A stretch of 64,000 nt of DNA from Pseudoalteromonas sp. GCY (lineage in GTDB: Bacteria > Pseudomonadota > Gammaproteobacteria > Enterobacterales > Alteromonadaceae): NCBI RefSeq assembly GCF_016695175.1, contig NZ_CP068022.1, forward strand, positions 420,001-484,000. The letters are read 5' to 3'. The notes beneath the pieces were generated by a model. The model saw nothing but the letters and a program-made list of their open reading frames with translations, did no database searches and was not told the origin of the DNA. A program made the position numbers and the translations under genes. Below, piece by piece: positions 1-64,000 of the stretch (position 1 is its first letter; each line of letters starts with the position of its first letter).

Positions 1-65
1 ACCCTTTTTTTCGGTTTTTTCTATTTATTTTTCAAATGCTTTTTAGCCCACCGAATCCTAACAAC

Positions 66-88
66 TTATCCACATTTTCTGTGGATAA
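66..88. promoter_or_regulatory. Inverted pair of consensus DnaA boxes
   Basis: TTATCCACA at 66-74 and its exact reverse complement TGTGGATAA at 80-88 are separated by five bases. Both match the E. coli DnaA-box consensus TTATNCACA perfectly. The flank at 1-40 is T-rich. The pair lies about 85 bp upstream of the symporter gene, so it could be part of an origin region lying mostly left of the window, a DnaA-titrating or DnaA-regulated promoter site, or a chance hairpin. Confidence 0.5.
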
Positions 89-171
89 CCCACAGGAATT
101 TCGGCTTTTGCTTTTCTTTGTGGTAGATTACCGCCCCATTATTTACTCGTTCTTAGAAAAAGGCTAAATAC

Positions 172-1590
172 ATGGCTGATATCTTAAACTCGATAAGTGG
201 TCTTTTATGGGGTCATCTACTTATCTACCTCTTAATAGCTGCAGGTGTATTCTTCACAATTAGGCTTGGCTTTATTCAATTCACTCAATTCCCATATATG
301 GTGAAGGTAATGATGCAAAGCCGCGAAGGTGCTGAAGATGGTATCTCCTCTTTTCAAGCATTCTGTACTTCACTCGCCGCACGGGTTGGTACCGGTAATA
401 TGGCAGGTGTTGGTGTCGCGCTCTATTTAGGCGGTCCTGGTGCTATATTATGGATGTGGCTCATTGCCTTGATTGGTATGGCGACCAGTTTTGCTGAAAG
501 TTGCTTAGCGCAGCTATATAAGACAAAAGATGATGACGGAAACTTCCGTGGTGGCCCTGCTTATTATATGGAGCTAGGTTTAAAACGTAAGTGGATGGGG
601 GTGTTATTCTCACTTTGCCTTATCCTTGCATTTGGTTTCGTCTTTAATGCAGTACAAGCCAACTCCATTGCTGCAGCATTTAACGTTGCCTTTGATGTGC
701 CTAAATATGTGATGGGTATTGCGTTAGTAGCAGCTTCTGGGATTATCATCTTCGGTGGCTTAAAAACTATTGCACGCTTTGCCGAACTTGTCGTGCCTTT
801 TATGGCCGTTGCTTATCTTATACTTGCACTTTACGTCTGTGCTGTGAACTTTGCGCAGCTACCAGACATATTCATGTTAATAGTAAAAAGTGCAATGGGT
901 ATCGAGCAAGCGGGTGCTGGTGCTATTGGCTACGCGGTAATGCAAGCAATGCTTCAAGGGATCAAGCGCGGCTTATTCTCAAATGAAGCCGGTATGGGTA
1001 GCGCTGCAAACGCTGCTGCTAGTGCAACACCAAATCCAAACCATCCAGCATCACAAGGTTATGTACAAATGCTAGGTGTATTTGTAGATACCATAGTGAT
1101 CTGTACCGCGACCGCGTCGCTTATTCTTTTATCTGGTCAGCTCGAGCCAAACTCAGGTTTAACTGGCATTGAATTAACGCAATCTGCATTGGTTCATCAT
1201 GTAGGGGAATGGGGCGCAATTTTCGTTGCGGTAGCTATTCTATTTTTTGCTTTTACTTCCATTGTTGCCAACTATAGTTATGCAGAAACCAACCTACTAT
1301 TCTTAGATCACCATTCAAAGAAAGGCATGATGGTATTCAGAGCTTGTGTATTAGGTATGGTAATGTTTGGTGCGGTAAGCGAACTTGGACTGGTTTGGAC
1401 ACTCGCTGATATTTCAATGGGTTTAATGGCTGTAGTTAACGTGGTTGCACTCTTTATGCTTCGCAAAGTCGTGCTATGGCTTGCCAACGATTATAAAGAG
1501 CAGCTTAAAGCTGGCGTAACCCCAGAGTTTGATCCTAGTACCAACCCTGAAGTAGAAAAAACACTACCAAAAGGCATTTGGACTAAATAG
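172..1590 (+). CDS. Sodium:alanine/glycine symporter, AGCS family
   Basis: 472-residue inner-membrane protein of the AGCS family, which brings in small neutral amino acids with Na+. About ten hydrophobic segments are visible. The N-terminal third carries the family signature region GTGNMAGVGVAL and a glycine-rich GGPGAILW stretch; FSNEAGMGSAANAAA near residue 270 is the other hallmark. The length is normal for the family. The ATG at 172 follows an AAGG ribosome site. It is a single gene ending at a strong terminator. Substrate (alanine, glycine or another amino acid) cannot be decided from sequence. Confidence 0.9.
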   Translation: MADILNSISGLLWGHLLIYLLIAAGVFFTIRLGFIQFTQFPYMVKVMMQSREGAEDGISSFQAFCTSLAARVGTGNMAGVGVALYLGGPGAILWMWLIALIGMATSFAESCLAQLYKTKDDDGNFRGGPAYYMELGLKRKWMGVLFSLCLILAFGFVFNAVQANSIAAAFNVAFDVPKYVMGIALVAASGIIIFGGLKTIARFAELVVPFMAVAYLILALYVCAVNFAQLPDIFMLIVKSAMGIEQAGAGAIGYAVMQAMLQGIKRGLFSNEAGMGSAANAAASATPNPNHPASQGYVQMLGVFVDTIVICTATASLILLSGQLEPNSGLTGIELTQSALVHHVGEWGAIFVAVAILFFAFTSIVANYSYAETNLLFLDHHSKKGMMVFRACVLGMVMFGAVSELGLVWTLADISMGLMAVVNVVALFMLRKVVLWLANDYKEQLKAGVTPEFDPSTNPEVEKTLPKGIWTK

Positions 1591-1598
1591 ACCAATAC

Positions 1599-1634
1599 AG
1601 CGCACTAATGCTTATATTTAGTGCGCTTTCTTCT
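1599..1634 (+). terminator. Intrinsic terminator of the symporter gene
   Basis: A 10-bp perfect stem (AGCGCACTAA at 1599-1608 with TTAGTGCGCT at 1618-1627) is followed by a T-rich run, immediately after the stop codon at 1590. Confidence 0.8.
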
Positions 1635-1715
1635 TAATAAAACCCAATTTTAATGAAGAAGAACACAAAAATACGCCCTTGAGTTCATTTAATGTCCAAA
1701 CAAACCAACCACTTA

Positions 1716-1743
1716 TTGCCTTTCAAAAAAAAATCCGTATAGT
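1716..1743 (+). promoter_or_regulatory. Probable sigma70 promoter of the tRNA gene
   Basis: TTGCCT at 1716-1721 and TATAGT at 1738-1743 with a 16-bp spacer, ending 11 bases before the mature tRNA 5' end. Confidence 0.45.
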
Positions 1744-1754
1744 AAAGCACAAGT

Positions 1755-1831
1755 CGGCATATAGCGCAGCTTGGTAGCGCACTGTCATGGGGTGTCAGGG
1801 GTCGCAGGTTCAAATCCTGCTATGCCGACCA
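1755..1831 (+). tRNA. tRNA-Pro(GGG)
   Basis: 77-base cloverleaf. Acceptor CGGCATA pairs with TATGCCG, the D-stem is GCGC/GCGC, and the anticodon loop ATGGGGT gives anticodon GGG. The T-loop is TTCAAAT and CCA is encoded (1829-1831). The anticodon stem CTGTC/GTCAG has one T-T mismatch, as I recall also for E. coli proL. It reads the CCC/CCU proline codons. Confidence 0.95.
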
Positions 1832-2525
1832 GCTTTTCCTTACCCTATTCAATAAGTTAACTTCATTAATTTCCTTTCACAAAATACTCGGTATTAGTAC
1901 GGTAGTATTGTAACTTTCCGATTTTCGTTCGTTATTCCTGTTTATACTTATGAACTTTGTTTTCTTTAACGTACTAGTGACTAACCTCAATGAGCATCGT
2001 TAGCGACTCCTTTCAATGTCGACGCCTTAAAACAATGTAAGAAAAATTCCTATCCAGAAACAAAGCCTTAAAAAACGAAATAGTTCTGACGGCTAATTCA
2101 GCTTGAATAGATTTGCCGAAATAAGAACACTAAAAATAGATTGCTGATATAGGCTGTTAAGTGTTTTCTTCCGTCACAACCTCTCACTTTAAACTTTAAA
2201 CTTTAAACTTCAAACAGTGTAATTTCTACTTCCAGTACTCTACGTGACCAGACCAAAAGGCATGCATTACTCAGGTTTGGATTATTTGTGCCTGTTCCAA
2301 TATGTCGGCTCTGCTCCTAGTCTCTATTTTCCAGTTAATTAGTAAAATGAAAATGAGGGACTCTTAACATACTTTATAGCTATAACGCCTTATAAATCGG
2401 CTATTTCACAGTAGTTTTCAACTAACAGCAGCAATCACAAAAACAATATATTTACATTAAAGTAATAATACTGACAAATAACCTACCTAGTATTGCGTGA
2501 CTTTCAATTAAGCACGGAGATTAAA
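1832..2525. other. Long non-coding gap with a short tandem repeat
   Basis: Nearly 700 bp of AT-rich DNA between the tRNA and the nuclease gene. I see no convincing gene. The only structure is four tandem copies of the 7-mer ACTTTAA at 2186-2213, the last copy degenerate. The gap follows a tRNA 3' end, a common integration site, but no duplicated tRNA 3' segment is visible. Confidence 0.5.
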
Positions 2526-3293
2526 ATGAAATTCGCAATACTTATGCTTGCAGTCAGTGCGACTGCAAATGCAAACACCAACATATGTAGCAACTACGGT
2601 TGCCCAACTGGCACACCATCAAGTAATGATATCGTTGAACGACCTATATATGTGCTTAGCAATAATCGCGCAACAAAGTTTGCGGACTGGGTAGCATACA
2701 AAGTCACACCAAGCACAATTGATGGACCAAGCCGTTCGAGGACTTGGAAATCAGACCCTAAAATTGCAAGTAGATACACGCTAGAGCCGAGTGACTATAG
2801 CGATGCGTGGGCAACTATCCATACAGATAGAGGTCATCAAGTGCCTTTGGCGTCGTTTTCCAATACACCCAATTGGAGCGATACTAACTACCTCTCGAAC
2901 ATTACCCCACAATCATCAAACCTTAATCAAGGCCCATGGGTTAAATTAGAGAATGCAGTGAGAAGTTTAGTGCGAACGGGCGAAAATGCCTATGTGTTCA
3001 CGGGTCCCTTGTATGAATATTACTTTGCTACATTGCCTGGTGCTGATGAATCTCACACTATTCCGTCAGGCTATTTTAAGGTCGTTGTCACAATAGCTGG
3101 CTCAAATGTGAAGGCTTCTGCTTTTATCATGGAGCAAACTTCTGGTAGATATCTTGATTACTGCAAAACAGAAGTAACCATTGACGAAGTAGAACAAAGA
3201 GCAGGCCTGAATATCCTACCTAGCCTGCCAAGCTATAAAGCCACCGACATTGAGGGTCGAGTCGGCGGTCTTAGCTCACAACTAGGTTGCTAA
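2526..3293 (+). CDS. Secreted DNA/RNA non-specific endonuclease (NUC1, beta-beta-alpha-Me)
   Basis: 255-residue nuclease with an N-terminal signal peptide (MKFAILMLAVSATANA, cleavage probably before NTN). The catalytic motif DRGH sits in TDRGHQVPLASF, the arrangement of Serratia nuclease in which His is the general base, and a downstream Asn-rich NLNQGPW segment fits the Mg-binding helix. The frame is open upstream to a TTG at 2493, but the ATG at 2526 has a GGAGA site five bases upstream and begins the signal peptide, so I start there. A role in nutrient scavenging from extracellular nucleic acids is inferred. Stands alone between terminators. Confidence 0.85.
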   Translation: MKFAILMLAVSATANANTNICSNYGCPTGTPSSNDIVERPIYVLSNNRATKFADWVAYKVTPSTIDGPSRSRTWKSDPKIASRYTLEPSDYSDAWATIHTDRGHQVPLASFSNTPNWSDTNYLSNITPQSSNLNQGPWVKLENAVRSLVRTGENAYVFTGPLYEYYFATLPGADESHTIPSGYFKVVVTIAGSNVKASAFIMEQTSGRYLDYCKTEVTIDEVEQRAGLNILPSLPSYKATDIEGRVGGLSSQLGC

Positions 3294-3300
3294 TTATGAC

Positions 3301-3325
3301 GGCTACCAGTTGGTAGCCCTTTAAT
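3301..3325 (+). terminator. Terminator of the nuclease gene
   Basis: GGCTACC/GGTAGCC hairpin with an AGTT loop, followed by CTTTAATT, a few bases after the stop codon. It may also serve the convergent cyanophycinase gene. Confidence 0.7.
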
Positions 3326-3392
3326 TCACTTTGTAATTTGCATCAAGGCATTTGCTCGATGAATACTCGCCTCATTTAAGGTTTAAGTTACA

Positions 3393-5021
3393 TTACTTTT
3401 CATGCCATTTTACGGTTATGTTTTTGACTCGGAATTTCCCATTGGCCTGCCTGTCACAGTGGCTCTGGTTGGTACGTTCAATATGAATGTTTGGCAGGTC
3501 TACCTGCGAGGCTTCCACTTCACTAAGTTGCTCTAAACACATAAGTTGGGTCACTTCACGGAGCGCATTATCTTCGACTAGATTTTCAACTAAACGTTTG
3601 CCTTTTTTCCTGTTCACTACATTACTTTCGCTTTTATTCTTTGAATGTAACTTGGGCATTGAAAACGTACTGCCTGCAGGATAAAACGAATAGTAGAAAT
3701 GCTGTGGCTTATGGGTTTCAATCACAACTACGCCCTGCTTACCAAGTACCGAGAACTCCTCTTCAGTACTTTCAAATTTTAGTGCTGTGGTTTCATCCAC
3801 ACCAAAACCAAATTTTTGGCCGCTTTTAAGTGCTAACACCGCAAGCCTAAAACTTCTGCCTCTTTCACTAAAATGCGTATCTAAAACGCCAAAGGAAAAG
3901 ACTCCTAAGCCACCTGTAGCATCATAAGTTAATGCATCGGCATTTAGCTTGCCACATCTACCATGCTTTTCGCAGTGTTGTACTGGAGCAGAAGCATTTA
4001 TCGCGCCATTTAATATAGCTTCGATGCTGCTACCATTGGTGATCATGGGAACATAACCGAAGGCATTTTTTCCGCCAGCCTGCACCGCTGTTCCGGCACT
4101 TGTACCGATAATTATCGGTATCTCCTTTAGGACTTCAGTCCAAGGATAAGGCGTTTGCTTATCGGTAGCATACATTACTAGCTTAGTGAGTGATTGATCA
4201 CCGCCGTTAAACATGATCGCATCCGCATTTACCAACTGCTGTTTCACCTTCTCAATCCCTTGCTGGCAAAGATTATATTCGGTTAATGTTCTATCTGGAT
4301 AAATGACTTCACGATTATAAACCCCATTGAGCTGGTTACGATACCTATCTAGGTTTTCACAGTCATTGCGACTAAGCGCCGCGGCTAATGCTGGAGTAAG
4401 GGGGAACCATTGAGCATTAACATCGTAGCTTTGAAATAGTCCTTCATAGAAATCAGCAGACTCATAAGGATCACGAGATGATGCAGTGACAAGCAGCAGT
4501 CTTTTGGTTTTTGTCTTGCCAATGCGCTTAGCAATATCCTCTATGATTTCAGTACTCGCTGGCTCATTATTTCCGTTAGTATTAACTATTTCAGGTAGAC
4601 GTTTATGCTGATACAGCAAGGGCAGTTCAAGCATATCGAAGAAGAAGTTATATTCTTTATCACTCCAACTGCGATATAAGCCTTCATCAAATTGTTTCGC
4701 ATGCTGCGCAAGCTGTAGTTTATATAAGACTTTGTTCGATGGTAATTTCTCAAGCAGTTTAAGGGTGCGCCTTAGGTGCGCGCGATTGTTAGTTGGCCAA
4801 CCTTTAGTGAATCTATTTATTGCTTTTTCATCAACAGAAAACAACGAATGTGTTTTCACAGCCGTTGAAAATTCGACATTTTCTGCACAATTTTTTGTAG
4901 CCATACTAGAGCAGGTTTTGAGTGCCCCGCCAATCAGATAAAGTGTTTGCGCAGAAGAGGTTAAGCTGAAGAAAAGCGTACCCACAGTTAACACTGCGGT
5001 TATAAAAAACACAACATTCAT
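3393..5021 (-). CDS. Secreted cyanophycinase-like peptidase, family S51
   Basis: 542 residues from the ATG at 5021; an upstream in-frame TTG at 5033 overlaps the probable GGA ribosome site and is less likely. The N-terminus is a signal peptide ending near SSAQT, so the enzyme should be exported. S51 hallmarks are all present: the first strand LYLIGGAL, GGDQ (about residues 273-276), the nucleophile elbow GTSAGTA with Ser308, DTHFSERGR (about 381-389, containing the likely catalytic His) and GFGVDETTA. Known cyanophycinases cut poly(Asp-Arg) to beta-Asp-Arg dipeptides. Unusually, about 135 residues are inserted between the first strand and the second (RLLLVTASS), and there is a roughly 110-residue C-terminal extension. 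Divergent from the TonB receptor. Other acidic or isopeptide polymers remain possible substrates. Confidence 0.82.
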   Translation of the reverse strand: MNVVFFITAVLTVGTLFFSLTSSAQTLYLIGGALKTCSSMATKNCAENVEFSTAVKTHSLFSVDEKAINRFTKGWPTNNRAHLRRTLKLLEKLPSNKVLYKLQLAQHAKQFDEGLYRSWSDKEYNFFFDMLELPLLYQHKRLPEIVNTNGNNEPASTEIIEDIAKRIGKTKTKRLLLVTASSRDPYESADFYEGLFQSYDVNAQWFPLTPALAAALSRNDCENLDRYRNQLNGVYNREVIYPDRTLTEYNLCQQGIEKVKQQLVNADAIMFNGGDQSLTKLVMYATDKQTPYPWTEVLKEIPIIIGTSAGTAVQAGGKNAFGYVPMITNGSSIEAILNGAINASAPVQHCEKHGRCGKLNADALTYDATGGLGVFSFGVLDTHFSERGRSFRLAVLALKSGQKFGFGVDETTALKFESTEEEFSVLGKQGVVVIETHKPQHFYYSFYPAGSTFSMPKLHSKNKSESNVVNRKKGKRLVENLVEDNALREVTQLMCLEQLSEVEASQVDLPNIHIERTNQSHCDRQANGKFRVKNITVKWHEK

Positions 5022-5510
5022 GATAAATTCCAAACAAATTTGTTAAAAACGACTTGTCAGCACAAAAACGCTTGTGCTATAAATTTTAATGAACATTGCG
5101 AAGCGCAAGCTAGCACACGCTGGTTTGCATTGTCAAAAAACACGAGATGAAAATATGTTGAAGAATGCGTTCAAATTTGTTTGCTACTTCTACTCACCTC
5201 ACTACCTTTCTGAGTGGTTCGACGAGTAGACACACGGTGTAAAGCCGTGGCGTTGTCTATTAATTGCAACCCCACCTCTTGATTTCTATAAAAATTAAAC
5301 GGCTGGCTTAAGGCGTACTATCGCGATTATTTTTCGTAGTGGCGTGGTTTTTATCTGTCCAATTGAAACTGACCTATTGTTTTTAACGCTTTTTAAGCAC
5401 TGACGATTGCGAAGTTTCAATGCGGTAGAGCAATAAACACAACAAATAAATTCTACAGCAACGCCATTCGCCTGTACCAAGCCGCTCATCAACAGAAAGT
5501 AGGTGAAGTA
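5022..5510. promoter_or_regulatory. Divergent promoter region of the cyanophycin locus, with a stem-loop
   Basis: About 490 bp between the divergent cyanophycinase and receptor genes, which should hold both promoters. A bulged stem-loop at 5228-5258 pairs AGACA/TGTCT and CACGG/CCGTG. I searched by eye for a TGAAT-W4-ATTCA arginine-repressor box and found none. Confidence 0.4.
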
Positions 5511-8435
5511 ATGTACAACAAACTATTCGTAGCAATTTCAGCAGCCTTGGCTGCTTCAAGTTTTAATACTCATGCAGAAGAACAAACAAATCAAAACGTA
5601 AAAGCCGTTGAAAGGATTGAAGTCACGGGCTCTCGCATAAAAGGCGTTGATTTAGAAGGCACACAGCCCATTACTATTTTGAGCTCAGAAGACATAGATC
5701 GCTCAGGTGCTTCCTCAATTTTCGAGTTACTTCAAGACCTTCCTCAATTAAAAGGTGGCTCTGGCACATTCTCAACAAGCGAAAGTGGCAGTACGTCAAC
5801 CTCAACACCCGCGGGGCAAGCAGCAGCCAGTTTACGAGGCATGGGTCCTTCAGCGACGTTAACCTTGATCAATGGTCGTCGTGTCGCGCCAAGCTCTTTT
5901 GCGGCGGGCACACAAAACTTTGTTGATGTAAACGCCATCCCCTTGGCGGCAATCGAACGAGTTGAGATCTTAGCGACTGGGGCGTCCGCAATCTATGGAG
6001 CCGACGCCGTTGCGGGTGTGATTAACTATATTCTTAAAGACAATTATGATGGTGCAGAACTTGAGGTTAGCTATGGTAACAGTCTTGTAAGCTCTGATGA
6101 GGGCAAAACACAAGTCAATCTAATTTGGGGAACTGAAGTTGGTAATGGCAGCGTTATGTTGTTTGCAGATTTTTACGACCGAAACCAATTTAACGCAACG
6201 GATAGAGACTTCTTGGCAACTCCCAACTTAGTTAACGGATATTCTTACCTTCCTAAACTCAACAATACGCCCAATATTTATTATTACAGCAGTCGCGACG
6301 GTAATGAGCTTCCAGCACCTGGCTGTATGAGCCAGCTGGTTACCACTGAGTATGGGGAGCAGATCTGTGCTTACTATGGTAATCAAGATGATGTGCTAAG
6401 CACACCATTTGAGAGTATGTCTGGTGGTGCGATGTTCAATCAGCAGGTTGGCGAGTTAACTTGGAAAAGTGAGTTTTTTATCAGTAAAACAAAATCGACG
6501 GCTTATTCAACCCCAGCTGCAATCAATCAGATTGATGACAGTGAAGGTCCATGGGTGAGAGAGGATGCCCTCTTCATTTATAGCGACGCAAGCGGTAACA
6601 ACTCGCTACTTGATTCACTTTACATCGACCCATTCAACACACTACTTGGACAGGAGCAATGGGGGTTTCAGTTTGATGCTCGCTTTACCTCACCCCGCAC
6701 CATTGAAGTCAAAAGCCAAAATATGCGATTGGTTTCGAGCCTAGAAGGGCAACTAGGCGAATGGGATTGGGTGTCTGGGATTATGTTCTCTGAATCTAAA
6801 TCAGATCAGGTGGCCACCGATGGGGTATACAATCGTTATAAGTTTCATGCAGCTTTGGCCGGGGAGTTATGTGGTGACGGGAACATTGCCAACATTAACG
6901 ACGGCCAGTTAAGCTGTACTAATAGTAACCTTCTCGACTTTTATAACCCATTCTTAGTAGGCAATACCACTAACGATGCAACACTTGCACTTACCAAAGC
7001 ACGCCCAACCCGAGAAGGTACAAGCCGCATTTACAGCTGGGATTTTACTGTATCGGGTGAGCTCTTTTCTTGGCAAGATATCGCGGTACAGTCCTCGTTT
7101 GGTGTCGAAGCACGAAAAGAAGAGCTGTCGGACACCCCTTCAAATGATGCGGTTGCAGATGCTGCCAACGATTACTTAGTTGATGTATTTGGTTATGGCT
7201 CTAGCATCGCGGACGCAAAAAGAACGCAGCTAGGTGCATTTGTAGAGCTATACATTCCAGTAACAGAAACAGTAGAAATGCAGGTGGCTGGACGATATGA
7301 CCACTTTGACGACTTTGGCTCAACTTTTAATCCAAAAATCGGCATAAGCTATCGCCCTACTGATGCCCTAATGTTACGGGCCGGTTGGTCTACTTCTTTT
7401 AGAGCACCGTCTTTAACGCAGGCGGGGGTAAAGTTGAGAACAACGACTTCGACCTTCGATTGCGGCACGAATCAAGCTGTCGCCGATCTGTATTGTGAGG
7501 GTGATGGCACGCAAGTTACGGTTAACTCCTTAGAGCTTGGTAACAGCCAACTTAATGCAGAAGAGTCTGAATCTATTTCTCTTGGTTTAGCCTGGAGCCC
7601 AACTCAAGATACCACTATCGCGATTGATTACTGGCAATTTGAATATACCGACGTTATTGATACAAATATGACCGCGGTACTCAGTCGTGCGATTACAGAT
7701 CCGTCGTTGCGTCATTGTGGCCTTGTACCCGATGGTCAGATGGGCATTTCGTATGATGAAGATGTGTGTAGTGTAACCGATACACAAGGTTTGAGCATAG
7801 ATCAAAACGGCGCTGATCTAAGCGAAATTTTGGTGGCTTATATCGATGAATTTGACCCTCGTGCTCAAAGCCTACAACTATATCGCGATCATGTTATTCA
7901 ATTAGAGAACACAGGTAGCCAAGATATTGCTGGGTTGGACATTAAATTTAATCATAGATTTAGATTTGATAACGCTGACTTAACCGTGAAACTGGATGCA
8001 ACTCATTACCTTGAATACGAACGCAATAAACCTGGTTCTGATCTGAGTGAAGAACTTGTTGGTACCTTTAGATACCCTGAAAATATAGGCAGAGTTTCAG
8101 TGACTTATAACGCTGATAATTTTTATGTCTCGCTGGGTGCAAACTATACTGACAGTTATGAGGACGACATCGAAGGGCTACGTGGTCGAGAAATCAACGA
8201 GTTAGCTGAACTTGGGCAACTCGATAGTGAAGGGAAACGAGATGTTGATAGCTGGACAGTGGTTGATGTTAGTGCGGGTTATGAGTTCTCAGCGCACCTA
8301 AAAGTGAGGCTCAGTATTGATAATCTTTTCGATAAAAAGCCGCCAGTGGTTTATGGCTCATCGCGAGGCTTCGACTCAATCAATCACAATGCATTAGGCA
8401 CTAACTATACTCTCGGATTAACTTACCAGTTCTAA
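5511..8435 (+). CDS. TonB-dependent outer-membrane receptor, probable peptide importer
   Basis: 974-residue TonB-dependent receptor. Signal peptide through THAEEQ. The plug domain is at about residues 35-165 (IEVTGSRI, SLRGMGPSATLTLINGRRV, AIYGADAVAGVINYI). The 22-strand barrel ends in the aromatic terminal signature GLTYQF. The ATG at 5511 follows AGGTGAAG. It has the long, plug-rich style of receptors used by marine Gammaproteobacteria for polymers and oligopeptides rather than a typical siderophore receptor, but substrate cannot be read from sequence. Its position between a cyanophycinase and a carrier plus isoaspartyl dipeptidase suggests import of cyanophycin fragments. Confidence 0.85.
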   Translation: MYNKLFVAISAALAASSFNTHAEEQTNQNVKAVERIEVTGSRIKGVDLEGTQPITILSSEDIDRSGASSIFELLQDLPQLKGGSGTFSTSESGSTSTSTPAGQAAASLRGMGPSATLTLINGRRVAPSSFAAGTQNFVDVNAIPLAAIERVEILATGASAIYGADAVAGVINYILKDNYDGAELEVSYGNSLVSSDEGKTQVNLIWGTEVGNGSVMLFADFYDRNQFNATDRDFLATPNLVNGYSYLPKLNNTPNIYYYSSRDGNELPAPGCMSQLVTTEYGEQICAYYGNQDDVLSTPFESMSGGAMFNQQVGELTWKSEFFISKTKSTAYSTPAAINQIDDSEGPWVREDALFIYSDASGNNSLLDSLYIDPFNTLLGQEQWGFQFDARFTSPRTIEVKSQNMRLVSSLEGQLGEWDWVSGIMFSESKSDQVATDGVYNRYKFHAALAGELCGDGNIANINDGQLSCTNSNLLDFYNPFLVGNTTNDATLALTKARPTREGTSRIYSWDFTVSGELFSWQDIAVQSSFGVEARKEELSDTPSNDAVADAANDYLVDVFGYGSSIADAKRTQLGAFVELYIPVTETVEMQVAGRYDHFDDFGSTFNPKIGISYRPTDALMLRAGWSTSFRAPSLTQAGVKLRTTTSTFDCGTNQAVADLYCEGDGTQVTVNSLELGNSQLNAEESESISLGLAWSPTQDTTIAIDYWQFEYTDVIDTNMTAVLSRAITDPSLRHCGLVPDGQMGISYDEDVCSVTDTQGLSIDQNGADLSEILVAYIDEFDPRAQSLQLYRDHVIQLENTGSQDIAGLDIKFNHRFRFDNADLTVKLDATHYLEYERNKPGSDLSEELVGTFRYPENIGRVSVTYNADNFYVSLGANYTDSYEDDIEGLRGREINELAELGQLDSEGKRDVDSWTVVDVSAGYEFSAHLKVRLSIDNLFDKKPPVVYGSSRGFDSINHNALGTNYTLGLTYQF

Positions 8436-8440
8436 TGGAG

Positions 8441-8470
8441 AAATGGGGGTAACCCCATTTTCGTTCTTTA
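8441..8470 (+). terminator. Hairpin (attenuator-like) between receptor and carrier genes
   Basis: AAATGGGG (8441-8448), loop GTAA, CCCCATTT (8453-8460), then TCGTTCTTT. It lies directly after the receptor stop and before the next start codon. It is strong enough to lower downstream expression, as expected where a receptor is needed in larger amounts than the carrier and peptidase. Confidence 0.6.
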
Positions 8471-8471
8471 T

Positions 8472-9875
8472 ATGCGAAAAACTATAAAAATGCCTGACGC
8501 ATTCGTTATTTTGCTGGTGATTGCAGGGCTGTGCTATGTGGTGTCACTTTTTATTTTGCCCGGCTCGTTCGAGATAGCAGGAACTAGTGATACCGTTGCA
8601 CTTTCACAGTTTTCACAAGCACAAACACCCGCACCTTTACCTTTGTTTGCCACTCAAGGTGAAGCAGGATTGTTCAACGTACTATTTGAGGGACTCGTGA
8701 GTGGCGACAGAAATGGAGCCGCTATTGGGGTTATCGCTTTTATCCTAATAACAGGTGGTGCATTTGGCGTGTTAATGCAGACCAAAGCAATAGACAATGG
8801 CATTATGGCGCTGATCAATTCTACACAAAGGATTGATTGGCTATTTATCCCTAGTCTGTTCATCACCTTTGCTTTGGGTGGTGCCATATTCGGCATGGGT
8901 GAAGAGGCTATCGCATTTTGTATTGTGCTTTACCCTATCATGATGAGGCTTGGCTATAACGCCCAAGTTACCGTGCTTGTGACTTATGTCGCAACGCAAA
9001 TCGGGTTTGCAACTTCCCCCATGAACCCTTTTAGTATTGCCATTGCGCAAAGTATCGCCCAGTTACCGGTATTCTCAGGCGCAGAGTTTAGGGTTGCTCT
9101 CACCACCCTATTCACATTCGTCGGACTGGTTTTTGCGGTGCGCTACGCTGCGAAAGTACGAAAAAAGCGTGAGGATATCATTGCAAGTACTTCGCCCACA
9201 GAGCTACAGCTTGTTGATAAGGCGTTATTGCTTGCATTTTTCATGGTAATTATTTGGGTCATTTACGGTGTGACTGCAAAAGGATACTACATCCCCGAAC
9301 TTGCCACTCAGTTTTTTGTTCTGGGGCTGGTCATCGCCCTAATAGCTAAATTGGGAGGGCGCCAGTCTATTAGCCAATCAGTGGCAGCATTTAAAACAGG
9401 AAGCGCAGATCTGCTGCCTGCAGCCTTGCTAGTTGGTCTCGCCAAAGGGCTTGTACTATTACTAGGCGGGAGCGATCTTCAAACACCTTCAATCTTAAAT
9501 ACTGTGCTTTATTATGCGGCTACCTTAATAACCCAAGTCCCTGATGCGTTGGCAGCTTGGTTTATGTATGTATTCCAATCTCTATTCAACTTCTTTGTTT
9601 CTTCGGGCTCCGGACAAGCAGCTATTACTATGCCCATTATGGCACCTCTTTCAGATTTAATTGGTGTTTCTCGGCAAACTTCTGTACTGGCTTTTCAGCT
9701 AGGAGATGGACTGAGCAACATCATTATCCCAACCTCAGCAAGCTTAATTGGCTGCTTAGGGGTTGTTAAACTTTCTTGGAACGATTGGGTGCAGTTTATT
9801 TGGCGCTTTATGTTACTTCTTTTCACATTAGCAAGTGTGGTCACCATATTTGCTCACTTAACAAATTACCAATAA
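8472..9875 (+). CDS. YfcC-family inner-membrane carrier, likely dipeptide or basic amino-acid transporter
   Basis: 467-residue membrane protein of the YfcC/DcuC superfamily with about twelve hydrophobic segments. Typical family stretches are visible: GAIFGMGEEAIAF around residue 140, ATSPMNPFSIAIAQ around 180, and SGSGQAAITMPIMAPLSDL near 385. Family members are annotated as basic amino-acid antiporters or C4-dicarboxylate carriers. Here the gene lies 36 bp after the receptor and 4 bp before iadA, so the best inference is passage of beta-Asp-Arg (or released Arg) across the inner membrane. The ATG at 8472 has no clear ribosome site; an ATG at 8490 is a possible alternative. Confidence 0.75.
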   Translation: MRKTIKMPDAFVILLVIAGLCYVVSLFILPGSFEIAGTSDTVALSQFSQAQTPAPLPLFATQGEAGLFNVLFEGLVSGDRNGAAIGVIAFILITGGAFGVLMQTKAIDNGIMALINSTQRIDWLFIPSLFITFALGGAIFGMGEEAIAFCIVLYPIMMRLGYNAQVTVLVTYVATQIGFATSPMNPFSIAIAQSIAQLPVFSGAEFRVALTTLFTFVGLVFAVRYAAKVRKKREDIIASTSPTELQLVDKALLLAFFMVIIWVIYGVTAKGYYIPELATQFFVLGLVIALIAKLGGRQSISQSVAAFKTGSADLLPAALLVGLAKGLVLLLGGSDLQTPSILNTVLYYAATLITQVPDALAAWFMYVFQSLFNFFVSSGSGQAAITMPIMAPLSDLIGVSRQTSVLAFQLGDGLSNIIIPTSASLIGCLGVVKLSWNDWVQFIWRFMLLLFTLASVVTIFAHLTNYQ

Positions 9876-9879
9876 ATTT

Positions 9880-11046
9880 ATGCTAACACTTATTAAAAAT
9901 GTTGAGCTTTTTACGCCGAAAAAGCTCGGAAAGCGTGATGTCCTTTTTGCTGGGAAAACAATCCTCGCAATCGAGGAGGATATCGAAATAAACAGCAACT
10001 TGGAGTTCGCCATCGTTGACGGACAGGGATTTATATTAACCCCCGGATTTGTCGACTCTTTAGTGCATTTTAGTGGCGGTGGTGGCGAAGCCGGTTTTGC
10101 GAGCCGTACCCCGCAAATGAACCTCACTGATGCAACGCTATATGGGATCACGACTGTCATTGGTGCACTGGGCACCGACGATGTCAGCCGAACACATACC
10201 GATCTAGTTGCTAAAGCGAAAGGGTTAAAACAAGAGGGGTTGAACGCCTTTTGCCATACAGGCTCTTACCACTTGCCAATAAAAACGCTTGGTCACAGTA
10301 TCCGTCACGACATTATGTATATCGACGAAATCATCGGTGTTGGGGAAGTTGCAATCGCCGATCATCGAGGTACGCAACCTTCGGTAAAAGAGCTTACAAC
10401 CATTGCAGCAGAAGCGAGAACTGCAGGTCTATTGAGTGGCAAACGTGGTACCGTTTCCATTCACGTTGGAACAGGTGTTGAGCACTTACAGCTTCTCCAT
10501 GGAGTAGCACAGTCTAGTGAAATACCGCTCAGTCAGTTTTACCCAACTCATATGAATCGAAATGCCGAATTGCTAACTGCGGGGATTGCATTTTGCAAAG
10601 CTGGCGGAACCATCGACTTTACCACTAGCACCACCGAGTACGACTTAGCCAATGGTGAGCTAGCAGCAGCCGAAGCGTTGGCATATTGCTTAGACAAAGG
10701 CGTGAACTCACAACAACTGACCATGAGCTCCGACGGACATGCGAGCTTGCCAATTTATAATGAACAAAATCATTTAGTTGGATTTGAAGTGGGTTCCGAG
10801 TCTTCGCTGCTTGGTGCGTTCCAGCAAGCAGTGCAGCAATTTAATGTGCCGCTTGACTTAGCTCTGCAATCTATTACGTCCAATCCAGCAAGGATTTTAG
10901 GATTAAATAAAGGTGAGATCTCTGTCGGTAGTGATGCCGACCTTGTTTTGCTCGACGCAAACACGCTAACGCCACATAGCGTTTGGTGTAACGGTCAAAA
11001 AATGGTTGAAAGTCATAAGCCACTAGTCACTGGTTTCTTCTCTTAA
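9880..11046 (+). CDS. iadA: Isoaspartyl (beta-aspartyl) dipeptidase, M38 amidohydrolase
   Basis: 388 residues, collinear with E. coli IadA: the GGGGEAG loop, RTP, LGTDDVSR, SDGHAS and the C-terminal ADLVLLDA barrel-closing strand are all recognisable. Cytoplasmic; hydrolyses beta-Asp-X dipeptides. Metal ligands His63, His195, His224 and Asp285 are present. Two ligands differ from the E. coli enzyme: the first His of the HxH motif is Leu61 (DSLVH in place of DQHVH), and the position of the carboxylated lysine is Glu156 (GVGEVAIADHR). Starts 4 bp after the carrier gene, so co-transcribed. In this context it would split beta-Asp-Arg into aspartate and arginine. Confidence 0.85.
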   Translation: MLTLIKNVELFTPKKLGKRDVLFAGKTILAIEEDIEINSNLEFAIVDGQGFILTPGFVDSLVHFSGGGGEAGFASRTPQMNLTDATLYGITTVIGALGTDDVSRTHTDLVAKAKGLKQEGLNAFCHTGSYHLPIKTLGHSIRHDIMYIDEIIGVGEVAIADHRGTQPSVKELTTIAAEARTAGLLSGKRGTVSIHVGTGVEHLQLLHGVAQSSEIPLSQFYPTHMNRNAELLTAGIAFCKAGGTIDFTTSTTEYDLANGELAAAEALAYCLDKGVNSQQLTMSSDGHASLPIYNEQNHLVGFEVGSESSLLGAFQQAVQQFNVPLDLALQSITSNPARILGLNKGEISVGSDADLVLLDANTLTPHSVWCNGQKMVESHKPLVTGFFS

Positions 11047-11052
11047 AGTTTG

Positions 11053-11082
11053 GCAGGTAGCACTATGCTGCCTGCTAATTTA
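11053..11082 (+). terminator. Terminator of the cyanophycin operon
   Basis: GCAGGTAGCA (11053-11062) pairs with TGCTGCCTGC (11066-11075) through one G-T wobble, followed by TAATTT, a few bases after the iadA stop. Confidence 0.7.
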
Positions 11083-11138
11083 CGAGGAGTTTTAAAAGTA
11101 ATCAACCAGCTCGTACCTTATCCGAGCCTCAGGATAAT

Positions 11139-11864
11139 TCAAAAATAGCTGTACAACATAAGTGCCCCAGCGCTAAACATAACCACATTTTCTGTTAATG
11201 ATATAAAGCCTAAAGGCACATCAGTGTCACCACCAACGCATGCACATTTGAGCGCTCTTTTATCAATATATACGGCCTTAAACACCGAGATTGCGCCTAT
11301 AAACCCTATGAATATTGCCACTGGCGCATAATAAATGGCAGGCAAAGTTGTTAGCATACAAACGCCGGCATATAACTCCAAGTAGGGGTAAGCATACGCG
11401 TATTTTAGATGACGCATCGCTAACAAGTCGTAAGTGATAAAGGAGTTTGTAAAGCTATGAACATCCCGTATCTTTTGTACAGCGAGTAACAGCATAGAAA
11501 ACCCAATAAAGGGCATTACCCATTCGACAAGATTATCGACAGGAAATTGTGTCGCGAATGTGACCAGCAGCGCGACTAAAAATATCGAAAGTACTGGCCA
11601 GTATACGTTTTTCTTTTCCTTATGTGACGGCTTGCCTAGATATCGGCGTAGCGCTTCATAGCCACCAATATGTTGATTGTTAATAAATATTTGTGGCGTA
11701 GTGTCAACGTTATGAGTGGCTTTAAAATCATCCGTCTGTTTCCTTGATTTGAGTACTCTGTCGTCTACACAAAAACCCTCTCGTGAAAGCAAATCCTTAG
11801 CCCTGAGACCAAAAGGGCAAATGTGCGATGAGGTATGCATTCGATAAAGTGTCGCATTTTTCAC
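11139..11864 (-). CDS. Glutaredoxin-MauE fusion membrane protein
   Basis: 241 residues. Residues 1-80 form a glutaredoxin fold with a monothiol-type active site CPFG (first Cys at 16), a cis-proline segment TPQIF and a GG glutathione-site pair. Residues about 88-240 carry four to five membrane helices of MauE/DoxX type ending in a conserved CxC-GG segment (LKCACVGGDTDVPLGF). Such fusions are thought to move reducing power or thiols across the inner membrane; the substrate is unknown. Starts at GTG 11864 behind a GGGAG site. Monocistronic, convergent with iadA. Confidence 0.75.
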   Translation of the reverse strand: MKNATLYRMHTSSHICPFGLRAKDLLSREGFCVDDRVLKSRKQTDDFKATHNVDTTPQIFINNQHIGGYEALRRYLGKPSHKEKKNVYWPVLSIFLVALLVTFATQFPVDNLVEWVMPFIGFSMLLLAVQKIRDVHSFTNSFITYDLLAMRHLKYAYAYPYLELYAGVCMLTTLPAIYYAPVAIFIGFIGAISVFKAVYIDKRALKCACVGGDTDVPLGFISLTENVVMFSAGALMLYSYF

Positions 11865-12197
11865 TGGTGGCTCCCCCTATTTCATTACAAACATAAGTAG
11901 AAATTACCAACCGAGTAAATCAGCTAAGAAAAATCTACCGACATTACTGCAATTTCAGCTTAATGATTGTAACTAAAGCGAATTTCATACCACCTTTAAT
12001 TACACTCAATAACATGAAAGCTGGTTGAATTTATTGATGTACCACAACCAAATTAATCTCGGTTGAGGTAACCATAGATAAACCTGATCTTGGTCAGCAA
12101 ACCCGTTATTAAATCAAGGTTTGGTTAAAAAAACCTTCTGACTATAAAGTCTTAGATTTATATTTCGCCTTGTCTTTAGCTACCGAGATAAAAACAA
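11865..12197. other. Intergenic region between divergent genes
   Basis: About 330 bp holding the promoters of the glutaredoxin-MauE gene and the chemoreceptor. Short imperfect inverted repeats occur (for example CTGATCTTGGTCAG near 12086), but I see no known regulatory site. Confidence 0.3.
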
Positions 12198-13742
12198 ATG
12201 TCAAAAATAATGGGTAGGGAAATAAAGTTAGGCAAGCACAGTGTATTGCTTTCAACAACGGATCTGGACAGTCGAATTACATACGCAAATCAGTCATTTT
12301 GTGACATCGCGGGTTTTAGCATTGAAGAAATGCTTGGTCAGCCCCACAACTTAGTGCGTAATCAGGATATGCCAAAAGCGGCTTTTAAAAACATGTGGTC
12401 TACCATTCAAAACGGCCAATCTTGGATGGGACCTGTTAAAAACTTAACAAAAAATGGGGATTACTATTGGGTAAACGCTTTCGTCACTCCAATTAAAGAC
12501 GAGCGAGGCAACATAGTTGAATACCAATCTGTAAGAACTTGCCCTTCTCCCGAGGTAATTAAACGCGCAGAAACTGCTTATCGCACTCTTGATAGCCAAC
12601 AAAAAACGAGCCGCTATGACAGCACTCGACTCTCATTTATTTTATTGCTTTTCGTCGCGATAACTTTGCCTCTAGCCCCTCTATTAAGCAACCATTGGTT
12701 TACCCTGCTACCATTGACTCTGTTATGTATCACGATTGCGTTAACCGCACGTTTTCGCACGAAATATAAAGCTTTGCTCACACAAGCCAAAACAATTTTT
12801 GATAATGATTTAATGTCTGTGATATATGGTCAATCTCGAGACAGAGTTGCCGATATTACACTGGCATTCGAAATGCAAAAGGCGAAAATTTCTGCGGTAG
12901 TAGGCAGAGTGAACGACGTATCTGTTCGAGTAAGTAAAAATGCAAAACTTACCACACAAAGCGGTCAATTTGTTGCCGAGTTACTAAAACAGCAAACAAG
13001 CGAGGCAAAAGAAATGGTTGTTTGCATGGACGAGTTTTCGCAAACCATTGATGAGCTCTCAGAAAACGTAAACCATGCTGCAGATGCAGCAAATAACTCA
13101 GAGCACCAGGCAGGGCTTGGTAAAGCCGCAGTAAAGGATGTTATCGATTCTATTCACTATCTTGATAAGCATTTAATGGAGGTGAACAATGCCGTAAATC
13201 GCTTAGTCTCGGGGAATGATCGAATTCAAAATATTCTTAGTGTTATCAACTCTATTGCCGATCAAACCAACTTGCTTGCGTTAAATGCCGCAATTGAAGC
13301 CGCCCGAGCGGGCGATCATGGTCGAGGATTCTCAGTTGTAGCAGATGAAGTTCGCACACTTGCACAGCGCACACAAACTTCCACAGAAGAAATCACGCAA
13401 TTACTTAAAGAACTAAATGATATTTCCAGCTCCGCTGTTGAGTCAGTGCAAAAAAGTAATAGTCTATCAAATCAAAGTGTTGACCTTGCAAAGAATAACG
13501 GTTCAAGCCTTGATACCATTCAAAGCCATGTCATGCATTTAGCCGATTTAAATCGCAGTGTTGCCGCCGCCATTGAACAACAAAGTTGTGTGGTAAAACA
13601 AATAAGTATAAACGTTGACAGCGTGACTACGCTCGCAGAGAGAGGCACGGAACATGGCGAGAAATCTTTTACTTTAAGTCAAGAATTACTAAGTCAAATT
13701 GAGCAGCAAACACGCCTAATACAGCAATTTTCTCAAACATGA
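12198..13742 (+). CDS. Aer-like PAS methyl-accepting chemotaxis protein
   Basis: 514 residues. The N-terminal PAS domain (about 15-115) carries Aer-type features ([35 protein letters not shown]). Two adjacent hydrophobic segments at about 148-185 act as a membrane anchor without a periplasmic domain. The cytoplasmic coiled coil holds the conserved signalling tip [19 protein letters not shown] and VADEVRTLA. This is the layout of redox or energy-taxis receptors that bind FAD in PAS; FAD binding is inferred. No chemotaxis genes adjoin it. Confidence 0.88.
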
Positions 13743-13804
13743 GAAAACCAAATAGACCACAACTTATTATGTGCGTAGATCAGAGCCAAAAAGACGCTTA
13801 GATA

Positions 13805-13847
13805 TCAGTGGACCTCAGTATTTAATTGGATACCTTGGGTCCACTGA
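13805..13847. terminator. Long inverted repeat between convergent genes
   Basis: TCAGTGGACC (13805-13814) is perfectly repeated inverted as GGTCCACTGA (13838-13847), with an inner GTAT/ATAC pair. It lies between the chemoreceptor and the convergent TerB-like gene. It lacks a clear T-run, so it may be a weak bidirectional terminator or an unknown palindromic site. Confidence 0.4.
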
Positions 13848-13867
13848 CCTTGCAGCTAAAGACAGTA

Positions 13868-14260
13868 TTATAGCTCGGCCTCAAGAATGGCGAGTGCGTC
13901 CTTTTCTGCCTGTTTCACATTGCCATCGGCTTCGATAACACGCACGGCTAAATCTTTCGCAAGTTTACGCATCGGCTCATCGATAATGTTATTCATGCGG
14001 TGTTGCACATAAGCTTCAATGTCATTATTTTTTATCGCAACAACAGATTTTGAAAGGCTATCTTCGATGTAATCATCTAATGCGATTGCAGAGTTCCACT
14101 GCAGACTTTTTGCCCACTTTCTCACAACATGTTTTTCACTCTCACTGATGACGCCATCAACACCAATAAATAGTAATGCGATATCAATTAGGGCTTCTTT
14201 TTGCATCTGATCGACACAAATGCCTGTGTCAAAGTGATTGAGTAGCTGTTCAAATTTCAT
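13868..14260 (-). CDS. TerB-like helical protein
   Basis: 130-residue soluble all-helical protein resembling the TerB tellurite-resistance domain: an acidic first helix pair (ALLFIGVDGVISESEK) and a repeat of it (VIEADGNVKQAEKDAL), which in TerB form paired acidic metal-binding helices. AGGAA ribosome site before the ATG. No other ter genes are nearby, so a tellurite role cannot be claimed. Confidence 0.65.
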   Translation of the reverse strand: MKFEQLLNHFDTGICVDQMQKEALIDIALLFIGVDGVISESEKHVVRKWAKSLQWNSAIALDDYIEDSLSKSVVAIKNNDIEAYVQHRMNNIIDEPMRKLAKDLAVRVIEADGNVKQAEKDALAILEAEL

Positions 14261-14686
14261 AATTCTTCCTTAACCCTTTTCTGCAAGACAAGATCACAGA
14301 TATTTCAAGACGGAACAAAAAACGCTAAGATTTAAACATATGCTAACTTTTTCCATTTGTCATATTAAAAAAGTGCAAGTTCAATTACACCTCGCTCAGC
14401 AGACCGTAAAAAAGTCGAAAAAATAAGAAGGCTTCACTTATTACATTTCACTTTTCACAATTAAAAAGTTCCCAAACACTGCCAATACTATTACCTCTAT
14501 CGCTAAACAGCGTTATGCCTGCTAACCAACACCTCTAATACATACGACTAAAGAAGCAGCCTTTAGAGAAAACATCAATTATAAAGTTTGATTTAGTAAG
14601 AAAAGATCATTACCTCCACAATTGATTCATTTTGTTGAAATAATTTGCACACTCTCAGAATCAATTAAAGAAAAATAGGAACAACA
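14261..14686. other. Non-coding gap
   Basis: About 425 bp of AT-rich sequence between divergent genes. Nothing recognisable beyond presumed promoters. Confidence 0.4.
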
Positions 14687-15094
14687 ATGAAAGAGTTAAA
14701 ACTAGGAATGAACTTATCATTTTTCATTTCCCTTTCTATTATAGCGTTTACCTTACTTGTTCTAGATACCGTAATCGTGTCAGAAAGAATTAGCATGGTT
14801 TCTTTTGTCCAATTAACGCTATCTGCAGCAATCATGTTTTATATTGTTACAGGGTTATGGGCAATATTCAGTGGTCAAAGCCGAGTAATCATCTGCAATC
14901 AAGGCGTGGTTTATCACAGCCTGTTAGGCCAAAAGCACTATATTCCAGCAGAAGAAGTGGAAAAAATCTCGGTGGAACGATTACTTTGGTTCAGTTATAC
15001 CAAACTTTATCTGACAAGCGGTGTACTAAGAATTTGGTCTTTCAAACCCAATCTTGCGCAACAGCAAAGCCTTAAACTACTGGGATATATTTAA
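14687..15094 (+). CDS. Small membrane protein of unknown function
   Basis: 135 residues with two membrane helices (about 10-30 and 38-62), then a soluble domain of alternating short strands (VIICNQGVVYHS, KLYLTSGVLRIWSF) that resembles the membrane-attached bacterial PH-like domain. AGGAAC precedes the ATG. I do not recognise a characterised homologue. The next gene begins 90 bp downstream, and may or may not be co-transcribed. Confidence 0.6.
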   Translation: MKELKLGMNLSFFISLSIIAFTLLVLDTVIVSERISMVSFVQLTLSAAIMFYIVTGLWAIFSGQSRVIICNQGVVYHSLLGQKHYIPAEEVEKISVERLLWFSYTKLYLTSGVLRIWSFKPNLAQQQSLKLLGYI

Positions 15095-15185
15095 TCCCAA
15101 GTTTATTGGTGTGTAGTAGGCCTTATAAAGTTGCTTTCAAAACGAGGCATTGAGTAAGATAACCTAAATTTATAACGAGGTTATT

Positions 15186-16103
15186 ATGCAAAGACAATAT
15201 GCGATAGGTACGCCCGGCGTACCTTGGACTTCCAAAGAAAAAACAGTGTGGTTAGAAAGCCAATCGATCAAACGCTCATACTCTGAAGAGGTCGTAACTC
15301 AAATTGAAGCGCTCAAGCACGCTTTTGACGTCACCGAGTATGGTCAGCTTGACTACCCCAACCAAACTTATTCTCTATATGCATTAACAACAAAAAACTG
15401 GCGGCAAAACAAACCAACCATACTCGTTACCGGTGGCGTGCATGGCTATGAAACAAGCGGTGTACATGGTGCGCTCGCTTTTGCAAAATCAGAAGCACAA
15501 CAATATGAACAGGCTTATAATTTCATTATCTTGCCTTGCTTGAGTCCTTGGGGCTATGAAACGATAAATCGTTGGAATCCAGAAGCCGTTGACCCTAATC
15601 GCTCTTTTTATGCGGATAGTCCAGCACCGGAGTCTCGATCAGCAATGGACTTTGTCAATAAGAAAACAGCAGATATTCTGTGTCATGTTGATTTACACGA
15701 AACCACAGATTCTGATAATTCTGAATTCCGCCCTGCATTGGCAGCAAGAGATGGTAAAGAGAATCACAATTGGAATATTCCTGACGGTTTCTATTTAGTC
15801 GGACATACTCAAAAACCGGAAGCTAAATTTCAAAAACGTATTATCGAAGAAGTGGCTGCGGTAACGCAAATTGCCGATGCCGATGATCATGGGCAGCTAA
15901 TCGGTGTTGATTTAGAGCAGCACGGTGTAATTAATTATGATGGCACTGCGCTAGGCTTATGTATGGGCATGACAGATGCCGCTTTTGTAACAACAACTGA
16001 AGTTTACCCTGATGGTCAAAACGCAACACCAGAAAACTGTATCGCGGGTCAAGTGGCAGCAATTAGAGGGGCCATTAAGTACTTACAAAGCGAAGGTCTT
16101 TAG
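15186..16103 (+). CDS. M14-family zinc carboxypeptidase or deacylase
   Basis: 305-residue soluble protein without a signal peptide. The zinc ligands are readable: HxxE in GGVHGYETSG, a distal His in HVDLHET, and the catalytic Glu in TTTEVYPDG; the substrate-carboxylate Asn-Arg pair is in DPNRSF. The compact layout is closest to the AstE/AspA or murein-amidase-like branch of M14. Likely cytoplasmic hydrolysis of a peptide or N-acyl amino acid; substrate unknown. Confidence 0.75.
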   Translation: MQRQYAIGTPGVPWTSKEKTVWLESQSIKRSYSEEVVTQIEALKHAFDVTEYGQLDYPNQTYSLYALTTKNWRQNKPTILVTGGVHGYETSGVHGALAFAKSEAQQYEQAYNFIILPCLSPWGYETINRWNPEAVDPNRSFYADSPAPESRSAMDFVNKKTADILCHVDLHETTDSDNSEFRPALAARDGKENHNWNIPDGFYLVGHTQKPEAKFQKRIIEEVAAVTQIADADDHGQLIGVDLEQHGVINYDGTALGLCMGMTDAAFVTTTEVYPDGQNATPENCIAGQVAAIRGAIKYLQSEGL

Positions 16104-16116
16104 CGCTTAAGCTTAG

Positions 16117-16150
16117 GTAGATGTGGTTTCGTAAACTACATCTACTTCAA
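16117..16150 (+). terminator. Terminator of the M14 gene
   Basis: GTAGATGT-G-GTTT pairs with AAAC-T-ACATCTAC around a CGT loop (16117-16145), followed by TTCAAT. The 13-bp stem contains one G-T pair. Confidence 0.65.
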
Positions 16151-16236
16151 TCAATCACATCGGCCTATTAGTTTTGTCTGGCTGTGTTACAAACACTACG
16201 TTATAAATAACATAGCTGATCATCTCAGTTTAGTGC

Positions 16237-16824
16237 TTAATTCGCTAAATCTTCCTTCCCACTGACGACCCCAAAGATTTCTTTGAATGAAGTCGGTTTT
16301 TGCAAAATACTCACTGGAATATGCAATGCTCTTGCGATATCACTAGCAGAGATCATACCCCTGAGCCCTTCCGGACCAACCAATAAAACGTGCTGCAATC
16401 CTAGACTCTGTAATGTTTCAAGCACATCTCCTATCGTACTTTTAGCAACCATTTCATAGGGAACAGCATAGAGCTCTTCTTTAGTCACCATCACATCTTC
16501 AACGCACACATCTTCTCTCGACACCTGTTTTCTCTGTGCAACACTTAAGACCTTTCTGCCAGTGAGGTCACGACAATTTACCACTCCCAAGAAATTATCA
16601 TCTTCGTCAACAACGAGTTTTGAGCGCACATGGCCATTTTTCATCATGTATAAAGCATGATCAATATCGACGTCTTTTGCTATCACCTGAGGCTGCCTGC
16701 GAGTAAAGTCGGTCACCACCTTAACCGCACTACTGTCCATATTTAAAGGTTCTGAATCGAAGTGATCACAAAGCTGAAATACCCCTTCCAACTTAACGGT
16801 TTTTAACGCTTTGTATTGGCCCAT
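16237..16824 (-). CDS. CBS-domain protein
   Basis: 195 residues made of a tandem CBS pair, the first at about 45-105 (KLVVDEDDNFLGVVNCRDL) and the second at about 115-180 (VLLVGPEGLRGMISASDIA), forming a Bateman module that normally binds adenine nucleotides. There is no attached catalytic domain. GGAG ribosome site before the ATG. Single gene; partner unknown. Confidence 0.75.
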   Translation of the reverse strand: MGQYKALKTVKLEGVFQLCDHFDSEPLNMDSSAVKVVTDFTRRQPQVIAKDVDIDHALYMMKNGHVRSKLVVDEDDNFLGVVNCRDLTGRKVLSVAQRKQVSREDVCVEDVMVTKEELYAVPYEMVAKSTIGDVLETLQSLGLQHVLLVGPEGLRGMISASDIARALHIPVSILQKPTSFKEIFGVVSGKEDLAN

Positions 16825-17169
16825 TTTATACTCCTGCTTTTATAAAGCCCTTCGAAAGTCTGGTTTTTATGTTGCTGTGAACAATCCACAACTAAAAATA
16901 AAAAGAACAACCAGTGTAAAGGCAGTAAAAAATTATTTTAGGTAACTGGAAAAGTAAGAGAGATCACGAAAGCTCGAGCACATGAGAGCTAATCTCAAGC
17001 CTCTCTAATTAAAATATGGTTTATACCGTGAATATATTCAAGTCAATGAAGTCTAAAACTCCTGTAATCTCAGTGTAATGCCGTGTAATAGCTAAATTTA
17101 AGTAAACGAATTAGACTGAAGATGTTTGCTAGGATTTATCACCCTAATATCAAACAATTGGTTTAGGCA

Positions 17170-17285
17170 TTGGAATTCCGCGTCAAACTAGAAAAACTGT
17201 AATTCCAAATTAGACCAAGCCGGTACGTAAGTGCTGGTGAATTCTTCCCTCAACGAGACCCACCTCGTGGGTCTTTATCATTGAG
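17170..17285 (+). ncRNA. Candidate small RNA ending at an orphan terminator
   Basis: The 590-bp gap between divergent CBS and FHA genes contains two hairpins in tandem: TTGGAATT (17170-17177) with AATTCCAA (17201-17208), and AGACCCAC (17256-17263) with GTGGGTCT (17267-17274) followed by TTTAT and bracketed by CTCAA/TTGAG. The second looks like an intrinsic terminator, yet no protein gene on the plus strand reads into it, which suggests a short transcript. The 5' end and function are unknown. Confidence 0.3.
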
Positions 17286-17414
17286 TAGAAGGAAATAAAA
17301 TTGTATGCTTCACGGCACTTATACATTGATATAGATGAAATTTACGCCTTGCTGAATTGTGATATCTATTTTGTATAAGCATGTAATTTTCATCAAAGTT
17401 ATACGGAACTAACT

Positions 17415-18371
17415 ATGGCTTATTTAATCGACGAACAGAAACTCGAACGAGTCTATCTTAAAAGCTATCATACGGTAGGCCGCTATAAATATAGTGTAGA
17501 TACCTTGATAGACAAGCCGGGAGTGTCGCGACATCACGCCATTATCGAACTCAATGAAAACAAATGGTTTATCAGAGATGTGAGTACAAACGGGATCTGG
17601 ATAAACGATAAAAAGCTCGACAAGAACCTTCCGTATCAGCTATTCGAAAATGATAAGATTGATTTTGCAGCACCTGGCCAAAACTCGTTTGTGGCAGCGA
17701 ACTTGCAAACCGAGTGTCAATATTTAGTTTCTCAGTCAAATAACCAAAAAGTAGTAGAAGTAACGAATCAACTTCTACTTCCTAGTGAAGATGACGCTAA
17801 ACACATCATTTACTATGATAAATTGCTCAACTATTGGTTTTTAGAAGATCTGAATACCTCAGATCGACAAGCCTTAATAGATGGCAGTATTGTATCGCTG
17901 ATGAACGACCAATGGATGTTTTTTTCTGCCACGACAATCGCGGTAACTAAGCACCTTGAATGCCAAAAAGCTGCCAAGCCAATGGCACTAGAGTTCAATG
18001 TAAGTCAAGACGAAGAAGATACTCAACTAACACTAAGTGTTGACGATAAACACCTAGACTTAGGTGTCAGAAGTCATCACTACTTACTGTTGCTGCTTGC
18101 CAGAACTCGGATCCAAGATAAAGATGCTGGCCTTGAATCGGATGTTCAAGGTTGGGTTTATCGTGATGACTTAGCAAAAGCGCTCGGCGTACAAACAAAC
18201 CATATGAACATTATGGTTCACCGCGCACGGAAGCAATTTGTCGATTCCGGTGGCGAAGATTACCCAGAAGCAACCTTTTTATTAGAAACTCGCTGTGGCC
18301 GAGTAAGATTAAATTGCCAAGATATCACGATAATAAAAGGCTCTAAATTAGAAACTCGCATGACAACTTAA
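17415..18371 (+). CDS. FHA-domain protein with C-terminal winged-helix-like domain
   Basis: 318 residues. The N-terminal FHA domain (about 15-95) has the phosphothreonine-binding residues GR, SRHH and STNGIWIN. A weaker FHA-like repeat may lie at 105-180. The C-terminal part (about 200-300; YRDDLAKALGV, NIMVHRARKQF, CGRVRLN) resembles the OmpR-type winged helix. It may therefore couple Ser/Thr phosphorylation to transcription, but no Ser/Thr kinase or phosphatase gene is in the window. GGA precedes the ATG. Confidence 0.7.
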   Translation: MAYLIDEQKLERVYLKSYHTVGRYKYSVDTLIDKPGVSRHHAIIELNENKWFIRDVSTNGIWINDKKLDKNLPYQLFENDKIDFAAPGQNSFVAANLQTECQYLVSQSNNQKVVEVTNQLLLPSEDDAKHIIYYDKLLNYWFLEDLNTSDRQALIDGSIVSLMNDQWMFFSATTIAVTKHLECQKAAKPMALEFNVSQDEEDTQLTLSVDDKHLDLGVRSHHYLLLLLARTRIQDKDAGLESDVQGWVYRDDLAKALGVQTNHMNIMVHRARKQFVDSGGEDYPEATFLLETRCGRVRLNCQDITIIKGSKLETRMTT

Positions 18372-18381
18372 GCGATATTGT

Positions 18382-18414
18382 TAGTTGGGCAGAAATAGCA
18401 TTTCGGCCCAACTA
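18382..18414. terminator. Bidirectional terminator
   Basis: TAGTTGGGC (18382-18390) pairs with GCCCAACTA (18406-18414), with an inner GAAAT/ATTTC stem. It lies between the convergent FHA and Mpo1-like genes. Confidence 0.75.
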
Positions 18415-18419
18415 TTTGC

Positions 18420-18932
18420 CTATGCTTTATACTCTCCAGCATAATTCACTATTTTGTTTTCGAGCTCTTTACATAGCCCCAATACGAATAAAAGCTCCAC
18501 AAGTACAAACAGTGGTCCAATAGCTAAACCAATCAAATCATCGACAAATGCAGGCTTTTTTCCCTCGAAATAATGCCCTATAAACTGTATCACCCAACCT
18601 ACAAAGAAAACACCAGCCCAAAACAATACGGTCATTATTCCTGCATTAACTATGAGTGGATTCAACGTTTGAACAAGGAAATAAAAAGCCAGTATGATGG
18701 CGCTCATCATTAGCCCGAAAATGGGGGATAGCATCAGGTAATAGCCACATAAAACTACCCCTATCAGCGCGGCAAGGGTGATAGCTACTCCTGATACACT
18801 GAATAGCGGGATAAAAGTCATACCCACAACAGCAATGACAATTAACGGGATCCCAAAAAAGTGAGTCAGAATGTTCCTTTTGCTGCGATGATACATGGCA
18901 TATTGGCTTAATAGTGTCTCTAGTTTGTTCAT
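18420..18932 (-). CDS. Mpo1-like (DUF962) membrane protein
   Basis: 170 residues with four hydrophobic helices. The family's conserved His residues are present: YHRSKRNILTHFFGIP at about 14-29 and FIGHYFEGKKPA near 115. The yeast relative Mpo1 is an Fe(II) dioxygenase acting on 2-hydroxy fatty acids; bacterial function is uncertain. GAGAG before the ATG. Followed upstream by a small palindrome (AATTATC/GATAATT near 18960). Confidence 0.75.
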   Translation of the reverse strand: MNKLETLLSQYAMYHRSKRNILTHFFGIPLIVIAVVGMTFIPLFSVSGVAITLAALIGVVLCGYYLMLSPIFGLMMSAIILAFYFLVQTLNPLIVNAGIMTVLFWAGVFFVGWVIQFIGHYFEGKKPAFVDDLIGLAIGPLFVLVELLFVLGLCKELENKIVNYAGEYKA

Positions 18933-19022
18933 TATTGTTCTCTCATTGATACCAATTATCCTACTGATAATTAGTCAACAAAGTGAATTTATCAATAAAA
19001 AATTCTATTCGCGTATTAGGAC

Positions 19023-19391
19023 CTATATAAACAACCAAATAAACAGCATACCGAATACAATAGTCTGCATTATGAGCACCATCAACAGCTTAAAATTAAA
19101 GCTAGGTTTAATGGTTTTATGCCTGAGCATATACATTGCCACTGGTGTGATAATATTGAGCCCAAGTAACCCACACAGTAACAAATTACGCTCAGAAATG
19201 CGCGATTGAGCAAGTGTTGAAGCGCGCTTATCCCACCAAAAAAGTGCAAATATAAATAAATTGATAACCAACAACACCACTGCAGAAATAACCGCTTGCC
19301 AAGGTAGCTTAGATACGCAAAGCGCCCCTAACCACACGCCAGCCCCCCAAAATAAGCCCATCTGCTGATGCATTAAACGAACCGCCGACAT
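19023..19391 (-). CDS. DUF1294 membrane protein
   Basis: 122 residues with three to four membrane helices. Matches the DUF1294 pattern: a WWDKRA segment, RISERNLLL and RHKTIKPSF. Function unknown. Its start codon lies one base after the stop of the nuclease gene, so the two form an operon. Confidence 0.7.
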   Translation of the reverse strand: MSAVRLMHQQMGLFWGAGVWLGALCVSKLPWQAVISAVVLLVINLFIFALFWWDKRASTLAQSRISERNLLLCGLLGLNIITPVAMYMLRHKTIKPSFNFKLLMVLIMQTIVFGMLFIWLFI

Positions 19392-19392
19392 G

Positions 19393-21558
19393 CTACTTTT
19401 CCTGTCTTATTGTGTTGATTTGAATGAAAATTTCAGCGGAAGCATAAGCATCATCCATCGCCCGGTGATGATTAACCAAAGGTACATTCATCGCTTGGCA
19501 AAACGCACCTAGCGCATAAGAACGAAGGCCTGGTACAAACTTTCGGCCTAACTGCACAGTACATAACTTCGCACGAGTAAACTCTCGGCCGACTCGAGCA
19601 AACTCCTGCCGAATAAAGCCATAATCAAAGTTCACATTATGCGCGACAAAAATAGCACCTTGGCTAAAATGCTCAACTTGTTCCAGAATTTCAAAAAACC
19701 TCGGAGCATCACTCACCATTGCCTGAGTGATCCCTGTCAGTTCAGTGATTTTTTGTGGGATACGACGCATCGGATTAACAAGTGATTGCCATTTAGCAAC
19801 GACCTCGCCGTTAACGACTTTTACCATGGCGATCTCGGTAATGCGATCAAACTCTTTGTTGCCACCGGTGGTTTCAATATCGACAACGACATAAGGTTGC
19901 TCTTTGCAAATATGCCATTCAACGGTTTGCAGTCGCGTGGGAATATTGCATTGCAAGAGTTTAGAAATGTTAACTAGCTGACTTCGGCTAAGGCTATCAC
20001 CTGGTGCCTTGATTTCTTCAAACCTTAAGCCCGCTTTTTTGTCGACTATCATCAGATCGGGAAAACCAGATTTCATCAGATGAAAGTCACTACACATTAG
20101 CCTTAAAACGGATTTGACATCCTCAATTGACAAGTTAGACAACAATATTTTTATTGAGTCGAGCATCTTATCGTGCCAAATAAACAACCGATTGGGTTCT
20201 CCATAATGTTCGCTCACCTGGCGTAGAAGCCAGTTCATCCAAGCAGAAGTATCTGTAAAATTCGCTAAGCGACATTCAATCTCTTCCTCAAATTCGCTAT
20301 AAAAGCGATTTTCTTTTAACGCCAGCGGAGTTCTAGAAAACCCATTAGCAACGATACTTTTTGGGTGATAAAACAGTTCTTGCCAAAAGGTCAATCCAAA
20401 TAAGGCCAGCCAAATTTCATTTTCAACATGATAGGCCTCGATGCCATGACGTTTATAATAAGCAATGACGCCAGCTTCTGTTTGTCCCTTAAAAGCCTCA
20501 TCAATTTGGATTGCTGGTTGACTTTTTCTTAGTATATCCGTGAGTACAGAAGTGCGTTTTTGGTTAAATTTACGCTGGTAAAAGTCTTCGGCGAAGATCA
20601 TCAATGTTTCATCATTTTCACCCTGTAATATGCGCTCTAATTGCTCACGCACCAGCTCAACTTCACCTTGTTTATAATTATGTCGTATCAACATCTCACG
20701 AGCTTGAGGGTGCTCACTCATACACAGTAAGGTTTTAAAGTGGGAAAATTCAGGACCTAATTTTCTAGCAAGCGTTAACAGGTACTTTGCATGTGCTGTC
20801 GCTGCATATTGCCCATCGACCTTAGGCAATTGTTGCGCTGCGGCCTGTCTAGCACGCTGTACTAATTCATCTTCAGAGGTGTTTTTAAGCTCACTGAGTG
20901 CATTTGCATAATAAAACGCGCTCACGGCTTCTGCTTTTTGTTCAAAATGTGCATGGTAAGCGGCGTCAGCGCTCCGGGTATTCATTACACCAAGATCTCG
21001 CATCGAAAATTGCGCTAAGCTAAAGCCTACCTTACCAAAGTACAAAAATAGAAAGTAGTCGATATCTGCTTGAAATGAGAGCGTGAGATACTGGGATAAG
21101 AATTCTTGTGTATTTAGATGTTCAACGCTGACAGATTGATATAAATGCGCTACCCAGAGCGATTTTTTTGCCGATTTACTTGGCAGTGTAGTTAAGCTCT
21201 CTCGCTCGGCAAGTTCAATTAAACATGGTTTAGTTAAGCAATGTAGCAGTACTTGAAAGTCGTCTTGTTGTACCTGACGAAGTAATCCCTTTGCTTTTAA
21301 TGAAAACGCGACTTCACAAATATTATTGATCTCTTCATAGCGCAGTGAATTGATATCCAGAAAAGGAGTTTTGCGGGAAATAAACCGCACTAACAAACAC
21401 AATTCATCTTCAGGCAAGCGATGTAGCTCTGCTAACAGCTCACGCTGTGCACTACTTAATAGCGGTTGACATACTTTAAGTAAATAATCGCTAAACTCAC
21501 TAAAGTGGCTTAAGTAATATTTGGCGGGTAACTCTTTTCTCAACACAAATCTAGACAA
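19393..21558 (-). CDS. FAN1-like VRR-NUC nuclease fused to DnaQ-like 3'-5' exonuclease
   Basis: 721 residues. The first ~400 are helical, with a FAN1-type core (ENEIWLALFGLTFWQELF, about 379-396). The VRR-NUC active site follows as SGFPD501, E515-I-K517 and SLSRSQ. Residues 555-718 are a complete DEDDh exonuclease: VDIETTG (Asp560, Glu562), NVNFDYGF (Asp646) and HHRAMDDA. FAN1 family enzymes nick and unhook branched or crosslinked DNA; a C-terminal proofreading-type exonuclease is not part of the FAN1 proteins I know. The ORF begins with TTG at 21558; a GTG four codons later is an alternative and no strong ribosome site decides. Probable DNA-repair enzyme. Confidence 0.78.
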   Translation of the reverse strand: MSRFVLRKELPAKYYLSHFSEFSDYLLKVCQPLLSSAQRELLAELHRLPEDELCLLVRFISRKTPFLDINSLRYEEINNICEVAFSLKAKGLLRQVQQDDFQVLLHCLTKPCLIELAERESLTTLPSKSAKKSLWVAHLYQSVSVEHLNTQEFLSQYLTLSFQADIDYFLFLYFGKVGFSLAQFSMRDLGVMNTRSADAAYHAHFEQKAEAVSAFYYANALSELKNTSEDELVQRARQAAAQQLPKVDGQYAATAHAKYLLTLARKLGPEFSHFKTLLCMSEHPQAREMLIRHNYKQGEVELVREQLERILQGENDETLMIFAEDFYQRKFNQKRTSVLTDILRKSQPAIQIDEAFKGQTEAGVIAYYKRHGIEAYHVENEIWLALFGLTFWQELFYHPKSIVANGFSRTPLALKENRFYSEFEEEIECRLANFTDTSAWMNWLLRQVSEHYGEPNRLFIWHDKMLDSIKILLSNLSIEDVKSVLRLMCSDFHLMKSGFPDLMIVDKKAGLRFEEIKAPGDSLSRSQLVNISKLLQCNIPTRLQTVEWHICKEQPYVVVDIETTGGNKEFDRITEIAMVKVVNGEVVAKWQSLVNPMRRIPQKITELTGITQAMVSDAPRFFEILEQVEHFSQGAIFVAHNVNFDYGFIRQEFARVGREFTRAKLCTVQLGRKFVPGLRSYALGAFCQAMNVPLVNHHRAMDDAYASAEIFIQINTIRQEK

Positions 21559-21624
21559 CTGTTTTTATATACAGTAAAGACTATCATAGATAGTAAATAT
21601 TGCCAATTTGCTTCAGTTACCCCC

Positions 21625-24600
21625 TTAAGTCGTTTCTTCTGTATCGTCAGTGGAAGCATATTCGCTTTTGTATAGCCAATATTGTAGTTTCTCGCTCAAT
21701 GGCTCTTCCGAAATGGGTTTTGTGAGGTAATCGTTCATGCCTGCATTTAAACACCTTTCCCTATCACCGGACATTGCATTGGCTGTCATGGCCAATATCT
21801 TTACTCCCTGATAACTCTCGCCCGCGGCTCCGTCTCGGATTAACTCGGTAGTCCGATAGCCATCCATTTCTGGCATCTGACAATCCATTAAGATCAGCTC
21901 AAATTGACATTCATCTTGATGTGACTTGAGCAGCTCAATGGCAAGCAGTCCGTTTTCGGCAACTTCAATATGGGTTATACCCAATTTTTTGAGCATACTT
22001 AATGCGACAACTTGGTTCACCTTGTTATCCTCAACCAGTAGAATACGACAAGGTTTTGGCCACGTAAATTCGGTTTCGTTCGCTTTTCTTACCAGCTTCA
22101 GATAGTGACTCGTAACTAGTGGTTTCGCATTCGCCAGCGCCTTGCCATCTTCAGCTAAAATGGTTAACGCATCAAAAAGGTCTTTGGTTGTCACGGGCTT
22201 TGGAAAATAGCCTGAATAGCCACGATCCGCATAAAACTGTCCATCCCCCTTGGTACCCATTTGCGTCATCATGATAAGTTTTATCGCTTTGAATCGCTTA
22301 TCATTTTTAAGTTCAGCACCAAGCTGCTCGCCCGACATGCCTCTCAGCGTCATGTCTAATAAGGCTATATCAAACACATTTTTATCACGTTGGTATTCAG
22401 CTTCACACAGTGATAGAGCTTGTATTCCAGAGCTAGCTTTATACACATCCGCACCCCAGTGCCTCAATTGAGATTCCAAACTCGTCAAGGCAGAGAGGTT
22501 ATCGTCAACTAGTAGTATTTTGATCCCTTGCAAATCAACTTTTGCAGCCTCTAACTGAGTATTGTCGCCATGAGTCAAAGTAACGAAAAATTCAAATTGG
22601 CTACCATGTCCAAATCGACTACTTACGGTGATATCGCCATCCATTAATTCACAGAGTTGCCTGACAATGGCAAGCCCCAGTCCTGTACCCCCATACTTTC
22701 TAGTGGTGGAGGCATCAACTTGAGAGAATTTGGTAAAAAGTCTATCCGCTTTGTCCTCTGGTATACCTATGCCGGTATCTTCAACTGAGCAATGAAATCT
22801 CAGTTTATTGTCTACCTCACTGAACCAAGCTCGGATGATGATCTCGCCTTGCTCGGTAAACTTGATTGCGTTACTAATTAAGTTGGTGATGATTTGTCGA
22901 ATGCGGCTTGGGTCCCCCTGCACCAATGGCTTTTCAAGTTGGGTAACATCTAGAATAAGTTCAAGTCCCTTTTTCTGGGCTTGCAGGGCAACGGACTGAA
23001 TCAATTCACCAAGTAACGCCCTTACATCAAAATCTAGTGACTCAAGCTCAAGCTTACCCGCTTCAATTTTAGAAAAATCTAAAATATCATTGATGAGATT
23101 TAATAACGACTTGGCACTCCCCATTGCTAGACTCACTTTATGTAATTGAGTTTGAGTAAGATGCTCATCTTCTAGCAGACTTAGCATGCCTATTACACCA
23201 TTCATTGGCGTGCGGATCTCATGACTCATGGAAGCTAAAAACTCACTTTTAGCTTGCGCGCCCTGCTCCGCCGCTTGCTTCGCTTGTTCTAGCTCTTTTT
23301 TCGCCTCAACGGCAGCGGTAATATCCTGTTGGATACCGACGAATGCCATTAATTGATTTTGTTCGTTAAACACCGGAGAGATCTGTAAACTATTCCAAAA
23401 TGCCTTTCCAGATTTGGTGTAGTTTATCAATTCAACTTTGACGAATTCGTGAGCTTTTATTGCTTCTCTGATTTCGTCTAAAGCTTGCTGTTGGGTGTTT
23501 TCACCTTGCAAAAAGCGGCAATTTTTACCAAGTATCTCATCTCCATATTCGGTGATTTGTTGAAATGCTTTGTTGGCAAATACAATTGGCAATTCCGACT
23601 TAGTCACGTCAACAATCGTTATGCCTACATTTGCGCACTCTATTGCTTGAGCAAGTAAATCATTTTGCTCCTTTGCCTTTCTTAGTGCTTCTTGATGAAG
23701 CTTTTGATCGGTAATATCTGAAAGCGACCCAACTATCCGTTTTGCCTGTCCATCTTTAAGTGCAGCTGCGCCTTTTAGCCAAAAATAGCGGTAGCTGTTT
23801 TGCCTCGTTTTTATTCGGCACTCTACTCCAAAAGGCTCTTCTTCCGTCATGTGAAACTTAAGTGAGTTTTCTAAATTGGGGAGATCTTCTGGGTGGACTC
23901 GGTCAAATAAACTGGAAATATGCGCAGAGAATAAGGCTTGTGTCTCTTGAGAAAAACCTAGTAAAGATTTAAATCTGTCTGAATAAAACACCGCATTCCG
24001 CTCAAGATCCCAGTCCCAAAGACCATCATCGCTACCAAATATTGCAAGTTTAAATCGCTCTTCACTGCGCTCGAGTGTTGTTCTCGATTCTTCTAGCTTT
24101 TTGAACGGATTTAACAAAAGTTGCTTGCCAAACAAATAGAGCAAACCAAATGATAGGAACAACCCAAAGGCAATAGCACCAATAAGATCCCACACAAATA
24201 TTTTCACTTCGTCAGTGACCAAGCTTTTTCGCAAGCGATAGTCTAACTGAAGCCCGGTAGTCCCGATAGCTAGTGACTTAATACTAAAGTAATCTTCTAC
24301 GCGTTCGGCATCAGAGAATTCCAGCCACTGCCCTTTTAACGAGATACTGTGAAGTTGATGGTCTAAGGAGGTTGCCAATAAGGTTTCAAGACTGGTCGAA
24401 AACTCACCAATCAAAGCTCCCTCAGCAAAGCCGTTATAATAAATAGGTACCGCTACAGTAAAAAAGTGCTCATTGGTGACAGTGGTTAAATCAATCGCAT
24501 TACCAATTTCAGCGTTAATCACTTTATCTAGCCATTTTGGTTTTTGGTCTAACACTTCATGGGAGTCAAAGTTTGCATACACTACATCTCCGAGAATGTT

Positions 24601-24936
24601 GATTACCATCAGCTTTTCTTCTTTGCCTATAATTTGAAAGCTGCGCAAAAAATCCCGTAACTTCGCTGCGGAGAGTCCCGTGCCCATCGCACCATTTACA
24701 ATAATAGGGTGTGAAGATAGATCGAATAGTATTTGTTTGCGGCTCTCAAGATACTGAGTTAAGTTGTTAACCGCGAGTTGAGCTTGAGTTTCATTCGTTT
24801 CTCTTACTAAGTCTTCGACAATAATGTTTGCTCTCAACCCAACAAAAAGAGCACTGAGCAGAAGTGAAACGATAGCCGTTAACCCTAAAAAGGTGTAAAA
24901 AGCGCGATTACTCGTTAAGGTGAATTTAGTTTTCAA
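21625..24936 (-). CDS. Hybrid histidine kinase with LOV photosensory domain
   Basis: 1103 residues. TM1 at about 13-35, a periplasmic Cache-like region to about 245, TM2 at 247-270. PAS domain at 290-410. A LOV-type PAS at about 430-545 carries the flavin-adduct motif GKNCRFLQ (Cys473), Asn505 in NYTKSG, Asn515 in FWN and Gln536 in FVGIQQD, all residues needed for FMN binding and blue-light photochemistry. HisKA has His572 (SHEIRTP), then an HATPase domain, then two receiver domains (Asp861 and Asp1018). The TTG start overlaps the TGA stop of the upstream binding-protein gene, so translation is coupled. Output partner unknown; no Hpt protein adjoins. Confidence 0.88.
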   Translation of the reverse strand: MKTKFTLTSNRAFYTFLGLTAIVSLLLSALFVGLRANIIVEDLVRETNETQAQLAVNNLTQYLESRKQILFDLSSHPIIVNGAMGTGLSAAKLRDFLRSFQIIGKEEKLMVINILGDVVYANFDSHEVLDQKPKWLDKVINAEIGNAIDLTTVTNEHFFTVAVPIYYNGFAEGALIGEFSTSLETLLATSLDHQLHSISLKGQWLEFSDAERVEDYFSIKSLAIGTTGLQLDYRLRKSLVTDEVKIFVWDLIGAIAFGLFLSFGLLYLFGKQLLLNPFKKLEESRTTLERSEERFKLAIFGSDDGLWDWDLERNAVFYSDRFKSLLGFSQETQALFSAHISSLFDRVHPEDLPNLENSLKFHMTEEEPFGVECRIKTRQNSYRYFWLKGAAALKDGQAKRIVGSLSDITDQKLHQEALRKAKEQNDLLAQAIECANVGITIVDVTKSELPIVFANKAFQQITEYGDEILGKNCRFLQGENTQQQALDEIREAIKAHEFVKVELINYTKSGKAFWNSLQISPVFNEQNQLMAFVGIQQDITAAVEAKKELEQAKQAAEQGAQAKSEFLASMSHEIRTPMNGVIGMLSLLEDEHLTQTQLHKVSLAMGSAKSLLNLINDILDFSKIEAGKLELESLDFDVRALLGELIQSVALQAQKKGLELILDVTQLEKPLVQGDPSRIRQIITNLISNAIKFTEQGEIIIRAWFSEVDNKLRFHCSVEDTGIGIPEDKADRLFTKFSQVDASTTRKYGGTGLGLAIVRQLCELMDGDITVSSRFGHGSQFEFFVTLTHGDNTQLEAAKVDLQGIKILLVDDNLSALTSLESQLRHWGADVYKASSGIQALSLCEAEYQRDKNVFDIALLDMTLRGMSGEQLGAELKNDKRFKAIKLIMMTQMGTKGDGQFYADRGYSGYFPKPVTTKDLFDALTILAEDGKALANAKPLVTSHYLKLVRKANETEFTWPKPCRILLVEDNKVNQVVALSMLKKLGITHIEVAENGLLAIELLKSHQDECQFELILMDCQMPEMDGYRTTELIRDGAAGESYQGVKILAMTANAMSGDRERCLNAGMNDYLTKPISEEPLSEKLQYWLYKSEYASTDDTEETT

Positions 24937-26162
24937 AGCGACCCCGGGTAACTATAAACTGGTTTAATACTGCCATTAGACTGGTATTGCCCCATACACA
25001 AGTCTTGCACCGTTAACGCTTCATGGGCTGAATCGTTTTTTTTACTCCACACACTAAAAGGTCGTTGATAAGTTTTTACTAAACCGCTGACCGGCGATTG
25101 CAAATCCTCAAAAGCACTTTTTAATAAGGCTCTGTTTGTAGCGACTGAATCTGTCAGTTTTATTTGCTCAGCTGCCGCAATGAGAAGCTTGGCAATATCA
25201 TAGCCATGAATAAACCCTGGTGCTGCTTGAACAAATCCATGTGTTGCAAACTGAGTAGGGAAAAGCCGTTTTGCACGACTAAACACCTGCTCAGAAAACG
25301 CACTTAACGGCTTAGTCTCAAAAGAAAAACAGCTTTGCAGCACCGCCAATGAGACGTCTGCAGATAGCTTATCTCCAGCAACTTCAAAGAAGTTACCTGT
25401 CGTGATCCCCCAGTGACTGACAATTGGTAATCGTTGGGCTTTATCAATACTCGCCATGGCTTTTACAAACTCAGCGCCTTCAATCGCATTACCAACAAAA
25501 ATGATACATTGCGGTTCACTTTCAATAATATTATGGATGATGATCCGCGCCTCATTTTCCTTAGTTGCCCAGTTAAACCAAGATACTGGCAGCGCGTTGT
25601 TAGGCTTGGTCTTCTTATATTCCTCTAGCAATGTGTCGTAATTGGAGCGCCCCCATGCGGTATCCTCAAGGAGTAAATGGGGTGCGACACAGCCTCGTTG
25701 CTTTGCATAATTGATGAGTACTTTACCTGCTTTGGTGTCATCCACAGACAGTCTAAAAATCCAATTTTCCTTACTCGGGTATCTTGTAATTGATCCACCA
25801 GCGGCCCAAGGAACCAATAGCAGCGCTTTATTCTCGTTGATAAACTGACGAAATTTAATATAAGGAGGGGAATGTACACCACCAAGCACGAGTAAGGCAT
25901 TCGGGTCTTTTAAAAACTGCTTAAAGTGAAGCAAGCTACGATTACTATTACCACGGTGGTCTTTGGCTACCAATTCAATCTTATAACCTTGGATTTGGTT
26001 ATCTACTTCATCTAATGCGGTTAAAAACCCCATTTTTATCGCCTCGGCTGACTCATTTAAATTGGAATAATCGGCGTCATGATAAATACGAAACACTTTC
26101 TCAGAGTTTGCTGCGAGACAAACCGAGCTAAAGAGGCAAAAAAACAATAATAATATTTTCAT
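24933..26162 (-). CDS. Periplasmic ligand-binding protein (LivJ-like), likely sensory
   Basis: About 409 residues from the ATG at 26162, which starts a signal peptide (MKILLLFFCLFSSVCLA); an ATG eight codons upstream is less likely. The body is a type-I periplasmic binding protein (LGGVHSPPYIKFRQ, LLLVPWAAGG, LEDTAWGRS, HGYDIAKLLIAAA). No ABC permease or ATPase follows; instead it overlaps the LOV hybrid kinase by four bases, so it probably delivers a ligand signal to the kinase's periplasmic domain. Ligand unknown; amino acids, amides or urea-like compounds are typical of the fold. Confidence 0.8.
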   Translation of the reverse strand: MKILLLFFCLFSSVCLAANSEKVFRIYHDADYSNLNESAEAIKMGFLTALDEVDNQIQGYKIELVAKDHRGNSNRSLLHFKQFLKDPNALLVLGGVHSPPYIKFRQFINENKALLLVPWAAGGSITRYPSKENWIFRLSVDDTKAGKVLINYAKQRGCVAPHLLLEDTAWGRSNYDTLLEEYKKTKPNNALPVSWFNWATKENEARIIIHNIIESEPQCIIFVGNAIEGAEFVKAMASIDKAQRLPIVSHWGITTGNFFEVAGDKLSADVSLAVLQSCFSFETKPLSAFSEQVFSRAKRLFPTQFATHGFVQAAPGFIHGYDIAKLLIAAAEQIKLTDSVATNRALLKSAFEDLQSPVSGLVKTYQRPFSVWSKKNDSAHEALTVQDLCMGQYQSNGSIKPVYSYPGSL

Positions 26163-26274
26163 CGCATTACTAATCACCCAACACATAACTAAACTTTAGT
26201 TCAAATCATTGTGATTGCTTAATTTTATAGCGAATACCTTGCTCGTTATAAATCACCAAGACAATGCATGGCGC

Positions 26275-26306
26275 ACAAAGAAACCGCACCCAAAAGGTAG
26301 GCGCGG
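26275..26306 (-). terminator. Terminator of the first bfr pair
   Basis: On the minus strand ACCGC...GCGGT (26302-26306 with 26282-26286), inner pairing and a TTTCTTT run, directly after the bfr stop. Confidence 0.6.
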
Positions 26307-26315
26307 TGGTTGGGA

Positions 26316-26798
26316 TCATTCAGGGCTATTAGCAAGTTGGCTCTGAATGTAGTTTGGTAAACCAATTAGTTTGATTAAATTGATATGCTGTTCAAGCCAA
26401 TAAATGTGATCCATTTCGGTGTCATCTAACAGGGTTTCAAGCATTTCGCGCGTAACATAATCTTGCACTTGCTCACACACTGCTATCACCTTTTTCAAAT
26501 GATCTTTTACCTGAATTTCCGCTGCCAAGTCATTTTCTAGCATTTCTTTTACGTCAGCACCGACGTGAATTGGCGCACGAGTAGCGGTATCCGGCGTGCC
26601 TTCCAAAAACAAAATGCGCTCGGTGATACGTTTTGCGTGATCAAGTTCTTCTTCGTATTCGTGAGATAACTTATGGTGTAGCTTCTCAAGTCCCCAATCT
26701 TCATACATTTTGGCATGAGCCAAATATTGATCCATGGAAGAAAGCTCAAGCGTAAGTTGTTTGTTTAGTAAGTCGATAACGGTAGAATGGCCTTGCAT
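26316..26798 (-). CDS. bfr: Bacterioferritin, ferroxidase-type subunit (pair 1)
   Basis: 160-residue four-helix bacterioferritin. The di-iron ferroxidase ligands are kept: Glu18 (LTLELSSMDQY), Glu and His in EELDH, and Glu/His in TEMDH. The haem-ligating Met52 of E. coli Bfr is replaced by Leu (ELDH in place of EMKH). It should oxidise Fe(II) but not hold haem in a homodimer. It lies four bases after its partner, with a GAGGGG ribosome site. This suggests a mixed 24-mer storing iron in the cytoplasm. Confidence 0.9.
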   Translation of the reverse strand: MQGHSTVIDLLNKQLTLELSSMDQYLAHAKMYEDWGLEKLHHKLSHEYEEELDHAKRITERILFLEGTPDTATRAPIHVGADVKEMLENDLAAEIQVKDHLKKVIAVCEQVQDYVTREMLETLLDDTEMDHIYWLEQHINLIKLIGLPNYIQSQLANSPE

Positions 26799-26801
26799 AA
26801 C

Positions 26802-27272
26802 TTACCCCTCAATCTGCGATTGCAGATAGTTTTCAATACCGGTATTTTTGATTAAGAAGTGCTGCGTTTCGAGCCAATCGACATAGCGCTCTTCATATTC
26901 AAGAATATTTTCAAGTAGCTCTCGACTAACATAATCCTGTTCGTGTTCACACAGCGCAATTGCATCGCGCAGTGTTGGAAGCTGATCGAGTTCAAACGCT
27001 AAGTCGCACGCCATCATTTCTTCAGTATGCTCACCTATTCGTAACTTTTCTAAATGCTGGAGGTTTGGTAACCCTTCAAGGAATAATATGCGCTCGATAA
27101 GATCATCAGCTTGTTTCATGTCCTTGATAGATTTTTTATACGCTTTCTCGTTCAGCTCTTCCAAGCCCCAATTTTTGTACATTCTTGCGTGTAGAAAAAA
27201 CTGGTTTATCGATGTTAACTCTAGCGTAAGCACTTGATTTAGCGCTGTTATTACTTGCTTATTACCCTGCAT
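26802..27272 (-). CDS. bfr: Bacterioferritin, haem-type subunit (pair 1)
   Basis: 156 residues and first gene of the pair. Haem ligand Met52 is kept (KDMKQ), but the ferroxidase site is broken: the Glu51 position is Asp, His54 is Gln, and His130 is Tyr (EERYVDW). It is thus complementary to the downstream subunit: haem binding here, ferroxidase there. This division is known for paired BfrA/BfrB systems such as those of Neisseria. AGGGGG precedes the ATG. A Fur-box-like site lies about 125 bp upstream. Confidence 0.9.
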   Translation of the reverse strand: MQGNKQVITALNQVLTLELTSINQFFLHARMYKNWGLEELNEKAYKKSIKDMKQADDLIERILFLEGLPNLQHLEKLRIGEHTEEMMACDLAFELDQLPTLRDAIALCEHEQDYVSRELLENILEYEERYVDWLETQHFLIKNTGIENYLQSQIEG

Positions 27273-27397
27273 AGGGCCCCCTAATAATGTCGAGTGACGC
27301 CCTATAACCCTAGTTCAATATTTATTCTTCGCAAGATTAAATAAAAATAACAGTTTTCTTAATATACCCTTTTAAAATAAACAACTTATAAGAGTAT

Positions 27398-27412
27398 TAA
27401 TAACAATTTTCA
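27398..27412. promoter_or_regulatory. Fur-box-like site upstream of bfr pair 1
   Basis: TAATAACAATTTTCA matches the 7-1-7 Fur pattern TGATAATNATTATCA at 11 of 14 informative positions. It lies about 125 bp upstream of the first bfr gene. Confidence 0.35.
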
Positions 27413-27513
27413 TTACATTTAGGATTTCATTTTTTGAACAGGTTGTATTCAATCAGAACTCAGAATAAGAAACATGCTAAGTTATTGAAACTCATAAAAG
27501 CAGCTCTGGTTAC

Positions 27514-29076
27514 TCAACTCATCTGCTTTTTAACATCTAACCCTAAACGTTTTGCTAGTCGAACCAAATTAGCTCTATCCATTTCCAGCTCTCTCGCAGC
27601 TGCCGACCAATTAAACCCATGACGTTCCATCGCGTTAACGATCATGTCTTTTTGTAGTAGCTCAACGGCAAATTTCATGGCGACAGGATGTGCTTTCTTT
27701 TTCGTGGTAAGGCGTTCAGCCTGATGAATTTGTTGATTGTGTTTTGGCACGATATCTATGTCATGGATCTCGATGATATTAGCCTGCCACTGTTGATGCT
27801 TGGCTTTTAACGCTGCACGACTGACACAATGTTCAAGCTCTCTAACATTACCCGGCCAGTCGTAATGCATTAACCGGCTAAGTGCTTGCCTATCCATCAC
27901 CACTTGTTTTACGTTGAGCGTGCCTCTTAGCTGCTCTAAAAAGAACCCAACAAGCAGCGGGATGTCATCTAGCCTTTCGGTCAGTGGAGGAACAAATAAA
28001 GGATACACACTCAAGCGATGATAAAGATCAGCCCTAAATTTTCCGCGTTTCACCTCTTCTTTTAAATCACGATTAGTGGCAGCAACCACTCTAACATCAA
28101 CAATATGAATGCGGTCAGCACCTACCGCTTGCACCTCACCGCTTTGCAGCACACGTAATAGTTTGCTCTGTAAAGTCAGACTCAGTTCGCCAACTTCATC
28201 CAAAAACAGCGTGCCTCCGTCCGCGGCTGCAAATTTGCCTAATCGGTCTTTATCGGCCCCAGTAAACGCCCCTTTTTTGTGACCAAAGAGTTCACTTTCT
28301 GCTATCGAGTCAGGAAGCGCCGCACAGTTAATTTGTACAAACGGTTTGTCATTTCGTCGGGAGTTAAAGTGAACGTGTTTTGCTACCAACTCTTTACCCG
28401 TTCCCGTATCACCCTGAATAAGCACATTAAATTCAGAACCAGCAACCAGTTCAATTTCTGATTTAAGTGAGTGTATCACAGCGCTCTCTCCTACCAAGAT
28501 TTGCCTTTTAACGGACTTTTGGGATTGGGTATGTATAGATGAACGTGCTTGCTCATAGAGGTGCTTAGCCTCAAACATACGTAACGCACTACTTGAGACA
28601 ATTGCTTGTAGGGTTTTCATATAAACCTCAGACAAATGCTCAAAGCTATCAGGTTTAAGACAATCAAACGTCACCAATAAGACGCTACTTTGCAGTGCGA
28701 CCTTAAACCCCATGCAGGCATGCACTGGTAAGCGACTTTCTTCGGCGAGCAACAGACCATCGTAAGGGTCGGGTAAGTCGCTATTGGCAGGAAAACTAAC
28801 TAGTTCGTCAGACTCGAAAATGGACATCAATCTAGGTTGCTCTGTAAGCAAAAATTGCCGCCCAACAGCGTCCGCACTCAGCCCATTACAAGCTAGAATC
28901 GTTAATGCATGCTGATCGCCATAAAGAATGGCGATGGCATCAGCGGTAACCGATTGACTCAATGCTGATAGCAAGGAGTTAGCGTATTGCTTAACCTCAC
29001 GACCCTCTTGCGCTAACGAAAGTCGTGACAACGACATACTAAGCTCAAGCAATTTGGAGAGCGCTAACGAATTCAT
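27514..29076 (-). CDS. norR: NorR, nitric-oxide-responsive sigma54 activator
   Basis: About 520 residues from the ATG at 29076 (the frame is open to a TTG at 29100). The N-terminal GAF domain keeps the NO-sensing iron ligands of E. coli NorR: Arg in GRQF, the Asp residues of LPDPYDG, Cys in HACMG and Asp in VTFD. The AAA+ domain has Walker A GDTGTGKE, the sigma54 contact loop GAFTGA, and Walker [10 protein letters not shown] Fis-type helix-turn-helix ends the protein. Divergent from the NnrS-Hmp operon, which it should activate; a NorR core site and a sigma54 promoter lie between. Confidence 0.93.
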
Positions 29077-29120
29077 GTCAAAAAGACTCAACTTATTCAA
29101 ATAAACACTATTTAAGATAG

Positions 29121-29131
29121 GTCAATTTGAC
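29121..29131. promoter_or_regulatory. NorR binding site core
   Basis: GTCAATTTGAC fits the NorR core GTCA-N3-TGAC exactly. It lies about 55 bp upstream of the -24 element. Only one clear copy is visible, while E. coli norVW has three. Confidence 0.65.
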
Positions 29132-29184
29132 TCAAACATCAATAATAGAATACTAATACTATGATTTATATAATATTTTAAAGT

Positions 29185-29200
29185 TGGCGTGACACCTGCA
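29185..29200 (+). promoter_or_regulatory. Sigma54 promoter of the NnrS-Hmp operon
   Basis: TGGCGTGACACCTGCA has the invariant GG at -24 and GC at -12 with correct spacing (consensus TGGCAC-N5-TTGCA). It ends 38 bp before the first start codon of the operon. Confidence 0.7.
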
Positions 29201-29237
29201 ATGTGCAGTCTATGTATCAACATTCGCAGAGCTAACG

Positions 29238-29462
29238 ATGAGCCGCGCATACCAGCTTTTAAGATATAGCAACATCGCCATTTTCACTTCTCTCGCAGCG
29301 TTTATGCTGTCACTGCAAGTGAGTTTTTTTAGCGTTGAAAGCTTCAGCCTCTTCTCACAAATTGCAGCACATATTAGTACTATCGTATTGGCTGCCTTGA
29401 TTAAGCTTGCCTACGTCATCCGCCTTGTTTGTCTATACCACCTAGGTTTGGAGGTTAAATAA
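29238..29462 (+). CDS. Small two-helix membrane protein of the NO operon
   Basis: 74 residues with two hydrophobic helices (about 12-30 and 42-66). Its stop codon is immediately followed by the nnrS ATG, so it is translationally linked. No motif is recognised. Position directly behind the NorR-sigma54 promoter implies NO induction. It may assist NnrS or be an independent NO-stress membrane protein. Confidence 0.65.
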   Translation: MSRAYQLLRYSNIAIFTSLAAFMLSLQVSFFSVESFSLFSQIAAHISTIVLAALIKLAYVIRLVCLYHLGLEVK

Positions 29463-30680
29463 ATGAGCTTAATCCAGCTAGAAGAGCCCAGTCCAAAAGC
29501 AGTGTGTTGGTATACACCATCTACTTGGCCCGTGTTGATGCTCGGCTTTAGAGCACTATTTTTACTCGCGGGCTTATTCGCTGTCGTGAGTATTTCTGTG
29601 TGGGCTTTATTGCTCAATGGCAATGTTGTTTGGGGTAATGATTACCCAGCGACCTATTGGCACGCCCACGAGATGCTGTTTGGCTTTGGCGGTGCTGTCG
29701 TCGCCGGATTTTTGCTAACCGCAGCAAAAAATTGGACGCAAAGACAGACATTACATGGTGGCGCACTGCTGTCACTCTGTATTATTTGGTGTGCCGCTAG
29801 GCTGAGCTTTTTTGTGGCAAATTCATCAATCATCATCACCTTGCTACTACAACTGAGTTTTTGGCTCATTGTACTATTCAATTTAACGACCGTAATTGTT
29901 GATGCAAAATCCAAAAACAATCGTGTTTTTATTTTCGCTGTAAGTATGTTGTGTGGCTGCAACATCGTATTTTTGATTTTACTTCACAACCAATACTTCT
30001 TATTGCTAAGCGCTATAAGCCAAGCAACGCTTATTGCTTACATGTTATTGATTGGTGTAGTGGGTGGCCGAGTTATTCCCTTTTTTATTGCCCGAGGATT
30101 GCAGCAAGCACAAAAACCACATACTCCAAGGTTAGATAGGACGATCTTTTATCTCGCCATCATCTGCGTTTTCACCTATATCCTGCAGTTTACGATACAA
30201 AATACTCACTATTTAAGTGCTGCACTTCTGCTCCTTGGGCTACTGCATTCGATAAGAGCAATTTATTGGTTTAACAGTAAATTATTTAACGTACCACTGC
30301 TTTGGTCATTATATCTTTCATATTGTGCAATCGCAGTGGGTTTAATACTTAGCGCATACAACAACACCTTTGCACCAGAGCATTTGCGCAGCCATCTTCA
30401 CTTAGTGGCAATTAATGGCATGGGATTAATGATCTTAGCTATGATGACTCGCGTTACCTTGGGCCACACTGGTCGACTATTACAGGTAGGCAAGACAACT
30501 ACACTGGCATTTATCTGTATCGCGGTATCAGGTCTTATCCGCGCCTTCCTTATTCATTTTATAAACCCGCACAATGCATGGCTGTTAAGTGCCGTGGCTT
30601 GGGTTTTTGGTTTTATGCTTTTTTTCATTACCTTCGCGCCCATGCTGATACAAAAACGCGTCGATGGGCGAATGGGTTAA
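29463..30680 (+). CDS. nnrS: NnrS family protein
   Basis: 405-residue haem- and copper-containing membrane protein family with about twelve hydrophobic helices. The family signature YWHAHEMLFGFGGAVVAGFLL lies near residue 60, with further His residues in HLRSHLHLVAINGMG and TLGHTGRL. NnrS protects against nitrosative stress by limiting iron-nitrosyl complexes (established for Vibrio). Second gene of the NorR-controlled operon; hmp begins 25 bp downstream. Confidence 0.9.
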   Translation: MSLIQLEEPSPKAVCWYTPSTWPVLMLGFRALFLLAGLFAVVSISVWALLLNGNVVWGNDYPATYWHAHEMLFGFGGAVVAGFLLTAAKNWTQRQTLHGGALLSLCIIWCAARLSFFVANSSIIITLLLQLSFWLIVLFNLTTVIVDAKSKNNRVFIFAVSMLCGCNIVFLILLHNQYFLLLSAISQATLIAYMLLIGVVGGRVIPFFIARGLQQAQKPHTPRLDRTIFYLAIICVFTYILQFTIQNTHYLSAALLLLGLLHSIRAIYWFNSKLFNVPLLWSLYLSYCAIAVGLILSAYNNTFAPEHLRSHLHLVAINGMGLMILAMMTRVTLGHTGRLLQVGKTTTLAFICIAVSGLIRAFLIHFINPHNAWLLSAVAWVFGFMLFFITFAPMLIQKRVDGRMG

Positions 30681-30705
30681 CTCTACTCTCAAACTGGAGA
30701 TATTA

Positions 30706-31875
30706 ATGCTTACACACAATACGATTGAGTTGGTAAAACAAAGTGCACCGCTATTGGCTCAGGTCGGTCCCGAGATCACTGCCAAGTTTTATCATAACAT
30801 GTTCAATCAACACCCTGAGCTAAAAGGGGTATTCAACCAGTCCCATCAGGCTTCGGGAAAACAGCCGTTGGCACTATTTGCAGCATTAGCGGCCTATGCC
30901 AATTACATCGATCAACCAGAAGTACTCAGTGACGCCATTTTACGTATCAACCATAAACACGTTAGCCTTGGGATTTTACCTGAGCAATACGCTATTGTTG
31001 GCCGGCATTTAATTGCAACGCTCAAAGCCGAGTTCAGCGATCAATTCACTGATGAAATAGAGCAAGCTTGGATTAGTGCCTACCAGTTTTTAGCCGATTT
31101 ATTTATCACCGCAGAGCATGGCCTGTATCAAACCGCACTTGAGCAGCAAGGTGGGTGGCAAGGAACTCGTGCATTTAAAATTGAAAAGGTAACAAGCAAT
31201 ACTGAAAATATTAAAAGCTTTTATCTCAAACCAGTCGATGGTAAAGCCCTACCTCATTACCAAGCAGGGCAATTTGTTTCTATTTTTATACCAAAAGAAG
31301 TGGCAGGGCTTCAGCAGATCCGCCAATACTCTTTGTCTGTTGCGCCCAATGGTTCGTACCTTAGGATCTCCACTAAACACGACGGTGCTGTATCGCAATA
31401 CCTTCATACGCTTAGGGCGGGCGACACCCTCAAGCTCACTCCCCCCGCTGGAGACTTTGTCAGACAACACACAGCCAGTCCGAAGGTATACATTAGCGCA
31501 GGGGTTGGAATAACCCCTATGCTTTGCATGCTTGGTGTTCATAGCCAACATTCACCTGAAGTCGAAGCACATTTTTTACATGCGAATAAAACCCACCGTG
31601 ACTTGGGTTTCAATCAAGAAATCAATGAGCTTGGTAGCAATATCCGAGATTTTAATGTGGTTACTTGGTTGGAATCAGAAGCCGACGGTGCACATTCCGG
31701 ACTGATGGATATCAACACAATCAAAGATACTTTGCCTCTCACAGACGGAGAGTTCTACCTATGCGGCCCGGTTGCCTTTATGCGCTTTATCAAAACCCAA
31801 CTGATGAATGCCGGTGTAAAAGCCGAGCAAATATTCTATGAGGTATTCGGTCCTCACGAAAATCTTCCAAACTAA
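30706..31875 (+). CDS. hmp: Flavohaemoglobin, nitric oxide dioxygenase
   Basis: 389 residues from the ATG at 30706, which has a GGAG site; an in-frame ATG at 30664 inside the end of nnrS is rejected. The globin domain (1-140) has the proximal His in INHKHVSLGI. The FAD-binding segment is RQYSLSVAP, and the NAD domain has SAGVGITPMLCML and FYLCGPVAFM. It converts NO and O2 to nitrate with NAD(P)H in the cytoplasm. Last gene of the operon, followed by a terminator. Confidence 0.95.
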   Translation: MLTHNTIELVKQSAPLLAQVGPEITAKFYHNMFNQHPELKGVFNQSHQASGKQPLALFAALAAYANYIDQPEVLSDAILRINHKHVSLGILPEQYAIVGRHLIATLKAEFSDQFTDEIEQAWISAYQFLADLFITAEHGLYQTALEQQGGWQGTRAFKIEKVTSNTENIKSFYLKPVDGKALPHYQAGQFVSIFIPKEVAGLQQIRQYSLSVAPNGSYLRISTKHDGAVSQYLHTLRAGDTLKLTPPAGDFVRQHTASPKVYISAGVGITPMLCMLGVHSQHSPEVEAHFLHANKTHRDLGFNQEINELGSNIRDFNVVTWLESEADGAHSGLMDINTIKDTLPLTDGEFYLCGPVAFMRFIKTQLMNAGVKAEQIFYEVFGPHENLPN

Positions 31876-31887
31876 CGATTTAAATTT

Positions 31888-31930
31888 GGCGTCCTAATAC
31901 TATTGGTATTAGCTGGCGCCTTATATTTTG
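31888..31930 (+). terminator. Terminator of the NO operon
   Basis: Nested stem GGCG/CGCC and CTAATAC/GTATTAG (31888-31920) followed by TTATATTTT, 13 bases after the hmp stop. Confidence 0.75.
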
Positions 31931-32003
31931 CTCTGAATTAAAAAATCGGTAGACTTGGAGAATGAATACTATTGGTATAAAAGCGTACTTGAAGGACAAC
32001 AAT

Positions 32004-32477
32004 ATGAGCGCAATTTCTAGTATCTTAGTCGTCTGCATGGGCAATATCTGCCGCTCTCCAACTATGGAGGCGGTATTAAAGCATAAGCTCGCAGCAACAG
32101 AGTTAACAACCCGTATCGATTCCGCAGGCACCATTGGCTATCATCAAGGCAACCCACCGGACTCACGAAGTGTCGCAGCTGGAAGCGCAAGAGGATATGA
32201 CTTTTCAGGCATATCAGCGCAGCAAGTAAAACCCAGCGATTTTGAAGATTACGACTTACTTTTATGTGCAGACAACTCAAATTACCGCGATCTACTCTCC
32301 ATTTGTCCTAACGGCTTGGCGCATAAAGTTCAGCTGTTTTTAGCGTTTGGTGACATGAGTGAGCATGAAGTGCCTGATCCTTATTATGGTGGTGAACATG
32401 GCTTTGAATATGTACTTGATTTAATCGAAGCCGCCAGCGAAAACATCATTAACAAAATTCGCTTATCGACAAGGTGA
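32004..32477 (+). CDS. Low-molecular-weight protein tyrosine phosphatase
   Basis: 157 residues from the ATG at 32004 (AAGGA ribosome site; open upstream to 31962). P-loop CMGNICRS matches CX5RS, and the general-acid loop is DPYYGGEHGFE. Soluble. No tyrosine kinase or capsule gene adjoins, so the substrate is open. The 2OG oxygenase follows 63 bp downstream. Confidence 0.9.
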   Translation: MSAISSILVVCMGNICRSPTMEAVLKHKLAATELTTRIDSAGTIGYHQGNPPDSRSVAAGSARGYDFSGISAQQVKPSDFEDYDLLLCADNSNYRDLLSICPNGLAHKVQLFLAFGDMSEHEVPDPYYGGEHGFEYVLDLIEAASENIINKIRLSTR

Positions 32478-32540
32478 AATTAACTCGCTGGATCGGTACC
32501 AAACAAAGCGGTAAAAAGACCTTTTTCAGAGGCAGCGCTA

Positions 32541-33179
32541 TTGTTAGATTTAGAATTTCCGTTCGAGAAATTAGCTCAGGACTTACAAACCACAGGCATT
32601 AGTATTTTGCCAAATTTCGTCAGTCCCGACATTTTATCCAAGTTAGAATTGAGAATAGCAGAGCTCAGCAGTGACGACTTCAAGCAAGCTGGAATTGGTC
32701 GTTTAGCCTCTCACGAGCAAAATAAGAAAATTCGCAGAGATAAAATTCACTGGTTAGATACCAGCAATGAGTTTGAATCTGTTTGGCTCAACTACATGGG
32801 CGAGCTAAAGACCTACTTAAACAGACGGCTATTTATGGGACTCTTTAGTTATGAAAGCCACTTTGCCATTTACCCTCCTGGGGCGTTTTACAAAAAGCAT
32901 ATGGACGCCTTTAAGGGAAAGACCAACCGAATTTTGACCACGGTATTGTACTTAAACCAGTCTTGGACGTCAGACAATGGCGGCGAACTTGTCGTTTACA
33001 ATCCCGATAATCACGATGAGATACTCACAACGGTACTGCCAAGTTACGGCACACTAGTTACCTTTTTAAGTGATGAATTTCCTCATGAAGTACTGGTTGC
33101 CAACGAAAAGCGCTATTCAATTGCAGGGTGGTTTAGGGTTAATACCAGCATTAACCATTCGATTGATCCACCAAAATAA
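32541..33179 (+). CDS. 2-oxoglutarate-Fe(II) dioxygenase, prolyl-hydroxylase-like
   Basis: 212 residues. The Fe ligands are HxD in KKHMDAF and a distal His in FPHEVL; the 2OG-binding Arg is in RYSIAGWFR. Resembles the prolyl 4-hydroxylase-like branch (SM-20/EGLN type). No ATG or GTG is available before HxD; the TTG at 32541 has a well-spaced AGAGG site, so a TTG start is likely. Probably a protein or small-molecule hydroxylase; substrate unknown. Confidence 0.78.
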   Translation: MLDLEFPFEKLAQDLQTTGISILPNFVSPDILSKLELRIAELSSDDFKQAGIGRLASHEQNKKIRRDKIHWLDTSNEFESVWLNYMGELKTYLNRRLFMGLFSYESHFAIYPPGAFYKKHMDAFKGKTNRILTTVLYLNQSWTSDNGGELVVYNPDNHDEILTTVLPSYGTLVTFLSDEFPHEVLVANEKRYSIAGWFRVNTSINHSIDPPK

Positions 33180-33228
33180 TTGATGAGCTCAGCCTTAAGT
33201 TTATTATCCTGAGTTTCGCTAACTAAAT

Positions 33229-34518
33229 TCAGGGTAATTTGTTCGGTAACAGAATTTCGACGCACAAACCTTTACCTTCGCGATTATAGAGGCTGATCTG
33301 GCCGTTGTGTGCTTCAACAATTTCTCTGCACAGCGCTAAACCAAGCCCTGTTCCTGAAGCTTTGGTAGAGTAAAATGGAATTAAGGCGTTCGCCATCACT
33401 GTGTCACTCATGCCTTCGCCTCTATCGAGCACCCAAATATAAGCTTCGTCGTTGCGCTGCTCAGATTGAACACAAATTTCCTCTATCTCAGAGCCAGACT
33501 CGGTCGCATTCTTTATCAAATTAATAAGTAACTGTTCTAACTGTGTCGTGTCTGCCTGTAATTGCATTTGATTAAGCTGATATTGAAATGACCAATGGCT
33601 TTGCAGCCGCTCACACAAAACCTGCAAATCCACAGGTTCAATGTTTGGCTGAGGAAGTTTGGCGAACTTACCATAACCCTGAACAAACTCGCTAAGGTGC
33701 ACAATACGCTCTTCTATCGTCGCAAATACTCGACTTAGCCTAGGTTCATCCACGCGTTCAGCCAAGATCTGTCCGCTGTGCAGCATAGATGAAATAGGCC
33801 CTAACGAGTTGTTTAACTCATGGCTAATGATGCGGATCACTTTCTTCCAAACTTGCACTTCTTGGCGGCTCAACTCTCGAGTGAATTGCTTAAAAATATA
33901 TAATTTGTGAAAGTGGTTGTTGAGTAATAACTCACCGTTGGCGAGATGCCACATTTGCGACTCACCACTGCTATTTTGTATTGAGAACAAGCCATCAAGT
34001 TGGTTGCTTGCAGCTTGCTGAAGTTCACCAGGGACTTTGGATAACAACTTACTAAAACGCTCACCTTCAAGGCGATGCTCACAGTTAAAAAACGTTTTTG
34101 CACTATTGTTGGCAAATACCACCACACCTTGTGAGTCGACGAGGACAAGTACCTGAGGTGACGACTCAAGCACTTTATCTAGCATCAGCTCACGCTGATA
34201 AATCCATTGTTTTTCATCTCTCAACTGCTTTGCTGTTTCATTGAATAACTGACACAGTCTACCAAGTTCATTGTTAGCGTTATAGGTAATGGACGTAGAA
34301 AATTCGCCATCCTTAAAGTTCATCAAGCCGACTTCTAACGCCTCCCACCCCGCTTTATTTTCACGCATTAATAGTTTATACAGCACTAGTGAAACACTGA
34401 CGGAGCCCAGTACTATTGCAATGAAACCGCGGTGGTCATCGAGTAAGAACCATAAAGGAATAAGGCCAATAATAATACTGATGGCAATGATCAATGCATG
34501 TTGCTGCGAGGTCGTCAT
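33229..34518 (-). CDS. NtrY-like sensor histidine kinase
   Basis: 429 residues. Two N-terminal membrane helices (about 7-50) with almost no periplasmic loop, then HAMP-like and PAS regions (SSPQVLVLVDSQGVVVFAN). HisKA phosphosite His is in SHELNNSLGPI; HATPase boxes are LLINLIKNA, DRGEGM and GTGLGLAL. The response regulator gene lies eight bases upstream in the same operon. Probably senses membrane or efflux-pump state; signal unknown. Confidence 0.88.
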   Translation of the reverse strand: MTTSQQHALIIAISIIIGLIPLWFLLDDHRGFIAIVLGSVSVSLVLYKLLMRENKAGWEALEVGLMNFKDGEFSTSITYNANNELGRLCQLFNETAKQLRDEKQWIYQRELMLDKVLESSPQVLVLVDSQGVVVFANNSAKTFFNCEHRLEGERFSKLLSKVPGELQQAASNQLDGLFSIQNSSGESQMWHLANGELLLNNHFHKLYIFKQFTRELSRQEVQVWKKVIRIISHELNNSLGPISSMLHSGQILAERVDEPRLSRVFATIEERIVHLSEFVQGYGKFAKLPQPNIEPVDLQVLCERLQSHWSFQYQLNQMQLQADTTQLEQLLINLIKNATESGSEIEEICVQSEQRNDEAYIWVLDRGEGMSDTVMANALIPFYSTKASGTGLGLALCREIVEAHNGQISLYNREGKGLCVEILLPNKLP

Positions 34519-34526
34519 TATTGTCC

Positions 34527-35867
34527 TTAATATTCAATGCCAAACTTTTGCAATCGACGATAAAGCGCTTGTCTACTCATGTTAAAATGTCGCGCCACTT
34601 TCGCAATCACGCCAAGATGAGTCTTGAGCGCCTGCTCCAATTCTTCTCTACTGGGTTCTCGTATGGTTTGCGAGGCGCTAACTTGTGCTGTATTTGCCTG
34701 CACATCAAGACCAAAATCCTTCGCACTGAGCTCGCCATCAGGATTCAATACCGCTGCCCGTTTACAGGCATTTTCAAGCTCTCGTACGTTACCAGGCCAA
34801 GGGTGTTCACATAATGCTTGCTGGGCATCCGAAGTAAGCCCTCTTGCTGGTAAAAAGTGCGCGACCAAAGGTAAAATATCATCCACTCGCTGTGACAACG
34901 CGGGTAAGTTTAGCTCGATGACATTTAAGCGATAATATAGATCCTCACGGAATTTTCCCCCTCGAATATCCGCTAGCAGATCCGCGTTCGTTGCTGAGAT
35001 GACACGAACCGATACTTTTTTTGTCTCGACTGAACCCAACCTCTCAAACTCACCACTTTGCAAAACACGTAGCAATTTTGTTTGCCCTGGGAGAGGTAAA
35101 TTACCAATCTCATCCAAAAATAACGTGCCTTTATCAGCGGCTTCAAAGCGACCAATACGCTGCTTATTCGCACCGGTATAAGCACCGCTCTCAGCGCCAA
35201 ATAACTCAGCTTCGATTAAGTCACTTGGGAGCGCGCCCGCATTCACTTTTACAAAGGGTTGGTTTTTTAGTGGTGAGTTCGCTTGAATGATCTCCGCAAT
35301 TTTTTCTTTACCGCTACCATTTGGACCGGTTATTAACACTGACACATCAGATTTGGCGACTTGCAGCGCCATATCTATAACTCGCTGCATGGCCACCGAC
35401 TTATATACAAATCCGCATAAATCCGCACCTTGATTAAACTGTTGGCGTTCTTGTTCAGCCCGTTCAAAGTTTGCAACTTGCTTGTGTGCCTCGCCAAGCG
35501 CTACGAGGTTTGCAATCGTGGTGAGTAACTTTTGATCATCCCACGGCTTAGCTAGATAGTCTGCCGCTCCAGCTTTTACCAGCTCAACCGCCGTGGTGAG
35601 CTCAGTCCAAGCCGTTAATAAGATAATAGGGAGTTTTGCATTTAATGCTTTCAATTGGTGAAATAGCGCTGCCCCCTCCTCTCCTGAGGTGGTGTCTGCA
35701 CTAAAGTTCATATCTTGGATAACTAGTGCAATTTGCTGAAACGACACCACTTTAATTGCTTCTAACGGTGAGCACGCAGTAACCACTTGATAATCATGCA
35801 GCTCTAGTAACAATGACAGTGCATCAAGCACTGCGGGGTTATCATCCACAATTAAGATTTTATCCAT
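34527..35867 (-). CDS. NtrC-family response regulator (sigma54 activator)
   Basis: 446 residues. The receiver domain (1-120) has acidic pair DDN, phospho-Asp in VIQDMNF and Lys in AKPWDD. The AAA+ domain has Walker A GPNGSGKE, a sigma54 loop written GAYTGA (Tyr for the usual Phe), and Walker B TLFLDEIG. A Fis-type helix-turn-helix is at the end. It probably activates the adjacent HlyD-ABC operon, whose upstream region has a sigma54 promoter and paired palindromes. Confidence 0.9.
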   Translation of the reverse strand: MDKILIVDDNPAVLDALSLLLELHDYQVVTACSPLEAIKVVSFQQIALVIQDMNFSADTTSGEEGAALFHQLKALNAKLPIILLTAWTELTTAVELVKAGAADYLAKPWDDQKLLTTIANLVALGEAHKQVANFERAEQERQQFNQGADLCGFVYKSVAMQRVIDMALQVAKSDVSVLITGPNGSGKEKIAEIIQANSPLKNQPFVKVNAGALPSDLIEAELFGAESGAYTGANKQRIGRFEAADKGTLFLDEIGNLPLPGQTKLLRVLQSGEFERLGSVETKKVSVRVISATNADLLADIRGGKFREDLYYRLNVIELNLPALSQRVDDILPLVAHFLPARGLTSDAQQALCEHPWPGNVRELENACKRAAVLNPDGELSAKDFGLDVQANTAQVSASQTIREPSREELEQALKTHLGVIAKVARHFNMSRQALYRRLQKFGIEY

Positions 35868-35942
35868 ATGATTTTATTCTTGTTATTACGTGTTACCTAT
35901 ACTAGCACAACTAATACAACGCAAGTTAAAGTAATACCAACC

Positions 35943-35960
35943 AGGTTGCTCACACAACCT
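35943..35960 (-). terminator. Hairpin between ABC operon and two-component genes
   Basis: AGGTTG/CAACCT stem with a six-base loop in the 107-bp gap between the last permease gene and the response regulator. No strong T-run; may only reduce read-through. Confidence 0.35.
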
Positions 35961-35974
35961 AGTTAGCATAAGGG

Positions 35975-37177
35975 TTATACACTTCTTGTCGCGATACTCG
36001 GTGAAATGTTCGCCGCCTTTTTAGCAGGAAAAATAACTGACGCGATACAGAGCACGATAAGCCCGAGCGCCGTTATCAAAATATAGCTTACTTCTAGCGG
36101 CGGCACTGAATACAAAGACATTAGCTTTTGTCCTAGGAAAACCGTAGCCACGGTGCCAAGTACTAAGCCAATTGCACAAACAATGAGGTTTTCTACCACA
36201 AAGTAACGAACAATTGCAGACTTACGCGCACCTAAAGCTCTGCGAGTACCAATCTGTTTAGTACGTTTGCTGATATTAAACTGAGTAAGACCAAATATTC
36301 CCAGCGCCGTCACGACGACTAATGCTGTGATTAACACTAGCAACATTCTTAGCATCAATAAGTCTTTAGAATTGTACTTTCCTTTCACGTCATCAAGCCC
36401 TTTAATGCCTGTGATCACACGACTAGGATTTTCTTGAAGCATCGCCGACTCTATTTTTTTCATTACTTCGTCACGCAAACTAGGATCAGTGCGAACTAAG
36501 AAATCTTGAAATCCATTCGCATTCACCATGGGAAAAATAATTAAGCGATCAGCATTTTTAAAACGCGGCCAAGCATTAGTCATACGCTCAACAATCCCCA
36601 CGACTTTTAACGGGCCGCCCCCATAGTAAATCGTTTCGCCCAGTCCTTTACCCTCACCAAATATCTCGTCCGTAAAAGCCTTACTGGCAATAACAACGTC
36701 TGGTTGCTTAGCGTATTCACTTGAGATCAAGACATCACCAGATGTGAAATCACGACCTTCTATCAATTTTACGCCCAAGGTACGAATCACTTGTTCATTG
36801 GCGTATAAATGTCCCGAGTTTGTATGTTTACCATCGTCTTCTGGGGTTAAGCTAAATCCCGAATTGCTACCTCCCCCGGAAAGCGGGACCGAGCTCACTC
36901 CAACGGCTTCTATAACACCTGGGATACTTTTTAATATTCTCTCATCAACTATAAGCTGCTGGTTTGCATCTATCTTGTCGTCAAACGACATGACACTGAA
37001 GGTAATTATCGACTCTTCTGGATAGCCAGTTGGCTTATTGAGATAGGTGACGCGCTCACTAATAATGGACAGCGAATTGCTGACAATTGCCAACGTCAAG
37101 GCAAGTTGTAGGATAGCAAGTACGGCACCGACTTTAGAGCGCAATAACGCATTGATAATGGGTTTTAATTCCAACAT
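35975..37177 (-). CDS. FtsX/MacB-type ABC permease
   Basis: 400 residues. One N-terminal helix, a large periplasmic domain (about 40-275) of MacB_PCD type, and three C-terminal helices with the FtsX signature ISKRTKQIGTRRALGARKSAI. Lies 18 bp after a second permease. Together with the ATPase and HlyD-like adaptor it should form a MacAB-like exporter of small molecules or peptides. No TolC gene is in the operon. Confidence 0.88.
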   Translation of the reverse strand: MLELKPIINALLRSKVGAVLAILQLALTLAIVSNSLSIISERVTYLNKPTGYPEESIITFSVMSFDDKIDANQQLIVDERILKSIPGVIEAVGVSSVPLSGGGSNSGFSLTPEDDGKHTNSGHLYANEQVIRTLGVKLIEGRDFTSGDVLISSEYAKQPDVVIASKAFTDEIFGEGKGLGETIYYGGGPLKVVGIVERMTNAWPRFKNADRLIIFPMVNANGFQDFLVRTDPSLRDEVMKKIESAMLQENPSRVITGIKGLDDVKGKYNSKDLLMLRMLLVLITALVVVTALGIFGLTQFNISKRTKQIGTRRALGARKSAIVRYFVVENLIVCAIGLVLGTVATVFLGQKLMSLYSVPPLEVSYILITALGLIVLCIASVIFPAKKAANISPSIATRSV

Positions 37178-37195
37178 GGGACTCTCCTTATTGCC

Positions 37196-38509
37196 TTATT
37201 GCACTTTTAGATAAATAGCAGGTGATGTTTTACACACTATCCAAGCTGGGTAAAGCCCTGCAAGAATACAAGTCACAATAGCGATGCTCGGCGCTGCTAA
37301 CAGCATAGAGACATCCATCGTTGCAAGACTTTCGTATACATGGCTAGTTTTGCGGATCCCCCATAAGCCAAGCTGAGCAAAAACTATCCCTATCACTCCC
37401 CCCATAAAACCAAGCAACGCCACTTCGACCAAGTGTTGGTAAAACACTTGCGTTTTACTTGCACCAAGCGCTCTTCTTACGCCAACATCTGGGGCACGTT
37501 TAAGAAATTTCGCAAGTAACAATCCAAGAATATTGGCTAAACAAACGGCAAGGAACATAAAACTTAAACCAATCATGACTTTGTTATCTTCACTAACCAC
37601 ATTATTGTACTCAAGCCATTCAGTGACATTTCGAAGTGAAAATTCTCGTGTTTTACGGTTAAATCTTCCCAAATCTTGTTGGCTTTGGATGTAATTATCT
37701 AGTTGTGTTTCTAACGCTTGTTGTTCTTTTTCATTCTCTAATTCAACCCAAAACTGAGTCCAAAGCATTTCTGAATTCATTTTGTCCGTGAAGTTGTTAA
37801 TCTCTTCCCTCTTCCAGCCATTCGTATTTCCCCAAGTATCAATCTCATAAGCTGCCGCGTGACTGAAGGGAATGAAGATACGCTCGGCATCAGCAAACGC
37901 GCCATTGTTTAAGTCATACATTTTGACGTTTGGCTGCCACTCCTTAGTTACCCCTACTACTTGATATCTGCGCTGCGCCAAATAAATACTTTCTCCCACG
38001 ACATCACTGCGGCCAAATAATTTTTGTGCGATAGTTTCATCAATAACAGCCACGGGTGCAGCATTGTCAGCTTGGCTTTGGCTCCACACTCCACCATACA
38101 AAAAACTCAACTCAAACATGGCAAAAAACTCTCGGGTTATTAGCCGTGTCGTTTGCAACATGGGGCTCACTTCGGGGTTGTTTACATGAACCGCAAAACC
38201 AGATTTAAACATCGCGACTTTTTTGTCTATGTTTAGCGTTTGATACAGGTTTTTCGCATCTAAAAATGTCAGCTGAAAGGGAATATCATCAGCTGAATGA
38301 TAGGTTTGTCCCTCATCCATCACTTGTAGCTGTACAGCATAGAGTTTGCTACTTTTGCTTGGAATTGGATCGGCGGACATCATGTGATACACAGACAAAC
38401 TCACCATAGTGACGCCAATACCAATGGCAATGGCCAGCGCCATTAGGCTAGTCGCAAGCGGCGTGGCTTTTAGGCTACGCCAAGCTAAATCAAGGTAATG
38501 CGCAAACAT
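37196..38509 (-). CDS. FtsX/MacB-type ABC permease
   Basis: 437 residues with the same architecture as its downstream neighbour: N-terminal helix, periplasmic domain at about 45-325, and three C-terminal helices with APDVGVRRALGASKTQVF. Two unlike half-size permeases imply a heterodimeric transporter. Three bases separate it from the ATPase gene. Confidence 0.88.
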   Translation of the reverse strand: MFAHYLDLAWRSLKATPLATSLMALAIAIGIGVTMVSLSVYHMMSADPIPSKSSKLYAVQLQVMDEGQTYHSADDIPFQLTFLDAKNLYQTLNIDKKVAMFKSGFAVHVNNPEVSPMLQTTRLITREFFAMFELSFLYGGVWSQSQADNAAPVAVIDETIAQKLFGRSDVVGESIYLAQRRYQVVGVTKEWQPNVKMYDLNNGAFADAERIFIPFSHAAAYEIDTWGNTNGWKREEINNFTDKMNSEMLWTQFWVELENEKEQQALETQLDNYIQSQQDLGRFNRKTREFSLRNVTEWLEYNNVVSEDNKVMIGLSFMFLAVCLANILGLLLAKFLKRAPDVGVRRALGASKTQVFYQHLVEVALLGFMGGVIGIVFAQLGLWGIRKTSHVYESLATMDVSMLLAAPSIAIVTCILAGLYPAWIVCKTSPAIYLKVQ

Positions 38510-38512
38510 AAC

Positions 38513-39235
38513 TTACGCTCCTACCTGAGATTTCAACGCTTGTGAAGCCGCACCTTTACCTTGATACAAAGTAAAATCCGCAACCTGTCCGTCTACAATT
38601 TGGATATTTCTTGGTGTACGCCTTGCGAGTTCCGGATCATGGGTAACCATAACTATCGTTGCGCCGTCACGGTTAATTTGTTCTAGTAACTCCATTACCT
38701 GACGCGCCATTAAACTGTCTAAATTACCCGTTGGCTCATCGGCGAGTAAAAAGCGTGGCTCACCAGCAAGTGCTCTTGCAATAGCCACACGTTGCTGCTG
38801 TCCACCGGACAACTGTTGTGGCAAATGTTTTGCACGGCCAGCAAGGCCAACTTGCTCTAGACAGTTTTCAATTCTGCGCTTGCGCTCAGCCGCTTTGATA
38901 CCACGATAGCGTAGTGGCACTTCAACATTTTCGTACAAGTTTAAATCTGGGATAAGGTTAAAGCCCTGAAAAATAAAACCGATTTTTTGGTTTCGCAGAT
39001 CAGCTCTTTGGTTGTCGTTAAGCTTACCAACATCAATTCCATCTAGCATATATTGGCCACTAGAGTACCCCTCTAGCATCCCTGCAATATTTAAGAAAGT
39101 CGTTTTACCTGAGCCTGAAGGGCCAGTTACCGCGATAAACTCTCCTTCATTTACTTGCAGGTTAAAATCTCTGAGTGCGTGTGTTTGCACCATATCAGTT
39201 TGGTATACTTTGCCGATATTATTCATAACTAACAT
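38513..39235 (-). CDS. ABC transporter ATPase, LolD/MacB type
   Basis: 240 residues. Walker A GPSGSGKT, signature LSGGQQQRVAIARAL, Walker B RFLLADEPTGNLD, and the H-loop His in VMVTHDPELA. Drives the two FtsX-type permeases. Co-transcribed with the HlyD adaptor 14 bp upstream. Confidence 0.93.
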   Translation of the reverse strand: MLVMNNIGKVYQTDMVQTHALRDFNLQVNEGEFIAVTGPSGSGKTTFLNIAGMLEGYSSGQYMLDGIDVGKLNDNQRADLRNQKIGFIFQGFNLIPDLNLYENVEVPLRYRGIKAAERKRRIENCLEQVGLAGRAKHLPQQLSGGQQQRVAIARALAGEPRFLLADEPTGNLDSLMARQVMELLEQINRDGATIVMVTHDPELARRTPRNIQIVDGQVADFTLYQGKGAASQALKSQVGA

Positions 39236-39249
39236 TATTATTTTCCTTC

Positions 39250-40506
39250 TTATCTTAATAAGATGCTGGGCGCACGTTCGAATGCGTCGTAACTACTGAT
39301 GATGATTTGATCGCCTTGCTTTAAGCCGTTAAGCACTTCAACTTCACTGATGCTTGAGGTACCGGTTGTGATCTCAATTCGCTCAGCGATATCACCACTT
39401 AGCTTGTAAGCGATGTGCCCACCTTCACTCATGAAAGCACCACGTTTAACCATTAAGGTGTTTTCTTTGTGTTCTAGTAAAATCCGAGCAGACAAACGTT
39501 GATTTTGTCTAATGCCATCAATGTTTTCGTCCGAAAAGCGTACTCGAGTGGTGACTTCACGGTTATTTACTTCTGGAGAAATCGCAGATAACACGCCAGA
39601 AATATTTTGGTTGCCAATCCTGAGCTCGACAGCCATCCCGAGTCCAAGCTCTGCCGCATAACTTTCAGGAACCTGAAGCTCGGCTTCATAAGCACTTAGG
39701 TCAACGAGTTTCATCAACCCCTGATTGGCGTTCACAAGCGCATTCTGATCAACTAATAAATTACCGACTATGCCTGAAACGGGTGCTATCACATCTAAGC
39801 TTGCAACTTGACGTTTTAATTCCTCAACAATTAAACGTTGCCGCTCAAGCTGATTCTCAACAGATTTAAGTTCAAAGGCCAAGGTATCTTTGCCTAGCGC
39901 AACTTCTTGCTCTGCATGATTGAAGTTTAATTTTGCCCGCGCTAGGTCGTCTTGCGCTTCTTCTAAATCAATTTGGCTGATGAGGTTTTTTTGGATAGAC
40001 AACTGAGCTCGTCGGTCTTCTCTATCTGCCGCTAATAGTTCGACGCGAGCGAGATCTAAGGAGCGATTTAACGCCAAATTTTGACGTCTGACATCCAACT
40101 TCTTCCCTTCAAGCTCACCACTCAGTCTTTGCAGCTCAGCTTCTTCTTGTTGGAGCCGGTTAGTTAAGGTTGGGCTTTTGACCGTGGCCAGCACTTCACC
40201 TTGAGTCACGCTATCGCCCGCTTTAACTTGTAAAGAGACATAACCCTGCTCCGGACTGTAAATTTGTGGTGCATTTGCAGCAACGACAAAACCTGTGGCG
40301 GCAATATCACGGGTAAACTCGCCGGAAGTCACGGCTGCAATTTGTACTCTATCTTTGGCCACGGAGCTACTAGCATTGGGTCCACCAAACACGACCTGTG
40401 CGGTAAGCACTGCAATAATTACAGCACCCGCTATTACAAGACCAAGCTTCTTTTTGGATTTACCAGTTTGGAGCACCTCGTCTTGTCCGCTTGTGTCTTT
40501 AATCAT
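39250..40506 (-). CDS. HlyD/MacA-type periplasmic adaptor
   Basis: 418 residues. One N-terminal membrane anchor (about 20-42), a lipoyl-like half before and after a coiled-coil hairpin (about 115-240, rich in Glu, Gln and Leu), then a beta-barrel domain. It should bridge the ABC permeases to an outer-membrane channel. The ATG overlaps the stop of a 33-residue leader ORF, with a GGAG site inside that ORF. Confidence 0.88.
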   Translation of the reverse strand: MIKDTSGQDEVLQTGKSKKKLGLVIAGAVIIAVLTAQVVFGGPNASSSVAKDRVQIAAVTSGEFTRDIAATGFVVAANAPQIYSPEQGYVSLQVKAGDSVTQGEVLATVKSPTLTNRLQQEEAELQRLSGELEGKKLDVRRQNLALNRSLDLARVELLAADREDRRAQLSIQKNLISQIDLEEAQDDLARAKLNFNHAEQEVALGKDTLAFELKSVENQLERQRLIVEELKRQVASLDVIAPVSGIVGNLLVDQNALVNANQGLMKLVDLSAYEAELQVPESYAAELGLGMAVELRIGNQNISGVLSAISPEVNNREVTTRVRFSDENIDGIRQNQRLSARILLEHKENTLMVKRGAFMSEGGHIAYKLSGDIAERIEITTGTSSISEVEVLNGLKQGDQIIISSYDAFERAPSILLR

Positions 40507-40604
40507 AATGATTCTCCTCGAATTAACGAGTCAAATACCGCCACGACCGTTGCTACAGCCAACATCATCAAGGGTGAAATTAAAAAAGCAGTACTTAACC
40601 ACAT
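40503..40604 (-). CDS. 33-residue membrane leader peptide of the efflux operon
   Basis: ATG at 40604 with an AAGAAG ribosome site. The product starts MWLSTAFLISPLMML and is almost one membrane helix, ending RGESL. Its TGA overlaps the adaptor's ATG in the form ATGA, and the adaptor's GGAG site is inside it, so translation should be coupled. It starts about 28 bp after the start site expected from the sigma54 promoter. It could be a functional small pump component or just a leader. Confidence 0.5.
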   Translation of the reverse strand: MWLSTAFLISPLMMLAVATVVAVFDSLIRGESL

Positions 40605-40642
40605 AACGTATCTTCTTTATTAGTTTGTATGCAGTAATAGAG

Positions 40643-40657
40643 GCGAACTTTGTGCCA
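40643..40657 (-). promoter_or_regulatory. Sigma54 promoter of the efflux operon
   Basis: On the minus strand TGGCACAAAGTTCGC: a perfect TGGCAC -24 element, five-base spacer and a -12 TCGC with the invariant GC. Fits control by the NtrC-like regulator encoded at the end of the operon. Confidence 0.7.
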
Positions 40658-40710
40658 AAACTTAAGATGTTGATTATATTGAATTATTAGATTTTAAAAG
40701 AGGAGAAAAT

Positions 40711-40746
40711 GTGTCCGCGGACGGAAAAAGTGTCCGCATCGGACAC
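40711..40746. promoter_or_regulatory. Tandem palindromic activator sites
   Basis: GTGTCCGCGGAC (40711-40722, palindromic core) and GTGTCCGCATCGGACAC (40730-40746, perfect 7-3-7 palindrome) have centres about 20 bp apart, two helical turns, and lie 55-100 bp upstream of the sigma54 promoter. This is the expected layout for enhancer sites of an NtrC-type regulator. A further 12-bp palindrome TATAGCGCTATA lies at 40761-40772. Confidence 0.6.
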
Positions 40747-40906
40747 TCTACACCTAAAGTTATAGCGCTATAGGTGTTAGTCGTCACATTTCTGCATCTT
40801 AATATATCGACTGAAGAGATAACTTGAGGATTGGATAGATAACGAGCTAACTGATTTCTTTAAGCTCAGATTTAATAGCTGGAGAGTGCATTAAACAGAA
40901 TGGAAC

Positions 40907-42304
40907 TCAAATAAGTGGCAAATTTATAGTCGCTCTGGTGCCTTTACCGATCGTAGATTTTAAGGTCAGTTCACCCCCGTGAGATTTAATGATATTAGAT
41001 GCGATAGTTAACCCAAGTCCCACGTGTTTTTCTGAGGCTTTAGTGGTATAAAACGGATCAAATACTCGATGTAGCAGCTTATCCGCAATCCCTTCACCAC
41101 AATCGAAGATATCGATAGAGAGCGTTTTACTCTCAACTTTCGTGGTGATTTTAATGGCCTTTCGCATTCTACCCGTACTTTCCAAGGCGTTCTTTATGAG
41201 GCAGTAGATACTGTGTTCTAGGAGTGCTGGGGCACAGTGCAATTCAAACCGTTCTCCCTTTTCAAATTCAATCAGGCTCAAGTTTGTCCCATCCAACTCC
41301 AAATTAATCATCACAGAATCCATAATTTGAGAATAGAACTCTACTTGCTGAAACTGGGTTTGATTGCTCTCAAAAAACACGCTTAGCTCTTTAACAATCA
41401 GTTGAATTCTGTCAAGTCCCGAGTGCATTTCTGCCATCACATCATCACTTTCACTCAAAGCCCAGTTTAGCTGATACTCTTGTTCCAATTCAGTCAGCGA
41501 TTTTGCACATTCAGGAGAGAGTTGCGAATTATTTGCCAAAAATTGCCAAGCTCGATACAACTTAACCAACGAACTTTGTACAAACTCTAAGTTACTTTTT
41601 AAATACGCAAGCGGATTGTTAATTTCATGGGCTACACCCGCAGCAAACTGTCCTACCGACGCGAGTTTTTCTGATTGGATCAAGGCTTGCTGCTGCTCAG
41701 CAATACGGTTATACGCCTCTCTTAAGGCTTCATTTGACGATTCAAGTTCATGCGTGCGCTGCTTGACCTTTTCTTCCAACCCTTCGTTAAGTTTGGTTAG
41801 TTCGTCGGTCAACAACTCAAGTCGATTTAAATCTCGGTAAGAGCGCAGCGAGCTAGTCAACGTAGTGAATAGACGAGATTTGGTGAGGTCAGTTTTATTT
41901 TTATAGTCGTTGATATCATACCGCAGCATGACTTCATGTTCAGGCACACTGCCGGGCTGACCGGTACGAAGTACTATTCTCACGTTATGATAGCCAAGTT
42001 CTTCACGTACGTATTGAGCACATTCTAAACCCGCTTCTTCACTTTCCATGATGACGTCAAGCAAGATCAATGCAACATCATCTCGATTGCTTAAAATATC
42101 AATCGCTTCTTTTTTGCTATAGGCATGAAGCAGCTCGAGCGGTTTTAATTCAAACCGATAAGCCGTTAACACAAGTTTAGTCACATCATGCACTTCAGGT
42201 TCATCATCAACAATCAACACCACCCAAGGAGATGTAGACTCATCTAAGTTTTGTTCATCAGGATCTGAAACGTTTAAGAAAGATAATGGCTGTTGCTGAT
42301 TCAT
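40907..42304 (-). CDS. Receiver-histidine kinase, cytoplasmic
   Basis: 465 residues without membrane helices. The N-terminal receiver domain (about 27-150) has the phospho-Asp in LILLDVIME. A coiled coil at about 165-215 leads to HisKA with His in AAGVAHEINNPLAYL and an HATPase domain (CLIKNALES, DCGEGI, VGLGLTIASNII). Such REC-first kinases receive phosphate or cyclic-di-GMP-linked signals from other kinases. No partner lies alongside. Confidence 0.85.
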   Translation of the reverse strand: MNQQQPLSFLNVSDPDEQNLDESTSPWVVLIVDDEPEVHDVTKLVLTAYRFELKPLELLHAYSKKEAIDILSNRDDVALILLDVIMESEEAGLECAQYVREELGYHNVRIVLRTGQPGSVPEHEVMLRYDINDYKNKTDLTKSRLFTTLTSSLRSYRDLNRLELLTDELTKLNEGLEEKVKQRTHELESSNEALREAYNRIAEQQQALIQSEKLASVGQFAAGVAHEINNPLAYLKSNLEFVQSSLVKLYRAWQFLANNSQLSPECAKSLTELEQEYQLNWALSESDDVMAEMHSGLDRIQLIVKELSVFFESNQTQFQQVEFYSQIMDSVMINLELDGTNLSLIEFEKGERFELHCAPALLEHSIYCLIKNALESTGRMRKAIKITTKVESKTLSIDIFDCGEGIADKLLHRVFDPFYTTKASEKHVGLGLTIASNIIKSHGGELTLKSTIGKGTRATINLPLI

Positions 42305-42426
42305 TAAAATGACACCCTTACTCCTATTTCTTAAGGATGGTACAAATCTGCAGGTTTACCAAATTATTCGAGCCAAAAAATCGTATAAATTTAGCACTAT
42401 GGTAGGAAGAAATACTGAGTGACTAT

Positions 42427-42459
42427 AGAGCAGAATGTGTACTGTTAAAAATCTGCTCT
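42427..42459 (-). terminator. Inverted repeat after tdk
   Basis: AGAGCAGA (42427-42434) and TCTGCTCT (42452-42459) with a 17-base loop, 27 bp downstream of the tdk stop on the minus strand. Confidence 0.4.
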
Positions 42460-42485
42460 TTGCGGTACATCAGGTTTAAATATGC

Positions 42486-43064
42486 TTATGCGCTTAGCGC
42501 ATCCTTATAGTGTTTTCTACAAAGAGAAACATACCTATCGTTACCACCAATCACAACTTGATCGCCATCCGCAATAGCCTTGCCGTGCTCATCGGTGCGA
42601 AGCACTCGATTCGCTTTGCGACCGCAATGACAGATGGTTTTTAACTCAATCAATTTATCGGCCCATGCCAGCAAATATTGCGAGCCTTCAAACAGTTCAC
42701 CACGAAAATCGGTTCTAAGACCATAGCATAATACCGGGATCCGCAGCTCATCTACGATATCCGTCAGCTCTGCAACTTGGGATTTTGTTAGAAACTGACA
42801 CTCATCTACTAATACGCAGTCAATTTTACTTTCGCTATGAGCAGACATCAGCAGTGCTTTAACATCTGTTTGGCTTTCAAAAACTTGCGCCTCAGCTTCT
42901 AAGCCGATACGCGACGCTACTTTGCCCACACCAGCACGGTTATCAATTGCAGCAGTGATAATAAACGGGCGCATGCCTCGCTCTCGGTAGTTAAATGCCG
43001 ACTGCAATAGAGTCGTAGATTTACCGGCATTCATTGCCGAATAGTAAAAATAAAGCTGGGCCAT
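42486..43064 (-). CDS. tdk: Thymidine kinase
   Basis: 192 residues, type II thymidine kinase. P-loop SAMNAGKST, Walker [10 protein letters not shown], and the C-terminal zinc site with Cys residues in CHCGRKAN and CRKHY. Phosphorylates thymidine in the salvage pathway. Single gene, normal length. Confidence 0.95.
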
Positions 43065-43120
43065 AATAGATATTTCGAAATAAAAATTCGCGCTAGTTTA
43101 CTGGCTAACGATTAAAAGAT

Positions 43121-43897
43121 CTATTGCTTATCCATTTGGGTGGGTTGTGAACGCAAATACTCACTATATAAAGTATCGAGGTTAATAAGCTGACTTGCAC
43201 GCCACACTTTCCAGCTTAATTCAGGGTGCAGCTGATAAAACTGCTCAGAAAATGCCATAAAACCAAACGACGTTTCTAAAGGTGGAAAAACCGCTTCTAA
43301 GTGGTTAAAGGGGGACGATAATGTGATTGGCATATTACCGATTTGGCAAAGGCCAATGGTCGCATCAAGTAACTCATTTTCAACCAGTGCAATAGCATGC
43401 TCCAACGAGTCGGTTTCGAATATGGAAAAATGCCGGGGCATACTTTCTCTAATAGCATAGCCACGAGGAATAGCGAGTTCTATTTCTTTGCTCAGATTTA
43501 ATGTTGCTTTATTAGTTTTGCTTTTGAGTAAACAAGTGCTGATCCGATTAATTGCATATTGCTGTGCAATAGTGCCATCAGGATTTTTTGGATACGCCAT
43601 TTGCCCTTCTCTAGACGCTCGGTGGCTTGCCACCACAGCATCAACTTTGCCATTTTCCAGCTCATGCAAACAACGGCTCCATGGCTTTCGAGTGTAGGTG
43701 AAGCTCACCTCTTTTACGTGCTCGTCAAGCTGTTGTACAATCTGGATGGTGACGCCTGGATTTGCCGATGGCACAGCTTGTCCTGCACCATGGATAAAGG
43801 GTGGAGCATGTTTATCTTCATAACAAAAGCGAATCTCTGTTGCCATACTGGCCCACGAAGTAAAAACGCAAAAAGCAATAAATAGCAGTCTCAACAT
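43121..43897 (-). CDS. Periplasmic solute-binding-like protein (SBP family 3 type)
   Basis: 258 residues with a signal peptide ending near WASMA. The fold is suggested by FCYEDKHAPPF at the start, WSRCLHELENGKVDAVVA and a C-terminal WKVWRAS helix, as in family-3 solute-binding proteins. No transporter adjoins; many such orphan proteins in marine Gammaproteobacteria are of unknown ligand. Confidence 0.7.
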   Translation of the reverse strand: MLRLLFIAFCVFTSWASMATEIRFCYEDKHAPPFIHGAGQAVPSANPGVTIQIVQQLDEHVKEVSFTYTRKPWSRCLHELENGKVDAVVASHRASREGQMAYPKNPDGTIAQQYAINRISTCLLKSKTNKATLNLSKEIELAIPRGYAIRESMPRHFSIFETDSLEHAIALVENELLDATIGLCQIGNMPITLSSPFNHLEAVFPPLETSFGFMAFSEQFYQLHPELSWKVWRASQLINLDTLYSEYLRSQPTQMDKQ

Positions 43898-43950
43898 TCA
43901 CTCCAAACATATGGTCAATCGAAATAACAACGATTAACCACTAGTATACT

Positions 43951-44412
43951 CTATTTTTTGAAGCTCATTCCCTCGTGTTGCAACAACCACTCTTTCGCTT
44001 CAAGTCCGCCAGCATATCCTGTTAGTTTGCCATTTGCACCAATAATGCGATGACAAGGCACGATGATACTAATTGGATTTTTGCCGTTAGCAGCGCCAAC
44101 CGCACGAACGGCATTTTTGTTACCTAAGCGCTCAGCTATCCAGCCATAGCTATGCGTTTCACCAAATGGTACTTGTGCCAACACCTGCCAGACTTGCTTT
44201 TGAAAGTGTGTACCATCCACATCAAGTACCACATCAAAGTGTTGGCGTTTGCCAGCAAAGTATTCAGTTAGCTGTTTTTTTGCCATTTCTGTATGCCGAT
44301 TTTCCCCTTGCTCGCAGCGCGTTTTTGGAAAAAAGCCGACATATCTTAAACCATCATTGGATGCTTGTATTATCCACTCTCCAGTGGGCGAGGCTAATGT
44401 AGTTTCAATCAT
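43951..44412 (-). CDS. ogt: Methylated-DNA-protein cysteine methyltransferase
   Basis: About 153 residues from the ATG at 44412, which overlaps the TGA of the upstream ada-alkA gene (ATGA); an ATG at 44424 is possible. The suicide-cysteine motif PCHRIIG and the helix-turn-helix segment RAVGAANGKNP are typical. Removes methyl groups from O6-methylguanine. Overlap with ada-alkA makes an alkylation-repair operon. Confidence 0.93.
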   Translation of the reverse strand: MIETTLASPTGEWIIQASNDGLRYVGFFPKTRCEQGENRHTEMAKKQLTEYFAGKRQHFDVVLDVDGTHFQKQVWQVLAQVPFGETHSYGWIAERLGNKNAVRAVGAANGKNPISIIVPCHRIIGANGKLTGYAGGLEAKEWLLQHEGMSFKK

Positions 44413-45767
44413 AATTGTTGCCATAGGTGAAAAGTTAAATAAGAACGAAAAGGAGCACACTTTTCGATATCTATTGTTTTTAAGGATTTTTCCATTGCTT
44501 TTTTGACACCCAAGTCACCGCCTAAGTAAATGTCTGGGTGACTCAATCCACGCATTTTTGCATAGTCGACAGTCCAAGGACCTATACCTTTAATATTTAA
44601 CCAGTTATCAAGTTCAACATGTTCCGAACCAACATATTGCTCAGCAAAAGCTTGAATAGCGGCTTTTCGTCGCTCCGGCATTTTGAAAAAGGCGAGATCA
44701 CTATCTAATATAGCCTTGGGTTTGGGGAAGTAACGCATGCCATCTTCAGCCGTTTCACCGAGTGTTTCAACCAATAAGGCAAGTAAGTTTCTCGCCGCTT
44801 GAACACTGATTTGTTGACCTAAAATAGCTCTCATTCCCGCTTCAAACTCACTCCAGATCCCGGGTAATCTGAGCCCCTCTTGTAGCGGCAAATCAGGCGC
44901 GGCTTCATGAAGATGAGACTCAATAAAACAGGTGTCCGCATCTAAATCTAACACACGTCTGATCTGTGCAATCATCGGAACTAACAAGGATAAATCGGAG
45001 AGCTCGACATCCACTTTAAAGCGATGTTTTTCAGGCTCGATAGTCGCGGTGAAGCGCCCTATTTCACCTTCTATCGTCACGGTTCGCCCATAATTTTTTT
45101 CTGTTAACCACTCGATACCTGGCACAATTCTCATTGCTAAAAACTGCTGCATTTTGTCCCAGTTGTATGGTGGTCGATAGGACAAGTAAATCGCAATGGC
45201 AGAGCCACTACCCGCGTCTTTCCTGAGTTGGCTTGGTGATAACTGATACAGCTTTTGAAATGCATCATTAAAGCGTCGCAATGAGTTAAACCCGGCGGCA
45301 AACGCGACTTGCGTGACAGGAAGGTCACTTTGCTGTAATAGCTGCTTAGCTAAGTCACATTGCTTATAAAGTGCATATTGTTTGGGGCTGGTACCAAAAT
45401 ATTGATTGAATACTTTATTTAAGTAACGGACCGAAATGCCTAACCTATCGGCTAAGTCTTCTGTCGAATGACGTATTAAGGCTCCCTCATCGATTAACTT
45501 TTTGGCTCTGACTGCGGTTGTTTCCGTGCCAAGCCATGCATAACTACCAGGTGCACTATCGGGACGGCAGCGAATACAAGGTCTAAAGCCTGCTTGCGCA
45601 GCATTGTGGGCAAATTGAAAATACTCTACATTCTTTTCTTTTGCAGCAGGTGCTGGACATATTGGCCGACAATAAATGCCGGTGCTCTTTACCGCAACAA
45701 AAAACAACCCATCAAATCTAGCATCGCGGCTATTTCTAGCCTGAGAACAAACCTCTGGTGTATACAT
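44409..45767 (-). CDS. alkA: Ada-AlkA fusion: methyl-responsive regulator and 3-methyladenine glycosylase
   Basis: About 452 residues from the ATG at 45767 (the frame is open to a GTG at 45812). Residues about 1-75 are the Ada zinc domain with four Cys (GIYCRPIC and CIRC). AraC-type helix-turn-helix follows (about 85-180). The C-terminal half is an AlkA-type glycosylase with the HhH motif LNIKGIGPWTVDYAKMRG and catalytic Asp in the following loop (GGDLG region). It senses methyl phosphotriesters, probably activates its own operon, and excises alkylated bases. Confidence 0.9.
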   Translation of the reverse strand: MYTPEVCSQARNSRDARFDGLFFVAVKSTGIYCRPICPAPAAKEKNVEYFQFAHNAAQAGFRPCIRCRPDSAPGSYAWLGTETTAVRAKKLIDEGALIRHSTEDLADRLGISVRYLNKVFNQYFGTSPKQYALYKQCDLAKQLLQQSDLPVTQVAFAAGFNSLRRFNDAFQKLYQLSPSQLRKDAGSGSAIAIYLSYRPPYNWDKMQQFLAMRIVPGIEWLTEKNYGRTVTIEGEIGRFTATIEPEKHRFKVDVELSDLSLLVPMIAQIRRVLDLDADTCFIESHLHEAAPDLPLQEGLRLPGIWSEFEAGMRAILGQQISVQAARNLLALLVETLGETAEDGMRYFPKPKAILDSDLAFFKMPERRKAAIQAFAEQYVGSEHVELDNWLNIKGIGPWTVDYAKMRGLSHPDIYLGGDLGVKKAMEKSLKTIDIEKCAPFRSYLTFHLWQQL

Positions 45768-45865
45768 GACTTTAGCTCGTACTTCGTTTTCACTCAGTCT
45801 AATAGCTATCACGACACCAAACTAGCCATTTTTGGTACTCAACCATATTTGGAGTACTCATGAAA

Positions 45866-45884
45866 AAAGCCCACGAGGGGCTTT
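45866..45884 (-). terminator. Probable sodA terminator, displaced by an inserted element
   Basis: AAAGCCC (45866-45872) pairs with GGGCTTT (45878-45884) around ACGAG. Read on the minus strand it is followed by six Ts. It lies about 220 bp beyond the sodA stop, with the inverted-repeat element in between. Confidence 0.65.
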
Positions 45885-45885
45885 C

Positions 45886-46082
45886 TAACCTGAGCTTCGG
45901 ATAACTAATGCCTTTCTAGCAGCCAGTTTTAGCGCTAACTGCGTTGAATTCACTTCCAATAGCCCGCTATTAATGCGTAAATTCGCCTTGTTATCCCTAA
46001 AACTCTCTGGCTAGACAGAAAATCATTCAAGATAAATTTTAAAACTATATGTTAGCTCATTACTTACCCAAACCTCAGGTTA
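45886..46082. mobile_element. Miniature inverted-repeat element, copy 1
   Basis: 197 bp bounded by TAACCTGAG and CTCAGGTTA; the inverted ends extend imperfectly to about 19 bp. It is about 80 percent identical to the copy at 63676-63873, with a nearly invariant 60-bp core. Internally the sequence folds back: CTAG...CCAG with CTGGCTAG, GAATT with AATTC, and an apical AATAGC-CC-GCTATT hairpin. No ORF. Clear target duplications were not found. Looks like a non-autonomous, hairpin-forming element. Confidence 0.65.
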
Positions 46083-46101
46083 AATAACTGAGGAAAAAGT
46101 A

Positions 46102-46713
46102 CTAACTTATTGCTTGATTATATCTTCGCTCAACTTCAGACCAATTGATGACGTTGTAAAAAGCGGCGATGTATTCTGGTCGACGATTTTGATACTTGAG
46201 GTAATAGGCGTGCTCCCACACATCTAAACCTAATATTGGGGTATGCTCCTCCATGTAAGGGCTGTCTTGGTTGAGACTACTCGTCACCGCTAATTTGCCA
46301 TTTTCATCTACAACTAACCATGCCCAGCCACTGCCAAATCGACTGACAGCAGCGTTTGTAAATTCAGTTTTAAAGCTATCAAAACCGCCGAGCTCACTTT
46401 CTATCGCTTGTTTTAACGGCCCATCACATAAAGGCGCATAATTTGGAGTCATAATTTGCCAGAACAAACTATGGTTATTGTGCCCGCCGACATGTTCTTG
46501 CACTGCTTTTTGTAAGGTTTCAGGTAACGTTTTAATGTTTCTCAGCAACGTTTCGGTGTCTTTACCCTCGAACTCCGTCCCCTCTAATGCTGCGTTTGCT
46601 TTATTTATATATGTCTGATGATGCAAAGTATGATGGATCTCCATCGTTTTCGCGTCGATATGTGGTTCCAGTGCATCATATGCGTACGGTAACTCAGGTA
46701 AGGTATAAGCCAT
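46102..46713 (-). CDS. sodA: Superoxide dismutase, SodA (Mn) type
   Basis: 203 residues closely collinear with E. coli SodA. Metal ligands are in [17 protein letters not shown] and [19 protein letters not shown] and NQDSPYME support the Mn rather than Fe branch. Cytoplasmic detoxification of superoxide. Preceded by a small gene 14 bp upstream and a Fur-box-like site, as expected for an iron-repressed Mn-SOD. Confidence 0.92.
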
Positions 46714-46727
46714 TCGACCTCCAAATG

Positions 46728-47246
46728 TTAATGTAAAACGCGAGAATGCAGGTGCGTTACCAGCATCGCTTCGTTAATTTGATGAATAAGCTCAGGTAAA
46801 TGAGGATAGCGTTTTGCAAAATGGATCAGCTCATGCCGAGTTTTATGCAAATGATGCAAGACGATAGGCGCAAGTTCGTTGTTATATTCAAGGTAGGTTG
46901 CATGTATCTTCAGATGGATTGAGATAAGTTGCTGGCACGCTCTATTTGGTTGGTCAAGCGCAATAAAAGTGTCAGCTAGATTATGCGCGGATACCACGAC
47001 AGCTGGCAAACTGTGCTCTATGGCACTCATCACGACACTGTCTTTTTGGCATAATAAAAACCCATCTAAAATACCTGTCGCAAGTGTCAATGCAACCTGA
47101 TATTCGTCACGGGCACGCAGAAAAATTTGCGCTTGATATGCTTGATTACCTGAGAGTATTTTAGCTTGCCAAGGTGACAGCACTGAAGATAACGCGCAAG
47201 CTCCGCTGGCTAAGCGATTTGCACTAAGGTCCATGCGATTTTTCAT
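46728..47246 (-). CDS. Conserved-type helical protein in the sodA operon
   Basis: 172 residues, soluble and all-helical (TPR-like appearance: [25 protein letters not shown]), with many His residues toward the C-terminus. I do not recognise a characterised family. It is the first gene of the sodA transcript. A gene of unknown function also precedes sodA in Pseudomonas fumC operons, but I cannot claim homology. Confidence 0.65.
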
Positions 47247-47331
47247 ATTCTACCCTTTTACCGAACTAGCTTACTTGTGCAAGCAAACCAGTATGAGCTA
47301 TTGGGGCACTATACGATCACATAAACATTAA

Positions 47332-47346
47332 TGCAAACCATTTTCA
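47332..47346. promoter_or_regulatory. Fur-box-like site upstream of the sodA operon
   Basis: TGCAAACCATTTTCA agrees with TGATAATNATTATCA at about 10 of 14 positions and lies 85 bp upstream of the first gene. Iron repression of Mn-SOD is established in other Gammaproteobacteria. Confidence 0.35.
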
Positions 47347-47353
47347 TTTGTAT

Positions 47354-48241
47354 TTATTTAATTTCTACACACTGATGTGTTACCAAAGAGTCCTCGGTTA
47401 ATTCAAGTGTGGTATGCGACAATCCAAACCGCAACTGTAAACCCTCTTTTAACCGCGCTAGCGTGCTTTGGTTGCTCAAGGACGTAATTACAACTTGCGC
47501 CTCTAAAATATATTCATGCTCATTGAGCTGCCAAACATGAATATGGCTTACTGTCTTAACATTCTCTTGAGTCTCAAGATATTCCTTAACCTCTTGAATA
47601 TTCATATTATCTGGTGTTGCCTGCATGAGAATTCTAATACTACTTTTACTCAGTTCAACGCCATGGTAAATCACGTACGCGGAGATCAACACAGTGGCGA
47701 TAAGATCCACCACGTACCATTGATATAAAATGATTAATGTTCCAGCCACGATCACCGCAACGGAAGCCGCAGCATCAGAAACATTGTGAATAAATGCCGC
47801 ACGAATATTTAGGCTGGTTTTTGCACCTGCAGAATAAGTAATAAGTGCTGTGATAACATCGATAACTAACGCTAAGGCCGCGAGCCACACCACTATCCAG
47901 CCATCAATTGGCTCTGGATTTAAAAATCGAGAAATCGCCTCGAATAGCAGATAACCCCCAACAACAATGAGTGTCGCGCTATTAATTAACGCCCCAATTA
48001 TTTCAGCACGTTGATAGCCATAAGTGAGTTCAAGTGAGGCAGGCTTTCTTGCAACTTTTTGCGCGACTAACGCGATAATAAGCGCACCGGCGTCACTTAA
48101 ATTATGTAGCGCATCAGCAACCAAAGAGAGACTGCCAGAGAGAATGCCACCAACGACCTGCGCGACACTCAGTAGAATATTAACAAATACGGCCCAACCG
48201 AGCTTGTTTCCATGATGATGATGTGCGTGAGACATACTCAA
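47354..48241 (-). CDS. Cation diffusion facilitator, CzcD/ZitB type
   Basis: 295 residues, six membrane helices. His-rich N-terminus (SHAHHHHG). Metal-site pairs HxxxD in DALHNLSD (TM2) and FIHNVSD (TM5). C-terminal cytoplasmic domain with SHIHVWQL. Exports Zn, Co or Cd in exchange for protons. Follows czcA by about 50 bp with a hairpin between, so part of the metal-efflux set. Confidence 0.9.
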   Translation of the reverse strand: MSMSHAHHHHGNKLGWAVFVNILLSVAQVVGGILSGSLSLVADALHNLSDAGALIIALVAQKVARKPASLELTYGYQRAEIIGALINSATLIVVGGYLLFEAISRFLNPEPIDGWIVVWLAALALVIDVITALITYSAGAKTSLNIRAAFIHNVSDAAASVAVIVAGTLIILYQWYVVDLIATVLISAYVIYHGVELSKSSIRILMQATPDNMNIQEVKEYLETQENVKTVSHIHVWQLNEHEYILEAQVVITSLSNQSTLARLKEGLQLRFGLSHTTLELTEDSLVTHQCVEIK

Positions 48242-48263
48242 TCCTATTTATTGATCCGAAGAA

Positions 48264-48284
48264 GGGGCCACTCTCAACGGCCCC
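48264..48284 (-). terminator. Hairpin between czcA and the CDF gene
   Basis: GGGGCC/GGCCCC stem with a nine-base loop, followed on the minus strand by TTCTTC. Probably partial termination after czcA. Confidence 0.5.
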
Positions 48285-48292
48285 CACGGGCA

Positions 48293-51200
48293 TTACGAAT
48301 TTTTAATTTGCTTTGAGAATAGTGGATAAAGTGCTGGCAATACAAACAAAGTCAGCAAGGTTGACGTTAATAATCCACCAACAATGACACTGGCAAGCGG
48401 CCTTTGAATTTCAGCGCCCACTCCTGTCGATAACAGCATGGGAATAAGTCCCAGTGCTGAGGTGATCGCAGTCATTAGTACGGGTCTAAGCCTTGAAATT
48501 GCTCCCTCAAAGACACCTGAATGAAGCGATTCTCCCGCAGCCAATCGCTGGTTTATGCTCTCAACCATCACTACACCATTAAGTACCGCGACACCGAATA
48601 AGGTGATAAACCCAACCGAGCTTGGGACCGATAGATATTGTCCTGAGATATATAAAGAAAATACCCCACCAATGACCGCAAGCGGCACATTCACTAAAAT
48701 AAGCGCAGCCTGAGCCATTGAGCCAAATGCAAAGTAAAGCAAGAGTGCTATTAGCGCCAAAGATAGCGGCACCACGATTGCCAAGCGTTTTTGTGCTCGT
48801 TGCTGGTTTTCAAATTGACCACCGATTTCAACACCATAACCTGTTGGTAAGTCAACTTTACTATCAATAGCCGCGCGAATATCACTCACTACACTGCCCA
48901 TATCCCGACCTTGCACATTAGCTTGGATCACCACTCGACGTTGAACGTCATCTCGTCTTACTTGCGGTGGACCAGATTGATATTCAACATTCGCAACATC
49001 AGCCAACCGGATCCACGCCCCTGAACTCGATTGTAAGCGTATTTCTTCAATGGTCTGTTTGCTTTGACGGTATTGAGGTGCCAAGCGGACATAAATATCA
49101 TAGCGTTCGTTACCGTTGATGACCTGCCCCGCTTTACTGCCACCAATTCCATCTTGCACTAATGCCATAACGTCCCCGACAGCTAAACCGTAGCGAGATA
49201 ACGCTTGACGTTTTGGAGTAATGATCAGCTGTGACTCACCTGCTATTTGCTCAAGTTGTACGCCCTCTGTCCCTTCAACTTGCGCCACGGCCGCTTCAAT
49301 TTCCTTTCCTTTTTTTGCAAGCACAGCTAAGTCTGGGCCAAACAACTTAATCGCCAACTGCGCTTTAACACCTGAGAGTAATTCATCAACACGCGTCGCA
49401 ATAGGTTGTGAAAAATTAAACAGTAAGCCGGGGTAAGCCGATAGTTTTTGTTCCATCAAAGCTTGTAATTCGTAGCGATTATTTGCGCTTTGCCACTGTG
49501 CTACTGGCGCAAGGCCAATATAGATTTCAATGTTATTTACCGGTTCAGGATCGCCACCTATCTCAGCTCTACCAATTCTGCTTAGCGCGTAGTTTACCTC
49601 AGGAAAAGTGAGCAGCATTTTTTCCATCTCAGGCGCAACATTAAGCGCGGTTTCAAGACTTGCGGAAGGTGCTAGCGTTACCCTTAGGTTGATGGTGCCT
49701 TCTTCAAGCTCCGGGACAAATTCGGTGCCAATTTTAGTGAACGTAAAACCGGCCGTCGCCATCAATAATATGACGATTGCCATCAATAACTTTTGCCTAT
49801 GCAACACTCGATTTAACGTCCAGCGGTAGCCTTTTTCTAGCGCAACGAGAATAATACTCTCTCGCGCTTTAACACCATGTTTAAATAAGTAGGTCGCAAG
49901 CGCAGGGACAATGATAAGCGCTACAAATATCGCCGCAATAACAGCCAAAATAATACTGATTGCCATAGGCTGAAATAATTTAGCTTCAACTCCTTCAAAA
50001 CTAAATAACGGGGTGAACACCACTAAGATAATACTGGCAGCAAAAAAGATTGGCCTTGACACTTCCTTTCCTGCGAGCTCAACAATGAGTCCTACAGAAA
50101 AGTCATCACTTTCCTTTTGCCTTGTTAGGTGTTTAAAGATGTTCTCTACCATCACCACTGAGCCGTCAACTAACATCCCTATCGCGACTGCGATACCGCC
50201 TAGCGACATTAAGTTGGCCGAGACGCCAAGCCACGCCATAACCACAAGTGCAATGGCAATTGAAATAGGAATTGAGATGAGCACCAGAAAAGTTGCTCTC
50301 AGGTTCATTAAAAACAGCGCGAGCACCACAACGATAAAAATAAATGCCAGTGCCAAGGCTTCAACGACAGTTTGTACTGCTTTGCTAATCAAGTCAGACT
50401 GATCGTAAAAAGGCTCAAACCTTACCCCTTCAGGTAGTGCTTTATTAATAAGTTCCACGCGGTTGTTAATGCTATCAATGGTTGCTTTGGTGTTTGCTCC
50501 CATTCGCTTGAGCACTATACCTGTTACGACTTCACCGAGCTGTTCCACTTCACCAGAGGCGCTTTTTCTAGACATCGTGACAGCGCCTTGACGGATTTCT
50601 CCACCAATCGATACAGTGGCAACCTGAGCCACTGTCACGACCGTGCCATCAATGGTTTTGACGGGCACGTTGGCAATCTCCTCGATCCCCTTCTCCCCAC
50701 TTTGAAACCAGCCAGTTCCGCGGATCACCAACTGCTCTTGACCGCGCTCTAAATACCAGCCGCCGACATTTTGGTTATTACGCTCGATGGCACTCACCAC
50801 ATCTTGCTGAGTGAGTGCATAAGCCAATAGCTTATTTGGGTCGATATTGACTTGATACTGACGCACATCGCCGCCAAAAGCCAATACATCAGTTACTCCG
50901 TCAATTGGCATAATTAACAGCTTAACCACCCAGTCATTGAGACTACGTAAGGCCATTGCATCATATTCAGAGTTCGGATCGCTCATCAGCATATATTGAA
51001 ATACTTGACCAAGCCCTGATGTATTTGGCCCCATTTCTGGCGTACCCACACCGCTTGGGATCAACTCCTTTGCAGCTTGGAGGCGCTCAAATACCAACTG
51101 TCTGGCAAAATAGATATCCGTGCCTTCCTTAAATACCACCGTAACGCCAGATAGACCTGTTTTAGAAATTGAACGCACTTGCTGCACATCAGGCAAGGCA

Positions 51201-51421
51201 TACATCACAGCCTCAATTGGATAGGTGATTAACTGCTCAACCTCTTCCGCTGCCAGTCCAGGCGCTTCAGTATTCACCGCAACCTGCACATTCGTTACAT
51301 CGGGAAACGCATCTAAGTTGAGCTTTGGGATCGTCACGCTAGCAGTTGCTGTGATAACGAGTAAAAAAAGAATAATTAGAAGCCGATTGTTTACAGACCA
51401 ATCGATAATTCGATTAAACAT
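48293..51421 (-). CDS. Heavy-metal RND efflux pump, CzcA/CusA family
   Basis: 1042 residues from the ATG at 51421, which has a GGGGG site; the frame is open 20 codons further but overlaps czcB. Twelve membrane helices and two large periplasmic domains. TM4 carries the heavy-metal RND signature with Asp and Glu (IGMLVDGSVVMVEN). Expels divalent metals from periplasm or cytoplasm. Partners: adaptor gene 13 bp upstream; the outer-membrane channel gene is absent. Confidence 0.92.
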   Translation of the reverse strand: MFNRIIDWSVNNRLLIILFLLVITATASVTIPKLNLDAFPDVTNVQVAVNTEAPGLAAEEVEQLITYPIEAVMYALPDVQQVRSISKTGLSGVTVVFKEGTDIYFARQLVFERLQAAKELIPSGVGTPEMGPNTSGLGQVFQYMLMSDPNSEYDAMALRSLNDWVVKLLIMPIDGVTDVLAFGGDVRQYQVNIDPNKLLAYALTQQDVVSAIERNNQNVGGWYLERGQEQLVIRGTGWFQSGEKGIEEIANVPVKTIDGTVVTVAQVATVSIGGEIRQGAVTMSRKSASGEVEQLGEVVTGIVLKRMGANTKATIDSINNRVELINKALPEGVRFEPFYDQSDLISKAVQTVVEALALAFIFIVVVLALFLMNLRATFLVLISIPISIAIALVVMAWLGVSANLMSLGGIAVAIGMLVDGSVVMVENIFKHLTRQKESDDFSVGLIVELAGKEVSRPIFFAASIILVVFTPLFSFEGVEAKLFQPMAISIILAVIAAIFVALIIVPALATYLFKHGVKARESIILVALEKGYRWTLNRVLHRQKLLMAIVILLMATAGFTFTKIGTEFVPELEEGTINLRVTLAPSASLETALNVAPEMEKMLLTFPEVNYALSRIGRAEIGGDPEPVNNIEIYIGLAPVAQWQSANNRYELQALMEQKLSAYPGLLFNFSQPIATRVDELLSGVKAQLAIKLFGPDLAVLAKKGKEIEAAVAQVEGTEGVQLEQIAGESQLIITPKRQALSRYGLAVGDVMALVQDGIGGSKAGQVINGNERYDIYVRLAPQYRQSKQTIEEIRLQSSSGAWIRLADVANVEYQSGPPQVRRDDVQRRVVIQANVQGRDMGSVVSDIRAAIDSKVDLPTGYGVEIGGQFENQQRAQKRLAIVVPLSLALIALLLYFAFGSMAQAALILVNVPLAVIGGVFSLYISGQYLSVPSSVGFITLFGVAVLNGVVMVESINQRLAAGESLHSGVFEGAISRLRPVLMTAITSALGLIPMLLSTGVGAEIQRPLASVIVGGLLTSTLLTLFVLPALYPLFSKQIKNS

Positions 51422-51434
51422 GGTAAGGCCCCCT

Positions 51435-52544
51435 TTAATGGTTATGCGGATCGAAGCCAGCTTTGGCTTGCTCTGACGCAATAAAGAAAGCCCCAGTTAC
51501 GGCCACGCGTTCACCCACAGCCAAACCGATAACTTCAACCTGAGCGCCAAAGTCTTCACCTAAAGTCACTTCTTTGGGATGGAACTCACCGGGCGCTTCT
51601 TCAATGTACACCACCCAATCACCGTCAGGGCCACGACTTAACGCATCTGCAGGTAACGCAATGATTGACTCCTTTGACGGTATGATAAAGTTGACGTTTA
51701 CAAACATCCCTGCATGTAGCTTGTCGTCACTATTTTCAACCAATAGGCGGATCTGTCTGGTTCGAGTAATGGGATCGATAGTATGCGCTTCTTGGATAAC
51801 ACGAGCAGTGTATTGCTGATCTTCTATGCCAATCAATGCTTTAGAGTTAACCGCTAACGAAAGTTGAGAGTTGGGTTGTAAACGGGCTTCCACCCATAGC
51901 TCGCTTTCATCAGTGATTGCCATTAAAGTTGTGCCGGATGCTACATGCTGGCCCTGCGTAAAGGCATCTTGAGTTACCACCCCCTCGCGCTCAGCAACGA
52001 GCGTATATTGGCCAAGTTCACTGGCGGGCTTAGTGGCTATTTCTTTAATCTCTTTTTCTGTGACCCCAAGTGCCAACAACTTTGAATAAGCCGAACTAAA
52101 ATCGGCACTTGCTTGAACGCGCTCACGCTCACTGATGGTTTCTTTGCTTAAGCGTTTAACTCTATCCCACTCTGTTGAAGCGACCAAATACTGCGCTTGG
52201 GCCTGCGCCATTGCCTCTGAGAATAAGGTGATAAGTGGATCATTAACATTAACCATAGAGCCAAGCGTAGTGTGTCGCTTTAACACGATTGAATCGGCTC
52301 TTGGCGATACTAAATAGCTGGTATAACCATTGGCTTTTACTTCCCCAGGAGCAAAATAAAAGCGCTCATGGCTTTCCAGCTTGACTTCTTTGGTCTGAAT
52401 TCCGGCAAAACGCATCTGCTGTTGCGTTAGTACGATGGCATTTTCTTCCTCTTCATGTTCTTCATGACCGTCGCCGGCATATGCCAGCGAGCTAAAAAGC
52501 GCGTTCACCGCGAAATAAATGGAGAAAATTTTAAAGTTTGTCAT
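51435..52544 (-). CDS. Heavy-metal RND periplasmic adaptor, CzcB type
   Basis: 369 residues. Signal peptide ending at LAYA, then a metal-attracting His/Glu-rich stretch (GDGHEEHEEEE), a barrel-sandwich domain, a short coiled coil (about 110-165) and beta-barrel domain. C-terminal His residues DPHNH. Links CzcA to an outer-membrane factor encoded elsewhere. Confidence 0.88.
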   Translation of the reverse strand: MTNFKIFSIYFAVNALFSSLAYAGDGHEEHEEEENAIVLTQQQMRFAGIQTKEVKLESHERFYFAPGEVKANGYTSYLVSPRADSIVLKRHTTLGSMVNVNDPLITLFSEAMAQAQAQYLVASTEWDRVKRLSKETISERERVQASADFSSAYSKLLALGVTEKEIKEIATKPASELGQYTLVAEREGVVTQDAFTQGQHVASGTTLMAITDESELWVEARLQPNSQLSLAVNSKALIGIEDQQYTARVIQEAHTIDPITRTRQIRLLVENSDDKLHAGMFVNVNFIIPSKESIIALPADALSRGPDGDWVVYIEEAPGEFHPKEVTLGEDFGAQVEVIGLAVGERVAVTGAFFIASEQAKAGFDPHNH

Positions 52545-52623
52545 TCGATACTCTTTTACTCAAGAACGTAAGTTGACGTTCAAAACCGTTAGCTTGTGTA
52601 GCGAATTGCACCAAGCATTGCTT

Positions 52624-52731
52624 TTACAGTGCCAATTCGCGGACAAGAATGCGCTTCTCAAGCAGACGTGATTTATCTGTAATCAACGTCAATAACTGAG
52701 AAGGAGTAATACCAATCCGTGTTAAAGTAGC
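52624..52731 (-). pseudogene. Possible 3' remnant of a lost gene (czcC position)
   Basis: Minus-strand frame ending in TAA at 52624 encodes about 27 protein-like residues (TPSQLLTLITDKSRLL...VRELAL) with no start codon. The frame then runs into the short inverted repeat at 52709-52755 and stops at a TGA. It lies just where czcC usually sits, between a czcI-like gene and czcB. Identity with CzcC is not shown; it could also be chance. Confidence 0.3.
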
Positions 52732-52755
52732 TCATTTACTTAATACAATTGGTAT
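52709..52755. repeat. 47-bp inverted repeat of the ATACCAAT type
   Basis: ATACCAAT (52709-52716) and ATTGGTAT (52748-52755) bound 31 bases. ATACCAAT or its complement ATTGGTAT also occurs at intergenic positions near 18952, 31904 and 31970, and a shorter ATACCAA near 35935, so it is probably a dispersed genomic repeat. Confidence 0.5.
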
Positions 52756-52849
52756 AAACGGAGTAGGCAGTATCACTGAAAGCAAAACACATAAGCATAG
52801 AAAACGGGCCTAGTTGCTTACTCACAAGCACGAATTTGCGCTAAGTTGG

Positions 52850-52888
52850 GTTTATCAATTTACTCATTAACCTAAACTCAGGTTAGTT
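52850..52888. mobile_element. Solo end fragment of the inverted-repeat element
   Basis: CTCATTAACCTAAACTCAGG then TTAGTTA resembles the right end of the 198-bp element (CTCATT...AAACCTCAGGTTAGTTA at 63847-63877). No left end is present. Forms TAACCT/AGGTTA at 52868-52885. Confidence 0.4.
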
Positions 52889-52927
52889 AAGTTAAATTGA
52901 GGTCACGCCTTCAATGATAACCGCTAC

Positions 52928-53254
52928 TTAAGCGATCGGTGGACGATGTGCTTGCTCTACAAAAGCGCGCACTTTGGTATCAGATTGAGGATAAATTTCG
53001 CTATTTGGTCGCATTTCAAAGGGGATAAAAGATTTTAAAATCACTAAATTCAAATGCGTCCCACTGCAATGGCCACAGTGGTGGCAATCTTTTGTATGAT
53101 GTCCGCTGGGGTCTGCTTGCGCATCTTCAGCATGATCGTGAGTATGTTGGAGGTGAGGCACTTCGATTTGATGGAAGCTAGATTCAGACGCGAATACACT
53201 CACAGATTGCACCGCGAGTAGAAGCATCACAAAAATCAGGATTAGCTTATTCAA
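52928..53254 (-). CDS. CzcI-like His/Cys-rich periplasmic peptide
   Basis: 108 residues. Signal peptide ending near VFASES, then a metal-binding stretch HTHDHAED and DCHHCGHCSGTH. Small proteins of this type (CzcI, CopL-like) precede czc operons and modulate metal induction. First gene of the metal set, 383 bp upstream of czcB. Confidence 0.7.
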   Translation of the reverse strand: MNKLILIFVMLLLAVQSVSVFASESSFHQIEVPHLQHTHDHAEDAQADPSGHHTKDCHHCGHCSGTHLNLVILKSFIPFEMRPNSEIYPQSDTKVRAFVEQAHRPPIA

Positions 53255-53432
53255 ATCTACATTTCTCTTTAAAACAAAAGATCGTTTTCAATTTACCACC
53301 TGCACCTGTCCTGTCAATAGTAGCGCTAAGCTTTAAGTCTTATTTTTGCTTACGTTACTAAATACCTCTACCTAATACACTCAAAATGAAATAACAATAA
53401 TTTGCATTGTTAGGCCAAAACATCAACTTAAA

Positions 53433-53447
53433 TGCGAATTATAATCA
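53433..53447. promoter_or_regulatory. Fur-box-like site upstream of bfr pair 2
   Basis: TGCGAATTATAATCA matches TGATAATNATTATCA at 11 of 14 informative positions, 92 bp before the bfr start codon. Confidence 0.4.
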
Positions 53448-53538
53448 ATATATAACACTATGTTTTATAAAGATTTTTCATTGACACATCAAAGAAATCC
53501 GTTAGACTAGCCGCATATTCACAGTTTGAGGTAACAGC

Positions 53539-54006
53539 ATGCAAGGTAAACAAAAAGTCATCGACGCATTCAATAAGCTATTAGCCAATGAGCTTGCAGC
53601 TATCGATCAATATTTCATCCATTCACGTATGTACGAAGATTGGGGTTTGAGCAAACTATACCAACGCCTTGAGCACGAACGTGAAGAAGAAACGACGCAT
53701 GCGGATTGGTTGATCAAACGCATTCTTTTCTTGGAAGGGGTACCTAACATGACAAAACGTCGTGATCTACTCATCGGCCAAGATGTTAAGTCTATGATGG
53801 AAAACGACTTAAAACTAGAGCTTGAAGTCGTCGAATGTGTTAAAGAAGCAATCAAAATCTGTGAAGAAGAGCAAGACTATCAGTCTCGAGAAACGCTTGA
53901 AAAGCTGTTGTTTGATACGGAAGAAGATCATGTTTACTGGCTAGAGCAGCAAATTCGTCTGATTGATCTTATCGGTGCCCCGAATTATATCCAATCTCAG
54001 CTTTAA
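53539..54006 (+). CDS. bfr: Bacterioferritin, ferroxidase-type subunit (pair 2)
   Basis: 155 residues. Ferroxidase ligands are intact (Glu18 in LANELAAIDQY, Glu and His in EETTH, Glu and His in TEEDH). The haem Met52 is replaced by Thr. First gene of the pair, with a GAGGTAA ribosome site and a Fur-like box upstream. Paired with a haem-type subunit 14 bp downstream; its counterpart in the 26-27 kb pair is the second gene instead of the first. Confidence 0.9.
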   Translation: MQGKQKVIDAFNKLLANELAAIDQYFIHSRMYEDWGLSKLYQRLEHEREEETTHADWLIKRILFLEGVPNMTKRRDLLIGQDVKSMMENDLKLELEVVECVKEAIKICEEEQDYQSRETLEKLLFDTEEDHVYWLEQQIRLIDLIGAPNYIQSQL

Positions 54007-54020
54007 TAAGGACTCTACAA

Positions 54021-54485
54021 ATGAAAGGTGATAGAGAAGTAATCGTAGCGCTTAATAAAGTATTGGCCAATGAATTAGTGGGTATCAATCAATACTTTTT
54101 GCACGCACGTATGTTTAAAGACTTCGGTTTTAGCCAGTTAGATAAAGCGGATTATAAGGTCTCAATACAAAAAATGAAAAACGCCGACCGCCTTATCGAG
54201 CGAATTTTGTTCTTAGAAGGCCTTCCTAATTTACAAGATTTAGGTCGTTTAAAAATTGGTGAAAATAGCGCTGAGATGATTGATTGCAATATGGCATTTG
54301 AGCAAGCATCATTGGTCGACCTGCAAGCAGCAATTAAGTTGTGTGAAGAAAAGCAAGATTACATTAGCCGTGAAGCACTAGACAAAATTCAAAATGAGCA
54401 AGAAGAGCAAATTGACTGGCTTGAAACTCAGCAGCATCTAATTAAGGTGATGGGAATAGAAAACTACTTACAGTCTCAACTATAA
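54021..54485 (+). CDS. bfr: Bacterioferritin, haem-type subunit (pair 2)
   Basis: 154 residues. Met52 is kept (QKMKN), while Glu51 is Lys, His54 is Asn and His130 is Gln (EEQIDW), so the ferroxidase centre cannot form. Complements the preceding subunit. Convergent with bfd, whose product reduces the haem to release stored iron. Confidence 0.9.
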   Translation: MKGDREVIVALNKVLANELVGINQYFLHARMFKDFGFSQLDKADYKVSIQKMKNADRLIERILFLEGLPNLQDLGRLKIGENSAEMIDCNMAFEQASLVDLQAAIKLCEEKQDYISREALDKIQNEQEEQIDWLETQQHLIKVMGIENYLQSQL

Positions 54486-54496
54486 GTATTTAATTG

Positions 54497-54528
54497 AGGT
54501 TGCGCGATAATTTATTGTTACGCAACCT
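54497..54528. terminator. Bidirectional terminator overlapping the end of bfd
   Basis: AGGTTGCG (54497-54504) and CGCAACCT (54521-54528). The right arm includes the last codons of bfd, so one hairpin serves both convergent units. Confidence 0.7.
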
Positions 54529-54712
54529 GATCAGTGACGTCAACAATTGCAATCAGCTTTTCATTTAAAATTTTCTTCGCACAGTTACAGCACTTTCCAC
54601 ACTGCTTACCAACAGATAATGTCTGGCTAAGATCACGCATCGAACGAGCACCACTGTCTATCGTCTCTGCAATCTTTTTATCTGTAACACCATGACAAAT
54701 GCATACGTACAT
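54518..54712 (-). CDS. bfd: Bacterioferritin-associated ferredoxin
   Basis: 64 residues, [2Fe-2S] protein with Cys ligands in CIC (4, 6) and CGKCCNC near residue 38-41. Docks on bacterioferritin haem and reduces it to mobilise iron. A very good Fur-box match lies 50 bp upstream, fitting induction in iron starvation. Confidence 0.93.
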   Translation of the reverse strand: MYVCICHGVTDKKIAETIDSGARSMRDLSQTLSVGKQCGKCCNCAKKILNEKLIAIVDVTDQVA

Positions 54713-55193
54713 AAATGAAAACCAATATCAAACTCATTAACTCCAAACAAGTCTAATCTAAACGATAACAATTATCAACACATACCTCAGCTATAAATGC
54801 GAATTATTTTTCTTTGTAAGCTGCTGCAAAGACTTAGTTATTCACGCTTCGTAAAACGTCGTACTCAAGCCGACGTTTATTTCTATAAAATTAAGAAAAA
54901 TCCAATAAAACTGCTACGCTTAAATTAACTTGATAAGCGTTACTTTACACATAAGAGTGAAGGTGCTCTTGCATCCAAGTAGATTGTTTTATTTGCTACA
55001 AATCACAAACCTTAAACATGTATAAATTGTTAAATACATTGCATAAAAACCAAGGTTTAAGTTGATTTCAATCTAGTATTTCCGCTAGACTGCGCGTCAC
55101 CGCTAACAGTTTTATTAGCGCGGATCAGCTTAGTTTGATTTGGTAACATGTTGTTAAAGGACTAAATGAGATTGGATAGAGAAAGGTCTTTTA
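54713..55193. other. Divergent intergenic region, bfd to GGDEF-EAL gene
   Basis: About 480 bp. Contains the bfd Fur boxes on the left. Near the right end CGCTAA/TTAGCG (55101-55120) forms a small hairpin in the probable leader of the GGDEF-EAL gene. Nothing else recognised. Confidence 0.4.
54763..54777. promoter_or_regulatory. Fur box upstream of bfd
   Basis: CGATAACAATTATCA differs from TGATAATNATTATCA at only two informative positions and lies 50 bp upstream of the bfd start. A weaker relative, TGCGAATTATTTTTC, follows at 54798-54812. Confidence 0.6.
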
Positions 55194-58100
55194 ATGAAGC
55201 AAGCGCTATTGTGTTTTTTTATATTATTTTCTTTGTGTTGCATAGTCGCGCCTAGCCACGCCCATAACTTCGGCCAATATACTTCTCGTTTCTCTGTGGA
55301 GGAAGGGTTAAGCCAGTCTGCAATCACAGCCATAACACAAGACAAACATGGCTTCATTTGGATAGGTACTCTCCAAGGGTTAAACCGTTATGACGGCAAT
55401 CAACTCATTAATATTGCCGCTTCTAGGGGTCTTGATGAACAAGAAATAGTTGGGTTATTCAATATCTCGAATGATGAGCTTTTAATCTCTACAGGTGCCA
55501 GCGGCGCGTTTTTACTGAATGTTGATGACTATACAATTCAACAAATCTACGACGGTAAACGCCAAGACAGTAACGCAGTTCCAAAACCCATCGCCACAGC
55601 TATTGGTCATCGAGAAAATATCATTTTCTCCATTGAAAGCGACCTCTACACATTAGACAGCAGTACGTTAAAATCTGAATTACTCACTCACTTCAAACCA
55701 AGTAGTTACATTCGCGCCATAAACGTTATCGGTAACTTTGTGATTATTGGTACAACAGAAGGCCTGTTCACTTATTCTCTTGCAACCGGTAATGTAGAGC
55801 GAATAAGTTACACTGATTCAACATCAGAACTCAGTCATGATGTTAAATTACTCAAACGCGACCCATCGTTGGGACTGCTTGTTGGTACTGTAGAAGGCTT
55901 ATTTGTCATTCCAGTCAGTAACCAAACACTGGTTGCTTCAAAAAGCTATGAGCTTGTTCCTGAGAAAAATATTTGGGGACACCAAATCACTCCCTATGGC
56001 GAGTTTATTGCTACGGAGCATGGATTGTTTCTTATTGACAGAAGAAAAAAAACCAGCTCCAAAGTCCTTTCCTTAACCGAGGGACAGTATCGCCTCACCA
56101 ACCCCAGTATCACTAAGCTTTACGCAGATAGAAACAACAACCTATGGATGGGTACATATAACGATGGCGCATATTTATGGCCTTCCAGCTCGCTACGTTT
56201 TACCACATTCATTAGTAATCAAGACAGGTTTGCCAATAACAATATCTGGTCAATTCGTCCTACCAGCAAAAACACGGTGCTCCTTGGTACAGATAACGGC
56301 ATTAACGAGTTTGATTTAAGCACCCGCCAATTGAAATCTAGCTACCTGCAAAATAGAGATTCAAAAGCAATGTACGGAGCAGATGCCGTATTCTCTATTT
56401 TTAATTCTTCACATTTCGACGAAAATACCTTTCTAATCCAAACAACTCAAGAGACCGCGCTATTTAACATCGACACCAAACAGCTAAGCCCAATTACGCT
56501 TGAAAGTGGTGACAAACTTGGGCCATATAGTTGGGGTATCGCTAAGTACTCAGAAAGTAAGTTTCCATTTATCAATAGCAATGGATTTTACGAATATGAT
56601 GCAGCCACCAATACTGTACGTGCATTAGAGGGATTATCAAAACAGCTGGCAGCGGCACAAAGCTTTTTGGTCCTGCCGCCTTTGGATGCGACCGATGATG
56701 AATATTGGATAAGTACGGACATCAGTTTGGTCAAATATAATGAGTCAACAGATACCCTAACAACGATTTACAACAAGTCGGATAAACACTTGGTCTCAGC
56801 CGTTAATAGTTGGGTAGTAGATAGAGCTGGAACGCTATGGTTGGCAACCTCAACCGAAGGTCTTGTCGGGATCAATAAAAATACTTACGACGAAGAATAC
56901 AAGCTAACGACTGAACAAGGTTTGATGAGTAATGCTATCTACAATCTCCTGTTAGATAGAGATGGAATGATTTGGGCCAGCAGTCAACGCGGCATGTTTA
57001 AATTTGACCCAATAAATAAAGTATTGGAAACCTTCGGTACGAATCAAGGCCTGCCGACGCTCGAGTTTAACGGCGGCGCTGCAGCAGCACTTGAATCTGG
57101 CAAGCTGATGTTCGGTACAGTCAACGGCTCTATCACTTTCGATCCGGAACAATTTTCAGATAGTGCAGTTAAGCGCCGCCCATTACTGATCACTCAAATG
57201 GATATCTTAAGCAGAGATCAAACGTACTTAGCCCCTGACGCAATTTTGCAAGCACTTGATTTTAAGTTTGACGACATGGGCATAGAGCTACAGTTTTCTG
57301 ACTTTGACTTCAATGCCGATCATCACATTCAATACCAAGCTTCTTTGCATGGCCCAAGTGCACTTACGTTTTCAAGCTTAAAACGAAATAAAGTATTTCT
57401 AAATCAATTACTCCCTGGTGATTATCAGTTAATCATTGCACCGCGTTCACTTTATAGTGAAGACCTTAGCAACGCTCTCAACTTGCGCTTTAATGTTGCC
57501 CACTCTCCTTGGCGCTCGCCTTTTGCATTAAGCTTATACAGTCTAAGTGCATTCGCGCTGATATTGCTCATCGTTATTAAGCACAAACAAAAACAACGTC
57601 AGCTTGAAACGGCACTTAGAGCCGTTACTCATGCAGGAAGACAGACAAAACTGGCGTTGAAATCAACCAAAAGCGGTGTTTGGTCGGCGGATCTCGCTGC
57701 ACGCCAGATCACACAACAGCGGGCCGAAGCGCTTGGCTTTGAGAGTGATACGATGACACTGCAAGAGCACTATAACGCCATTCACCCGGATGATAGAGAA
57801 CTCGTCGAACGTGCTTGGAAGAAATTTATTTCTAACCCAACTAAAGAGCAGCTTTCCCTATCTTATCGACTGCGCTGCGCTGACAATAATTGGCATTGGT
57901 TTCACGACTTTGGTCAAGTCGCAGAATTTGATTCACAAGGTAAAGCCACTGAACTACACGGTATTTATACCAATGTAACCACGCAAAAAGCGAACCAGAT
58001 GCGCGCAAATATGCTGGGCGAGGCCTTCAGCCAAGTGAACGATTGGATTTTGATCTTAGACCCTAATTTACAACCCATTTCAGTCAATAGTAGCTTCTGT

Positions 58101-59681
58101 AGAGCGTTTCAACTGCAGGAAAACGAAGCGTTAAACGACTTAACGACTGAGCGTTTTGTTAATGCTATCGGGCAAAAGAAGTTCCACGGTTTAATTGCAA
58201 ATTTAAAATCTCTTGGACCGAATCAATATCTAAGACAGGAAGTTCAAGTTACAGACGGCTGGGATAAAGTGCATCCGGTTCAACTTAGCATTAGCGCGGT
58301 TTCCAAAGACAATGTGAACCTCCAATACTTCGTGGTCGTTGTTACCGATCTGACAGAGCAGAAAAAAGCCGAGAATGAACTTAGATATCTCGCCAATTTC
58401 GACGCTTTGACGGAGCTACCAAATCGCAGCTTGATGCTACAGCATATTGAATTTGCACTGTTTAACGCAAACAACACACAGCAAAGCTGCGCCCTACTCT
58501 TTATAGATTTAGATAAATTTAAACCAATCAATGATGCCTACGGACACCATATCGGCGATAAATTACTGGTCGCGATAACCAAACGGATCCGTGAGCAAAT
58601 AAATAATAACTGTATTTTAGCAAGACAGAGCGGCGATGAGTTTCTCGTACTAATTAAGTCCTTCCCTAGCATCGAATATGTGAGCGAAGTAGTTACCCGC
58701 TTAGTGAAGCACATACCCGAACGTATCGAAATTGATGGGATCACCATGAGTGTATCTGCCAGTATTGGCGTTGCGGTTTATCCATTCGATGCTCCGGACT
58801 CAGAATCCTTGATCCGTAACGCTGATATCGCCATGATCCATGCAAAGCAGTCGGGAAGAAATGCATTCAAGTTCTTTACTGAGTCAATGAATGAAGAGAT
58901 CAGTAAAAAGCTTCGGTTAGAAACCGCAATGAAAACGGCGGTTAAAGACGGTGAGTTTTTCAATCACTATCAGCCTATCATCAATACCACTACAGGTCAG
59001 CTTGCAGGCGTCGAACTACTTATGCGCTGGCGCAATAATGACATGTTGATTCCTCCATGCGATTTTATTCCAATCGCAGAAGAAAGCGGTTTGATTGAAA
59101 CCTTGACTGAACAAGCGCTTATCAGAGCCTTAATAGAATTGCGTCCATTGTTTACACAAGAACCCGACTTTTATCTATCTCTTAATTTAAGCGCAGTTCA
59201 TATTTTACGCTCAGACATTGCGCACCAATTCACTGAGATTTTAAAAGCGCATGGTCTTACTAATCGGTGTTTAAGACTTGAAATCACCGAGTCAATCTTT
59301 ATGTCTGATATGGTTAAGGCGCGGGCAACTATCAACGAAATGAAGCGGGCAGACTTTGTATTGCTACTTGATGACTTCGGCACAGGTTTTTCTTCACTCA
59401 CGTATCTGAATGAGTTCCCTCTTGATATTATAAAAATTGATCAAGGGTTTGTACGTAATATGAGCGCAAAACCCGCGAATAAATCTATCATTAGAACCAT
59501 TTATTTACTGGCGCAAAGCTTAAACATGAAGTGTATTGCAGAAGGTGTCGAGACAGAATCTCAGCTTAATTACCTAAGAGACGTAGGCTGTGAATATATG
59601 CAAGGCTATCACTTCGCAAAGCCCATGGCGATTGACGATTTACTCGCATTTTATGAGCAACACGAACGCTCACGAGCTTGA
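55194..59681 (+). CDS. Two-propeller receptor with PAS, GGDEF and EAL domains
   Basis: 1495 residues. Signal peptide (to SHAH). Periplasmic reg_prop repeats (for example GFIWIGTLQGLNRYDG) fill about 30-690 as two beta-propellers, followed by a Y_Y_Y-type domain. A single membrane helix is at about 774-795, PAS domains at about 815-930 and 945-1060. The GGDEF motif reads SGDEF (Ser1146-Phe1150). The EAL motif reads ELL (Glu1274), with DDFGTGFSSL and KIDQGFV intact. HTCS-like sensing of an external ligand linked to cyclic-di-GMP. Single gene behind AAAGG. Confidence 0.9.
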   Translation: MKQALLCFFILFSLCCIVAPSHAHNFGQYTSRFSVEEGLSQSAITAITQDKHGFIWIGTLQGLNRYDGNQLINIAASRGLDEQEIVGLFNISNDELLISTGASGAFLLNVDDYTIQQIYDGKRQDSNAVPKPIATAIGHRENIIFSIESDLYTLDSSTLKSELLTHFKPSSYIRAINVIGNFVIIGTTEGLFTYSLATGNVERISYTDSTSELSHDVKLLKRDPSLGLLVGTVEGLFVIPVSNQTLVASKSYELVPEKNIWGHQITPYGEFIATEHGLFLIDRRKKTSSKVLSLTEGQYRLTNPSITKLYADRNNNLWMGTYNDGAYLWPSSSLRFTTFISNQDRFANNNIWSIRPTSKNTVLLGTDNGINEFDLSTRQLKSSYLQNRDSKAMYGADAVFSIFNSSHFDENTFLIQTTQETALFNIDTKQLSPITLESGDKLGPYSWGIAKYSESKFPFINSNGFYEYDAATNTVRALEGLSKQLAAAQSFLVLPPLDATDDEYWISTDISLVKYNESTDTLTTIYNKSDKHLVSAVNSWVVDRAGTLWLATSTEGLVGINKNTYDEEYKLTTEQGLMSNAIYNLLLDRDGMIWASSQRGMFKFDPINKVLETFGTNQGLPTLEFNGGAAAALESGKLMFGTVNGSITFDPEQFSDSAVKRRPLLITQMDILSRDQTYLAPDAILQALDFKFDDMGIELQFSDFDFNADHHIQYQASLHGPSALTFSSLKRNKVFLNQLLPGDYQLIIAPRSLYSEDLSNALNLRFNVAHSPWRSPFALSLYSLSAFALILLIVIKHKQKQRQLETALRAVTHAGRQTKLALKSTKSGVWSADLAARQITQQRAEALGFESDTMTLQEHYNAIHPDDRELVERAWKKFISNPTKEQLSLSYRLRCADNNWHWFHDFGQVAEFDSQGKATELHGIYTNVTTQKANQMRANMLGEAFSQVNDWILILDPNLQPISVNSSFCRAFQLQENEALNDLTTERFVNAIGQKKFHGLIANLKSLGPNQYLRQEVQVTDGWDKVHPVQLSISAVSKDNVNLQYFVVVVTDLTEQKKAENELRYLANFDALTELPNRSLMLQHIEFALFNANNTQQSCALLFIDLDKFKPINDAYGHHIGDKLLVAITKRIREQINNNCILARQSGDEFLVLIKSFPSIEYVSEVVTRLVKHIPERIEIDGITMSVSASIGVAVYPFDAPDSESLIRNADIAMIHAKQSGRNAFKFFTESMNEEISKKLRLETAMKTAVKDGEFFNHYQPIINTTTGQLAGVELLMRWRNNDMLIPPCDFIPIAEESGLIETLTEQALIRALIELRPLFTQEPDFYLSLNLSAVHILRSDIAHQFTEILKAHGLTNRCLRLEITESIFMSDMVKARATINEMKRADFVLLLDDFGTGFSSLTYLNEFPLDIIKIDQGFVRNMSAKPANKSIIRTIYLLAQSLNMKCIAEGVETESQLNYLRDVGCEYMQGYHFAKPMAIDDLLAFYEQHERSRA

Positions 59682-59713
59682 GCTCGGGCTTAGTGCGTTA
59701 ATTTAGTTACTTT

Positions 59714-59732
59714 GGGCTATAAGAGTTAGCCC
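59714..59732. terminator. Hairpin between convergent signalling genes
   Basis: GGGCTA/TAGCCC stem; the right arm includes the stop codon of the hybrid kinase. Serves either or both transcripts. Confidence 0.5.
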
Positions 59733-62509
59733 TTACCTACCGTTTCACTATCGGGCAGTTCTGAGCGCTGCCATTCGCTAAGTTTTTGATAGAGCTCATT
59801 AATATCAATGGGTTTTGCAATAAAATCATCCATGCCCGCCTGAATACATTTTTGTTTATCTTCTTCGTAGGCATTAGCTGTTATCGCGATAATATGTGGA
59901 TTGCCGTAAATATTTGGCTCGTTTCTGATTGCTTTGGTACAAGCAAAACCATCCATATTCGGCATTTGGCAATCCATTAAAACCAATGCATAGTTCTTCG
60001 ACTTCATCGCGACTAAGGCTTCGACTCCGTCGTCCACCTTCTCTAGCAGACAGTGCGTTTTCTCTAGTAACTTACCAACAACCACTTGGTTAATTTTATT
60101 ATCTTCTACCAATAGGATATCAAGGCCGTTGAAATCAGGAGCCCCAACTTCTTGTTGCTCCCTCTTAACCCTTAGCCCTTTTGAGGCTGGAATATCTACA
60201 TAGAATTGACTGCCAAGCCCAAGTTCGCTGTGAATTCTTATCTCACCATTCATCGCTTCTACTAGTTTTCTAGAAATGGCTAAGCCAAGTCCGGTACCAC
60301 CAAATTTTCTTGTGGTTGAAAGATCTGCCTGAGTAAACTCTTGGAATAACGTTTCCTGCTGCGCTTTTGAAATGCCAATTCCAGTGTCAGCAACGGTAAA
60401 CTTTAACACCCCACTCTCATAGTGGACTGAGAGTTTTATGTGTCCTTTATTGGTAAATTTCCCAGCATTACTCAGCAAATTATTTACCACTTGCGATACA
60501 CGTAGTTCATCTAACTCAAGATATGTGGGTAGCTCAGCACCCTTTTCGTACTTAAATTCAACGCCATATCTAACGTTAGAAATTTTAAAAATGCTGACCA
60601 GACTATCAAGCATTTCTTGTAAATTCACGGCTCGACGTTCAATTTTCAATGCCCCAGCCTCGATTTTAGAATAATCCAAAATATCATTGAGGATGAGCAT
60701 TAGGTTCTTCGCCGACTGCCGTATAATTGTTATTTGGTCTGCCATCTCATTGCTAAGACTCTCTTCTCTGATCAAGTTATCCGCCATACCAATGATTCCA
60801 TTTAACGGCGTCCTAATTTCATGGCTCATGTTTGCGAGGAATCGGCTCTTTGAATGATTGGCAGCGTTAGCGGCTTCTACAGCTTTAGTAAGTTCTTCCG
60901 TTTTCTCAGCAACTTGCTGCTCTAACTCGTGATTGAAGTCGGTAAGCTTGCGGTTAAGCCTTTCGTTTTCTAAGCTGGCTTGGTTTTGTTTTGTAAAACT
61001 CAGTGTTAGCTTAAAAGCCAACTGATTGAACTGCTGCTGCAACTCAATTATTTCTAAAAAACTACTATCTGCATTAGCCGAATTTTCGATTAAGGTTGAA
61101 GGCTCGTAAGCCCGAATATCATGACTTAACGCCACAATTGGACGCACCAACAACCGAGTGAGCTGACGGACAAAAATAGAGCTCAATACAATAATCGCAA
61201 GCGCAAGTCCCAGTGCATCTGACCAAGCTTCAGCAGCAACTAAGTTAAGATATTTACGGTCGAGCATGGTGATAACTGACCATTTATATTTTTTAGATAC
61301 CGCAGTTTGTTTAAATAAGATCTGCTCAGTCGAGTCTTCATAAGTTGAGGATTCTTTGTCAAATAACGCTTTTAATACCACATCACTTGGCATATCCAAG
61401 GTTTTAAATTCGGTCTTTAACGAGCTATAGACAACCCTTTTGTGTTTATCCAGCACAATCAAATTGGCGTCTTCAGCAAGAATTTTTGGAATAAAGCGTT
61501 CAAATGAGCCAAATATTAAAGACCCTTCCACAATCCCTTTAAACTCTTCGGCGATAAAGATTGGCGCTGAAATTGCCACGATAGGAGCTTCATCAAAACC
61601 ACGGCCTTGAAATATACCTGAAACGAATCCTTCGGGGTATTCAGGTGCTTTAATAAAATAATCTCTATCTGACACATTGGCATTTGTTCCCTTCATCGTC
61701 TCAGCAAAATGCTGCGGGTAAAGGTGAGTAACATTAGCATGTTTGTCCGCGACAATAGCGGTTCTAAAATTTGCGTGAGTCTTCAGCAAACGCTCGATAA
61801 CATAATCGGCATCAATCCCTAAGGATACATCCGTTGCGGATATCACCATCGCGCGACGGTAAGCATCAAGGTAGTCATCAATTTGAGCGACAATAGAACC
61901 AGAGGCTTCTTCAAGCTGTGTTTTTATCTCAGCTTCAATTCTTTTATAGTAATTGTTTGTCAGCACGACGGTTGTCATCAATACAACCAAAACGATAACA
62001 AGGTTGACGGTAGAATTTAGAATTTGATTGAGCGGCATCCCTTGCCACTTGCTGCGAGTAAAGAAAAAGCTCAGCAGGTCGACCACTGCAAGACAAATAC
62101 ATGCGTTGATAAGGTACTTAGCCAGTGCAGTAAATATAACGAGTAACGGAAGTTCAAGGGTGAAATAGCCAAAAATAAATAATGCAGGTAAACCTAGCAA
62201 AATCCAATAAACGATACCCCGAACAAAAAATGGCTTGGCGAAACGGACGCAGACAAAGTGAAGCCATAACACTTCGAAGAAAAAAACCATAGAGGGCCAA
62301 GCATGCCCCCATCGATACCAAATAAAGCCGGCACCAATAATCACAGCAATAATGGCATAGCGCCATCCGCATAGTAGCAGGATAAATAGTACAAACAGTT
62401 GGCCAAAAAGAAACTCAGAACTATCCAAAAACCAAATTGGCAACAGATTGGCCAGCCCGCCTAGTACACCTAAGACTAAAGTTATGATGAGCGCTTGCTT
62501 TTGATTCAA
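59726..62509 (-). CDS. Hybrid histidine kinase with N-terminal membrane domain and dCache sensor
   Basis: 927 residues. Residues 1-160 hold about six membrane helices (MASE-like). A further helix at about 170-190 leads to a periplasmic double-Cache region (about 195-425; [13 protein letters not shown] and [11 protein letters not shown]), then a helix at about 435-455. HisKA His563 ([10 protein letters not shown]), HATPase ([16 protein letters not shown]) and a receiver with Asp846 (LVLMDCQMP). dCache domains usually bind amino acids or organic acids; the ligand here is unknown. No Hpt or regulator adjoins. Confidence 0.88.
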
Positions 62510-62609
62510 ATGTTACACCACCGGTTTGTAATACTGCCTATGTATAACAATAAAAAATATTTTAAAACCTGCCAAGGTAGTGTAACAAATAACTAAAAAA
62601 TATATCACA

Positions 62610-62633
62610 CATTAGGGTCTGTTTACCCTAATG
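62610..62633 (-). terminator. Terminator of the CDF gene
   Basis: CATTAGGGT/ACCCTAATG nine-bp stem overlapping the stop codon, with an AT-rich TATATTTTTT run downstream on the minus strand. Confidence 0.7.
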
Positions 62634-63518
62634 ATGAGGGCAGTCATGGCTCTCTATTTGTAGCACACTACTTAGTACATTAAAGGACTTTTTCAACGCT
62701 TCTTCCACTTCTACACGACACGCTGAATCATGAGATTCGATAGTACAGTGATGCTTTAATACTACATGTGCACCAACGACAACCGCGCCATCAATTTTGC
62801 TTACTGTAATATTATGGGCGCTTTCAACATGCTCGGTAGACACAATCGTTCTCTCAACTTCTTGAACCGTAGGCAAAACTTCTGGAGGTGTAGCAAGCCC
62901 TTTAAGACAAGCAATTATCACCTTAATACCTGTAAACAATACAAAGACGGAAATCAGCATGCTCGAGAGAATATCAACCACTTCCCAGCCTGTAAGGTGT
63001 ATGATCACACCTGCGATAAATGTCGATATGGTAGACAGTAAATCAAAAAATGAGTGCAAGAAAACAGCATAGACGTTAATACTGTCTTTACGGCCTTTGT
63101 ACAACACCCAAGCGGAAGCGCCGTGAAACAAAAACCCAATTGCAGCAATCATAGACATTAAATAGCTGTTCACCTCTAGGTCATGACCGCCCGCATGATG
63201 AGACAACCGCTCACTCCCTTCGAGTAAAATAATTACCGCAATTGAAAGGTAGAGGATTCCATTGATAAGCCCGCCAGTATATTCAGCCCGTTTGTAACCA
63301 TCGTTATATGTTTTAGCAAGATAAACTGCCACACTTGATGCTATCAACGCGATAAACAAAGAACTATTGTGAACAAACAAGTGTCCAGCATCAGCCAATA
63401 CTGCGAGAGAATTAGCGTAATAAGCACCAATAACTTGAATGATCATAAAAGAGCAAGTGATTGCAAGCGCAATCAGTAGTCTTCGACGAGAAGCTTGATG
63501 CGTAGTGATATCTGTCAT
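62628..63518 (-). CDS. Cation diffusion facilitator with altered metal motif
   Basis: 296 residues, six membrane helices, C-terminal cytoplasmic domain (VESAHNITVSKIDG) and a His/Cys tail (ESHDCPHH). TM2 reads DAGHLFVHNS, giving HxxxH where most CDF proteins have HxxxD; TM5 keeps HSFFD. The change could alter metal selectivity. The loop at about 107-113 has HHAGGHD. Single gene, separate from the other CDF at 47-48 kb. Confidence 0.85.
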   Translation of the reverse strand: MTDITTHQASRRRLLIALAITCSFMIIQVIGAYYANSLAVLADAGHLFVHNSSLFIALIASSVAVYLAKTYNDGYKRAEYTGGLINGILYLSIAVIILLEGSERLSHHAGGHDLEVNSYLMSMIAAIGFLFHGASAWVLYKGRKDSINVYAVFLHSFFDLLSTISTFIAGVIIHLTGWEVVDILSSMLISVFVLFTGIKVIIACLKGLATPPEVLPTVQEVERTIVSTEHVESAHNITVSKIDGAVVVGAHVVLKHHCTIESHDSACRVEVEEALKKSFNVLSSVLQIESHDCPHH

Positions 63519-64000
63519 GAAATGAGTCGTGTACCTAATTTAATATAAGATGCTACGTACAACCACAACATAAGATGGAGCCATTTGACTAAATGCACCT
63601 CACCTTATCTTTTATACCGTGTAGGAAAAAGCCGTGATTCAAAAATACAGAAATAAATTTAGAAATATACGTAGTTAACCTGAGCTTAGGATAATTAATG
63701 CCTTTCTAGCAGCCAGTTTTAGCGCTAACTGCGTTGAATTCACTTCCAATAGCAAGCTATTGGTGCGTAAATTCGCCTAGTTATCACGAAAACTCTCTGG
63801 CTAGATAAAGAAGTAATTTAATGTTACTTTAGAAACAATGAGTTACCTCATTTCTTATCCAAACCTCAGGTTAGTTATCGTTTAAACATTGCCCTAAATG
63901 GCAATGATATACAGTCTCAATTGTAACGTTTCCACGAGCTAAATGCACTAAATTTGCGACTGTAACGGCCGACTTTATGGAAAATTTTAGCGCTTATCGC
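63519..64000. other. Right-edge intergenic region
   Basis: About 480 bp upstream of the CDF gene, holding the second element. No gene recognised before the window ends. Confidence 0.4.
63676..63873. mobile_element. Miniature inverted-repeat element, copy 2
   Basis: 198 bp with ends TAACCTGAGCTTAGGATAA and the inverse of TAACCTGAGGTTTGGATAA (17 of 19 matched). Shares the 60-bp core with copy 1. The apical hairpin here is CCAATAGC-AA-GCTATTGG: the loop differs from copy 1 while the stem is kept and lengthened, as expected if the folded form matters. Confidence 0.65.

Follow-up and report, generated by a model that had tools for sequence, protein, structure and literature searches.

Does a four-gene cluster in Pseudoalteromonas sp. 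GCY serve to scavenge cyanophycin, and how would it be controlled? Cyanobacteria store nitrogen in cyanophycin, a polymer with an Asp backbone and Arg on every side chain. We analysed a window of 64,000 nt (GCF_016695175.1, NZ_CP068022.1, positions 420,001-484,000 of the forward strand), for which an earlier note had described an S51 hydrolase gene divergent from genes for a TonB receptor, a YfcC carrier and the isoaspartyl dipeptidase IadA. All four genes lie where that note had placed them, and we consider that they probably form a cyanophycin-scavenging locus controlled by a leader peptide. A small conserved ORF between the hydrolase and receptor genes and the loss of a His in IadA had both been overlooked. 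The features, in window coordinates, are as follows.

3393..5021, minus strand: secreted, CphE-like S51 hydrolase, with motifs GGDQ, GTSAG, DTHFSERGR and GVDE (ORF 3393-5033, likely start ATG 5021)
5155..5229, plus strand: leader ORF of 24 codons, MLKNAFKFVCYFYSPHYLSEWFDE-stop (conserved peptide end; substitution pattern; single exact site in the genome)
5190..5229, plus strand: predicted alternative pairing in the leader, CTACTC with GAGTAG across the stop codon (one compensatory pair)
5227..5259, plus strand: predicted RNA hairpin starting at the leader stop codon (folding z-scores)
5511..8435, plus strand: TonB-dependent receptor, 974 aa (Plug and barrel domains; position conserved)
8472..9875, plus strand: YfcC-type inner-membrane carrier (YfcC profile 583.9 bits against a cut-off of 500; Pfam family DcuC)
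9880..11046, plus strand: isoaspartyl dipeptidase IadA, M38 (profile TIGR01975, 447.2 bits, above the curated cut-off of 331.25)
10060..10062, plus strand: IadA codon 61, Leu at the position of the first metal-binding His of HxH (alignment)

The four genes are a real, conserved unit. Their order is present in 49 of 69 named gammaproteobacterial IadA loci, and YfcC adjoins IadA in 68 of the 69. A search for the same gene set in relatives, which the earlier note had proposed as a check, was also made from the S51 side: of 32 stretches around relatives' S51 genes, 13 have the genes arranged in this way, three of them from other families of the order, 18 contain S51 without the partners and one has no S51 match. 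Within the genus, IadA and YfcC score above their cut-offs in an identical set of 41 of 108 genomes, and the leader end is found in exactly those 41. When ORFs of 41 chosen loci were sorted into families, the four locus families occurred in 21, 18, 15 and 13 of 21 groups and the next family in 7; no additional family, for Arg use or otherwise, recurred broadly beside the locus among these ORFs. As the earlier note had observed, cyanophycin synthetase is missing: TIGR02068 gave no match above the cut-off in any of the 108 genomes of the genus.

The hydrolase has a hydrophobic N-terminus, as judged by eye. It matched the TIGR02069 cyanophycinase profile with an E-value of 6.9e-24 and 84.7 bits, under the curated cut-off of 126.6, and we therefore label it cyanophycinase-like; against Pfam S51 it scored 22.7, slightly under the cut-off of 23.9. 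Using active-site residues named in excerpts of PMC3235067, we found the catalytic Ser (GXSXG), His and Glu and the equivalents of CphB Gln101, Asp172, Arg178, Arg180 and Arg183 all present. The claim that all cyanophycinase motifs are there thus stands apart from one change, Thr for Gln173, which is shared with the characterised extracellular enzyme CphEal. The complete residue set occurs in 83 of 101 aligned S51 proteins, including every locus-linked one, with one of the three Arg positions being Lys in 7 of the 83; the remaining 18 are all unlinked and all lack the catalytic Ser. These Ser-less paralogs, together with an intact S51 without partners in genome G104, rule out S51 alone as a marker of the locus. 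According to the excerpts of PMC3235067, CphE and CphEal of Pseudomonas are likewise secreted S51 enzymes with the triad and with Thr in place of Gln173, whereas the window hydrolase, at ~540 aa, is longer than the product of a 1,260-bp gene and falls under the family cut-off.

Cyanophycin scavenging is the best reading of the locus as judged from sequence, and the idea is not new. The secreted hydrolase would cut cyanophycin outside the cell or in the periplasm, polymer fragments or dipeptides would cross the outer membrane via the TonB receptor, beta-Asp-Arg would cross the inner membrane via YfcC, and IadA would split it into Asp and Arg. This route, already outlined in the earlier note, fits the gene order, the co-occurrence in 41 of 108 genomes, the active sites and the lack of a synthetase, with cyanophycin as its presumptive substrate. 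The receptor is not obviously needed, since a dipeptide could pass porins. In weighing this reading we counted against it the hydrolase scores under the TIGR02069 and Pfam S51 cut-offs and the missing metal ligand of IadA. Instead of cyanophycin specifically, the locus might serve isoaspartyl peptides generally, from damaged proteins or other beta-linked polymers. Its hydrolase scores under the cyanophycinase cut-off, and other isoaspartyl peptides are possible substrates because the range of beta-aspartyl dipeptides taken by IadA enzymes is broad, in cyanophycin clusters too (PMC10206079, in excerpt). However, the S51 partner retains the tested cyanophycinase binding residues, including the three Arg positions, and locus S51 proteins of other lineages exceed the cyanophycinase cut-off (182.8 bits in Microbulbifer, L144; 190.1 bits in strain NBT06-2, L104). 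In addition, an Aeromonas operon joins IadA with a Lys/Arg/Orn-type ABC importer whose binding protein scores above its cut-off (L259). We regard such a general role as rather doubtful.

The locus IadA reads as an IadA-family protein with a changed metal site, since Leu replaces the first His and the other positions are kept: compared with the binuclear site (HxH, Glu/Lys bridge, two His, Asp), only the first His departs. The change from HxH to LxH is found in every linked IadA examined. This raises the alternative of a dead or altered enzyme in a locus with another role, which is unlikely: all 94 aligned IadA proteins agree at the seven other metal or substrate positions that we compared, a picture unlike decay, and a single-metal LxH IadA is plausible by analogy, E. 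coli NagA being a precedent for a single-metal enzyme. PDB entry 8dqn we take to be the IadA of Leucothrix mucor. That protein, as described in excerpts of PMC10206079, and the E. coli enzyme belong to the same M38 family, and their substrate residues are kept here, whereas the first metal His is Leu. LxH IadA also occurs in locus-free genomes. A strict tie of LxH to the leader was ruled out by leaderless LxH proteins elsewhere in the order (L343-L349, L355, L356) and in a second locus type (L358, L359). This second type, with S51, YfcC and IadA in Rheinheimera and kin, lacks the leader (L137, L150, L158, L159, L162). In the reverse direction, IadA was LxH at each leader site whose IadA motif was visible. 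A tree of 65 IadA proteins, built by a quick method, requires two changes for LxH and is still compatible with a single origin. Constant in the linked copies examined, LxH IadA appears to be new within the literature searched.

Directly upstream of the receptor operon, the short leader ORF ends in a peptide, YLSEWF(D/N)E-stop, that is kept across genera and present in 61 of the 69 named loci (2 of the 8 exceptions are cut by contig ends). Its substitution pattern is of the coding type and suggests that the ORF is translated. As our first pN/pS values and residue counts used sequences gathered with an expression demanding LSEW, the invariance of LSEW was partly built in, as was the value of 0.20-0.21 for the last ten codons. 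We therefore repeated the tests on codons beyond the motif and on intergenic regions. An initial analysis, of 41 sequences from loci found via IadA, gave a pN/pS over 18 codons of 0.32 in frame, compared with 1.08 and 1.39 for the alternative frames and 0.97 downstream; in the repeat, codons -18 to -10, which lie outside the motif, gave 0.50 versus 0.97 and 1.29. With an expression permitting other letters, YLSEW was found in 63 of 63 S51-receptor intergenic regions (some genomes counted twice). A riboswitch reading was dropped, the conserved block being an ORF with low pN/pS. Rfam, Pfam and NCBIfam contained no known RNA or peptide family matching the leader element; the only Rfam matches in the intergenic element were CRISPR-DR2 and MicX, each under its gathering score. 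The 24-codon ORF with its conserved end appears new within the literature and databases searched.

The leader end also marks other genes. The genome of strain GCY has one exact site; allowing three mismatches gave 16 sites versus 10 for the reversed pattern, so that only the exact site was counted. Across the order, 47 sites were found in 41 of 394 genomes, with none for the reversed pattern among the matches listed, and 46 of these sites stand in front of a locus operon, an S51 or receptor gene, or the IadA operon of Aeromonas, a contig end truncating one of the 46. The match in G788, with a different peptide and unrelated neighbours, was counted as chance. Within the genus there are 19 second sites, and each of the 17 fetched precedes a secreted PPC-S51 protein; 17 of the 108 genomes have this protein, and each belongs to the 41 with IadA, YfcC and the leader end. 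Since the leader end also stands before S51 hydrolases without partners, before additional TonB receptors and before the Aeromonas importer with IadA, we take it to mark a scattered cyanophycin regulon. Amino-acid conservation of the ORF could also point to a functional peptide acting in trans, as a small protein or the precursor of a modified peptide. This is very unlikely, as the ORF sits in front of its target genes and recurs at scattered ones, the two types of leader in the genus have different N-terminal halves, and the ORFs of the 41 chosen loci include no further broadly recurrent family, a modifying enzyme for instance.

What kind of switch might the leader be? A short ORF that precedes an operon, and for which alternative RNA pairings are predicted, resembles a classical charged-tRNA attenuator of the trp or his type. 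We find this quite improbable: the leader has no run of Arg or Asp, its position -2 swaps Asp (48 of 83) and Asn (35 of 83) while YLSEW stays constant, and only the C-terminal end is common to the two leader types. Tyr of YLSEW is replaced by His in the L168 leader and in the second type. The predicted hairpin at the leader stop has a z-score of -1.68 in the window sequence and a mean of -2.04 over 66 non-redundant sequences. Base-pair evidence within the leader is thin, with a single pair showing compensatory change; the in-leader pairing was matched by 341 of 500 shuffles in pair number, 1 of 500 in cell number and 0 of 500 in covariation score. Such folding was not found in the Aeromonas leaders. 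In the window no terminator-like T run follows the hairpin, and a scan found no intrinsic terminator 3′ of the leader, both terminator-like sites being upstream of it.

We propose that the leader may act as a nascent-peptide switch (arrest or attenuator) of the pathway, with both stalling and ligand presumptive. A ribosome stalled on the leader would mask both the hairpin and an entry site for Rho close by, and transcription would reach the receptor gene. TnaC acts likewise for tryptophan: the short leader peptide of the tryptophanase operon itself stalls the ribosome with a small molecule, and it has no obvious sequence in common with the leader here. In Bordetella, the translated upstream ORF CruR (bp2923) controls the bfrG TonB-receptor operon through stalling and Rho; as described in excerpts of PMC9426467, its 145-residue product detects copper through CXXC and stalls at RAPP, and the leader here has neither motif.

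Parts of this arrangement have precedents. The earlier note had held a TonB import arm for cyanophycin to be undescribed, which was mistaken: in Citromicrobium JLT1363 a TonB receptor lies near a cyanophycinase gene, as here, and cyanophycin was proposed as its substrate (Tang et al. 2012, PMC3400609). The excerpted description of that strain names no IadA, YfcC or leader, and it is by description only that the two are set apart. Clusters of cyanophycinase, iadA and transporter genes in genomes without cphA1, termed cyanophycin utilization loci, were described by Ben Hania et al., as cited in excerpts of PMC10206079, which also include the locus of Flammeovirga pacifica. The same cluster without cphA1 is found here with an enzyme that is only cyanophycinase-like. 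The divergent CphE-type enzyme, TonB receptor, YfcC, LxH IadA and leader would distinguish it, in a comparison made via the citing description, and some of these may be common to both. In the same genus, a secreted putative cyanophycinase of Pseudoalteromonas tunicata was named and scavenging proposed (PMC2536512), in an excerpt that gives no locus.

In its fullest form, our proposal is that YLSEWF(D/N)E-stop represents a new family of arrest peptides which would detect a product of cyanophycin breakdown while on the ribosome and turn on a scattered regulon of secreted depolymerases, TonB receptors, inner-membrane importers and the LxH isoaspartyl dipeptidase in several gammaproteobacterial families; we give this an even chance. 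Little is known of how heterotrophs sense and take up cyanophycin. A peptide tag before the target genes would make the regulon readable from sequence and flag the polymer's receptors and hydrolases. If the leader is a switch, it would give ribosome studies a new candidate for a nascent peptide that senses a small molecule, and the LxH dipeptidase would offer a direct test of the minimum metal ligands for its enzyme class.

ORF checks and profile searches bore out the four genes where the earlier note had placed them, in the families it had named: a secreted S51 hydrolase on the minus strand and, divergent from it, a TonB receptor, a YfcC carrier and the isoaspartyl dipeptidase IadA, consecutive on the plus strand and separated by 36 and 4 bases. 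In the PDB the hydrolase is related to cyanophycinases (7uqv, 7uqw, 3en0), and the best relatives of IadA there are isoaspartyl dipeptidases. The closest named IadA proteins, from P. flavipulchra and Pseudoalteromonas sp. S2755, share 99 percent identity with it. Other features in and around the locus are:

1755-1831, tRNA-Pro(GGG), upstream of the locus
2493-3293, DNA/RNA non-specific endonuclease, upstream of the locus
5155-5229, plus strand, 24-codon leader ORF between the S51 and receptor genes
11139-11864, minus strand, glutaredoxin-MauE fusion gene, downstream of the locus

S51 was present in 29 of the 60 genomes searched, our own included. The proposed check for the same gene set in relatives came out in its favour: all four genes were found in the order of the window in 13 of 32 DNA stretches (L numbers) fetched around S51 genes, and order and orientation were kept in 49 of the 69 gammaproteobacterial loci of a named collection (best 80 of 87 IadA loci, the remaining 11 from Bacilli). 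S51 stood without partners in 18 of the 32 stretches, two of them near contig ends (L044, L061), and was not found in L062. The 20 collection loci outside the canonical order include two contig ends (L102, L110). The receptor or S51 is absent or turned in seven loci (L120, L121, L132, L135, L136, L151, L166), five Microbulbifer-type loci carry a different S51 behind IadA (L144, L155, L156, L160, L168), five have S51, YfcC and IadA all on one strand (L137, L150, L158, L159, L162), and L152 is IadA on its own. YfcC adjoins IadA in 68 of the 69 loci. It does so too in 6 of the 11 Bacilli loci, which supports YfcC as the carrier of the IadA substrate. When ORFs from 41 chosen loci were clustered, IadA occurred in 21 of 21 groups, YfcC in 18, S51 in 15 and the receptor in 13; the next commonest family reached 7. 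Within the genus, IadA and YfcC exceeded their cut-offs in the identical 41 of 108 genomes (G numbers); S51 matched in all 41 as well, at 326 bits or more, with a stop inside the match in G125. Two further genomes have S51 without partners, intact in G104 and with a stop in G128. Cyanophycin synthetase, which the earlier note had reported absent, exceeded its cut-off in none of the 108. The locus belongs to a known kind, of which it is a conserved variant.

Besides these loci we observed a leaderless second type with S51, YfcC and IadA on one strand, comprising the five one-strand loci together with L358 and L359. Its S51 motif is GSSAG in those five; a receptor of a different subfamily lies upstream in L137, L158, L162, L358 and L359, and a LuxR-type regulator is present in L137, L158 and L162 (Pfam on L137 only).

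The complete S51 residue set (CphB numbering: Gln101, Ser132, Asp172, Thr/Gln173, His174, Arg/Lys178, Arg180, Arg183 and Glu) was found in 83 of 101 aligned sequences, namely every locus member, L173 and L174. Position 173 is Thr in 76 of the 83, as in CphEal according to the available part of PMC3235067, and Gln in seven, from Microbulbifer and strain NBT06-2 loci; both Gln173 proteins scanned (L144, L104) exceeded the cyanophycinase cut-off. The other 18, all unlinked, lack Ser in 18 cases, His in 15 and Gln in 13. These S51-like proteins (L041-L048, L050, L052, L053, L055-L061) are mostly 540-640 aa long, and no IadA, YfcC or linked receptor was found in their stretches. Since seven of the 18 share the counterpart of the M14 gene at window 15186-16103, the locus in these relatives may have undergone decay at its original site.

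In every linked IadA examined, the first metal-binding His is replaced by Leu (metal ligands as named in the available part of PMC10206079). Among 94 aligned proteins, 83 show this LxH motif and the 11 from Bacilli HxH, and seven other positions examined are identical in all 94. LxH also occurs in 118 of 120 protein relatives among the matches listed, the motif being missing in two. Its range exceeds the locus, extending to Aeromonas IadA and to leaderless IadA genes (L343-L349, L355, L356). The latter mostly have no nearby match to S51, YfcC or receptor, L349 having YfcC and an S51 fragment. HxH proteins are found within the order too (L350-L352, L354, L357), and class-wide six other IadA are HxH, at most 4 kb from CphB-like S51 genes; in L207 and L210 alone, a neighbouring gene was called cyanophycin-synthetase-like on inspection by eye. 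The LxH IadA is probably a single-metal enzyme. NagA is a precedent.

Comparison of 63 S51-receptor intergenic regions from the fetched stretches and the named collection, some genomes being represented twice, showed that their common block is the end of an ORF. YLSEW precedes the stop in 63 of 63 (expression permitting other letters), and in 83 different coding sequences found with a stricter expression the motif is followed by F/W, D/N and E/N. For 41 non-redundant leaders from loci found through IadA, pN/pS over 18 codons was 0.32 in frame, compared with 1.08 and 1.39 for the two alternative frames and 0.97 for the sequence downstream; outside the motif (codons -18 to -10 from the stop) it was 0.50 versus 0.97 and 1.29. 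The leader occurs in 61 of the 69 gammaproteobacterial loci, 60 by one expression and L168 by a looser one. It was not found in the 11 Bacilli loci, the 18 unlinked S51 stretches, L173 or L174.

A hairpin is predicted 3′ of the stop (z averaging -2.04 across 66 non-redundant sequences and lying under -1 in 52 of them), often beginning at the stop codon itself. Pairing within the leader, CTACTC with GAGTAG across the stop, is also predicted, with 93.8 percent paired cells versus 92.9 in shuffled sequences (26 sequences) and a compensatory change at one pair in four of the 26. Third-position choices at Tyr -12 and Glu -1 are associated (Fisher p 3e-6, 63 sequences, not corrected for kinship). 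The coding part of four folded Aeromonas leaders gave positive z. C exceeded G in 53 of 66 sequences 30-60 bases past the stop (39, 41 and 34 in the other three windows), an excess that weakly favours a possible Rho involvement.

The exact leader site is unique in our genome. An order-wide scan of 394 genomes located 47 sites, spread over 41 genomes; 32 of the sites were assigned to the IadA/YfcC locus (G066 and G075 by coordinates; the G599 contig ends before IadA). Eight lie at an Aeromonas-type operon, with IadA seen in seven and one cut by a contig end; L261 is Aeromonas fluvialis, and we infer the genus of the other seven from the group code that they share with it. In the L259 operon a Lys/Arg/Orn-type binding protein exceeded its cut-off (274.1 versus 256.35), and a HisP-like ATPase (L259) and HisQ-like permease (L266) fell below theirs. 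Three sites precede lone S51 genes (L276, L287, L289) and three lone receptors (L270, L272 on the minus strand, L278). One site was rejected as a chance match. Class-wide, the leader was found in 2 of 369 genomes, both LxH genomes among the eight with IadA over the cut-off.

Widening the pattern to Tyr/His gave 60 sites in the genus, in exactly the 41 IadA genomes. Nineteen are second sites with a different N-terminus and a common end in which His replaces Tyr. At all 17 fetched, the ORF that follows at a distance of 77 to 479 bases encodes a PPC-S51 protein, with both domains found by Pfam in 7 of 7 tested and TIGR02069 matches under the cut-off in 5 of 5. All 17 have GGDQ and GTSAG, and 16 also have the DTHF motif and its Arg residues; the exception is L332, where the ORF adjoining the leader is shortened and lacks DTHF, with a full-length copy behind. 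This gene (L332, G088) is a tandem duplicate whose first copy ends at 332 aa. The Glu was identified by eye in L326 only. PPC-S51 proteins occur in 17 of 108 genus genomes, all among the 41. The two remaining second sites lie at contig ends; in G116 a PPC-S51 protein lies at the start of another contig, and in G003 none was found.

Among the matches listed, none of the papers on YfcC with aspartyl dipeptides or cyanophycin named YfcC, and the available parts of the literature on cyanophycin, cyanophycinase, isoaspartyl dipeptidase, TonB receptors, attenuation and arrest peptides did not describe the leader. Elements of other kinds lie before receptors (PMC2659441, in part), and the nearest mechanism is CruR, upstream of bfrG (PMC9426467, in part). 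Within the literature searched, the predicted leader peptide and the putative regulon that it marks are new, and they should come first in any tests.
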